From contig JAQWBP010000004.1 of the NCBI GenBank assembly GCA_028706315.1, positions 1 to 36,277 on the forward strand: a DNA stretch of 36,277 nt, read 5' to 3'. Both the position numbers and the translations under genes were made by a program. This DNA is from Syntrophomonadaceae bacterium (lineage in GTDB: Bacteria; Bacillota; Syntrophomonadia; Syntrophomonadales; Syntrophomonadaceae). Shown piece by piece: positions 1-36,277 of this stretch (position 1 is the first letter of the stretch; each line of letters begins with the position of its first letter). The notes beneath the pieces are model-generated. The model was given only the letters and a program-made list of their open reading frames with translations, was not told the origin of the DNA and did no database searches.

Positions 1-749
1 GCAATTATACTGCCGGACTTATAGGATACAAAGCTTTTCCATGCTTCCGGCACTTCCCCGCGTATAGACCGCTCTGTATAAGTTATAAATAGAGTAATCA
101 CCAACTTTTCAAGGGTGGGCTTCATATGGTTATAACCGAATTGTTGCTCACAAAACCGCCAAAAAGCAGGGAGTAGATCGTATTTATCAAATTCAGCCAA
201 GATTTTGTTATCTTCCAGCTCGCCATCGGTTAGGATAACACGAACAACTTCCTCAAATGAAGCTGTCCTCGTTTTACATAGTGCACTCATTAAGGCAATC
301 TCAATGGTATCTCTGGTGAAGTTTTCAATCTCCAGATTATAAAACCGTTGGGTTCTATCCTTTGCCCGGAAAAACTTGATATATTTTTGAATGACCGGTT
401 TGTACTTCGCGTCAATTCCAAGGTCAACCGTAAGCAGAGATGCACGATCCGCAAAAAACTGTTTGGAATAAAGCAACGTATCCTCCAGATGATTATCCCG
501 TACCGGAGGTTTCGGAAAAGGGGCATAGATTAGGTAGTTTGTCGTCCGATCCAGCCGTTCCAGAAGATATTTAGTATAGAACTGGTTATCCGGCTCCAAA
601 TTATAAACCCTGGCATTGACCAGTTCTAATGTATCTATATCTTCTGCAAACTCTGCTTTATCATCGTACCAGAAGACCAGCTTACGAGTATCTCCAACGA
701 ACTCGGCATTAAGCTTGTCGGTTATTTGTTTTAAGTTTAGTTCAACCAT
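1..749 (-). CDS. pglZ: BREX-1 phosphatase-like protein PglZ (type A), N-terminal part, cut by the window edge
   Basis: About 249 codons of an open frame that continues past base 1. The start is the ATG at 747-749, with AAGGAG five bases upstream. Residues 23-30 read KLVFWYDD after an N-terminal LNLKQITDKLNAEF stretch, which matches the opening of BREX-1 PglZ type A proteins (family length about 850 residues). The alkaline-phosphatase-like metal-binding domain should lie further on and is not visible, so I infer identity from the N-terminus and from position: it is the gene after pglX in a BREX operon, separated here by one extra gene (19-nt gap to that gene). In BREX, PglZ works with PglX to methylate host DNA and exclude phage; its exact biochemistry is unsettled. 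No frameshift or early stop is seen in the visible part. Confidence 0.85.
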   Translation of the reverse strand, partial: MVELNLKQITDKLNAEFVGDTRKLVFWYDDKAEFAEDIDTLELVNARVYNLEPDNQFYTKYLLERLDRTTNYLIYAPFPKPPVRDNHLEDTLLYSKQFFADRASLLTVDLGIDAKYKPVIQKYIKFFRAKDRTQRFYNLEIENFTRDTIEIALMSALCKTRTASFEEVVRVILTDGELEDNKILAEFDKYDLLPAFWRFCEQQFGYNHMKPTLEKLVITLFITYTERSIRGEVPEAWKSFVSYKSGSII

Positions 750-768
750 AAGCTCTCCTTATCGTATG

Positions 769-1935
769 TTACTTAACACCAGTACACATGATATCTTGTC
801 CTGTAATTTCTGCTGCAATTTCATCGATGAACTGATCCAAGGCTAATGATAAAAATTCATGAACCAACCAGTTTTCTTTTGATTTCATAAGTCTTTCAAG
901 TTGCTCTGGCTTATATCTTACTATTTCACTAAATCTGTGCATTACTGCCATAATAATAAGCATACAATTTACATTTAGAACACCACTGCCTGAAATTTTG
1001 CTTCTTTTTAAATACCACAGCCTCTTTGCTGACTTAATATACTGAAATTGCTTTCGCAAATCCAGATTAAGTGTACGTAACTCTCCAGAAATACTATCTT
1101 TATTTCTTTTAGCTCCATTCACGCTTTTCAGCATAAATTTTTTATCTCTGCATTCTTCGAATTCAGTTGAAATAGTATTCATTACATTGCTTGGTAATCC
1201 TGTACTTGCAAGAGAAAAATGAGTTGGATCTACTGCAAATTTCAAATATAAGTTATTATCATTTGCCTTATAATACATGGGACAACTACCTGCTTGTAAC
1301 GGTATGAATAATTCAGGAATTTTCTTGCTTCTTGGAGTAGTATAGGTTGTAATATAAGCTCTGTGTAAAAATGATAAATTATATATTAATTCTTTGATAG
1401 AATACGACTTCTTCTTAGGCCATAATATGTCAAAGTCTTTTTCCATCAATCTACCAAACTCAACAAAAACACCAAAATTAATTCTCTGTACAGCAATCGT
1501 ATCTAAACTTTCACCAATCGACTTGCGATCCTCATTCAAGCCATGTGCACTAAAATTTGTAACAAAATTATCAACATATTGTTCCCTAAACGCAATCAAC
1601 GCTTTAACTGCGTTGAGCATTGCATAATATGAGGCAAGCGGAGATGATTCTATTGGTAACGTTTTTGCTGCATTATAAAATGCCATAGACTGTTTCCAAT
1701 AAAAATTGTATTGATATTTATTAGGATCTCCATACTTCGCCTTATTTGTTGAGTCTTGATATTTCATTATTTTTTTATGGCTGTTAAAGAAGAAATCCAC
1801 ATATGTATATACGTCATCGGTTAATACTGTACTCCTTCGATAATCTTGGCTAGTATATGCCTTTGTCATTCTTAAAGACTTATTTTTATATTGATAAGGA
1901 ATATCGTCAAGAACAACTTCAACACGTCTTGGCAT
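769..1935 (-). CDS. YaaC-like protein inserted in the BREX operon
   Basis: A 388-residue protein between pglX (12-nt gap) and pglZ (19-nt gap). ATG start with a GAGGTGATT ribosome binding site that overlaps the pglX stop. The helical core resembles the YaaC-like family: an aromatic patch (YNFYW, 76-80), then SSPLASYYAMLNAVKAL at about 97-113 and an HG pair at 131-132. The C-terminal part has an EIVRYKPEQLERL stretch and a helical tail. No signal peptide, membrane segment or obvious nuclease motif. YaaC-like proteins have no settled function, though relatives occur in defence loci; a HEPN-like fold is possible but I see no clean R-x4-6-H motif. The gene is visibly more AT-rich than pglX and pglZ, which suggests separate acquisition. 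The coupled position suggests an accessory BREX role such as an added effector or regulator (inference). Family call moderate, function unknown. Confidence 0.6.
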   Translation of the reverse strand: MPRRVEVVLDDIPYQYKNKSLRMTKAYTSQDYRRSTVLTDDVYTYVDFFFNSHKKIMKYQDSTNKAKYGDPNKYQYNFYWKQSMAFYNAAKTLPIESSPLASYYAMLNAVKALIAFREQYVDNFVTNFSAHGLNEDRKSIGESLDTIAVQRINFGVFVEFGRLMEKDFDILWPKKKSYSIKELIYNLSFLHRAYITTYTTPRSKKIPELFIPLQAGSCPMYYKANDNNLYLKFAVDPTHFSLASTGLPSNVMNTISTEFEECRDKKFMLKSVNGAKRNKDSISGELRTLNLDLRKQFQYIKSAKRLWYLKRSKISGSGVLNVNCMLIIMAVMHRFSEIVRYKPEQLERLMKSKENWLVHEFLSLALDQFIDEIAAEITGQDIMCTGVK

Positions 1936-1947
1936 ATTTTAATCACC

Positions 1948-4900
1948 TCAAATCTTCGCCAGCACTTTAAGCTTCTTGCCATCGGTACCAGTCTGAACTT
2001 TTTCGTAATTGACTTTCACGCCATCGTCTGAATCAAAAGCAATACGTGCAAGGGCGAGGTGAGCGATTTTCTCATCATAGTCCTTAGTTTCTTTCAATTG
2101 CTTTGTTAGCTTTTCTTTCCGTTTTTGGGCGGCAGTCACCTCACGTGCATTGGTGCTTTTCTCAATGGTTTCCTGCATTCTCGAAATCTCACTTTCATAA
2201 ACACGCTGCATCCGGTGAAGATAATCTATACGCAAATTACCAATAGTATCTGCATTATACCGGTGCATATATATCAGAGCTTTAAACCCATCTGCTTTGC
2301 CGCTGTCAAACATCCAGTATATTGGCCTCTTCTTATAAATCTTGCAGTGATCTTTAAAGAAGTCTTTTAGGAAGTAATTGCGGATAATTTCGCGTGAACT
2401 ATTACCCTTGTTGCCCAGAGCATTTGCAATAAAATCAAGGTTCTCTTCTAAAGTATCTGCGCCAAAAGTCTTTTTTAAGAAAGCGCAGAATAAGCCTACA
2501 ACGTCATCCTCAAAGTACTCCTCATCCGTAATAGGAAGTATATTATCTTTGTCCGGAATAAAGGTGCTGTATTTGCTGTCATCCCATTCACCACCAGCAT
2601 AAACAAGTCCATCTACATCAAGGCTATAGCGACCAAACATACAACCAACGGCATAGGAAATGAAAGACTTAATTACATCACTTTTGGTAAGTACATAATT
2701 ATTGCCCTTCATGCTTTCGGGGATATCTTCCTTTGAATCATAAATCCGGGCAACAGTGACATCCTTGTCATCAACTTCGGGGCTTAGTTCGTCCTTTAAG
2801 CCGTAAATTTCGATAAAAATGCGGTTGAGTTCTTCTTCGTTGGCCTTAAGTTGATTAAAGCGATCATCACATTCTTTTTGCCAATTTTCAAATGCAGATT
2901 GCACAGTTGTACCATTCAACAGGTGTTTTTCAAAATCCCATGAAGTTTCAAAAGAGTCCCAGTCTTTTTTGGATATATTAATATTTTTGCGAACTAACTC
3001 CACAATAAAATCTTTGTGGTTATCATCTTTAATAATAGGTAATTTGCTAATGGTCCCCGGGTTAAAGTGCATTGACGGAGCCAAAATTGCCAAAAATGAC
3101 ATTGCAGGTTTTGAATTCATCAATCCAATAATATAATTAATATCATTTTTTGGCGCAAATCCCATCAACCCAGAAGAATCAAAAATAAAATGACCACATG
3201 CTCGTCTTACAGAAATATCCCCAGTTGAAATATCCGACCAAGTAAACCCTTCTTTGAAGTACATATCTGAATTAACAATCCTACCTCCACTTGCGCCTTC
3301 TGCTGCTTTGCGAATTTCCTGGCCATTATTATACCAATTCACAACCCATTCATTATTACCAAACCATTTTCTGTAGCTACCGCCTTTATTGTGAGGGAAA
3401 AATTTAAATTTGCAGTCTTCCGTTTCTAAGATATCATTATAGTTCCAGCCTATATTTCGGGCACTCACTTCGAACCATTTACGTAGAAATCTTGTGTTAT
3501 CGGTTGTCGACAAGCCACTTTTTGCCTCTGCAAAAGCTGAAAAAGGTAACGTTGTTGAAAAAACAGTAAAAATATTTTTGGAAAGCCAATACGCAATTGG
3601 CATACCGGGGATTTTGAAGAAGTTTTCCTGCTTTGAGGTATGCAAATCCTTTTTCTTAAGAAACGCAGATTGTTTTCCCTGCTGGCTGCCATATTTAACT
3701 AACCGTATATAATTGCCCTGATATCCCAATGAATGAGTGTTGCGCAATATATAGCTGGTGGTCTGCACTACCTCGCCGCCAATTTCTTCAAATGCTCGTG
3801 CACCAAGGTGTGCCATGTTTATAATATCTTTTTGCAAAATCTTCTCACGCAGTTTTTCAAAACTTGAAAGGAACATCCACGCGTGCTGGGTTATCATCGC
3901 CTGATAGCAATTTTTTTTTGTCATTTGCCCGCAGCGTTCAATAAATACTGCAAACAAATCGCTCTTGCTGTCAGGATAGTTCTTTTTTACAAAATCAGAC
4001 AACTTTATTCCCATACCGCTACTGCCCATATACGGTGGATTGGTTACAACTACATCATACTTCTGTGCCATCGTGGCACCAATCTCTACCAACAAGCGCA
4101 GTTGGTTTTTGGTATCATCAATACCGACTGTATCCAACGCCATCTGACCGATCATATCCACGTTTTCAACGAACTGGTAGAGCAGTTGCCAGTTATAGTT
4201 CTCTACATTGAGAATAGAGCCGTATTCCTTGGCGTCAGTGAACGTATCCAGCAAACCCTGCATTTGAAACCTTGCGGTACTAAGTTCCCTTTCGCCTATA
4301 TCGGCGCCAAAATATTTCAGCTGTACACGATTAATTTCATTACTTTCCTGAATAGCATATAGATTGCACTTCGTCTCGCCATTCAAAATCCGGCGGTTAT
4401 ATCGTCTTGCTTTCATCATTACAGCAAAATAAGCAAGCTGATACGCACGGTTATCAATATCCAATCCATAAAGGTTATTTTCCAGAATACTCTTTGCCGC
4501 ATCACGCTGGCTGTAGCCACAGCTTTCATAAATCTGCACCAGCACTTCAAAAGCATACACCAAAATATGACCACTACCCATACAAGGATCAATAAACTTG
4601 ATATCTTCCGGCTTGATGATCTTGTATTCCTCACGAATTTTTGCAAATTGAGCCTGAACCTCCGGTTCCTGTTCTGCTTCATCCAGATAATATTTCCACT
4701 CAGATTTCAAAGCATCATTAGGATGACCTTCGAGCCAAAGACGGCCAAGGCTGTTTTCCACCATATAGCGTACAATCCAGTGTGGGGTAAATAACTGAGT
4801 AGCAGCCGGAATACGCTCCTTAGTAATCTTCACATTCTTTTTCAGCAGGGCAAATGTTTCGTCCTTTAGCTCTGTATTGTAGTACTGATACATCCAGCCG

Positions 4901-5586
4901 ATAATCTCCACTTGTCCTTCTTTTTCCACATTGAAATCATCTTCTAAAATATCATGCACTAGATGATATACTATGCCGTCCTTGTCGGTGAAAGATACGT
5001 TCATCAGTAACTCAGTATAGTCGTTGGTTTTCTCAAACAATTCCGGTAGGATCTTATTCAACTCATTGCACTGTTTAATAAAAAGCATACAGAACAGCTT
5101 ATCCAAATAATTATCATTTTTAAGCTGCATGATGCGATCTTTTTCATAGGGAGTATATTCTAAATCAGCTTCAAAAGGTGAAGTTACCAAATCCGGTTCA
5201 ATTTTCGTGCTGCTCTCAGAAGAAAGTACCCGCATACGAGATGGAAGGTAGTCGTTGACCTCCATGAAACGCACGGCAATCAGGCGGTTAAACCATGTAT
5301 AGGCAACCTCTTCAACAACGCCTTTATAGGCAGTCTCATAATCAGACTGTCTTTCCTTTTGTTGAATAGTCTCCACCAGTTTCCTGCGCTGCTTAATCTC
5401 CACCCCAGTAATTGAATAAGGTTCTTTTGTACCAATATCAAAAAACTGGACATCCTTTGTTGACTGGGGAAGTGGGTTTTTTATTCCATTTTCTGTAACA
5501 CCCAACAACCCTGCCTTATATGTAATATCTGCAATAAGCTTCTTTCTTGCCCATATTGCAAAGTTTTTAATTGCTGTTTTGTTCAC
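1948..5586 (-). CDS. pglX: BREX-1 adenine-specific DNA methyltransferase PglX
   Basis: A 1212-residue protein of the length usual for BREX-1 PglX. GTG start, chosen because GGAG lies eight bases upstream and the N-terminus (MNKTAIKNFAIWARKKL) is typical. A QLFTPHWIVRYMV segment (264-276) precedes the SAM-binding motif I, DPCMGSGH (333-340); the catalytic NPPY motif is at 516-519. The C-terminal half holds the presumed target-recognition region and a charged helical tail (about 1140-1190). PglX methylates the non-palindromic BREX site on host DNA and is needed for phage exclusion. The gene is separated from brxC by about 100 bp containing an inverted repeat. A nine-base A tract lies shortly after the catalytic motif. 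The frame is intact. Confidence 0.93.
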   Translation of the reverse strand: MNKTAIKNFAIWARKKLIADITYKAGLLGVTENGIKNPLPQSTKDVQFFDIGTKEPYSITGVEIKQRRKLVETIQQKERQSDYETAYKGVVEEVAYTWFNRLIAVRFMEVNDYLPSRMRVLSSESSTKIEPDLVTSPFEADLEYTPYEKDRIMQLKNDNYLDKLFCMLFIKQCNELNKILPELFEKTNDYTELLMNVSFTDKDGIVYHLVHDILEDDFNVEKEGQVEIIGWMYQYYNTELKDETFALLKKNVKITKERIPAATQLFTPHWIVRYMVENSLGRLWLEGHPNDALKSEWKYYLDEAEQEPEVQAQFAKIREEYKIIKPEDIKFIDPCMGSGHILVYAFEVLVQIYESCGYSQRDAAKSILENNLYGLDIDNRAYQLAYFAVMMKARRYNRRILNGETKCNLYAIQESNEINRVQLKYFGADIGERELSTARFQMQGLLDTFTDAKEYGSILNVENYNWQLLYQFVENVDMIGQMALDTVGIDDTKNQLRLLVEIGATMAQKYDVVVTNPPYMGSSGMGIKLSDFVKKNYPDSKSDLFAVFIERCGQMTKKNCYQAMITQHAWMFLSSFEKLREKILQKDIINMAHLGARAFEEIGGEVVQTTSYILRNTHSLGYQGNYIRLVKYGSQQGKQSAFLKKKDLHTSKQENFFKIPGMPIAYWLSKNIFTVFSTTLPFSAFAEAKSGLSTTDNTRFLRKWFEVSARNIGWNYNDILETEDCKFKFFPHNKGGSYRKWFGNNEWVVNWYNNGQEIRKAAEGASGGRIVNSDMYFKEGFTWSDISTGDISVRRACGHFIFDSSGLMGFAPKNDINYIIGLMNSKPAMSFLAILAPSMHFNPGTISKLPIIKDDNHKDFIVELVRKNINISKKDWDSFETSWDFEKHLLNGTTVQSAFENWQKECDDRFNQLKANEEELNRIFIEIYGLKDELSPEVDDKDVTVARIYDSKEDIPESMKGNNYVLTKSDVIKSFISYAVGCMFGRYSLDVDGLVYAGGEWDDSKYSTFIPDKDNILPITDEEYFEDDVVGLFCAFLKKTFGADTLEENLDFIANALGNKGNSSREIIRNYFLKDFFKDHCKIYKKRPIYWMFDSGKADGFKALIYMHRYNADTIGNLRIDYLHRMQRVYESEISRMQETIEKSTNAREVTAAQKRKEKLTKQLKETKDYDEKIAHLALARIAFDSDDGVKVNYEKVQTGTDGKKLKVLAKI
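3911..3919 (-). repeat. A9 homopolymer tract inside pglX
   Basis: Nine consecutive T on the plus strand, A9 on the coding strand, spanning the codons for T-K-K-N about 35 residues after the NPPY motif. It lies in a coding frame that is intact in this assembly. Slippage by one base would truncate PglX before its recognition region. Phase variation here is inference. Confidence 0.6.
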
Positions 5587-5619
5587 AAAGTCACTCCGTT
5601 CGCTTATTTCAATTAGGTA

Positions 5620-5693
5620 TTAGGAGTGAGGAGTTAATTCTTAACACAATTATCAGCTGCCATATCTCCTCACCCCTAACTCCTCATTCCTAA
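5620..5693. repeat. Inverted repeat between brxC and pglX, overlapping the brxC stop
   Basis: Left arm TTAGGAGTGAGGAGTTA at 5620-5636; right arm TAACTCCTCATTCCTAA at 5677-5693. The arms are reverse complements at 16 of 17 positions, with a 40-bp centre that contains another CTCCTCACCCC block. The right arm includes the brxC stop codon (TAG on the minus strand). It looks like a short mobile palindromic repeat; a transcript attenuator between the two genes is the alternative. Confidence 0.7.
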
Positions 5694-8600
5694 AACTCAA
5701 TATTGATGATGGTATCCTCGTCTAACTCTTTTAGAATTCGTTCTCTGAGAACAGCCATATATTTATCTACATCCTGTACTGTCTCAATCTGCCACGAAGC
5801 AGACAGATTAACAGTTTTGATACTGATATTCTTTCTTTTCTTAATCTTAGGCTGAGGTTTATGTTCAGATTTTTCACCATCACCATAATGAGCTTTTTCT
5901 TCAGCAACTTTATCCTTTGCAATCTGTTCATCCTTCTTGGACATTTCGTTTAGCAGACGGACTTTCAGGGCATCGGCTTCAACCTTGATATTCTGTAAAG
6001 TCGCTACATTATTGCAATGAGCAGCTTTATCATTAATTTCATTAAACAGCTTGGTAAAACGGTCACTTAGCTCTGCTTTATAAGGCTTAGTTTCAAGAAC
6101 CTCAAACACTCTGCATCTTGCATCATCAATGGCTGCCGTTATCGGAACTCCCATGTTTGCCAGAACCTTCCGATATGCTTCTGTAAAACGATCTAACAGC
6201 TCAGGCAGTTTCGGAATTTCTCTATACGGAGCATCCTTTTTTAGAATCGCCTTAATTTCTGCGACCACATTCTCGACCTTTTCATCCGCGATAAAGGTTT
6301 TGCTGTCGTCATAAATACCTATAAGATGAATTGCCTTCTCAAAGATGGGCTTTTGCTCACCGTCAAAGAAAGCCTTTACCGGCTCATAATCCTCGGCAAA
6401 ATCCAGATAATCATCCCGATTCGCAGCAAGCTTTTTGAAGAACTCTATCGGGGATTGAATCTGAATCACATCACGGAGCAATTTCTTACCAGAAACCACG
6501 ACCTGTTTACCAGGAAGCGGACTGCTCCGATACATGATTTCAAATTTCTCCAGATCATTCAAAATGCTTTGGCTGTAAGTCTGAAAGCTGCGCATCATAG
6601 AATCATCATCGTCATTAACGCCGGAAATACCGAACAGTTCTTTCATTACCTCACGGGCAGCTTTCTTCTGGGTATCATTGGCCTTTTCGCGTCTTTCAGT
6701 TAACAGCTTCTCAACAAATTCTTTTTTGGTAATATAACGAATAATTTCATCCTCAGATTTATTGAGCAGGGTGACACTGCTGCCATTAACAGTGAAGGAA
6801 ATATCGCCGTTCTTGAATAGCTTGGCAACAAGCCATTCCACATCGTCTTCCACAAAACCGTAAGGTGCTTTCATAAAGCGATCCATCAGGCTTTTCATGG
6901 AAGTTTTTACATGCATAGAAGAATTAGTAGCAATGAAACTTAACATATCATTAAGCGCATGGATATTCGATTCTGTACCGCCTTCCAGCGTAAGAGTCTG
7001 CTGATTTGAGGTCTTGAACATTGCCCGGATATTGGCTTCACTCATGGCTGTATCAATATAAGGCAGCTTATGGTATACAGTAGAAACTAAACGGCCAAGG
7101 GCATCATTAATTCTATTTGCCACATCCTTGGTACCAATCTGAGCTTTATCTCCGTTTACATAAATATCGGCATTTTTCATAGATTCAATAAGAAAAAGCT
7201 TGGCATTGCTATTACGTTCCCTCATCTCTGCACGTTTGGCTTCTTTAATCTGCTCGAATTTCATTACCCTGCTTGATGTAGTCAGTCGCAGGTATTTTTC
7301 GATTTTTAATGCACTTCTGATTTCATCCAAAAAAGCAGAATCATTAGGTAGTACAACAAGAACTTCCTTGCTCTGACCTGATATCATTCGCAAAGTGGTA
7401 TCTTCAGAGCCATAGTCAGAGTATGGGGTAAGTACCTTTACACCAATATCGTGGCTTTGATTTGCCCTATAGGGACGGTCATCCACGATCTGATTGAAAG
7501 CAAAGCTATACCTTCCATTAAATGATGGATATCGGTATTTTTTATCACTGAAAATATCTTCAAAAATAAGTTCGGAAACCTTATTTATTATCTCTGCCAT
7601 CTCAACATTCTGACTGTCTATTTCTCGATTGATTTCCTGTTCCTCATCGGTTAGGAACACATAGATATCACCATTCTTCTGAACTAACATTTGACGGGCA
7701 AGAATTTTCAGAGCTTCTTCAACCTGTTTTTTTAGTTCTATTCTGTCGGTATCAATATCAGAGATCATCAGACTTGTAATATTTTCGATGTTAGCTTTTA
7801 TCTCTTTTACGTATTTAATCATAAACAGTGTCTTCAGAACGTTGACTGCAAAACAATCCTCCAGTTTATCAGGGTTTATATAGCTGTTGTCCATAGCGCG
7901 GCTTATCACACCCTTATGGCTGTGATCCAGGAACTGGTGCAGGGCATCATAGAACACATTGAATGGGATAAGCGTACCAACAGGACAATTCATCAGTTTT
8001 ACTGCTGATTCCTTGAACAAAGCAATCATGGAACGTTCACCCTCAGACAGATGCTTACCTGACGCTCCATGAGTTCTGATGGAAGTCAGAACACTGCCCA
8101 GCAGGTTAAACTGATAAGGTACAAAAGGATAAACGGCAGCAAAGTCACTGTCATCAGCATACAGTTTTTTCTCTACGCCATCATTAAATACAATCAGGTT
8201 TTTGATAATAGTGGACTTCTGTTCATAGAGCAGCCTAAGGGTTTGTTCAGCAGTCGTGTTTTTATCCAGAATTCTCTTCTTAATAACCTCATCGACGTTA
8301 GCTGAGGAAAGAGCGAGGCGGGTATCAAAACGACCCTGAATTTTTGAGAAATCATTGCCTTTGATTTTTGTAACAGAATCAATATCCTGCTGGCTGGTCA
8401 CAATGATCCAGACCTTACCATGACAAGCCGTACCCAAATCCTCAGTTACGGTTTGCAGATCAAGCATCAATTTGGAATCATCACCTATGTATTGACCGAT
8501 CTCATCTACCAAAAAAACAATATGATAGTTATTACCTTTGTGGCTAAGGTATTCCTTTACCAACCGGGCAAAGTTTTCAATGCTGATATTATAAGGTTCA

Positions 8601-9295
8601 GTTGCTTTTTCGCACCAGTTACGAGCAGCTGCCTCGCTCATAAATCCCATTTCATTAATAACATCAACAATGCTGTCCTGAATGAAATAAAATTTATGCC
8701 GGGATTCTTCCCACGGTTTCCCAAATTGTTCTTCAAACAGTCCTTTGAATTCTGCATAACGATCTTTTTCAACTAGCTGTCTTTCCAGATCAGCTAGAAA
8801 AGGAACAGAACCACAAAATCCCTGCATTTCATTGAATACTTTCAGAAAAACAGAGACGATCGCATCCTTGGATTGTTTGCCGGTCATCTCGCTTTTAGAA
8901 TCAATGTTAAATAGGATAACATCGGTAGGTACACTAGTAGCTAGCTTCATGTCAGCTAGTACCATGGGATCAATGATTTTATTGTCTTCAACAAAATAGT
9001 CAATTGCTTTCTTTCCATCAACTTCAACATTGCCAAGGATGTAGGAAAGAATTTTTAGAAAGTGTGATTTACCACTACCAAAGAAACCGGATATCCAAAC
9101 GCCCATTTTATCGGTGTGGCCATTAATTCCTTTCTTGTAGCTTCCAAAAAAGTCTGCAAAATGTTTTTGCAGCTCTCTTGTAACAACGTATTCTTCAAGC
9201 TCCTGCCGGATATTTGTTTCATCGCCCTGACCGACTTTGATAACGCCTTTAATATCCCGATCAATCGGCTTTGCAAACATATCTTTGATAATCAT
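5690..9295 (-). CDS. brxC: BREX system P-loop ATPase BrxC
   Basis: A 1201-residue AAA-type ATPase, the usual size for BrxC/PglY-like proteins (DUF499-related). ATG start with AAGGAG eight bases upstream, 12 nt after brxB. Walker A GFFGSGKS is at 70-77 and the Walker B strand HIVFLVDEIGQYI at about 258-270, both in the N-terminal third; the rest is long and mostly helical, with a lysine-rich segment (PQPKIKKRKN) near the C-terminus. In BREX this large ATPase is essential for phage exclusion and is thought to act with PglX and PglZ in a DNA-associated complex. It is the central gene of the operon. The stop codon lies within an inverted repeat, so the last residues (INIEF) could differ from those of relatives lacking the repeat. 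Confidence 0.94.
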   Translation of the reverse strand: MIIKDMFAKPIDRDIKGVIKVGQGDETNIRQELEEYVVTRELQKHFADFFGSYKKGINGHTDKMGVWISGFFGSGKSHFLKILSYILGNVEVDGKKAIDYFVEDNKIIDPMVLADMKLATSVPTDVILFNIDSKSEMTGKQSKDAIVSVFLKVFNEMQGFCGSVPFLADLERQLVEKDRYAEFKGLFEEQFGKPWEESRHKFYFIQDSIVDVINEMGFMSEAAARNWCEKATEPYNISIENFARLVKEYLSHKGNNYHIVFLVDEIGQYIGDDSKLMLDLQTVTEDLGTACHGKVWIIVTSQQDIDSVTKIKGNDFSKIQGRFDTRLALSSANVDEVIKKRILDKNTTAEQTLRLLYEQKSTIIKNLIVFNDGVEKKLYADDSDFAAVYPFVPYQFNLLGSVLTSIRTHGASGKHLSEGERSMIALFKESAVKLMNCPVGTLIPFNVFYDALHQFLDHSHKGVISRAMDNSYINPDKLEDCFAVNVLKTLFMIKYVKEIKANIENITSLMISDIDTDRIELKKQVEEALKILARQMLVQKNGDIYVFLTDEEQEINREIDSQNVEMAEIINKVSELIFEDIFSDKKYRYPSFNGRYSFAFNQIVDDRPYRANQSHDIGVKVLTPYSDYGSEDTTLRMISGQSKEVLVVLPNDSAFLDEIRSALKIEKYLRLTTSSRVMKFEQIKEAKRAEMRERNSNAKLFLIESMKNADIYVNGDKAQIGTKDVANRINDALGRLVSTVYHKLPYIDTAMSEANIRAMFKTSNQQTLTLEGGTESNIHALNDMLSFIATNSSMHVKTSMKSLMDRFMKAPYGFVEDDVEWLVAKLFKNGDISFTVNGSSVTLLNKSEDEIIRYITKKEFVEKLLTERREKANDTQKKAAREVMKELFGISGVNDDDDSMMRSFQTYSQSILNDLEKFEIMYRSSPLPGKQVVVSGKKLLRDVIQIQSPIEFFKKLAANRDDYLDFAEDYEPVKAFFDGEQKPIFEKAIHLIGIYDDSKTFIADEKVENVVAEIKAILKKDAPYREIPKLPELLDRFTEAYRKVLANMGVPITAAIDDARCRVFEVLETKPYKAELSDRFTKLFNEINDKAAHCNNVATLQNIKVEADALKVRLLNEMSKKDEQIAKDKVAEEKAHYGDGEKSEHKPQPKIKKRKNISIKTVNLSASWQIETVQDVDKYMAVLRERILKELDEDTIINIEF

Positions 9296-9307
9296 TGTTC
9301 ACACTCC

Positions 9308-9886
9308 TTAATCAACGAGCCGGAATGCTCTATAATAGTTGTCGTCTTTAATTTTAGAAAAAAGGACCAGTTCCTGCCCGTCATATTTTCCCGGGTAGAA
9401 CATCACAACCGGCACACGGTCAATCACTTGATGTAAGTTGTTTAATACCTTGTGTGACCGAAGTAACGGGTAGCATTTACCGATGCCGGTTATAAATATA
9501 ACTGCCTCCTCTGGTGTACGCTCCTGAATATACTGAACAATCATACCGGCATCATTATCGATCTGCAGTAAATTTCCAACTGCCTTTACGATGTAAGCCA
9601 TCCCTTTGTTCTTTTCAAACTGGAAACACTGCTCCATAAACCCTTCCTGCTCAAGTATATCAATCACAATATCATAAAGATCAAAGACTACCAGTTCAAA
9701 ACCATCTATAGACTTTGCATTTTTTGCTTTCAAATATTCGATTCGTTCTCTGACGACTAATTCTTGCTCCGCCGGGTAATCAAAAACATAATAACCCACT
9801 TCATTTCCAAGGCCCTTATTCTGGCGAAAACTAGGCGTTTTTATCATACGCTCGGCTTTGTCTAATCTTTCTTCCAAACTGGGCAT
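9308..9886 (-). CDS. brxB: BREX protein BrxB (DUF1788)
   Basis: A 192-residue protein typical of BrxB/DUF1788: it starts MPSLEERLDKAERMI, has a central DLYDIVIDILEQEGF segment, and ends with VVMFYPGKYDGQEL followed by FRLVD. The ATG directly follows the brxA stop (TAAATG), with a GGGGGTGAG ribosome binding site inside the end of brxA, so translation is probably coupled. BrxB is required for BREX immunity in studied systems but has no known enzymatic activity. No transmembrane or signal segment. Identity is supported both by sequence character and by position between brxA and brxC. Confidence 0.92.
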   Translation of the reverse strand: MPSLEERLDKAERMIKTPSFRQNKGLGNEVGYYVFDYPAEQELVVRERIEYLKAKNAKSIDGFELVVFDLYDIVIDILEQEGFMEQCFQFEKNKGMAYIVKAVGNLLQIDNDAGMIVQYIQERTPEEAVIFITGIGKCYPLLRSHKVLNNLHQVIDRVPVVMFYPGKYDGQELVLFSKIKDDNYYRAFRLVD

Positions 9887-10489
9887 TTATCTCACCCCCG
9901 TTAGGGCACGAATTGTCATTTCCATATCATTGCTTCTAAGACATTCTTCCAACGCTTTGTCTAAAATAGGTTTTAAAATTTTTCTGTTTCCGAAAGAACG
10001 ATCTATTAAACCGGCTTCCATAAGCATTGTCTTATAACAAGCGCCTAGCCGCTTAAGCGTATAATCTTTCCACTTTGCAACCTTTTCGCTTTGTAATTGC
10101 TTGTCCTTAAAGAAAATTCGAATATCACTGTCCGTCAATTCATTATTGCCAATAATTAGTTTTTCTCTATAAACCTCATAAACGAAGTCAAAGAATAGGC
10201 TATCTGTCTGCATAATTGCGATTAGTACAATAATTTTTTGCGTGGACAGATCGCTATTCTCGAATAGTTTATAAAACGACGAATCTAAACCTTTTACACG
10301 GTTCGAAACTGTATTAAAAATTTGAATTGCCCTTGCCTGTGTTGGAGCTGAAAAAATATTTTTTTCTATATTTAACGTCTTAATTTTCGCCAGATTTTTT
10401 CCGCTCTCAAGCAGACCAATGACTTTGCGAAATTCGGAAAACCAAAAAGATAGCTTAACCATTCCTGCACTATATTTTTTTCTTTCCAT
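9887..10489 (-). CDS. brxA: BREX protein BrxA (DUF1819)
   Basis: A 200-residue protein with the expected BrxA size and features: an N-terminal KYSAGMVKLSFWFSEFRKV segment, a middle NTVSNRVKGLD stretch and a C-terminal KRLGACYKTMLMEAGLI region. ATG start with AGGTG eight bases upstream. In characterised systems BrxA is a small, DNA-binding, NusB-like helical protein; its exact role is unclear. It is the first structural gene of the operon, 45 bp after the remnant of an XRE-type regulator gene and downstream of an IS remnant, so the original promoter may have been displaced. Confidence 0.9.
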   Translation of the reverse strand: MERKKYSAGMVKLSFWFSEFRKVIGLLESGKNLAKIKTLNIEKNIFSAPTQARAIQIFNTVSNRVKGLDSSFYKLFENSDLSTQKIIVLIAIMQTDSLFFDFVYEVYREKLIIGNNELTDSDIRIFFKDKQLQSEKVAKWKDYTLKRLGACYKTMLMEAGLIDRSFGNRKILKPILDKALEECLRSNDMEMTIRALTGVR

Positions 10490-10534
10490 ATCTATTTCAC
10501 CTGATGCTTTCTATGTTTTATCTTATTAGTTTGC

Positions 10535-10714
10535 TTATCCTTTTTCAGAACTTTTCACTACTTCAACGATATCCCCGAAATCACAATCCAACGTGCGGCA
10601 TATCTTCACCAAAACTTCCATTGAAACGAATTCATTCTTTGATAACTTTGTCAAGGTGTTAGGGCTGATTCCGGTTCTTTTTCGCAAGTCAGTTTTTTTA
10701 ATGCCCTTATCAAT
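10535..10714 (-). pseudogene. XRE/Cro-type HTH regulator, 5' end missing at the IS junction
   Basis: Reading leftward, the frame encodes IDKGIKKTDLRKRTGISPN, then TLTKLSKNEFVSMEVLVKIC and CDFGDIVEVVKSSEKG, with stop TAA at 10535-10537. This is a near-complete helix-turn-helix domain of the small Cro/C1 class (about 70 residues), with its recognition helix and downstream helices intact. The roughly 7-10 N-terminal residues and the start codon are absent: homology stops at the IDKG codons, exactly where the IS terminal repeat begins at 10714, and the frame then meets a TAA (10730-10732). No ATG/GTG/TTG precedes the HTH. Formerly it was likely the autoregulator of the BREX operon; now probably not translated. 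Confidence 0.75.
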
Positions 10715-11489
10715 TGAGGATTTTGCAAATTAAATAAGTCAATAATATAGGCATTTTAAGAGGACATAAAAAGGTCTTCACCCCTCATAATGTCTAAATT
10801 ATAGGTAACAACCAAAAAAAATCAACCGAGGTGAAGTCACTTATGAATATTCGACAGAACTGCATTTTCTCCTTTTAAGACCATTGAAAATGCAACCAGA
10901 ATCCAGGCTTGAGAAGATAATTAACACCCTTGATTTAGATCCAGTTCTTGCTAAATTGAATAAACCTGATGAAAAAAAAGTCGGACCCAAATCTTACCCA
11001 GTCTATGCTATGTTTAATGCCCTGATCGCTATGAGACTGGAGAATATGAATACTTTTACCCAACTGGTTGAACGGCTAACTCATGATCCCCAGCTAATGT
11101 ATGTTTGCGGTTTTGAACCCTTTGGCACCGCACCCAGCATATCCTGTTTCAGCCGTTTCAAAGAAAACCTGGGCTTAGAAACCGGGTTGAACGTAAGAAA
11201 AATCAATAAAGTTGCAACCCATGCTTACCTTTGTGCCATAACCATGATTGCCGTTGTAATAGCAGTTAACCAGGAAAGCAGCACTAAGTCCTTGGCGGCA
11301 TAGCCCTGAATTTATCGGGTTTTAAAAGAACTAAAATCTTAAAAGGGAGTAGTCTGTCTTTTTTCGGTAACCACAATAAGCTGACCGTTTTGACCGGAGT
11401 AATATGGTAATAATTGTTATTGCCAACCGTGGAATATTGTTTGGCTTGCCTTGTTAAGAGCATTTTTTCGAATTATGCAAAAGTCTCAA
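10714..11489. mobile_element. Internally deleted insertion sequence (DUF772-type transposase), 776 bp
   Basis: The ends form an imperfect inverted repeat: the left end reads TTGAGGATTTTGCAAATT, and the right end, reverse complemented, reads TTGAGACTTTTGCATAATT. Inside is one broken transposase gene of which only the N- and C-terminal parts remain. An intact element of this type would be roughly twice as long. No convincing target duplication is seen (left flank ...TTATCAA, right flank GTGAGAGG...), so one side has probably been rearranged. Family assigned from the DUF772-like transposase N-terminus; the exact IS family (IS5/IS1182-like) is not certain. Confidence 0.75.
10843..11303 (+). pseudogene. 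DUF772-type transposase remnant with stop, frameshift and internal deletion
   Basis: An ATG at 10843 preceded by GAGGTG opens MNIRQNCIFSF, then meets TAA at 10876. The sequence resumes, after an apparent one-base loss near 10884, as KMQPESRLEKIINTLDLD, GPKSYPVYAMFNALIAMRLE and GTAPSISCFSRFKENLG, which is the DUF772 N-terminal domain of IS5/IS1182-like transposases. It then jumps directly to VRKINKVATHAYLCAITMIA, which looks like the extreme C-terminus, so the catalytic DDE core is deleted. The protein cannot be active; mobilisation would need a transposase in trans. Confidence 0.8.
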
Positions 11490-11704
11490 GTGAGAGGCTA
11501 TTTATTAAAAAAGGTTCGACAAGATAACATCAATGAAATTTGCAGGAGTTAACCTAATTATGCCGAAATTGGTAATCAAAAGAAAGGCGGACTATGATGG
11601 GAGATAAAGTATTGGTCAGGTAAGTGAGTCACGGAGCAGTCCCCTTGATGCACTGAACTCATAGTCTAATACAATCAGACGGTTGGCATTGTTGGAGAGT
11701 ATGA
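11490..11704. other. Non-coding decayed region with an 8-bp inverted repeat
   Basis: I find no intact gene here. An inverted repeat GACTATGA (11590-11597) / TCATAGTC (11659-11666) encloses about 61 bp that contains a shorter CAGT...ACTG pairing, so a folded RNA or a remnant mobile-element end is possible. The 5' end of the truncated XRE regulator, expected here if the IS had simply inserted, is not found. Confidence 0.4.
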
Positions 11705-11842
11705 ATGTATCTTTCGCAAATCACAATTAACAATTATAGGTGTTTTGGAAAAGAATCTTTTCCTATTATGTTAAATGAAGGCTTAAATGTTCTCATAGGA
11801 GAGAACAATTGCAGGAAAACTACTGTGCTCATGGGTTTTTGA
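11705..11842 (+). pseudogene. N-terminal stub of an OLD/RecF-like ATPase
   Basis: An ATG with GGAGAG upstream opens 45 codons: MYLSQITINNYRCFG, a short linker, then GLNVLIGENNCRKTTVLMGF and a stop (TGA 11840-11842). The ITINNYRCF strand plus LNVLIGENN-x-x-KT is the signature of OLD-family nucleases and RecF/SMC-like ATPases, which normally run for 400-700 residues with Walker A GENNSGKT. Here the SG of the P-loop is CR, and the frame ends directly after the motif. The following 160 bp contain nothing recognisable of the rest. It is a truncated, probably dead relic of another defence gene. Confidence 0.65.
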
Positions 11843-12003
11843 AGCTACGGTGGATGCTTAAGTTTCAGTAAGTGATAGCCAGAATATAAAACCTCAAATG
11901 TAAAACTATACCTCAATAATTAACCCGAATCAGGCTGGCTACCCCTGGAGCTGAGCGGAAGGTTCTAGGGGAATAGTGTATAATAGAAAGGAGGGGTTTA
12001 TAT
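11843..12003. other. Leader region of the nucleotidyltransferase gene pair
   Basis: No gene. A weak inverted repeat (CCCCTGGAG near 11942 with TCTAGGGG near 11964) is followed by a TATAAT hexamer at 11979-11984 and AAAGGAGGGG before the TTG start at 12004. The TATAAT lacks a good -35 and lies very close to the ribosome binding site, so I do not call it a firm promoter. Confidence 0.3.
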
Positions 12004-12534
12004 TTGTCCTTAATTCCTGATTTCTTAAATAATGATTACTATTTACCTAAAGGTGAATATAAATGTACAATAAAAGAAATGGAGGAATCATTTCTATTTT
12101 CTGACAGGCGTAAAATGTTATGGAAGTTGTTTAAAGACTTTACATATAGACTTACTACGCTTGGAATAACTCCAGATGCAGTATTAGTAAATGGTAGCTT
12201 TGTTACAAAACGCACTGATCCGGGTGATGTGGATTTTGTTTTCTTAATCCCCATGGATAAAATTAATACTGCCCTTGCCACTGCAGAAGATGAACATGAC
12301 GAAACAGCTCTACTTATGATATTTCACCCTGATAACCAGTTGCCTATACGAATCTTATATGGTGTACACTTTCTCTATGCCCGCAATCAGAGCGAGTTTG
12401 AATATTGGTCTTATTACTTTCAAAATGGTGTTCGCGAGCCAGATCCTAAGCGAGATCCGCCTTGGGTTAAATCTCCTACAGGAAAGGGAATACTATACAT
12501 AGATGGAGGTGAGTTGATTAATGGAATTGAGTAA
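12004..12534 (+). CDS. Predicted nucleotidyltransferase (DUF6932-like), first gene of a defence-island pair
   Basis: A 176-residue protein with a TTG start, chosen because AAAGGAGGGG lies upstream. Residues 63-77 read NGSFVTKRTDPGDVD: the GS turn followed about ten residues later by D-V-D matches the metal-binding signature of DNA-polymerase-beta-type nucleotidyltransferases. The N-terminal part (DYYLPKGEYKCTIKEMEESF) and the GSFVT...PGDVD spacing fit the small family annotated as DUF6932. Such enzymes transfer a nucleotide onto protein, RNA or small molecules; the target here is unknown. The end overlaps the next gene by 14 bp, so the two are almost certainly co-translated. Codon use is AT-rich, unlike the core genes to the right. 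The fold class is fairly secure; its role as part of a defence or toxin-antitoxin system is inferred from location. Confidence 0.7.
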   Translation: MSLIPDFLNNDYYLPKGEYKCTIKEMEESFLFSDRRKMLWKLFKDFTYRLTTLGITPDAVLVNGSFVTKRTDPGDVDFVFLIPMDKINTALATAEDEHDETALLMIFHPDNQLPIRILYGVHFLYARNQSEFEYWSYYFQNGVREPDPKRDPPWVKSPTGKGILYIDGGELINGIE

Positions 12535-13549
12535 TAATATGAATTTGGATAGTCAGCTCATTGAACTTCAGAAAGAGATAGTGTTTTTTAATAAAGTTCG
12601 TTTGAACTATGAAAATCTTCAAAAAGAACTTATAGGAAATGAGCATCTACGCCATATTTATGAGCCTTCAGCTAAACTTTTATTAGACCGTGCTGAAGAG
12701 GATCTTGCTATAGCATTCAAGCAAATAGCTAACTCTTATGTAGATATTGATTCTGTTGAAGCCGTAGCACGCCAAACAAACGCTAGCACAATGGATGTTA
12801 CCATAGAGACACCTGAGAAGAGTATAAGTGGATTTATTGAGATGGGGTTATTAGGTAAAACTCTTAATAGTTTTCAGTCTCTTATATATTCTATTATTGA
12901 TCCATCTAAAGGTAGAAAAAAAACAGTTATTAGAGATGCTGGAGCATTAGCCGTGAGTGCCTTTGCCCCCGGCTCTTTTGTGGTTAGAGTTCACGAGCAA
13001 ACTAATGGTTTAATTGCTGATGAAAATTTAATTCTAGAAAAAACCGTTCCTATTATCGGCTCCCTTATGGAAGCATCCGAGGATGTTGCTAAGCTAAAGG
13101 AAGCTACATCTGATTTAGAATTAACAACAGTATCAATATATCGTAATTTCTTAAAAACACTATCAAGCGGAGACTCTGGAATTAATATTAAGTGGGTATC
13201 ACCTTCAGGTAATAAGCGCAATCATTCATTAAGTTCTCAGCAGGTTAAGAATGCAATTAGTTTGTTTAATAATGACAAAAGCCTTACCAGTCGACCAATA
13301 ACAGTTGATGGAATTCTTACAATGTTTGAAAGAGATGATATTAATAACCGACGTAACTTTAAATTAATTGGTTTTGATGAAGTTTCCTATAGTGGAATTG
13401 TTGATGAAAAAGTTCCTGGTTGTTTTGTTCCAACTAATATCTCAGCGCTGATAGAAGAACAAATAGAGGTAAATAATACTACTGATGAAGAGTTTATTAA
13501 ATATATCTTATTGTCGGTGGATGATTCTTTTGCAAATGATGACAAATAA
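12521..13549 (+). CDS. Unrecognised 342-residue partner of the nucleotidyltransferase
   Basis: ATG start with GGAGGTGAG upstream, inside the last codons of the nucleotidyltransferase. I do not recognise the family. Visible features: a helical, charged N-terminus (1-75, partly coiled-coil-like), a small-residue segment GALAVSAFAPGSFVVRV (141-157) that looks like a buried strand/turn, a second helical stretch (165-215), a polar linker, and a C-terminal beta-rich part (ITVDGILTMFE at 260-270, then FKLIGFDEVSYSGIVDE at 280-296) resembling a small barrel. No signal peptide or membrane helix. It may be the target, inhibitor or effector partner of the nucleotidyltransferase. The stop at 13547-13549 may be premature: one reading-frame shift there extends the protein by about 31 residues. 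Confidence 0.65.
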   Translation: MELSNNMNLDSQLIELQKEIVFFNKVRLNYENLQKELIGNEHLRHIYEPSAKLLLDRAEEDLAIAFKQIANSYVDIDSVEAVARQTNASTMDVTIETPEKSISGFIEMGLLGKTLNSFQSLIYSIIDPSKGRKKTVIRDAGALAVSAFAPGSFVVRVHEQTNGLIADENLILEKTVPIIGSLMEASEDVAKLKEATSDLELTTVSIYRNFLKTLSSGDSGINIKWVSPSGNKRNHSLSSQQVKNAISLFNNDKSLTSRPITVDGILTMFERDDINNRRNFKLIGFDEVSYSGIVDEKVPGCFVPTNISALIEEQIEVNNTTDEEFIKYILLSVDDSFANDDK

Positions 13550-13637
13550 GTATCCAACTCTAATTCTTTACGGTCATGTCCCGCCAAAGAAAAAGCAGAC
13601 ATTAGCTGATCGTTTTGATTTATTATTAGAAAATTAA
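13536..13637 (+). CDS. Short overlapping ORF or frameshifted C-terminal tail of the 342-residue protein
   Basis: From ATG 13536 a 33-codon frame reads MMTNKYPTLILYGHVPPKKK then QTLADRFDLLLEN, stop TAA 13635-13637. It overlaps the 342-residue gene by 14 bp. The content looks protein-like rather than random, and if the T of the upstream TAA stop is skipped the join reads ...FANDDKKYPTLILYGHV, which is smooth. It could be a coupled small protein, the true C-terminus separated by a one-base insertion, or a programmed frameshift product. I favour a frameshifted tail. Confidence 0.4.
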   Translation: MMTNKYPTLILYGHVPPKKKQTLADRFDLLLEN

Positions 13638-13640
13638 AAA

Positions 13641-13650
13641 CCCGAGGCCG
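13641..13650. repeat. 10-bp copy of the tRNA-Leu 3' segment
   Basis: CCCGAGGCCG at 13641-13650 is identical to 13786-13795, which is the 3' acceptor/T-arm end of tRNA-Leu. A second copy of a tRNA 3' end beside an accessory island is what an integration event can leave behind, but ten bases is short and could be chance. Confidence 0.3.
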
Positions 13651-13739
13651 ACTAAATCTTAATTTATCAGAGGCGAATTTGGGGCAAAAACATTTTCATA
13701 AAGGGTAATATTTAATGTTTTTTCTGCATATATCAGAAA

Positions 13740-13768
13740 AGCAAAAAAACCGGCTGAAAAGCCGGTTT
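13740..13768 (-). terminator. Rho-independent terminator of the tRNA operon
   Basis: Stem AAACCGGCT (13747-13755) / AGCCGGTTT (13760-13768) with a four-base loop. On the minus strand it is followed by a run of seven T then GCTTTT. It lies 12 bp past the tRNA-Leu CCA end. Confidence 0.9.
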
Positions 13769-13780
13769 ATCTAACTTGGT

Positions 13781-13869
13781 TGGTGCCCGAGGCCGGAATC
13801 GAACCGGCACGACCGGTAAAGGTCGCGGGATTTTAAGTCCCGTGCGTCTGCCTGTTCCGCCACCCGGGC
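13781..13869 (-). tRNA. tRNA-Leu (anticodon TAA)
   Basis: Cloverleaf with acceptor GCCCGGG / CTCGGGC-type pairing, a long variable arm as expected for Leu, anticodon loop CTTAAAA in a CGGGA/TCCCG stem, T-loop GGTTCGATTCC and an encoded CCA (13781-13783). Last gene of the five-tRNA operon and the border of the accessory island. Confidence 0.95.
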
Positions 13870-13886
13870 ATGATATTTAATTAAAA

Positions 13887-13962
13887 TGGAGGGCGGGATC
13901 GGATTTGAACCGATGAATGGTGATTTTGCAGACCACAGCGTTAGCCTCTTCGCCACCCGCCC
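13887..13962 (-). tRNA. tRNA-Cys (anticodon GCA)
   Basis: Acceptor GGGCGGG pairs with CCCGCCC, discriminator U and CCA encoded. Anticodon loop CTGCAAA gives GCA; T-loop GGTTCAAATCC. U73 is typical of tRNA-Cys. Confidence 0.94.
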
Positions 13963-14101
13963 ATATTTAACTTGTTACGCTGGTTAGCGCACAATTTATT
14001 ATAGCAATTTTGCCTCTCTATTGCAAGCTAAACTCTAAGCTTGCAGGCATCTAGACTATTTCCAAAATAAAAGCGTTACGTAAGTAACGCTGAGTAATCA
14101 A

Positions 14102-14176
14102 TGGAGCGGAAGACGAGATTCGAACTCGCGACCCTCGCCTTGGCAAGGCGATGCTCTACCACTGAGCCACTTCCGC
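14102..14176 (-). tRNA. tRNA-Gly (anticodon GCC)
   Basis: Acceptor GCGGAAG pairs with CTTCCGC, discriminator U, CCA encoded. Anticodon loop TTGCCAA in a TCGCC/GGCGA stem; T-loop AGTTCGAATCT. Confidence 0.95.
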
Positions 14177-14183
14177 TCATTAA

Positions 14184-14259
<76 letters not shown>

Positions 14260-14263
14260 TTAA

Positions 14264-14340
14264 TGGCGAAGCCGATGGGATTTGAACCCACGATCTCCGG
14301 CGTGACAGGCCGGCATGTTAAACCGCTACACCACGGCTCC
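14264..14340 (-). tRNA. tRNA-Asp (anticodon GTC)
   Basis: First gene of the operon. Acceptor GGAGCCG pairs with CGGCTTC (one G-T), discriminator G, CCA encoded. Anticodon loop CTGTCAC; T-loop GGTTCAAATCC. Confidence 0.94.
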
Positions 14341-14352
14341 GCAACGATGATT

Positions 14353-14381
14353 ATTATAGCATCTGTTTTTCGAATAGTCAA
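14353..14381 (-). promoter_or_regulatory. Sigma-A promoter of the tRNA operon
   Basis: On the minus strand: -35 TTGACT (14376-14381), 17-bp spacer, -10 TATAAT (14353-14358), 12 bp before tRNA-Asp. Near-perfect match to the housekeeping consensus. Confidence 0.9.
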
Positions 14382-14464
14382 CATTCTGCCGTGATTTTCT
14401 TTTCTGTATTTTTACCCTGTATATCAAGCCTTTAGTACTGGTTTTTGGAACTAATTCACTTAAT

Positions 14465-14489
14465 AGTTTTTCCGGTTTTAAGAAAAACT
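14465..14489 (+). promoter_or_regulatory. Inverted repeat upstream of the 55-residue gene
   Basis: AGTTTTTC (14465-14472) and GAAAAACT (14482-14489) form an 8-bp stem with a 9-base loop, about 20 bp before a strong ribosome binding site. It could be an operator or an mRNA 5' hairpin; no direct evidence for either. Confidence 0.4.
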
Positions 14490-14510
14490 AATACCATGGA
14501 GGTGATATCC

Positions 14511-14678
14511 ATGGGTGGCTACAAAAAAGATAAAGATTCTGTTGCTCATGCTAAAGGTAAAAATAACACTAAATTCTCTAATGAGCTATTTGCTGCGGTT
14601 GATGACTTTTTTTACGAGTTTGGTATTATTGGTAAACAAAAAAATAATAACGAAAATTCAAAAACAGAGGATTCATAA
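14511..14678 (+). CDS. Small hypothetical protein (55 aa) upstream of splB
   Basis: ATG preceded by GGAGGTGATATCC, an almost perfect Shine-Dalgarno sequence that decides this start over an upstream in-frame TTG. The product is hydrophilic and lysine/asparagine-rich, with a short amphipathic middle (FSNELFAAVDDFFYEFGIIG, 23-42) and an acidic/polar tail. No recognised family; it does not resemble Bacillus SplA. It ends about 50 bp before splB on the same strand, so it is probably co-transcribed, and a spore-related role is a reasonable guess from context only. Confidence 0.6.
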   Translation: MGGYKKDKDSVAHAKGKNNTKFSNELFAAVDDFFYEFGIIGKQKNNNENSKTEDS

Positions 14679-14731
14679 ATACTATAAAAATAGTATACCT
14701 ATAGTTTACTATTTACAACCAGGAGGTAAAT

Positions 14732-15766
14732 GTGCCAGCAATTTATAGATTTAAACGAGTATTTTTTGAAAGAGACGCCCTCGACTATCCTATGGGTAAG
14801 GAGATGTACCAGAATTTTAAGAATGACGGTTATAATGTAGAATTCTTGCAATCACATAACCGTGTTACAGGGATTCCCGGTAAAACATCCCGAGAAGCTT
14901 TTTATCAGGGAAAAAGTACGCTGGTAGTAGGGATGCGCAGAACGCTTGATTTCGCTACCTGTAAACCTTCAGCCCATTTTCAGCTTCCCCTGGTTACTGG
15001 GTGTGAGGGTATGTGCGAATACTGTTATCTTAATACGCAGTTGGGGAAAAAGCCCTACACCCGTGTATATGTAAATATTGATGAAATCTTATCTCAGGCT
15101 AAAAAATATATTGAAGAACGAAAACCTGAAATTACTCTTTTCGAAGCTGCAGCCACTTCAGATCCGGTTGCAGTTGAACCTTATTCAGGAGCACTGGCCA
15201 GAGCGATTACCTTTTTCGCCGGCGAGGAGATGGCACGCCTGCGTTTTGTTACTAAGTTCCCTTATGTTGATTCACTTTTAAACCTGGATCACCGTAAGCA
15301 TACACGTATTCGTTTCAGTATTAACACTGAGCGGGTAATAAATGCCTATGAACACCGCACTCCCCCGCTATCAGAGAGGCTCACTGCTCTGAATAAAATT
15401 TTGGAATACGGCTACCCTGGCGGGGTTATTATAGCACCGGTAATATTAGATGAAGGTTGGCAAAAGGAATATGACTCTTTATTGCAAAAAATGAGGGAAA
15501 GTATCATATATGACAGCGATAATAATGATATCCATTTTGAGATCATATCTCACCGATTCACCCGCCGTGCCCGCACTAATATCCTGGAAGTTTTCCCTGA
15601 GACAACTCTGCCCATGGACGAAGAAACTGGCCGCAAATTTAAATACGGCCAGTTTGGGTATGGTAAATTTGTCTATACTAATGAAAAACTAGAAACTATG
15701 AAAGACTTTTTTTCTACCCGCATCAACGAGTTATTCCCTGGTACAGAGATAGACTATATGATTTAA
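14732..15766 (+). CDS. splB: Spore photoproduct lyase (radical SAM)
   Basis: A 344-residue enzyme that directly reverses the thymine-dimer 'spore photoproduct' during germination. GTG start with CAGGAGGTAAAT upstream. The radical-SAM cluster motif is C91-x3-C95-x2-C98 (CEGMCEYC), matching Bacillus numbering without gaps. Other family marks are LGKKPYTRVYVN (104-115), FEAAATSDP (137-145) and NTERVINAYEHRTPPLSERL (from about 197). Odd point: position 141, the conserved Cys that donates the final hydrogen atom in the B. subtilis enzyme, is Ala here, while position 77 (FATCKPSAHF) is Cys where Bacillus enzymes, as I recall, have Ser. The frame is otherwise intact, so the protein is probably active with a rewired hydrogen-transfer path. 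Supports an endospore former. Confidence 0.95.
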   Translation: MPAIYRFKRVFFERDALDYPMGKEMYQNFKNDGYNVEFLQSHNRVTGIPGKTSREAFYQGKSTLVVGMRRTLDFATCKPSAHFQLPLVTGCEGMCEYCYLNTQLGKKPYTRVYVNIDEILSQAKKYIEERKPEITLFEAAATSDPVAVEPYSGALARAITFFAGEEMARLRFVTKFPYVDSLLNLDHRKHTRIRFSINTERVINAYEHRTPPLSERLTALNKILEYGYPGGVIIAPVILDEGWQKEYDSLLQKMRESIIYDSDNNDIHFEIISHRFTRRARTNILEVFPETTLPMDEETGRKFKYGQFGYGKFVYTNEKLETMKDFFSTRINELFPGTEIDYMI

Positions 15767-15780
15767 TTTATTAGTTAATT

Positions 15781-16299
15781 TTAAGCCTTGGGAGTAGCAT
15801 TAGGGTCAACAAAAACTCGCTGGCCCAGTTCACGGTCAATCATGAAAAGAGCACCGGTATTATCAGCAAGCAGCTTTAACTGCTGAAGAATTTCATCTGC
15901 TGATGCTTCCTCTTCTACCTGTTCTGCAACAAACCATTGTAGGAAGTTATAGGTTGCATGATCTTTGAGTCCCATAGATAGGTCGACCAGATTATTTATT
16001 AGTTCAGTTACCTTTTGCTCGTGTTTATAGACTTCTTCAAAAACATTGACAGGTGAATTCCATTCAGTTGGAGGAGCATCGATAGCCTTTAAAATAACTC
16101 TTCCCCCACGTTCATTTAAATAATTATACATACGGGTAGCATGAGCAACTTCTTCTTGGTACTGGACATTCATCCAGTTAGCAAAACCTTTCAAATTTAG
16201 CGATTCAAAAAAGGCACCCATCGAAGCGTACAGATAGGCTGAGTATAGTTCAGCATTAATCTGTTCGTTAATCGCATCCTGGATTTCTGTTTTAATCAT
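15781..16299 (-). CDS. ftnA: Ferritin
   Basis: A 172-residue non-haem ferritin of the bacterial FtnA type. It stores iron as a ferric core in a 24-subunit shell and limits Fenton chemistry. Start ATG with AAGGAAAGGATGG upstream. Ferroxidase-site residues are visible: Glu17 in NAELYSAYLY, and Glu50/His53 in YQEEVAHATRMY; further carboxylates lie in the FVAEQVEEEASADEIL helix (about 125-140). No haem-binding Met of bacterioferritin is apparent. Transcribed alone from its own promoter and convergent with splB, whose stop lies 14 bp away. No Fur box was clear to me. Confidence 0.93.
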   Translation of the reverse strand: MIKTEIQDAINEQINAELYSAYLYASMGAFFESLNLKGFANWMNVQYQEEVAHATRMYNYLNERGGRVILKAIDAPPTEWNSPVNVFEEVYKHEQKVTELINNLVDLSMGLKDHATYNFLQWFVAEQVEEEASADEILQQLKLLADNTGALFMIDRELGQRVFVDPNATPKA

Positions 16300-16364
16300 T
16301 TAGTACCATCCTTTCCTTATTTGTTACTGTAAAATTATGCCCTATAAACCATGCTCTTATCCAT

Positions 16365-16393
16365 ATTATACAGATTCCTGCAAAGCTTTCCAA
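16365..16393 (-). promoter_or_regulatory. Probable sigma-A promoter of the ferritin gene
   Basis: Minus strand: -35 TTGGAA (16388-16393), 17-bp spacer, -10 TATAAT (16365-16370), about 65 bp before the ferritin start. Confidence 0.65.
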
Positions 16394-16592
16394 AGTAGTT
16401 TGAAAGTATAGATTATCATTCTAGTAGGCTACATTTAGAATTTGTTATTATTCTCGTTGGCACTTTAAATATAGATAATGCTATACTGATTACAATATTT
16501 AATCGAAAAATGCCTCCGCTGCAAAAAATAGCGTTTCTTGGGATTTTGGGCAATGGAGTAAATAATTATCTGTGTAATAGGAGTTGAGCGAT

Positions 16593-17801
16593 GTGAAGTA
16601 TCTGTTAATACTAGCCGATGGCATGGCTGATTATCTAATACCTGAACTGGGTAATAAAACCCCCTTGCAGGTTGCCAATACACCGAATATGGATAAACTC
16701 GCCAAATCAGCACTTATTGGGACGGTAAAAACTATACCGGAAGGTTATCCACCAGGAAGTGATGTAGCCAATTTATCTGTTATGGGTTATGACCCCCGAA
16801 CTTATTATACAGGCCGTTCCCCACTCGAAGCAGTAAGTATGGGAGTTGCCCTGGGCGATAATGACCTGGCCTTACGCTGCAACCTTGTCACCCTATCAGA
16901 CGAAAAAAATTACCAGGATAAAACTATGCTTGATTACAGTTCTGGTGAAATTAGTTCCGATGAATCAGGGCAGTTAATGGCTGCTATAAACCAGGAACTT
17001 GGTAATAATGAGCTGAAATTTTACGCCGGGGTAAGCTATCGCCACCTGCTAGTATGGCAAAACGGTTCTAACCGTTCATTTACTTTGACACCCCCGCATG
17101 ATATTTCTGACCGGAAAGTTACTGATTATCTGCCAGCAGGTAAAGACGGAAAAGTCCTTCTGGACCTTATGGTAAAAAGCGAATCTATCCTTAAAAATCA
17201 CCCGGTAAACCAGGCACGAATTAAAAAAGGGCTCCGGCCTGCGACTTCTATATGGTTCTGGGGAGAGGGAAGAAAGCCATCCTTAAATAGTTTTCCTGCT
17301 AAATACGGCCTTAAAGGTTCAGTAGTAGCTGCAGTTGACCTGGTTAAGGGCTTGGGTATATGTGCCGGTTTGAAATCGGTAACAGTTGAAGGTGCTACTG
17401 GTGGAATTGTTACTAATTTTGCTGGTAAAGCTAGGGCAGCTCTTGATGAACTAAAAGCTGGCCAGGATTTTGTTTATATGCATATTGAATCACCAGATGA
17501 ATCCGGGCACCAGGGTGAACTTAAAACTAAAATCTGGTCTATAGAACAGGTTGATAAAGAAGTAGTGGGGCTGGTTTTATCAGAGATGGATGAATTTGAA
17601 GAACTGCGGATAATGTTATTACCTGACCATCCTACTCCATTATCAGTAAGAACTCACACTAGTGATCCGGTTCCCTATTTAATATATGATAAAAATCACC
17701 CGGTAAGCAGTAGCACTGGAAAATATGATGAGCAGTCCGCCCTGAATGGCCAAGCTTTTGGCAGTGGCTACGAGCTTATGGATTATTTTATCCGTTCTTA
17801 A
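16593..17801 (+). CDS. apgM: Cofactor-independent phosphoglycerate mutase, archaeal type (ApgM)
   Basis: A 402-residue member of the alkaline-phosphatase superfamily that interconverts 3- and 2-phosphoglycerate in glycolysis/gluconeogenesis. I choose the GTG at 16593 because AGGAG sits nine bases upstream; the in-frame TTG at 16584 abuts the Shine-Dalgarno. Metal ligand Asp9 lies in LILADGMAD, the catalytic Ser56 in PGSDVANLSVMGYDP, and the late metal-site motif in MHIESPDESGHQG and LLPDHPTP. Length and motifs fit the archaeal ApgM group (about 400 residues) rather than the 510-residue bacterial GpmI; many clostridia carry it. In some bacteria a paralogue acts as a homoserine kinase-like enzyme, and thrB/thrC lie nearby, but a real thrB is present here, so a mutase role is preferred. 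Confidence 0.88.
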   Translation: MKYLLILADGMADYLIPELGNKTPLQVANTPNMDKLAKSALIGTVKTIPEGYPPGSDVANLSVMGYDPRTYYTGRSPLEAVSMGVALGDNDLALRCNLVTLSDEKNYQDKTMLDYSSGEISSDESGQLMAAINQELGNNELKFYAGVSYRHLLVWQNGSNRSFTLTPPHDISDRKVTDYLPAGKDGKVLLDLMVKSESILKNHPVNQARIKKGLRPATSIWFWGEGRKPSLNSFPAKYGLKGSVVAAVDLVKGLGICAGLKSVTVEGATGGIVTNFAGKARAALDELKAGQDFVYMHIESPDESGHQGELKTKIWSIEQVDKEVVGLVLSEMDEFEELRIMLLPDHPTPLSVRTHTSDPVPYLIYDKNHPVSSSTGKYDEQSALNGQAFGSGYELMDYFIRS

Positions 17802-17842
17802 AGTAATAAAGCTAACTTTAAATTCTCTTTTAAAGAATAAAT

Positions 17843-17890
17843 GGCAGGAATGATTATAAAAATTATTCCTGCCCTGTTTTCCTTTTTTTA
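17843..17890 (+). terminator. Terminator between apgM and thrC
   Basis: Stem GGCAGGAAT (17843-17851) / ATTCCTGCC (17865-17873), followed on the plus strand by CTGTTTTCCTTTTTT. It lies 41 bp after apgM and may also serve the convergent thrC. Confidence 0.85.
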
Positions 17891-17907
17891 TAGCCCTTCG
17901 AGTAAAA

Positions 17908-19413
17908 CTATTTTATATCTAGAAAATTCAAAACCGTAGCTGCGAGGTTTTCTTTGCTGCTTATTGTTGTATGTTTAATTTCCTTTTGATCAAGATCTCT
18001 TAATCCAGAAGGAACAGCTAGTCCTGTTTCCGCTGATAAGATCTTTAATAGCTCAAATTCATTATGAGCCTTTTTAATTGTCTCATCTGATAGAACTGCT
18101 CGGGCTACACTGCTTCCAAATTTAAAAGGACTGGCTGTAGAGGCAATGATGGCTGGGGTTCTATCACCAGTCGCCGATAAGTATTTAGCATATACATTTC
18201 TGGCTACTGCAGTATGCGTATCTAGTAAGTAATTTTTTTCTTTCCAGGTAGATTTTATAGTAGCAATAGTTTCTTCATCAGTGGCAAAATCAGCCCAGAA
18301 TAACTTTCCCAACTGGTTCTGTATGGCATCCTCAACCTCATACACGCCTTCCTGGCTGAGCTTTTGCATTAACCTACATATAATGCTGGCATCATGGTCG
18401 GTAAGCTCATACAGCAGCCTTTCCAGGTTAGAGGATATCAGAATATCCATTGATGGTGAAATTGTTTTATGAAATTTCCGGTTACGATCATACCTGCCTG
18501 TTTTTATAAAGTCGGTTAAAACATTATTCGCATTTGAGGCACATATGAGTTTATTTACCGGTACACCCATTTGACTAGCATAATATGCTGCAAGTATATT
18601 ACCGAAATTTCCTGTTGGGACTACTATGTTAATTGCATCTCCCTGACTAATTTTACCTCCTACCTGCAGGTCAACATACGCTGATATATAATAAACGATC
18701 TGTGGTAGTAGCCTGCCCCAGTTAATCGAATTAGCTGAAGACATTTTTATGTTGTTCTCCAGTAAAGTGGCAATAATAGCTTGGCTGGTAAAAATATTTT
18801 TTACCCCGTTCTGGGCATCATCAAAATTACCCTTCACAGCAGCAACATGAACATTCTTACCTTCCTGGGTTATCATCTGCCTTTTCTGGATTTCGCTAAC
18901 TCCATCTTCGGGAAAAAAGACTATGATCCTGGTACCATCAACATCTTTAAAACCTTCCAGTGCGGCCTTACCAGTATCACCCGAGGTGGCAACAAGTATT
19001 ACTATTTCACTAGTTTCACCTGTCTTATGAGCACTGGTAGTTAAAAGGTGCGGAAGTATCTGTAAAGCCATATCTTTAAAGGCACATGTAGGACCATGCC
19101 ATAATTCTTGTATATACAGATTATCACTCAAGTTTACTAGTGGTGCTATTTTTTCATGATCAAAATTTACCGCATTATAAGCGCCATGAACACAAGCCTT
19201 AATTTCTTCGGCTGTAAAATCGCTTAAAAACTTCGCGAGTATGCGACAGGCTCTCTCCTGATAGTTTAAGTAACCCAACTCTTGAAAATCAGCAGCATCT
19301 AAATGCGGGATATAGTCAGGTACAAATAATCCACCATCAGGTGAAATACCGATTTTTATTGCTTCTGCCGCGGTTATGCGGGAATAATTTCCCCTGGTAC
19401 TCTGATAGTACAA
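17908..19413 (-). CDS. thrC: Threonine synthase
   Basis: A 501-residue PLP enzyme that converts O-phosphohomoserine to threonine. TTG start with GGGAGGT six bases upstream. The N-terminus (MYYQSTRGN, then SPDGGLFVPDYIP) is typical of the long ThrC class; the PLP-binding lysine is K113 in HGPTCAFKDMALQ, and a glycine-rich phosphate loop VPTGNFGNILAAYYA lies at about residue 263. It is convergent with apgM and separated from the hom-thrB-lysC operon by about 2.2 kb, so it is a separate transcription unit of the same pathway. Confidence 0.95.
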   Translation of the reverse strand: MYYQSTRGNYSRITAAEAIKIGISPDGGLFVPDYIPHLDAADFQELGYLNYQERACRILAKFLSDFTAEEIKACVHGAYNAVNFDHEKIAPLVNLSDNLYIQELWHGPTCAFKDMALQILPHLLTTSAHKTGETSEIVILVATSGDTGKAALEGFKDVDGTRIIVFFPEDGVSEIQKRQMITQEGKNVHVAAVKGNFDDAQNGVKNIFTSQAIIATLLENNIKMSSANSINWGRLLPQIVYYISAYVDLQVGGKISQGDAINIVVPTGNFGNILAAYYASQMGVPVNKLICASNANNVLTDFIKTGRYDRNRKFHKTISPSMDILISSNLERLLYELTDHDASIICRLMQKLSQEGVYEVEDAIQNQLGKLFWADFATDEETIATIKSTWKEKNYLLDTHTAVARNVYAKYLSATGDRTPAIIASTASPFKFGSSVARAVLSDETIKKAHNEFELLKILSAETGLAVPSGLRDLDQKEIKHTTISSKENLAATVLNFLDIK

Positions 19414-19671
19414 TTTTTTACCTCCCTTTAAAACGGTTAGAACCTTGCTATACTATTCTATAATGAAACTGTCTTATATAAAAGTATCTCTGTATAAGTT
19501 GGAGCATTTAAGAAATATTTATTTAAAAATAATAATTTTTGGGTATGGAGTATACCAAATATTTTGTATAATAGATGTAAGAAGACATTTCATTAAAATT
19601 ACCTATCTCACAGGATTTATTCAGGCAGGTTCTTAATAAGTATATATAAAGAAGGAGAGGGAGGGAATGAT

Positions 19672-20229
19672 TTGCTACAAGCAATCTTACTGGTAACCCT
19701 AATCGTTGCTGCCAAGTTGATGTGGGACATATACCGCGATTATAAAGGTGAATTCAAAAAAAGTAAACCCCAACGTGGTAAAGTCATTGATCTGAGGAAT
19801 GCATGGATTAAACCACACGATATGCCCTATAAAAAGCGGGAACACTTACTGACCGGACGTGAGCTGGCACTGTATCAAATCTTATCCGATGTGATTGATA
19901 ACAACCGCTATGTAATTTTTCCTAAGGTACGGCTGGCGGACTTATTAGTATTACCAGCAGATACCAAAGACCGTCACGAATATATAAGCCGTATTAATGA
20001 AAGACATGTAGATTTTGTCATTTGTGAACGGGAAGGGGTAAAACCTGTTTTGGCCGTTTTAAGGGAAGCAGGAGCCAAAAAGAAAAAGATTAGCGATAAG
20101 TTTACGAAACAGGCCGCTGAATCTGCAGGATTAAAAACTATAGTTGTTAATATGAGTAATATTCCCTCTGCAGAAGTATTGTCACAGTATTTAAGTGAAC
20201 ATGGTATAGCTGTTGTTCAGTACAATTGA
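19672..20229 (+). CDS. DUF2726 domain protein with N-terminal membrane anchor
   Basis: A 185-residue protein with a TTG start, placed by the strong GAAGGAGAGGGAGGG just upstream. Residues 2-16 (LQAILLVTLIVAAKL) form a membrane anchor. LTGRELALYQIL (60-71), VIFPKVRLADLL (about 83-94) and HVDFVICE (about 114-121) mark a DUF2726 domain, which has a restriction-endonuclease-like fold. In typical members the core strand continues with an acidic E-L-D-x-x-S-H stretch; here that place reads VLAVLREAGAKKKK, so the catalytic residues appear lost. A TATAAT at 19567-19572 could belong to its promoter. Function unknown; perhaps a membrane-tethered, nuclease-dead DNA-binding protein. Confidence 0.7.
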   Translation: MLQAILLVTLIVAAKLMWDIYRDYKGEFKKSKPQRGKVIDLRNAWIKPHDMPYKKREHLLTGRELALYQILSDVIDNNRYVIFPKVRLADLLVLPADTKDRHEYISRINERHVDFVICEREGVKPVLAVLREAGAKKKKISDKFTKQAAESAGLKTIVVNMSNIPSAEVLSQYLSEHGIAVVQYN

Positions 20230-20524
20230 GTAATTATCGAGTGAACACCTCGGTTTAAATTTTCTTCCCCCCAATACTGGCGGTATTACATACCAGGGGT
20301 TAAATCATTTTTTATGCCACCAGCATACTTCTAATACTATTGCAAAATTTCAACTACTAAACTATTCTATTAACCCCACTTAGGCATTATATTGCTATTA
20401 AAAGGTCACTAAAATATATCTTTTACGACCGTAAACGGAAAATTTCCCGGATTAGATTTCTTTCGGCCTGAATATCCTATTAACTATCGTCATACACTTT
20501 ACTAATTTTTTAGAATTGCCGGAG

Positions 20525-21229
20525 ATGATTAGACTGATCCTTAAAATAGTAACTTATAATATCCATCATGGTGTCGATATTTATAATAACCTTAACTTGA
20601 AAGGTGTTCTACAAGTCCTGCAACAGACTGAAGCCGATATTATAGCTTTGCAGGAAGTAGATAGATACCGTCCCCAAACTCATCTGCAAAACCAGGCTGC
20701 CTGGTTGGCGAAAAAATTATCTATGGGGTATGTGTATAGCCCGGTGAGGAATTATAAGACTGGTTCTTACGGTAATGCCATTCTTTCAAAGTATTCGATC
20801 TTATCTAGTAGTAACCATCGGCTGCATGATATGACTGATATCAGATACTGTTTGCGGGCAGACATTGATACTAATGGTAGTACTCTTAGTATTTTCAATA
20901 CCCACCTGGGCCTAAAACAGCCCGTACGTTATACAAATCTTAAGAATATAATTCTTCCACTTATTTTACCACTAAGAAATCCTGGCATCCTGGCAGGTGA
21001 TTTTAATGCCCCTGATGATAGGCCGGAGGTGCATATGGTATCTGCTTTGCTGACCGACACGTTTAAGTCTAATTCGAGCCCCTTTGTTTATACTTATCCC
21101 GCCGCTAATCCCTCAGCACGTATTGACTATATTTTTATTAACCAGAAGTGTATACCGCTAAATTTCTATATAGTTGACTCTACTGCTTCGGACCATCTGC
21201 CAGTAGTAGCAGAAATTAGTTATTTATAG
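20525..21229 (+). CDS. Endonuclease/exonuclease/phosphatase (EEP) family hydrolase
   Basis: About 234 residues with all EEP-superfamily motifs: TYNIHHGVD (Asn), IIALQEVDRY (metal Glu), FNTHLGL, ILAGDFNAPDD (Asp/Asn) and TASDHLPVVAEI (catalytic His). The fold cleaves phosphodiester or phosphomonoester bonds; substrates range from DNA to sphingomyelin and inositol phosphates, so the substrate stays open. No signal peptide. The start is uncertain: GGAG at 20521-20524 touches the ATG at 20525, an in-frame TTG lies at 20516, and CTG 20534 would have better spacing. Monocistronic; the following 130 bp lead to a converging tRNA-Pro. Confidence 0.82.
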   Translation: MIRLILKIVTYNIHHGVDIYNNLNLKGVLQVLQQTEADIIALQEVDRYRPQTHLQNQAAWLAKKLSMGYVYSPVRNYKTGSYGNAILSKYSILSSSNHRLHDMTDIRYCLRADIDTNGSTLSIFNTHLGLKQPVRYTNLKNIILPLILPLRNPGILAGDFNAPDDRPEVHMVSALLTDTFKSNSSPFVYTYPAANPSARIDYIFINQKCIPLNFYIVDSTASDHLPVVAEISYL

Positions 21230-21288
21230 CAGACATGGTTTCGAGCTGCTGGGGGAACTGTTACACATAACTGCTTCTTTCAGTGTCA

Positions 21289-21327
21289 GAAAAGCAAAAC
21301 GTGTCAAGAGAACTATCTCTTTGACAC
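21289..21327 (-). terminator. Terminator of tRNA-Pro
   Basis: Hairpin GTGTCAAGAGA (21301-21311) / TCTCTTTGACAC (21316-21327) with one bulged base; on the minus strand it is followed by GTTTTGCTTTT. Confidence 0.8.
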
Positions 21328-21353
21328 GCTGACTTGTCCATATTAATTTAAAA

Positions 21354-21431
21354 TGGTCGGAGTGACTGGATTCGAACCAGCGGCCTCTTCGACCCCAACG
21401 AAGCGCTCATACCAAACTGAGCTACACCCCG
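21354..21431 (-). tRNA. tRNA-Pro (anticodon GGG)
   Basis: Acceptor CGGGGTG pairs with CACTCCG (one G-T), discriminator A, CCA encoded. Anticodon loop TTGGGGT in a CTTCG/CGAAG stem gives GGG; T-loop GGTTCGAATCC. Stand-alone gene with its own promoter and terminator. Confidence 0.93.
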
Positions 21432-21442
21432 ACGCAACCAAT

Positions 21443-21471
21443 ATTTTATAACAGAATAAATCTTAAGTCAA
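21443..21471 (-). promoter_or_regulatory. Promoter of tRNA-Pro
   Basis: Minus strand: -35 TTGACT (21466-21471), 17-bp spacer, -10 TAAAAT (21443-21448), about 11 bp before the tRNA 5' end. Confidence 0.75.
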
Positions 21472-21527
21472 GAAGAAAGGCATAAAGTTAATCTATACCA
21501 CATCTGCTATGACGAATTTCACTTTAC

Positions 21528-21563
21528 TAAAAGGCCGCTTTAAGCAAATATAGCAAAGCGGCC
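21528..21563 (-). terminator. Terminator of the hom-thrB-lysC operon
   Basis: Stem GGCCGCTTT (21533-21541) / AAAGCGGCC (21555-21563); on the minus strand it is followed by TTTTAGT. It begins 8 bp after the lysC stop. The plus-strand side is also followed by GTTTTT, so it may act in both directions. Confidence 0.85.
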
Positions 21564-21571
21564 CTGCGTTT

Positions 21572-22792
21572 TTAAACTAGTTTATCTAAGGCAAATTTCT
21601 TATGCAGTACTTTAACTGCTTTTTCAATTTCACACAGATCAATTAGACATGATACTTTTATCTCTGAAGTACTTATCATGTGTATGTTAATATCTTCTTC
21701 AGCCAGGGCCTCAAACATATCTGCTGCTACCCCGGGATTACTCTGCATACCAGCTCCTACAATGGATACTTTGGCTACGTCATCAACATAAGACATTCCT
21801 GATGCGCAAATTTCTTTAACTAGTTTTTCCATCACAGGTACTGCTTTTTCAAGATCATCTTGTTCAATAGTAAAAGCTATATCATTGCGGTTATCTCTCA
21901 TAGCACTTTGGATAACCATATCAACGTTTATGCCTACCTTGGCCAGGGCCTTAAAAAGTACCATAGCTATACCTGGTTTATCTGGAACATCAAATATAGC
22001 AATCCTTGCACAATTTTTATCATGGGCTATCCCGCTGACTACTCTATGTTTTTCCATATTAGCTACCTCCGTAATTAAGGTTCCAGGACTATTATTAAAG
22101 CTGTTTCCAACTTCGACCTTAACATTATAAAACATGGCACACTCTGCTGCGCGGCTATGCATTATACCTGCTCCCAGACTAGCCATTTCCAGCATTTCCT
22201 CATAAGATACTTTGGAAAGTTTTTTGGCATCTGCAACTATGCGGGGATCAGCTGTAAATACACCATCAACATCAGTGAAAATCATGCACTTTTCTGCATT
22301 TAGACTGGCAGCGAGAGCTACGGCAGTTGTGTCTGAACCACCTCGGCCCAGGGTGGTTATATCTCCTTCCGGGGATATCCCCTGGAATCCAGCAATAACA
22401 ACTACATTTCCCTGGTTAATCTCGTTAAAAATACGTTGATTTGCCATTCCGCTAATCTTGGCTTTACTGTAAGTAGAATCACTTTGTATTCCTGCCTGCC
22501 ATCCTGTAAGGGAAATAGCTTTGCAATCCATATTATTAAGGGTCATAGCCAGCAAAGAAGCTGACTGTTGTTCACCTGTCGCCAGCAGCATGTCCATTTC
22601 CCGGTAGCATTTCTCACTACCAGTAGCTCTGGCCAGCGCAATAAGTTCATCTGTAGTGTCACCCATGGCAGATACTACGACAACTATGTCATTCCCATCT
22701 TTTTTCATTGCCTTAACCCGGGTAGCTATATGCTTAATTTTTTCTATTGAAGCGACTGAGCTACCACCAAACTTTGAAACTAATAACGCCAA
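21572..22792 (-). CDS. lysC: Aspartate kinase
   Basis: A 406-residue monofunctional aspartokinase, catalysing the first step of the aspartate family (lysine, threonine, methionine). TTG start with AGGAAGTG five bases upstream. The amino-acid-kinase motif KFGGSS is at 7-12, TLGRGGSDTTAVALA at about 147-161 and MIFTDVDGVFTADPR at about 171-185; two ACT domains follow from about 265 (KPGIAMVLFKALA; later GMQSNPGVAADMFEAL), expected to bind lysine/threonine for feedback. It is the last gene of the operon, 42 bp after thrB. Confidence 0.95.
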   Translation of the reverse strand: MALLVSKFGGSSVASIEKIKHIATRVKAMKKDGNDIVVVVSAMGDTTDELIALARATGSEKCYREMDMLLATGEQQSASLLAMTLNNMDCKAISLTGWQAGIQSDSTYSKAKISGMANQRIFNEINQGNVVVIAGFQGISPEGDITTLGRGGSDTTAVALAASLNAEKCMIFTDVDGVFTADPRIVADAKKLSKVSYEEMLEMASLGAGIMHSRAAECAMFYNVKVEVGNSFNNSPGTLITEVANMEKHRVVSGIAHDKNCARIAIFDVPDKPGIAMVLFKALAKVGINVDMVIQSAMRDNRNDIAFTIEQDDLEKAVPVMEKLVKEICASGMSYVDDVAKVSIVGAGMQSNPGVAADMFEALAEEDINIHMISTSEIKVSCLIDLCEIEKAVKVLHKKFALDKLV

Positions 22793-22834
22793 CTATTTCA
22801 CTTCCTATCCTACGGTATGAACATTTATTATAAT

Positions 22835-23731
22835 TTAAAAATAAATGACACCACTATTAACTGGTCTGAGGTATAAGACCTGATTTGAAACCCCATATAA
22901 TTTTAAAGTTTCCCCCATGATTTTACCAATATTTTTTTCATTTTCTGTTGTTAAAGCAATTATCGAAGGTCCTGCGCCGCTTAGGGCTACGCCTATAGCC
23001 CCTGCTTTCCGGGCTTCGAAGAGAACCTGGTCAAAACCAGGTATGAATTTTTTTCGCCAGGGCTGGTAAATCATGTCATCCATAGCTATGCTTATATTTT
23101 TAAAGTCGCAATTTTGCAGACTGGCAAGTAGGAAACAAGCCTTTTGTATATTAGCTACGGCATCTTGTAAATTAACTTTTTCCGGTAATACTGAACGCGA
23201 TTTTTCAGTTGGTAAGGTAAAATCAGGTACTACGATAATAATCCTTATACCTTCTGGTAGAGAAACCTTCTGGTACAAGACCTTTTCTCTGTATAACATA
23301 GCGGTAGTTAAGCCGCCTGCTACTGCAGGAACAATATTATCAGCATGCCCTTCCATTTCAACCGCCCAGTGCAAAAGTTCACTACTGGTGAATTGATGAC
23401 CAAGCAAGTAGTTAGCCGCCCACATACCAGCGACAATAGCGGCAGCACTGCTCCCCATTCCCTTACCAAAAGGGATATTATTTTTTACGGTTAGCCGCAG
23501 TTCTGGTAACTCGGTTTTAGCCAAGCTAAAGATCTTTTGCATCGCTTTTAATATCAGGTTGCTGCCTGGCTCATTTCTTATAACTTCTTCCCCATAGCCG
23601 TAAAAGGCAAAACTGGCTCCGTCGGCAGCAAAATCTGCCGTTACCTCCAGGTATAAATTAAGAGCCAGGCCCAGGGTGTCACACCCCGGGCCTAGATTTG
23701 CACTCGTAGCTGGTACTTTTACCCTTACCAT
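22835..23731 (-). CDS. thrB: Homoserine kinase
   Basis: A 298-residue GHMP kinase that phosphorylates homoserine for threonine synthase. ATG start with AGGAGGAACG upstream, 20 bp after hom. Motif 1 is VKVPATSANLGPGCDTLGLAL (4-24), the ATP-binding glycine/serine loop is IPFGKGMGSSAAAIVAGM (about 85-102), and motif 3 is GAIGVALSGAGPSIIAL (about 247-263). The length is normal for ThrB. Its presence makes a homoserine-kinase role of the nearby ApgM-type enzyme unnecessary. Confidence 0.95.
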   Translation of the reverse strand: MVRVKVPATSANLGPGCDTLGLALNLYLEVTADFAADGASFAFYGYGEEVIRNEPGSNLILKAMQKIFSLAKTELPELRLTVKNNIPFGKGMGSSAAAIVAGMWAANYLLGHQFTSSELLHWAVEMEGHADNIVPAVAGGLTTAMLYREKVLYQKVSLPEGIRIIIVVPDFTLPTEKSRSVLPEKVNLQDAVANIQKACFLLASLQNCDFKNISIAMDDMIYQPWRKKFIPGFDQVLFEARKAGAIGVALSGAGPSIIALTTENEKNIGKIMGETLKLYGVSNQVLYLRPVNSGVIYF

Positions 23732-23751
23732 CGTTCCTCCTGGAATAATCC

Positions 23752-25050
23752 CTAATTATCTTCTCGGTCAGTACCTTCTAGGCGGATTACATTATCTATT
23801 TTCCCTACAATACTCATACCTTTAAGTACTGTCAAGGAATCTTTAAGGTCTTTTTCTTGCACTTTATGAGTGATTAATATTAATTCGGCCCTATCGCTTT
23901 CAGTAGTCTTCTGTAAGACACTGGCAATACTGACATTATTGTTTCCAAAAACACCTGCTATCCCAGCCAGAACACCAGGCCGGTCTTTTACTGTCATGCG
24001 GATGTAGAATTTAGCACTGAGCTCATTAATGTCCAGTATTTTTTTATTTTCATAACAGGTACATCCCACCCGGATACTGATATTGTGTAAAATGTTACGG
24101 CTAATTTCTATTATATCGCCTACAACAGCACTTCCAGTAGGCATCATGCCTGCACCCCGGCCATAATGCATGATCTCTCCCACTGCATCGCCTACTACAA
24201 AGACGGCATTGAAAACATCATTAACTCCTGCCAAGGGATGATTTGCGGGCAGAAATGCTGGATGTACACGCGCCTGAATCTGACCTTTTTCATCTTGCTT
24301 AGTAATAGCCAGAAGTTTTATTACATAGCCGAGTTCATCTGCATATTTTATATCTTGAGATGTAATAGATGTGATACCCTCAACGTAAACGTCGTCCAGG
24401 GTAACCCGGCTGTTAAAAGCTATAGAAGCTAAAATAGCTATTTTCCTGGCAGCATCAAAACCACCAACATCTGAAGTTGGGTCAGCCTCAGCATAACCAA
24501 GTTTTTGAGCTTCTGCCAATACACTGTCAAAATCCTGACCGTCTTTGGTCATTTTAGTTAAAATATAATTGGTAGTACCATTCAAAATTCCTATTACTTC
24601 TTTGATTTCATTACCTGCCAATGATTGTTTCAGGGGATAAATTATCGGTATGCCTCCAGCCACGCTGGCCTCGAAATAAAAATCAACATTATTTTCCCGT
24701 GCGGTAGCGAATAGTTCGGCACCTTTTACCGCAATCAAATCCTTATTTGCCGTGACCACGTGTTTACCGCTTTTCATTGCCTGGATAATGAAACTAAATG
24801 CTGGTTCAATTCCACCAATTAACTCAACGACTATATCTATGTCCTTATCATTAACTATATCGTTAATATCACCAGTAATCATACTAGCATCTACACCTAG
24901 CTGTAGGCATTTATCCGCATTTCTTTCCAGAACACGTTTTAATACTATTTCATCACCAGTTCTATTAGCTATAGTGTTAGCATTCTGCCCCAGCAATTTA
25001 ACTACCCCGGAGCCAACTGTACCACAGCCAAGCAGTCCAACTTTAATCAT
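23752..25050 (-). CDS. hom: Homoserine dehydrogenase with C-terminal ACT domain
   Basis: A 432-residue enzyme that reduces aspartate semialdehyde to homoserine. ATG start with TAGGAGGT upstream, 16 bp after the UPF0735 gene. The dinucleotide-binding loop is GLLGCGTVGSGV (5-16); the catalytic region includes GILNGTTNYILTKM and GYAEADPTSDVGGFDAARK (about 190-208), where the family's catalytic lysine and glutamate lie. The C-terminal ACT domain starts near residue 350 (RMTVKDRPGVLAGIAGVFG) and probably senses threonine. Confidence 0.96.
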   Translation of the reverse strand: MIKVGLLGCGTVGSGVVKLLGQNANTIANRTGDEIVLKRVLERNADKCLQLGVDASMITGDINDIVNDKDIDIVVELIGGIEPAFSFIIQAMKSGKHVVTANKDLIAVKGAELFATARENNVDFYFEASVAGGIPIIYPLKQSLAGNEIKEVIGILNGTTNYILTKMTKDGQDFDSVLAEAQKLGYAEADPTSDVGGFDAARKIAILASIAFNSRVTLDDVYVEGITSITSQDIKYADELGYVIKLLAITKQDEKGQIQARVHPAFLPANHPLAGVNDVFNAVFVVGDAVGEIMHYGRGAGMMPTGSAVVGDIIEISRNILHNISIRVGCTCYENKKILDINELSAKFYIRMTVKDRPGVLAGIAGVFGNNNVSIASVLQKTTESDRAELILITHKVQEKDLKDSLTVLKGMSIVGKIDNVIRLEGTDREDN

Positions 25051-25066
25051 GTTCTTACCTCCTATT

Positions 25067-25513
25067 TTAACTTTTTCCGACTATCTCTACATTTAATACT
25101 CCATCAAGTTCCTGCAGCTTAATTATAAGTTCATCTACTGAAACTATCATTTCTTCAATACTTATTGATAATGTTACATAGGCTACGCCATGCAGTGGAA
25201 GGTTCTGGTTAATTGTCAGTACATTTCCATCCAGGGCAGCAATACAATTTAAAACTCCGGAAAGAACACCCGAAAGATGTTTCAATAGCAGCGAAATATT
25301 TATAATCTGCATATTTTCCGCATTAAAAAAGGAAAAAACGCCATCCTTATATTTATAAAAAGTACTTCTGGCAATGCCTATTCGCTCTACAGCCTCAAGA
25401 ATATTATTTACTTCGCCCCGGGCAATCATTTCTTTAGCCATAACAGTTTTTAGTATTGATTCCGGTAAAATATCTTCCCTTACCATATAAAACTTCTTTT
25501 CATCCCCAGACAT
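25067..25513 (-). CDS. ACT domain-containing protein, UPF0735 family
   Basis: A 148-residue protein heading the threonine-branch operon. ATG start with AGAGGTG upstream. The N-terminal part (residues 1-60, with GIARSTFYKYKDGVF) resembles a small helix-turn-helix, followed by an ACT-like ligand domain (VLTINQNLPLHGVAYVTLSI, then LDGVLNVEIVG). The family lies next to hom/thrB in many Firmicutes and resembles PheB-type regulators. A role as amino-acid-responsive regulator of this operon is inferred from domain layout and position, not shown. Confidence 0.88.
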   Translation of the reverse strand: MSGDEKKFYMVREDILPESILKTVMAKEMIARGEVNNILEAVERIGIARSTFYKYKDGVFSFFNAENMQIINISLLLKHLSGVLSGVLNCIAALDGNVLTINQNLPLHGVAYVTLSISIEEMIVSVDELIIKLQELDGVLNVEIVGKS

Positions 25514-25565
25514 AAAAAAACACCTCTGTCTTTGTGTGGCGGATTATTTTCTTTGCAGCACGAAC

Positions 25566-25594
25566 ATTATATCACTTGTGCTATGAGCTGACAA
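25566..25594 (-). promoter_or_regulatory. Sigma-A promoter of the UPF0735-hom-thrB-lysC operon
   Basis: Minus strand: -35 TTGTCA (25589-25594), 17-bp spacer, -10 TATAAT (25566-25571), about 52 bp before the UPF0735 start. The short leader leaves no room for a T-box. Confidence 0.8.
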
Positions 25595-25608
25595 TCTTAT
25601 CTTCACAT

Positions 25609-25650
25609 AAAAATAACTCAACAAAAGTTCTGGCGCTTTTGTTGAGTTAT
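25609..25650 (-). terminator. Long-stem terminator-like hairpin between spoIVA and the threonine operon
   Basis: A perfect 15-bp stem, ATAACTCAACAAAAG (25613-25627) / CTTTTGTTGAGTTAT (25636-25650), with an 8-base loop; on the minus strand it is followed by TTTTATG. The spacer 25514-25844 holds this hairpin, the operon promoter and a second inverted repeat, and no gene. Confidence 0.65.
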
Positions 25651-25747
25651 TGACTTTAGCTTATTGACTATGCCAAGGCTATCCCACAAGTTTATGAAAA
25701 ATAATTCCTCTTCCATGAGATTGTCAAAATGTCGATAGAAATGAGTA

Positions 25748-25779
25748 ATCCCGTACCACTTTTTTGAGTGATACGGGAT
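25748..25779. repeat. Hairpin downstream of spoIVA
   Basis: ATCCCGTA (25748-25755) and TACGGGAT (25772-25779), with inner CACT/AGTG pairing and a T-rich loop. On the plus strand it is followed by ACTTTTTAAA, on the minus strand by no T run. A possible spoIVA terminator in an unusual orientation, or a simple repeat. Confidence 0.45.
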
Positions 25780-25844
25780 ACTTTTTAAAGGTTTGCTTAC
25801 GAAGACTGACCTTTTGAGTCAGCTCCGATTATTTTGCCAAATTC

Positions 25845-27323
25845 CTATATTATAATACAGATCAGACCTCCGCTACCCTCGTTTACGATTCTCTGTAGGG
25901 TATCCTGTAATTTAACCTGTGCATTTTCTGGCATCCGATGGAGTTTGTTTTGTATCCCTTCTCTTACGAGATCATGCAGTGATTTTCCGAATATATTTGA
26001 TTCCCAAATTTTACCCGGATCTTCTTCGAATTCTGCCAACATATAGCGTACCAGTTCTTCACATTGCTTTTCTGTGCCTATGATCGGGGTTATTTCTGTA
26101 GTTATGTCAGCTCTTATAATGTGAAGAGATGGTGCTTTAGCTTTTAGCTTTACTCCAAACCGACTACCTTGTCTGATTAGTTCAGGTTCTTCCAAAAGCA
26201 TCTCTTCCAATCTCGGTGTAACTACTCCATAACCTGATTCCTGAACTTCTTCAAGTGCTGCGGAAACTTTATCATATTCTTTCTTGGCTATGCTCAAATC
26301 TTTCATTAGGCGCATGATGTCATCAGTACCATCGACGCTAAAGCCACTAACATCACTTAAGCACTGATAAAATAGTTCTTCCGGCACGGTTACATCTATG
26401 GCTGCTATTCCAGTTCCCAGGCTCATTTCTTCTAGACTAACGTAGCTTATATTTTCTATATCAGAAAGCTTTTCTATAGCTTTATCAATATCCCTGACTT
26501 TACGTATCCCTTGTAATATTTCTCGTATAGCCCTTTCTAGATCTGATCTTAGCCAGAACTCTTCATCTAGTTCATCGACCCATGGGGGAAGTTTAATATT
26601 TACTTCCTGAACTGGGAATTCATAAAGGACTTCTTCTAAGATAGCATAAATTTGGTCTACTGACATACTGGCAACATCCACAGGGATAACACTTACTTCA
26701 TATTTTTCACTTAATTCTTCGGCCAGATTAATAGTTTCCTTATCATGAGGCTTGACTGAGTTTAGCAGGATTATAAAAGGTTTATTAAGCTCTTTTAATT
26801 CATAGATTACCCTTTCTTCTGCCTCTATATAATTGCTCCTGGGGATATCGCTGATGCTGCCGTCCGTAGTAATCACTAGCCCTATAGTAGAATGGTCAGC
26901 AATCACCTTCCTGGTTCCTATTTCGGCCGCTTCCTCGAAGGGAACCTCATAGTCAAACCAGGGAGTTTTTACCATGCGCGGTTCGTCATCTTCTTCATAG
27001 CCCAGTGCCCCTTCAACAGCATAGCCTACGCAGTCTACCACCCTAGTCTTAAAACTAAGACCACTCTGCGTAGAGATTTCAATCGCTTCATTGGGAACAA
27101 ACTTGGGCTCAGTGGTAGTAATAGTTTTACCTGCCCCGCTCTGCGGAAGTTCGTCTTTCGCCCGTTCCCTATCGTAAACATCCTTAATATTTGGAATTAT
27201 CATCAGATCCATAAACCGTTTAATAAATGTTGATTTACCTGTTCGAACGGGACCTACTATTCCCAAATAGATATCGCCTCCGGTTCTTTCGGCAATATCG
27301 TTTAAGATGTTGTTTCCTTCCAC
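25845..27323 (-). CDS. spoIVA: Stage IV sporulation protein A (spore coat ATPase)
   Basis: A 492-residue morphogenetic ATPase that polymerises on the forespore outer membrane as the base layer of the coat. The GTG start is chosen because MEGNNILNDIAERTGGDIYL aligns with the start of other SpoIVA proteins; GGGAGGG lies ten bases upstream. Walker A is GPVRTGKST (24-32), followed by the family-specific TITTTEPKFVPNEAIEI and VVDCVGYAVEGALGYEEDD segments. The C-terminus ends GSGGLICIII, the hydrophobic tail that directs SpoIVA to the forespore. Likely under sporulation sigma-E control, although I could not assign a promoter. A firm marker of endospore formation. Confidence 0.97.
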   Translation of the reverse strand: MEGNNILNDIAERTGGDIYLGIVGPVRTGKSTFIKRFMDLMIIPNIKDVYDRERAKDELPQSGAGKTITTTEPKFVPNEAIEISTQSGLSFKTRVVDCVGYAVEGALGYEEDDEPRMVKTPWFDYEVPFEEAAEIGTRKVIADHSTIGLVITTDGSISDIPRSNYIEAEERVIYELKELNKPFIILLNSVKPHDKETINLAEELSEKYEVSVIPVDVASMSVDQIYAILEEVLYEFPVQEVNIKLPPWVDELDEEFWLRSDLERAIREILQGIRKVRDIDKAIEKLSDIENISYVSLEEMSLGTGIAAIDVTVPEELFYQCLSDVSGFSVDGTDDIMRLMKDLSIAKKEYDKVSAALEEVQESGYGVVTPRLEEMLLEEPELIRQGSRFGVKLKAKAPSLHIIRADITTEITPIIGTEKQCEELVRYMLAEFEEDPGKIWESNIFGKSLHDLVREGIQNKLHRMPENAQVKLQDTLQRIVNEGSGGLICIII

Positions 27324-27456
27324 TTTCCATTTTCCCTCCCTTGTATTTAGACTTATTAACAGGCACCCTCCCTCCGACTCTGGATACCCCTTAAAATTTA
27401 TTAAGCTATAACACTATAAATATATTATCAATATTCGGTAATATAACCAGAAAAGA

Positions 27457-27486
27457 AAAAAAGTGTGTTTATCCACACACTTTTTT
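27457..27486 (-). terminator. Terminator of the gpsA operon
   Basis: Perfect stem AAAAAAGTGTGT (27457-27468) / ACACACTTTTTT (27475-27486) with a six-base loop. The gpsA stop codon (27485-27487) overlaps the upstream arm, and the minus strand continues with TTTTTTTCTTTT-type sequence. Confidence 0.85.
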
Positions 27487-28516
27487 ACCAATCTTTTGTG
27501 TTTTTAACTATTTCCTCTATCTCATGTTTTTTTCGTCGCATCATCAGATTATGTACCTCTTCTCGGGCACCATGATTATCATAAAGTATATTATAACAGG
27601 CCCTGGTTATAGGCATTTCAATCGATAATTCCTGAGCCAGTCTATTTACTACTTTTACCGCGTGAGCTCCTTCGACTACCATCCCTACCTTTTCCAGGGT
27701 CTCTTTAATGGTATGCCCACTGCCAATCAATTCACCTGCTCTTCGATTCCGGGAATACTGGCTGCCACAGGTAACGATAAGATCTCCTATACCGCTTAAG
27801 CCGGCAAAGGTGAGAGCATTCCCCCCCATTGCTTCACCCATACGAGTTATTTCTATAAGACCACGAGTTATTAGTGCTGCTTTGGTGTTATCACCATACC
27901 CTAACCCATGAGCAATTCCTGTAGCCAGTGCCACGATATTTTTTAAAGCACCACCCAGTTCTACTCCTGGAACATCAGGGTTAGTATAAACTCTGAAAAC
28001 AGGTGACATATATATATCCTGCACATAAGTAGCAGTTGCCCGGCGATCGGCGGCCACCGTCACAACTGTCGGCACTTCTCTGGCCACTTCTTCCGCATGG
28101 CTGGGACCTGATAAGACTGCATACCTTTCCTTTATCTCCTGGCCCAGAACTTCTTCAACTACCTGGCTCATACGCATAGCAGTTTTAATTTCCAGCCCTT
28201 TGGCCGTATTTACTAAATATGTATTATCATGCAGATAACCGGCTATTTCCTTAGCCACTGACCTTATTGCCTGTGAAGGTACCGCAAGCACTATGAGGTT
28301 AGCGTTGGTAGTTGCTGCCGACAAGCTGGTAGTTAATTCTATATTATCGGGTAGCCTGACACCAGGTAAAAACCTCTTATTTTCTCTCTCTTTACGTATA
28401 ATCTCCAGATTATCTTCCTGCCTTCCCCAGAGGGTAACCTGGTGTGCATTTTTACTCAAGAGTATAGCCTGAGCTGTTCCCCAACTGCCTGCTCCGAGTA
28501 TGCATATTTTACTCAT
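27485..28516 (-). CDS. gpsA: Glycerol-3-phosphate dehydrogenase [NAD(P)+]
   Basis: A 343-residue cytosolic enzyme that makes sn-glycerol-3-phosphate from dihydroxyacetone phosphate for phospholipid synthesis. ATG start with CAGGAGGT upstream. The nucleotide-binding loop is GAGSWG (8-13); LSGPSHAEEVAREVPT lies at about 136-151; the substrate-site block ELGGALKNIVALATGIAHGL at about 186-205 contains the catalytic Lys; LTFAGLSGIGDLIVTC follows at about 236-251. It is downstream of plsY, which uses the same metabolite, so the pair forms a lipid-precursor module. Confidence 0.97.
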   Translation of the reverse strand: MSKICILGAGSWGTAQAILLSKNAHQVTLWGRQEDNLEIIRKERENKRFLPGVRLPDNIELTTSLSAATTNANLIVLAVPSQAIRSVAKEIAGYLHDNTYLVNTAKGLEIKTAMRMSQVVEEVLGQEIKERYAVLSGPSHAEEVAREVPTVVTVAADRRATATYVQDIYMSPVFRVYTNPDVPGVELGGALKNIVALATGIAHGLGYGDNTKAALITRGLIEITRMGEAMGGNALTFAGLSGIGDLIVTCGSQYSRNRRAGELIGSGHTIKETLEKVGMVVEGAHAVKVVNRLAQELSIEMPITRACYNILYDNHGAREEVHNLMMRRKKHEIEEIVKNTKDW

Positions 28517-28560
28517 TAAAAGACCTCCTGAAATAATAACCCGGGATTTATTCTTCCCGA

Positions 28561-29148
28561 CTAAGCCTTTTCATTTATTTTACTTTCCTGGCCTTGCCGC
28601 AACCGTTTTAAATTATCCTTATGACGGTAAATTACTAGAGCCGCCATCAAAAAACTTAAAGCAATGTACGGCCAGGGTTTCATACATATAAGAACTATTA
28701 GAGGAAAAATAGCTGCAGCCAGTAAAGACCCCAGGGAAACATACCTGGTAATAGCCACGCTAGCAACAAAAACGCCAAGTAATACCAGAAACATATCCGG
28801 CATCAAAAAAAGAATTATCCCGGCGGCAGTTGCCACACCTTTTCCTCCTCTGAACCGGAGGAAGGCAGGATAGCAATGGCCTGTTATCGCTGCTAAAGAA
28901 CCAACAGCAGCCAGAGTTGTACCACCCAGTTTAAAACTAATCCAGGCAGCTAAAATCCCTTTAAAAAGGTCTCCTGAAAGTGCTATAAGTGCAACCGGTA
29001 CTCCTGAAGTACGTAGTACATTAGTTGCTCCAATGTTTCCACTTCCCCGGGCTCGGATATCAACCTTGCCAAATACCCGGCCAAAAAGATAAGAAAACGG
29101 AATTGAACCAATTAAATAACACAAAATAATAATGGCGGTTTCTTTCAA
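28561..29148 (-). CDS. plsY: Glycerol-3-phosphate acyltransferase PlsY
   Basis: A 195-residue integral membrane enzyme that acylates glycerol-3-phosphate from acyl-phosphate. TTG start with GGGGAG upstream. Family motifs: GSIPFSYLFGR (13-23), RARGSGNIGATNVLR (33-47), and the glycine-rich FRGGKGVATAAG (about 104-115). Five hydrophobic segments are visible. It lies between der and gpsA on the same strand, the usual der-plsY-gpsA order of many Firmicutes. Confidence 0.96.
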   Translation of the reverse strand: MKETAIIILCYLIGSIPFSYLFGRVFGKVDIRARGSGNIGATNVLRTSGVPVALIALSGDLFKGILAAWISFKLGGTTLAAVGSLAAITGHCYPAFLRFRGGKGVATAAGIILFLMPDMFLVLLGVFVASVAITRYVSLGSLLAAAIFPLIVLICMKPWPYIALSFLMAALVIYRHKDNLKRLRQGQESKINEKA

Positions 29149-29246
29149 ATGCCATCTCCCCCAAACTCAGCTAAAAATTATTATTAGCTTGATGATAAAT
29201 ATCTATATATAATTATTTATTCCAGTAAGATATAATCAAGAATTTA

Positions 29247-30572
29247 TTAGCGTTCTTTAGAAGTATTCTGACGAACCATAAGCCTGATAGGCGTCCCTTC
29301 AAAGCCAAAATTTTTGCGCATTACATTTTCGAGATATCGCAAATATGAAAAATGAATAAGTTCAGGATGATTAGAAAAAAACACAAAGGTTGGGGGTGTA
29401 GTTCGCACCTGGGTCGAGTACATTATTCTAATCTTCTTTCCACCCCCACCAGGCAGTGGATTAAGCATAATAGCTTCATTGACAACCTGGTTTAACTCCG
29501 AAGTATTTATACGACGATGATGCTGGTCATCAACAAAATCGACTAGTTCCAGTAATTTAAAAATTCTCCTGCGGGTAAGAGCTGACACATACATTATGGG
29601 CGCATAAGATAAGAACTTTAGTTCTTCCCGGATATCCTCATCAAATTCATTCATGGTATGCCCGTCTTTCTCCACTAAATCCCATTTGTTTACAACAACA
29701 ATATTGGCTTTAGACTGCTCATGAACATACCCGGCAATTCTTTGGTCTTGTTCAGTAACTTTATCCTCGGCATCTAACATAAGTAAAACTACATCCGCAC
29801 GGTCGATACTCTTTAAAGACCTTATTACACTATACCTTTCGGTAGCTTCTTTAATACGTGACTTTTTGCGAATACCGGCAGTATCTATTAAAATATATTT
29901 GTTGCCGTTATACTCAAACGGTGTATCAATCGCATCGCGCGTAGTACCTGGTATATCGCTGACTATAACCCGCTGCTCACCTAAAAAGGAATTTACCAGT
30001 GAAGATTTACCTACATTCGGCCGACCAACAATAGCTATCCGCACTGCATCATGTTCTTCTTGCTCTTCGTACGCGGGAGGAAATTTATCAATAACAGCAT
30101 CTAGTAGATCATTGATATTCATGCCGTGCATTGCCGATACTGGTATCGGTTCTCCTAGTCCCAAGTTGAAAAATTCGTAATATTCTAGTTGTTTATCGAA
30201 GTTTTCGACTTTATTAGCTGCCAGGACAACTGGCTTGTTAGATTTTCGCAGCATATTAGCAACCTGCTCATCTTCATGGGTAACACCATCCCTGGTATCA
30301 ACAACCATAAGAATTACATCCGCCTCATCAATAGCTAATTCAGCCTGAAGCTTAACTTCGCGTGCAAATATATCCCCTTCACCAAAGCGTATTCCTCCGG
30401 TGTCAATAACAATAAAGTCTCTTCCTGACCAATCAGTAGTATCATATAATCTATCCCGAGTAACCCCCGGAATATCTTCTACTATAGCTTTTCTTCCCCC
30501 TACCAGACGGTTGAAAAGTGTCGATTTACCTACATTAGATCTTCCTACTATCGCCACAACAGGTTTTGCCAT
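29247..30572 (-). CDS. der: Ribosome assembly GTPase Der
   Basis: A 441-residue protein with two tandem GTPase domains and a C-terminal KH-like domain, needed for 50S subunit maturation. ATG start with GGAGG upstream. G1 of domain 1 is GRSNVGKS (10-17), DTGG (57-60) is its G3; G1 of domain 2 is GRPNVGKS (183-190) and DTAG its G3, with NKWD as G4. The KH-like end includes [20 protein letters not shown]. Length and layout are normal. Confidence 0.97.
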
Positions 30573-30633
30573 ATTAGTTTTCCTCCACGTATAAGGTAGT
30601 AGTTGATGTTTATATTTCTTCCTCTATAAAGTA

Positions 30634-31935
30634 TTACACGTTTAAAATTTCTTTAACCAAGGATTCTGCAGTGCCATCAACAATCCTTATATCTGCTTTA
30701 CTTTTATCCTTAATATCATTTATGTGCACATCATCAAGTAACATGCGGGTACCTTGCTGCAATAATACTTCGGGGATAATAACAGTTTTACCTTTATATT
30801 TTTCCCCCAGTTCACGAATAATATCGCAGCCAGTTAGTAGGCCGGTAACAGTTACACCTCCACCAAAAAACTGGTTCTTAACTGGAATTACCTGCACGGA
30901 AAGTCCGTTTATTTCATTTAATCTCCCGGCAATAATATTTAGCACTGGGGCTCCAGATATTCCTGTTATAATATATACTTCCCGGTTTTCCACTTTTAGC
31001 GGCAATGACTTTTCTATCCCGACAAATTCATCTAATAAAACCCTGGATAACCCTATCCCATTCTCTATCTGGCAATAATCATCATAATACTCTGCACCTG
31101 GTATTTCTATACCAGCTTTTATATAAAACTCATCGGCCACATATACAATTCCCCTGCCATATTTACGGCGGAATTGCTCCTGGTAGCTTTCAATAAGATG
31201 AATTACATCTGCTGCTGCGGCGCTGTTAAATGGATGAAGTTCTGGTAAACGCCCCCGATGCCCGGTCAAACCTACCGGAACAATACCTATAGATTGAACT
31301 GATGGATATAAAGCGCCCAATTCATTAATGGTCTCGACCAGCATCTCTCCATCATTAATACCGGGACATAATACTACTTGTGTGTGCAGCTCAATCCCTG
31401 CATTTTTCAGACGCAAAAGATCTTCTTTTATATTCCTGGCCTGGGGATTGTTTAATAATTTAGCTCTTAGTTCAGGCCGCATGGCATGCACTGAAACATA
31501 AAGGGGGCTAAGCCTCATCGAAGTTATTTTCTGCCAGTCCTTTTCCGTTAAATTAGTCAGAGTTATGAAGTTACCAAATAAAAAAGAATAACGGTAGTCA
31601 TCATCTTTTATATACAAGGTTTTTCTCATATTTCTGGGCAGCTGGTCAACAAAACAAAATAGGCAACGGTTTTTACACCGTCTCAATTTATCAAAGACTA
31701 CCCCATCAAAAATTAGGCCTATTTCTTCATCATAATCTCTCTCTATTTTAACTGACCATAATTCCCCATCAGGTTTTTCAATCTCAAGTTCTATATAATC
31801 GTCCTGAGAAACAAACTGGTAATCCAGGATATCATTAATTTCTTTTCCATCAATAGTGAGTAATATATCTCCTGCTGCAATGCCCATTTCTTCTGCTATG
31901 CTATTTTCTAGTACGTCTTTTACCTGAACCCCCAT
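30634..31935 (-). CDS. DUF512 radical-SAM protein with N-terminal PDZ domain
   Basis: A 433-residue protein. I choose the ATG at 31935 (GGGAGG seven bases upstream) over in-frame TTG/GTG codons inside the Shine-Dalgarno region. Residues 1-60 form a PDZ domain (ENSIAEEMGIAAGDILLTIDG). The radical-SAM-type cluster is C87-x3-C91-x2-C94 in RRCKNRCLFCFVDQLP, followed by YIKDDDYRYSFLFGNFITLT and LCPGINDG; a C-terminal DUF512 region includes a GGGVTVTGLLTGCDI stretch. Its reaction is unknown. It sits upstream of der in clostridial genomes and has been annotated as a possible Fe-S oxidoreductase. First gene of the DUF512-der-plsY-gpsA run. Confidence 0.9.
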   Translation of the reverse strand: MGVQVKDVLENSIAEEMGIAAGDILLTIDGKEINDILDYQFVSQDDYIELEIEKPDGELWSVKIERDYDEEIGLIFDGVVFDKLRRCKNRCLFCFVDQLPRNMRKTLYIKDDDYRYSFLFGNFITLTNLTEKDWQKITSMRLSPLYVSVHAMRPELRAKLLNNPQARNIKEDLLRLKNAGIELHTQVVLCPGINDGEMLVETINELGALYPSVQSIGIVPVGLTGHRGRLPELHPFNSAAAADVIHLIESYQEQFRRKYGRGIVYVADEFYIKAGIEIPGAEYYDDYCQIENGIGLSRVLLDEFVGIEKSLPLKVENREVYIITGISGAPVLNIIAGRLNEINGLSVQVIPVKNQFFGGGVTVTGLLTGCDIIRELGEKYKGKTVIIPEVLLQQGTRMLLDDVHINDIKDKSKADIRIVDGTAESLVKEILNV

Positions 31936-32107
31936 TAAGAAACCTCCCACCAATTAAAAATTAAATTAAACCCTGGTAATGATATTATAAGCTGATAATA
32001 TATACCGAAAAATTTACATCGTTTTATTTTATACTAAAGTATAAGGGCTGTGACATACTATGACTATCCTAAACATTATCTATTAAAACTAAGTTAACTG
32101 CAAGGCG

Positions 32108-32137
32108 CAAAAAAACGGCAGTTGTGCCCGCCGTTTT
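32108..32137 (-). terminator. Terminator of the spoIIP-YIEGIA-DUF3189 operon
   Basis: AAAACGGC (32112-32119) / GCCGTTTT (32130-32137); on the minus strand it is followed by a long T run and GCGCC. It starts 26 bp after the last gene of the operon. Confidence 0.8.
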
Positions 32138-32162
32138 CTTATGTGGCCTGTCAAAATATTTT

Positions 32163-32612
32163 TTAAAAAGTATTTTCAATAAACTCGGTACGGAATTCCT
32201 CTACATCCTCAAAAATCTGGTTAAAATCTTGTTTAATAATAAAGTTGGATACTAGATAATTAATCTGGCTCCCAACTAGGATAGGGGGAATTTTACTGAC
32301 TATCGATATAAGCAGATCTCCTCTGCCATTAACTGATTTTACCTGAAGTTCATTTGATGAAAAACCAAAAATCGATACCAGGTCACTAATTGACTTTTCT
32401 ACCATGGGCAGGTCATTGCCTCCTCCCAGGGTATATACCTGATTGCCGTTTTCGTCATCACCGATATATATAGGAAACCCGCTCCTATCTTTCATCACAT
32501 CACAAAAACCTTCTACAAAAGTAAAATCATTAGTCTCTAATTTGTTTAAATATATATGGGCCGCAATTAGTGCACGATGAACTCCGGTTGTTCCTAAAAA
32601 AATTATTTTCAT
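32163..32612 (-). CDS. DUF3189 family protein, copy 2
   Basis: A 149-residue cytosolic protein, last gene of the operon, 6 bp after its paralogue. It starts MKIIFLGTTGVHRALIAAHIYL, has a central FPIYIGDDENGNQVYTLGGGN block (the conserved DE-x-G-N-x-V-Y-x-L-G of DUF3189) and a helical C-terminus. Compared with copy 1 the N-terminal CFGGSHSSVTAA motif is replaced by GTTGVHRALIAA, so it is a diverged paralogue. Function of the family is unknown; it is largely confined to spore-forming Firmicutes. Confidence 0.75.
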   Translation of the reverse strand: MKIIFLGTTGVHRALIAAHIYLNKLETNDFTFVEGFCDVMKDRSGFPIYIGDDENGNQVYTLGGGNDLPMVEKSISDLVSIFGFSSNELQVKSVNGRGDLLISIVSKIPPILVGSQINYLVSNFIIKQDFNQIFEDVEEFRTEFIENTF

Positions 32613-32618
32613 GTACTT

Positions 32619-33086
32619 TTACACCCGCACCTTATACATTGCTTTAAGTCGGGTAATTTCTACTAGATTAACTAGATTTAAAAATGCTTTTCTAGTGCCT
32701 CTACCTAACACTGGCCTACCCAGTGATACTAATCCTAGTCTTCGTGAGGCAAAGCCCCCCACTTTCATACCCCAATTAACCCGGCTCATGCAGTTTACAG
32801 GCATAACTTTATCCCCAACCTCTAATAACTCTGCTACACCAGTTAATATATTCGAAAACCTGTCTCCCAGGCTTTTTTTCCCCAAAACATAAACTTCATT
32901 ACCGTATTCATCTACGCCCATAAAGCGTATGGAACCGAAATCACTATTGGTAGTCTTATCAAAATATGGTAGTGCCATCATTTCTTTTATAGTCGGAATC
33001 CTGTGCTTTTCTACCAGCCCGAGATGCAAAGCTGCTGCAGTTACCGAAGAATGCGAACCTCCAAAACAGTGATAAATTATTATCAT
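32619..33086 (-). CDS. DUF3189 family protein, copy 1
   Basis: A 155-residue protein with the canonical DUF3189 N-terminus MIIIYHCFGGSHSSVTAAAL (1-20), ALPYFDKTTNSDFGSI in the middle and FMGVDEYGNEVYVLGKKS (55-72). The ATG is at 33086, with a G-rich but weak ribosome binding site. Residues 3-15 resemble a phosphate-binding loop of the C-x-G-G-x-H-x-S type, but no enzyme activity is known. Between the YIEGIA-associated small gene and copy 2. Confidence 0.82.
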   Translation of the reverse strand: MIIIYHCFGGSHSSVTAAALHLGLVEKHRIPTIKEMMALPYFDKTTNSDFGSIRFMGVDEYGNEVYVLGKKSLGDRFSNILTGVAELLEVGDKVMPVNCMSRVNWGMKVGGFASRRLGLVSLGRPVLGRGTRKAFLNLVNLVEITRLKAMYKVRV

Positions 33087-33109
33087 CTTAACCCCCCGAT
33101 ATTAGATAT

Positions 33110-33304
33110 TTAATGTTTACAAATGAAATATACCCCGTTTTCCAGGTCGTGGACTACTCCTCCCAGAATCCTGGCCAGCAACAAGCTAACTTTTTTCTGC
33201 TCCTCCTGATTTTCCGCCAGGATAACCGGACACCCTCCAGCTCTAACCTTATTAGCATCAAGAACTACAATTGCCAAGATATATTCCTTTAAACCCGCGT
33301 TCAT
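33110..33304 (-). CDS. Small 'capping complex subunit for YIEGIA' protein
   Basis: A 64-residue protein whose ATG overlaps the stop of the YIEGIA gene (TGATG), so translation is coupled. It starts MNAGLKEYILAIVVLDANKV, followed by GGCPVILAENQEEQ (23-36) and ends HDLENGVYFICKH. Short soluble alpha/beta protein without a membrane segment. Public annotation pairs such proteins with YIEGIA; the assignment here rests on size, position and the GGCPVI motif. Confidence 0.7.
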   Translation of the reverse strand: MNAGLKEYILAIVVLDANKVRAGGCPVILAENQEEQKKVSLLLARILGGVVHDLENGVYFICKH

Positions 33305-34194
33305 CAGTCTGCCGCCTTTCTGCCATAAAAACTGCTCAGAGTTGTACCCCGGGCTGACTCAAGAACTGGAACTCGTTTTATTATTTCAACTAGGTACTCA
33401 TAATCAGGTTCATTAGCAACCAGGAAAAATGCCAGGTAACCTTCATCAATCTGTTTTCTGGCCATAGGTATAAGTTCTGTTTCATTTATGTCCACTTTAG
33501 TCCCCAGAATAGTTACTACATCATGTATGATCGCCATGCGCTGACCGGGAGAATGTAATGTTAGCCGGGCATTATCGTTTTTGGGTTTGATAATTACCCC
33601 CATGCCTTCTTTTATTATTTTTTCCCGGGTTTCTGGCAAACCAACATTCATTATGACTACATCATCAATTTTGAGCAAACTACCCTCGAAATGCACCTCC
33701 CCTGGTTCTAGTTCTGCAATATCACCAATATGTTGACCGCTCATCAGCTTTATTGAGGCCAGTATGCATAAGGGGCCAGTAATTAACGCATACGGCCAAT
33801 CTAGCCAGTAAACTACACCACTTGTGATTAAAGCAGTAAATATAACCAGGTAATTCCGGGCTTCAAATACCCGGGCTATGCCTTCTATATAATCCGTACC
33901 CCGCGATACTAATTTTGTTTCCTCCAAGTTAATCAAACTTTCCCGTTCCATATTTCTTACATCACGAAACTGCTGCGCAGCAAGAACCAGGAAGGTTACT
34001 GCTACATAGTCCGGTTTGGCAATAGCTGGCACTGCTACCGCACCAAGACTGGCAGCTATAAATCCCAGGGCCAGGTGGGTAAGCTCTCCATGCGGATAAG
34101 TAGGATATTGTCGGTAATCACTGCGCAACATTACCCACCTGGCAATAAAACCCGTCACTACACCAGCCAGTATAGCAATCGCATATTTATCCAT
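33304..34194 (-). CDS. YIEGIA family membrane protein
   Basis: A 296-residue protein. The ATG follows the spoIIP stop after one base. The N-terminal half has about five hydrophobic helices (4-24, 41-58, 63-75, 115-133, 135-150); the name-giving motif YIEGIA is at 102-107, in GTDYIEGIARVFEARN. The C-terminal half (150-296) is soluble, with LAFFLVANEPDYEYLVEIIKR near the end. Found in spore formers, commonly beside spoIIP; function not established. A role at the engulfing or spore membrane is inferred from the operon. Confidence 0.82.
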   Translation of the reverse strand: MDKYAIAILAGVVTGFIARWVMLRSDYRQYPTYPHGELTHLALGFIAASLGAVAVPAIAKPDYVAVTFLVLAAQQFRDVRNMERESLINLEETKLVSRGTDYIEGIARVFEARNYLVIFTALITSGVVYWLDWPYALITGPLCILASIKLMSGQHIGDIAELEPGEVHFEGSLLKIDDVVIMNVGLPETREKIIKEGMGVIIKPKNDNARLTLHSPGQRMAIIHDVVTILGTKVDINETELIPMARKQIDEGYLAFFLVANEPDYEYLVEIIKRVPVLESARGTTLSSFYGRKAAD

Positions 34195-34195
34195 A

Positions 34196-35266
34196 TTATT
34201 TGCCTGTAGTTCCCCGGTTGATAAAGTAATATCCTCCAGCCGCAGCAGCCAGAATAATAATTATTCCCAGGACTACATTCCCTGCACCCTGGTTATCATT
34301 GGTAGCAGGTTTAGCAGCAGGCTCAGTAGCGGAAACTCCAAGTGCAGCAGGTAAAACATCGGCAAAAAGTTTTACACCTTTTTCCGCCTCTTCCTTAGAG
34401 TTAGTATGACTACCAACTTCAATGAGCATGGACCGAGGACTTAAATCCTGATTATAATCACCTTTTCCCATAAATATTCCATTGGAAAGACCTGGTTCTT
34501 TGGCATCCATTGCCGCTTTGATTTTTTTCGCATATTCCAGATTAGTCTTCATATTAGGATTTTGTCGTCCTACTACTAGCTTGATCTTAGTTACATCCTG
34601 GCCTTTTACTTCTGCCTGGTACTGATCAGGTGGTACCGCATCTCGGTGCACGTCAATAATAGTATCAGGATTTTCCTTTATAAGTGAAACCGCTGTCCTT
34701 CTCGAGCGGTTATAAGCATTAATATCATGGGGATTATGATTGTTATCACTGTACGCAACATTAAAACCCTTATTAGTTAAACTGGTAGCCAACGTTTTAC
34801 CCACATCATATATACCCCCATTACCATTAATACTTTCTGTCCCATCAGTAGGTACATATGATTCATCACTGTGGGTATGATATATGGCTACCGTTGGTTT
34901 TTTGGCTCCAATCGCCGGTACCTCATTTTTTTCAAGTATCCAAGCATTTTGCCTGGGGTTATAACGTTTGGGATTATAACCTTGCCGCGCAGATTTTATT
35001 TTTGGCATCTGTTCTTTGCCTTGATATATACAGCGAGCTGTATTTCCAACAATTTCTACTACTTTATACCTGAAGTTATCGGCACTGATATATTCATCAC
35101 CCTGGTACACTTTCGTCCCTGTCTGGTGTATAACGTTATTATTTTCATCAATAAGCGTAACGTACTGACCTACAGGCATTTCTTGATGAGCAAACGCAGC
35201 CGAGCCAACACAAGTAGTTATAAATGCAATTAGCAACGGTAGGATTAGTAGACGCTTAATCATCAT
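34196..35266 (-). CDS. spoIIP: Stage II sporulation protein P (SpoIIP), C-terminally anchored form
   Basis: A 356-residue cell-wall amidase/endopeptidase family protein for septal thinning and engulfment. I choose the ATG at 35266 (GGGGTGAAG upstream), giving a signal peptide MMIKRLLILPLLIAFITTC...AFAHQ; it overlaps the upstream DUF1614 gene by 11 bp. Catalytic-domain marks are AIYHTHSDESY (zinc-ligand His region, about 128-138), IIDVHRDAVPP (about 203-213) and SMLIEVGSHTNSKEEAE. After a low-complexity AKPATNDNQG linker comes a C-terminal hydrophobic helix, VVLGIIIILAAAAGGYYFI. B. subtilis SpoIIP is anchored at its N-terminus, so this topology is different. An extracytoplasmic SpoIIP-like domain is clear. 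Confidence 0.88.
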   Translation of the reverse strand: MMIKRLLILPLLIAFITTCVGSAAFAHQEMPVGQYVTLIDENNNVIHQTGTKVYQGDEYISADNFRYKVVEIVGNTARCIYQGKEQMPKIKSARQGYNPKRYNPRQNAWILEKNEVPAIGAKKPTVAIYHTHSDESYVPTDGTESINGNGGIYDVGKTLATSLTNKGFNVAYSDNNHNPHDINAYNRSRRTAVSLIKENPDTIIDVHRDAVPPDQYQAEVKGQDVTKIKLVVGRQNPNMKTNLEYAKKIKAAMDAKEPGLSNGIFMGKGDYNQDLSPRSMLIEVGSHTNSKEEAEKGVKLFADVLPAALGVSATEPAAKPATNDNQGAGNVVLGIIIILAAAAGGYYFINRGTTGK

Positions 35267-35975
35267 CTTCACCCCTATCCTTATCCTCCAGGTCTTCATT
35301 CAGAGGCTTATGCGCAGGTTCCGGTTCACGCAAGTTCTTGACTAGTTCTTCGGGCCTTCCCTCAGTCTTAGGCCCTCCCTGAATTCGCTCCAAACTTTCT
35401 CCAACTACTTCGGCTAAAACTACCGCCAGGATACCAGCCAGGATAAGGGAATCAAATGCCCCGGCTCCTCCTAAGTGTACAAATCCCCTAACACCAGTGC
35501 GCACTAGATAGATATACTGCGCGATATCAAGAGAAAGAACACCAATAACAGCAGCAAAAAAAGCACCCCGGCGCGACCTGCCTGCCAGATAGCCTACAAT
35601 ACCTGCTACTATGGGGTAAATATATATGGGGTCAATAAATATCTGTTCTGGCTCCGCGCCCAGAAATCGGCCGGCTAAAAACAACGCTAGTCCAGTAACT
35701 GCGGCAGCAATAATGGCTCTAATTTTTTCCATACTAGTACCTGCACCTAGCAATACATAAATCGCCAGGATTACAGCAACCATACCACCTAGATTGATAG
35801 TCAGCCTAGCGCTGATCGGAATATCGATGAAACTGCCCACAATTATGGCAGCAATAACTGCCAGTGCTGCCTTATCGCTAAGCCTTAATCGATCAAGTAC
35901 CCGATGTGCTACCCCAAAATATATTAATATTGATACTATTACTAGGCCTATTAATCCTAGGGGAAAATTTGTCAT
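35256..35975 (-). CDS. DUF1614 multi-pass membrane protein
   Basis: A 239-residue protein; the ATG at 35975 is preferred because AAAGGAGAAGAGTTG directly precedes it. An in-frame upstream ATG near 36092 lies close to a repeat and has no ribosome binding site. Six or seven hydrophobic helices fill residues 5-200, then a charged, acidic cytoplasmic tail ends DKDRGEDDD. The segment GGAGAFDSLILAGILAVVLAE (about 173-193) is typical of DUF1614. First gene of the spoIIP-YIEGIA operon. Function unknown. Confidence 0.82.
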   Translation of the reverse strand: MTNFPLGLIGLVIVSILIYFGVAHRVLDRLRLSDKAALAVIAAIIVGSFIDIPISARLTINLGGMVAVILAIYVLLGAGTSMEKIRAIIAAAVTGLALFLAGRFLGAEPEQIFIDPIYIYPIVAGIVGYLAGRSRRGAFFAAVIGVLSLDIAQYIYLVRTGVRGFVHLGGAGAFDSLILAGILAVVLAEVVGESLERIQGGPKTEGRPEELVKNLREPEPAHKPLNEDLEDKDRGEDDD

Positions 35976-36073
35976 CAACTCTTCTCCTTTCATGACCTTT
36001 TTCAATATATTTCCCCTTTGACTGAAGATTATGTAATCGGCCCCTACGATAGGAATTTTTAATGTTGAATGTT

Positions 36074-36245
36074 GGTAGGAATGCATGCGCATTCCTTTAT
36101 TTTATTAATAGACGCAGATTTTATTATGATTACCGCGGATTTTTTAATTTAAATATAATTGAATAAAAATCCGCGTAAATCATATTGAATCTGCGTCAAT
36201 CCGCGTTTAATTACTGAAATAAAAGGAATGCACTGCATTCCTACC
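36074..36245. repeat. 172-bp nested palindromic repeat (MITE-like)
   Basis: The ends GGTAGGAATGCATGCGCATTCC (first 20 bases GGTAGGAATGCATGCGCATT) and GGAATGCACTGCATTCCTAC+C are inverse copies of each other, and each end is itself a palindrome (GGAATGC...GCATTCC). Between them, 'ACGCAGATT', 'CCGCGGATT' and their inverse copies AATCCGCG, AATCTGCGTC form a second inverted pair around an AT-rich centre near 36150. No coding sequence. It is probably a dispersed, non-autonomous repeat. The last 32 bases (36246-36277) hold nothing I recognise. Confidence 0.75.
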
Positions 36246-36277
36246 TCCATTGAAAATTAACCCCCAGCATAGCAAAA

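What the first reader, a model, noticed from the sequence alone, without database searches (positions are those of the whole stretch)
14960..15154. Spore photoproduct lyase lacks Cys141 but has Cys77
By gap-free numbering (cluster C91/C95/C98) the codon at 15152-15154 is Ala (GCC) where the Bacillus enzyme uses Cys141 as hydrogen-atom donor. The codon at 14960-14962 is Cys (TGT) in FATCKPSA, a position I recall as Ser in Bacillus. This suggests an alternative hydrogen donor; I recall that clostridial enzymes show such rewiring but cannot verify it here.
Basis: partly seen in the sequence, partly recalled or inferred. Interest (0 to 1): 0.6.

Follow-up and report, generated by a model that had tools for sequence, protein, structure and literature searches.

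The report
Ordinary clostridial-type spore photoproduct lyase
The gene encodes a standard DNA-repair enzyme of bacterial spores whose key cysteine sits at the position usual for clostridia rather than the one used by Bacillus, a difference already described in the literature.

Summary
The ORF at 14732-15766 (+) is a spore photoproduct lyase (SplB; TIGR04070, 517.7 bits, cut-off 400). Residue 77 is Cys (TGT, 14960-14962) and residue 141 is Ala (GCC, 15152-15154). Both align without gaps to S76 and C140 of the solved Geobacillus enzyme. Cys77 is the only cysteine outside the cluster motif. The interpretation, that Cys77 replaces Cys141 as hydrogen donor, is well supported: all 225 non-redundant SPLs have exactly one of the two cysteines (C77/A141 131, C77/S141 27, S77/C141 67, both 0, neither 0). 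But it is no oddity of the window: C77/A141 is the commonest state, and S77/C141 is found almost only in Bacilli. It is also published: Clostridium acetobutylicum SPL uses C74, and the Geobacillus enzyme was engineered to S76C/C140A (PDB 4RH0/4RH1; Benjdia 2014), the window's natural combination. New points are minor: strict exclusivity, a C77/S141 state grouping with the Bacilli clade, and a possible second origin of S77/C141, not proven (AU p = 0.10). Verdict: real, correctly read, already known; low interest.

The parts
14732..15766 (+). splB, spore photoproduct lyase, 344 aa, GTG start, TAA stop
   Evidence: TIGR04070 517.7 bits vs cut-off 400; Pfam SPL 418.9 bits; AF2 model pLDDT 93.2 matches PDB 4fhf/4fhc/4rh0 at TM 0.95
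14960..14962 (+). [quoted passage not shown]
   Evidence: only non-cluster Cys in the protein; aligns with Gt S76, Cys in the engineered 4RH0; Cys in 158 of 225 SPLs; literature C74 of C. acetobutylicum SPL
15002..15025 (+). CX3CX2C motif (C91, C95, C98) binding the [4Fe-4S] cluster
   Evidence: translation; conserved in all aligned SPLs
15020..15028 (+). codons of Y97, C98, Y99; Y97 and Y99 are the radical-relay tyrosines of the Bacillus enzyme
   Evidence: translation; YY in 236 of 237 aligned sequences; role from PMC5368176 and PMC3742179
15152..15154 (+). codon GCC, Ala141 at the place of Bacillus Cys141
   Evidence: Ala in 131, Ser in 27, Cys in 67 of 225 SPLs

Best explanation
This is a functional clostridial-type spore photoproduct lyase. 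Radical cleavage of SAM by the [4Fe-4S] cluster gives the 5'-deoxyadenosyl radical, which takes H6proR from the spore photoproduct; the lesion fragments to a thymine allylic radical. Here Cys77, not residue 141, gives the hydrogen atom to that radical, and the thiyl radical is passed back through Y99/Y97 to regenerate SAM. The Cys-to-Tyr step is the uncertain one, because Cys77 is projected to lie on the opposite side of the pocket. Shown here: identity, residues, exclusivity, fold. Inferred from characterised homologues: the chemistry.
For: SPL family membership and fold, TM 0.95 to Gt SPL including 4RH0 C140A/S76C. Cys77 is the sole non-cluster thiol. 225 of 225 non-redundant SPLs carry exactly one Cys at 77 or 141. 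Q84 goes with C77/A141 (131 of 131) while Ala/Ser84 goes with S77/C141 (67 of 67). C. acetobutylicum SPL uses C74, at the opposite side of the pocket, and gives about 20% TpT-SO2- (PMC5368176). Benjdia et al. [quoted passage not shown] The genome holds three alpha/beta SASP matches, so its spores are expected to form the lesion.
Against: No assay of this protein. The co-variation rests on few independent changes (4 on the careful tree), so it is strong as a constraint but weak as a phylogenetic statistic. The AF2 model has no DNA, SAM or cluster, and no coordinates were available to measure distances.
Confidence: 0.93

Rival explanations
1. Cys77 is not the donor; the protein is a degenerate or repurposed SPL, or the allylic radical is quenched by a tyrosine or an external thiol.
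For: A more divergent SPL-like group in the same taxonomic family has neither Cys77 nor Cys141 (Asn/Ser) and scores below both NCBIfam cut-offs, so donor-less or re-tasked relatives do exist.
Against: The window protein scores well over the TIGR04070 cut-off, keeps the cluster and relay residues, and belongs to a large group in which Cys77 is invariant (131 of 131). None of the 225 aligned SPLs lacks both cysteines.
Confidence: 0.05
2. The apparent C77/A141 pattern is a misalignment or sequencing error, with another Cys filling the 141 site.
Against: Gap-free alignment to five PDB sequences; no other Cys in the protein; the same two residues in all of the nearest relatives that cover the sites, 66-72% identical.
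Confidence: 0.01

Closest known systems
Clostridium acetobutylicum SPL (Yang, Adhikari, Gross and Li 2017, cited in PMC5368176)
   Same: Donor Cys (C74 there) is reported at a different place from Bacillus C141, on the other side of the pocket; by position it corresponds to Cys77 here
   Different: Only in sequence and numbering; its sequence was not held here, so the residue correspondence rests on the paper's statement and on the Clostridium sp. CCUG 7971 protein (L033, 54% identical, C77/A141)
Geobacillus thermodenitrificans SPL C140A/S76C (PDB 4RH0/4RH1; Benjdia et al. 2014)
   Same: Exactly the C77/A141 combination, same fold (TM 0.95)
   Different: Engineered in a Bacilli-type enzyme; Ala instead of Gln at site 84, Glu instead of His at site 82
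Bacillus subtilis / Geobacillus wild-type SPL (PDB 4FHC/4FHD)
   Same: Family, cluster motif, Y97/Y99, fold
   Different: Donor Cys at 141 (140), Ser at 77 (76)

Membership tests
Spore photoproduct lyase (SplB, TIGR04070 / Pfam PF20903) | Score over the curated cut-off along the full length | tested here: met
   517.7 bits vs 400, residues 6-344 of 344; PF20903 418.9 vs 27
Spore photoproduct lyase (SplB, TIGR04070 / Pfam PF20903) | Radical SAM CX3CX2C cluster motif | tested here: met
   C91, C95, C98
Spore photoproduct lyase (SplB, TIGR04070 / Pfam PF20903) | Relay tyrosines Y97 and Y99 | tested here: met
Spore photoproduct lyase (SplB, TIGR04070 / Pfam PF20903) | One active-site donor cysteine, at 77 or at 141 | tested here: met
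   Cys77; 225 of 225 SPLs have exactly one
Spore photoproduct lyase (SplB, TIGR04070 / Pfam PF20903) | Same fold as solved SPL | tested here: met
   AF2 pLDDT 93.2; TM 0.95, rmsd 1.2-1.5 to the six listed Gt SPL chains
Spore photoproduct lyase (SplB, TIGR04070 / Pfam PF20903) | Repairs SP in vitro | not testable with these tools
   needs purified enzyme
Bacillus-type SPL subgroup (donor Cys141) | Cys at 141, Ser at 77 | tested here: not met
   A141, C77
Clostridial-type SPL subgroup (donor Cys77) | Cys at 77 with Ala (or Ser) at 141; Gln84 in the Ala141 set | tested here: met
   C77, A141, Q84, H82

The most novel reading that the evidence does not exclude
The SPL donor thiol moved between two sides of the active site more than once in nature: along the lineage to Bacilli, perhaps through a C77/S141 state (Cys and Ser exchanging places), and independently in a non-Bacilli lineage (L158/L159, S77/C141, which also share Ala84, His94 and His96 with the Bacilli set). 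No both-Cys or neither-Cys form was seen among SPLs, which suggests that two thiols in the pocket are not tolerated.
Probability: 0.4. Interest if true: 0.35.

Novelty: already known. Interest (0 to 1): 0.12.

Why it matters
The strict one-thiol rule over 225 enzymes is a compact constraint for anyone modelling the SPL radical-transfer path, but it refines known enzymology and does not open a new question.

Tried and rejected
Misalignment or a hidden Cys near 141: rejected. Chimera between Bacilli-type and clostridial-type SPL as the source of L158/L159: segment identities show only residues 78-115 slightly closer to the Bacilli set (best 0.87 vs 0.79), the rest ambiguous; inconclusive. One origin of S77/C141: not rejected by the AU test (p 0.101), though the tree prefers two and the constrained tree is 28.7 log units worse. 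Rooting with the distant N/S group was done but its branch is very long, so the direction of change is not claimed. Active-site distances could not be measured, as model coordinates were not exposed. The Benjdia 2012 and Yang 2017 papers themselves are not held. The named-genome scan returned only five loci, so most relatives are unnamed.

Full report
OBSERVATION. The ORF at 14732-15766 (+), GTG to TAA, codes for 344 residues. Codon 77 is TGT (14960-14962), codon 141 is GCC (15152-15154); the cluster cysteines are 91, 95 and 98, with Tyr at 97 and 99. HMMER alignments to the five distinct PDB sequences of Geobacillus thermodenitrificans SPL pair query 77 with Gt S76 and query 141 with Gt C140, without gaps. 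The protein has four cysteines in all: 77 and the three cluster ligands.

WHAT IT IS. It is a spore photoproduct lyase: TIGR04070 517.7 bits over a cut-off of 400, Pfam SPL 418.9 bits. The AlphaFold2 model (mean pLDDT 93.2) superposes on Gt SPL with TM 0.95. The genome has one SPL gene and three matches to alpha/beta small acid-soluble proteins, the proteins under which this lesion forms in spores (established knowledge).

CO-VARIATION. Relatives were collected from a draw across the phylum, the window's own taxonomic family, Bacilli and two further groups, giving 237 non-redundant sequences. Apart from 12 distant SPL-like proteins, 225 are SPLs. Their residues at 77/141 are C/A 131, S/C 67, C/S 27; none has both cysteines and none has neither. 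Ignoring ancestry, the chance of such a split is about 5e-59, but ancestry cannot be ignored: a careful tree with the two columns masked needs only four changes among the three states. Other positions follow the state: Gln84 in 131 of 131 C/A against Ala or Ser in 67 of 67 S/C; His82 mostly in C/A, Glu mostly in S/C, Asp in C/S. The sample of S/C sequences was enlarged on purpose; in the earlier collection (phylum draw plus window family) C77 outnumbered S77 by 136 to 11, with some duplicate entries.

WHERE THE STATES LIE. All sampled SPLs of the Bacilli draw are S77/C141 except L243 (C77/S141), which groups with the Bacilli clade. The 17 C/S and Bacilli S/C rows of the careful tree form a supported group (100/96), with C/A outside it. 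L158/L159 (S77/C141) fall among the C/A sequences, which would be a second appearance of the Bacillus arrangement, but forcing all S/C rows together is not rejected (p-AU 0.101), and L158 shares A84, H94 and H96 with the Bacilli set. I leave this open.

LITERATURE. PMC5368176 states that the conserved cysteine of C. acetobutylicum SPL is C74, projected to lie at the opposite side of the pocket from the relay tyrosine, and that this enzyme gives about 20% TpT-SO2- on the dinucleotide. Its reference list holds Benjdia et al. [quoted passage not shown] The PDB describes 4RH0 as the C140A/S76C mutant, and its sequence shows both changes. The window's combination is thus a known natural type and has also been engineered. 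That 4RH0 belongs to the 2014 paper is my inference from its content and release date. The Bacillus mechanism (C141 donor, Y99 relay) is in PMC3742179.

MECHANISM. [quoted passage not shown] acetobutylicum SPL. Identity, residues, exclusivity and fold are shown here; donation and relay are inferred from homologues.

VERDICT. Observation confirmed, interpretation supported, already known; low interest.

Noticed in passing
window 14511-14678 (+): Unannotated 55-aa ORF with a good ribosome-binding site directly upstream of splB (FFYEFGIIGK core), no Pfam match; homologues, 35-62% identical, in 13 of 53 other genomes of the family, several of them within about 0.1-4 kb of splB. Possibly a small spore protein co-inherited with splB.
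   Followed up: partly
L148-L155 (genomes G417, G426, G123, G423, G015, G405, G403, G432): A divergent SPL-like group in the window's own taxonomic family, about 30% identical, below both NCBIfam cut-offs, with Asn/Ser at 77/141 but conserved Cys at their own positions about 102, 107 and 307: no SPL-type donor Cys, function unclear.
   Followed up: partly
window 1948-10489 (-): BREX genes in a row: PglX (1948-5586), BrxC (5690-9295), BrxB (9308-9886), BrxA (9887-10489); 769-1935 gave no PADLOC match, and PglZ/BrxL were not looked for.
   Followed up: no
window 12004-13549 (+): DUF6932 protein (176 aa) overlapping a 342-aa ORF without any Pfam match; looks like a two-gene unit near a transposase-domain ORF (10884-11303).
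   Followed up: no
window about 13780-14340: The stretch between the two-gene unit and splB looks like a cluster of tRNA genes on the minus strand (read by eye, not run through ARAGORN).
   Followed up: no
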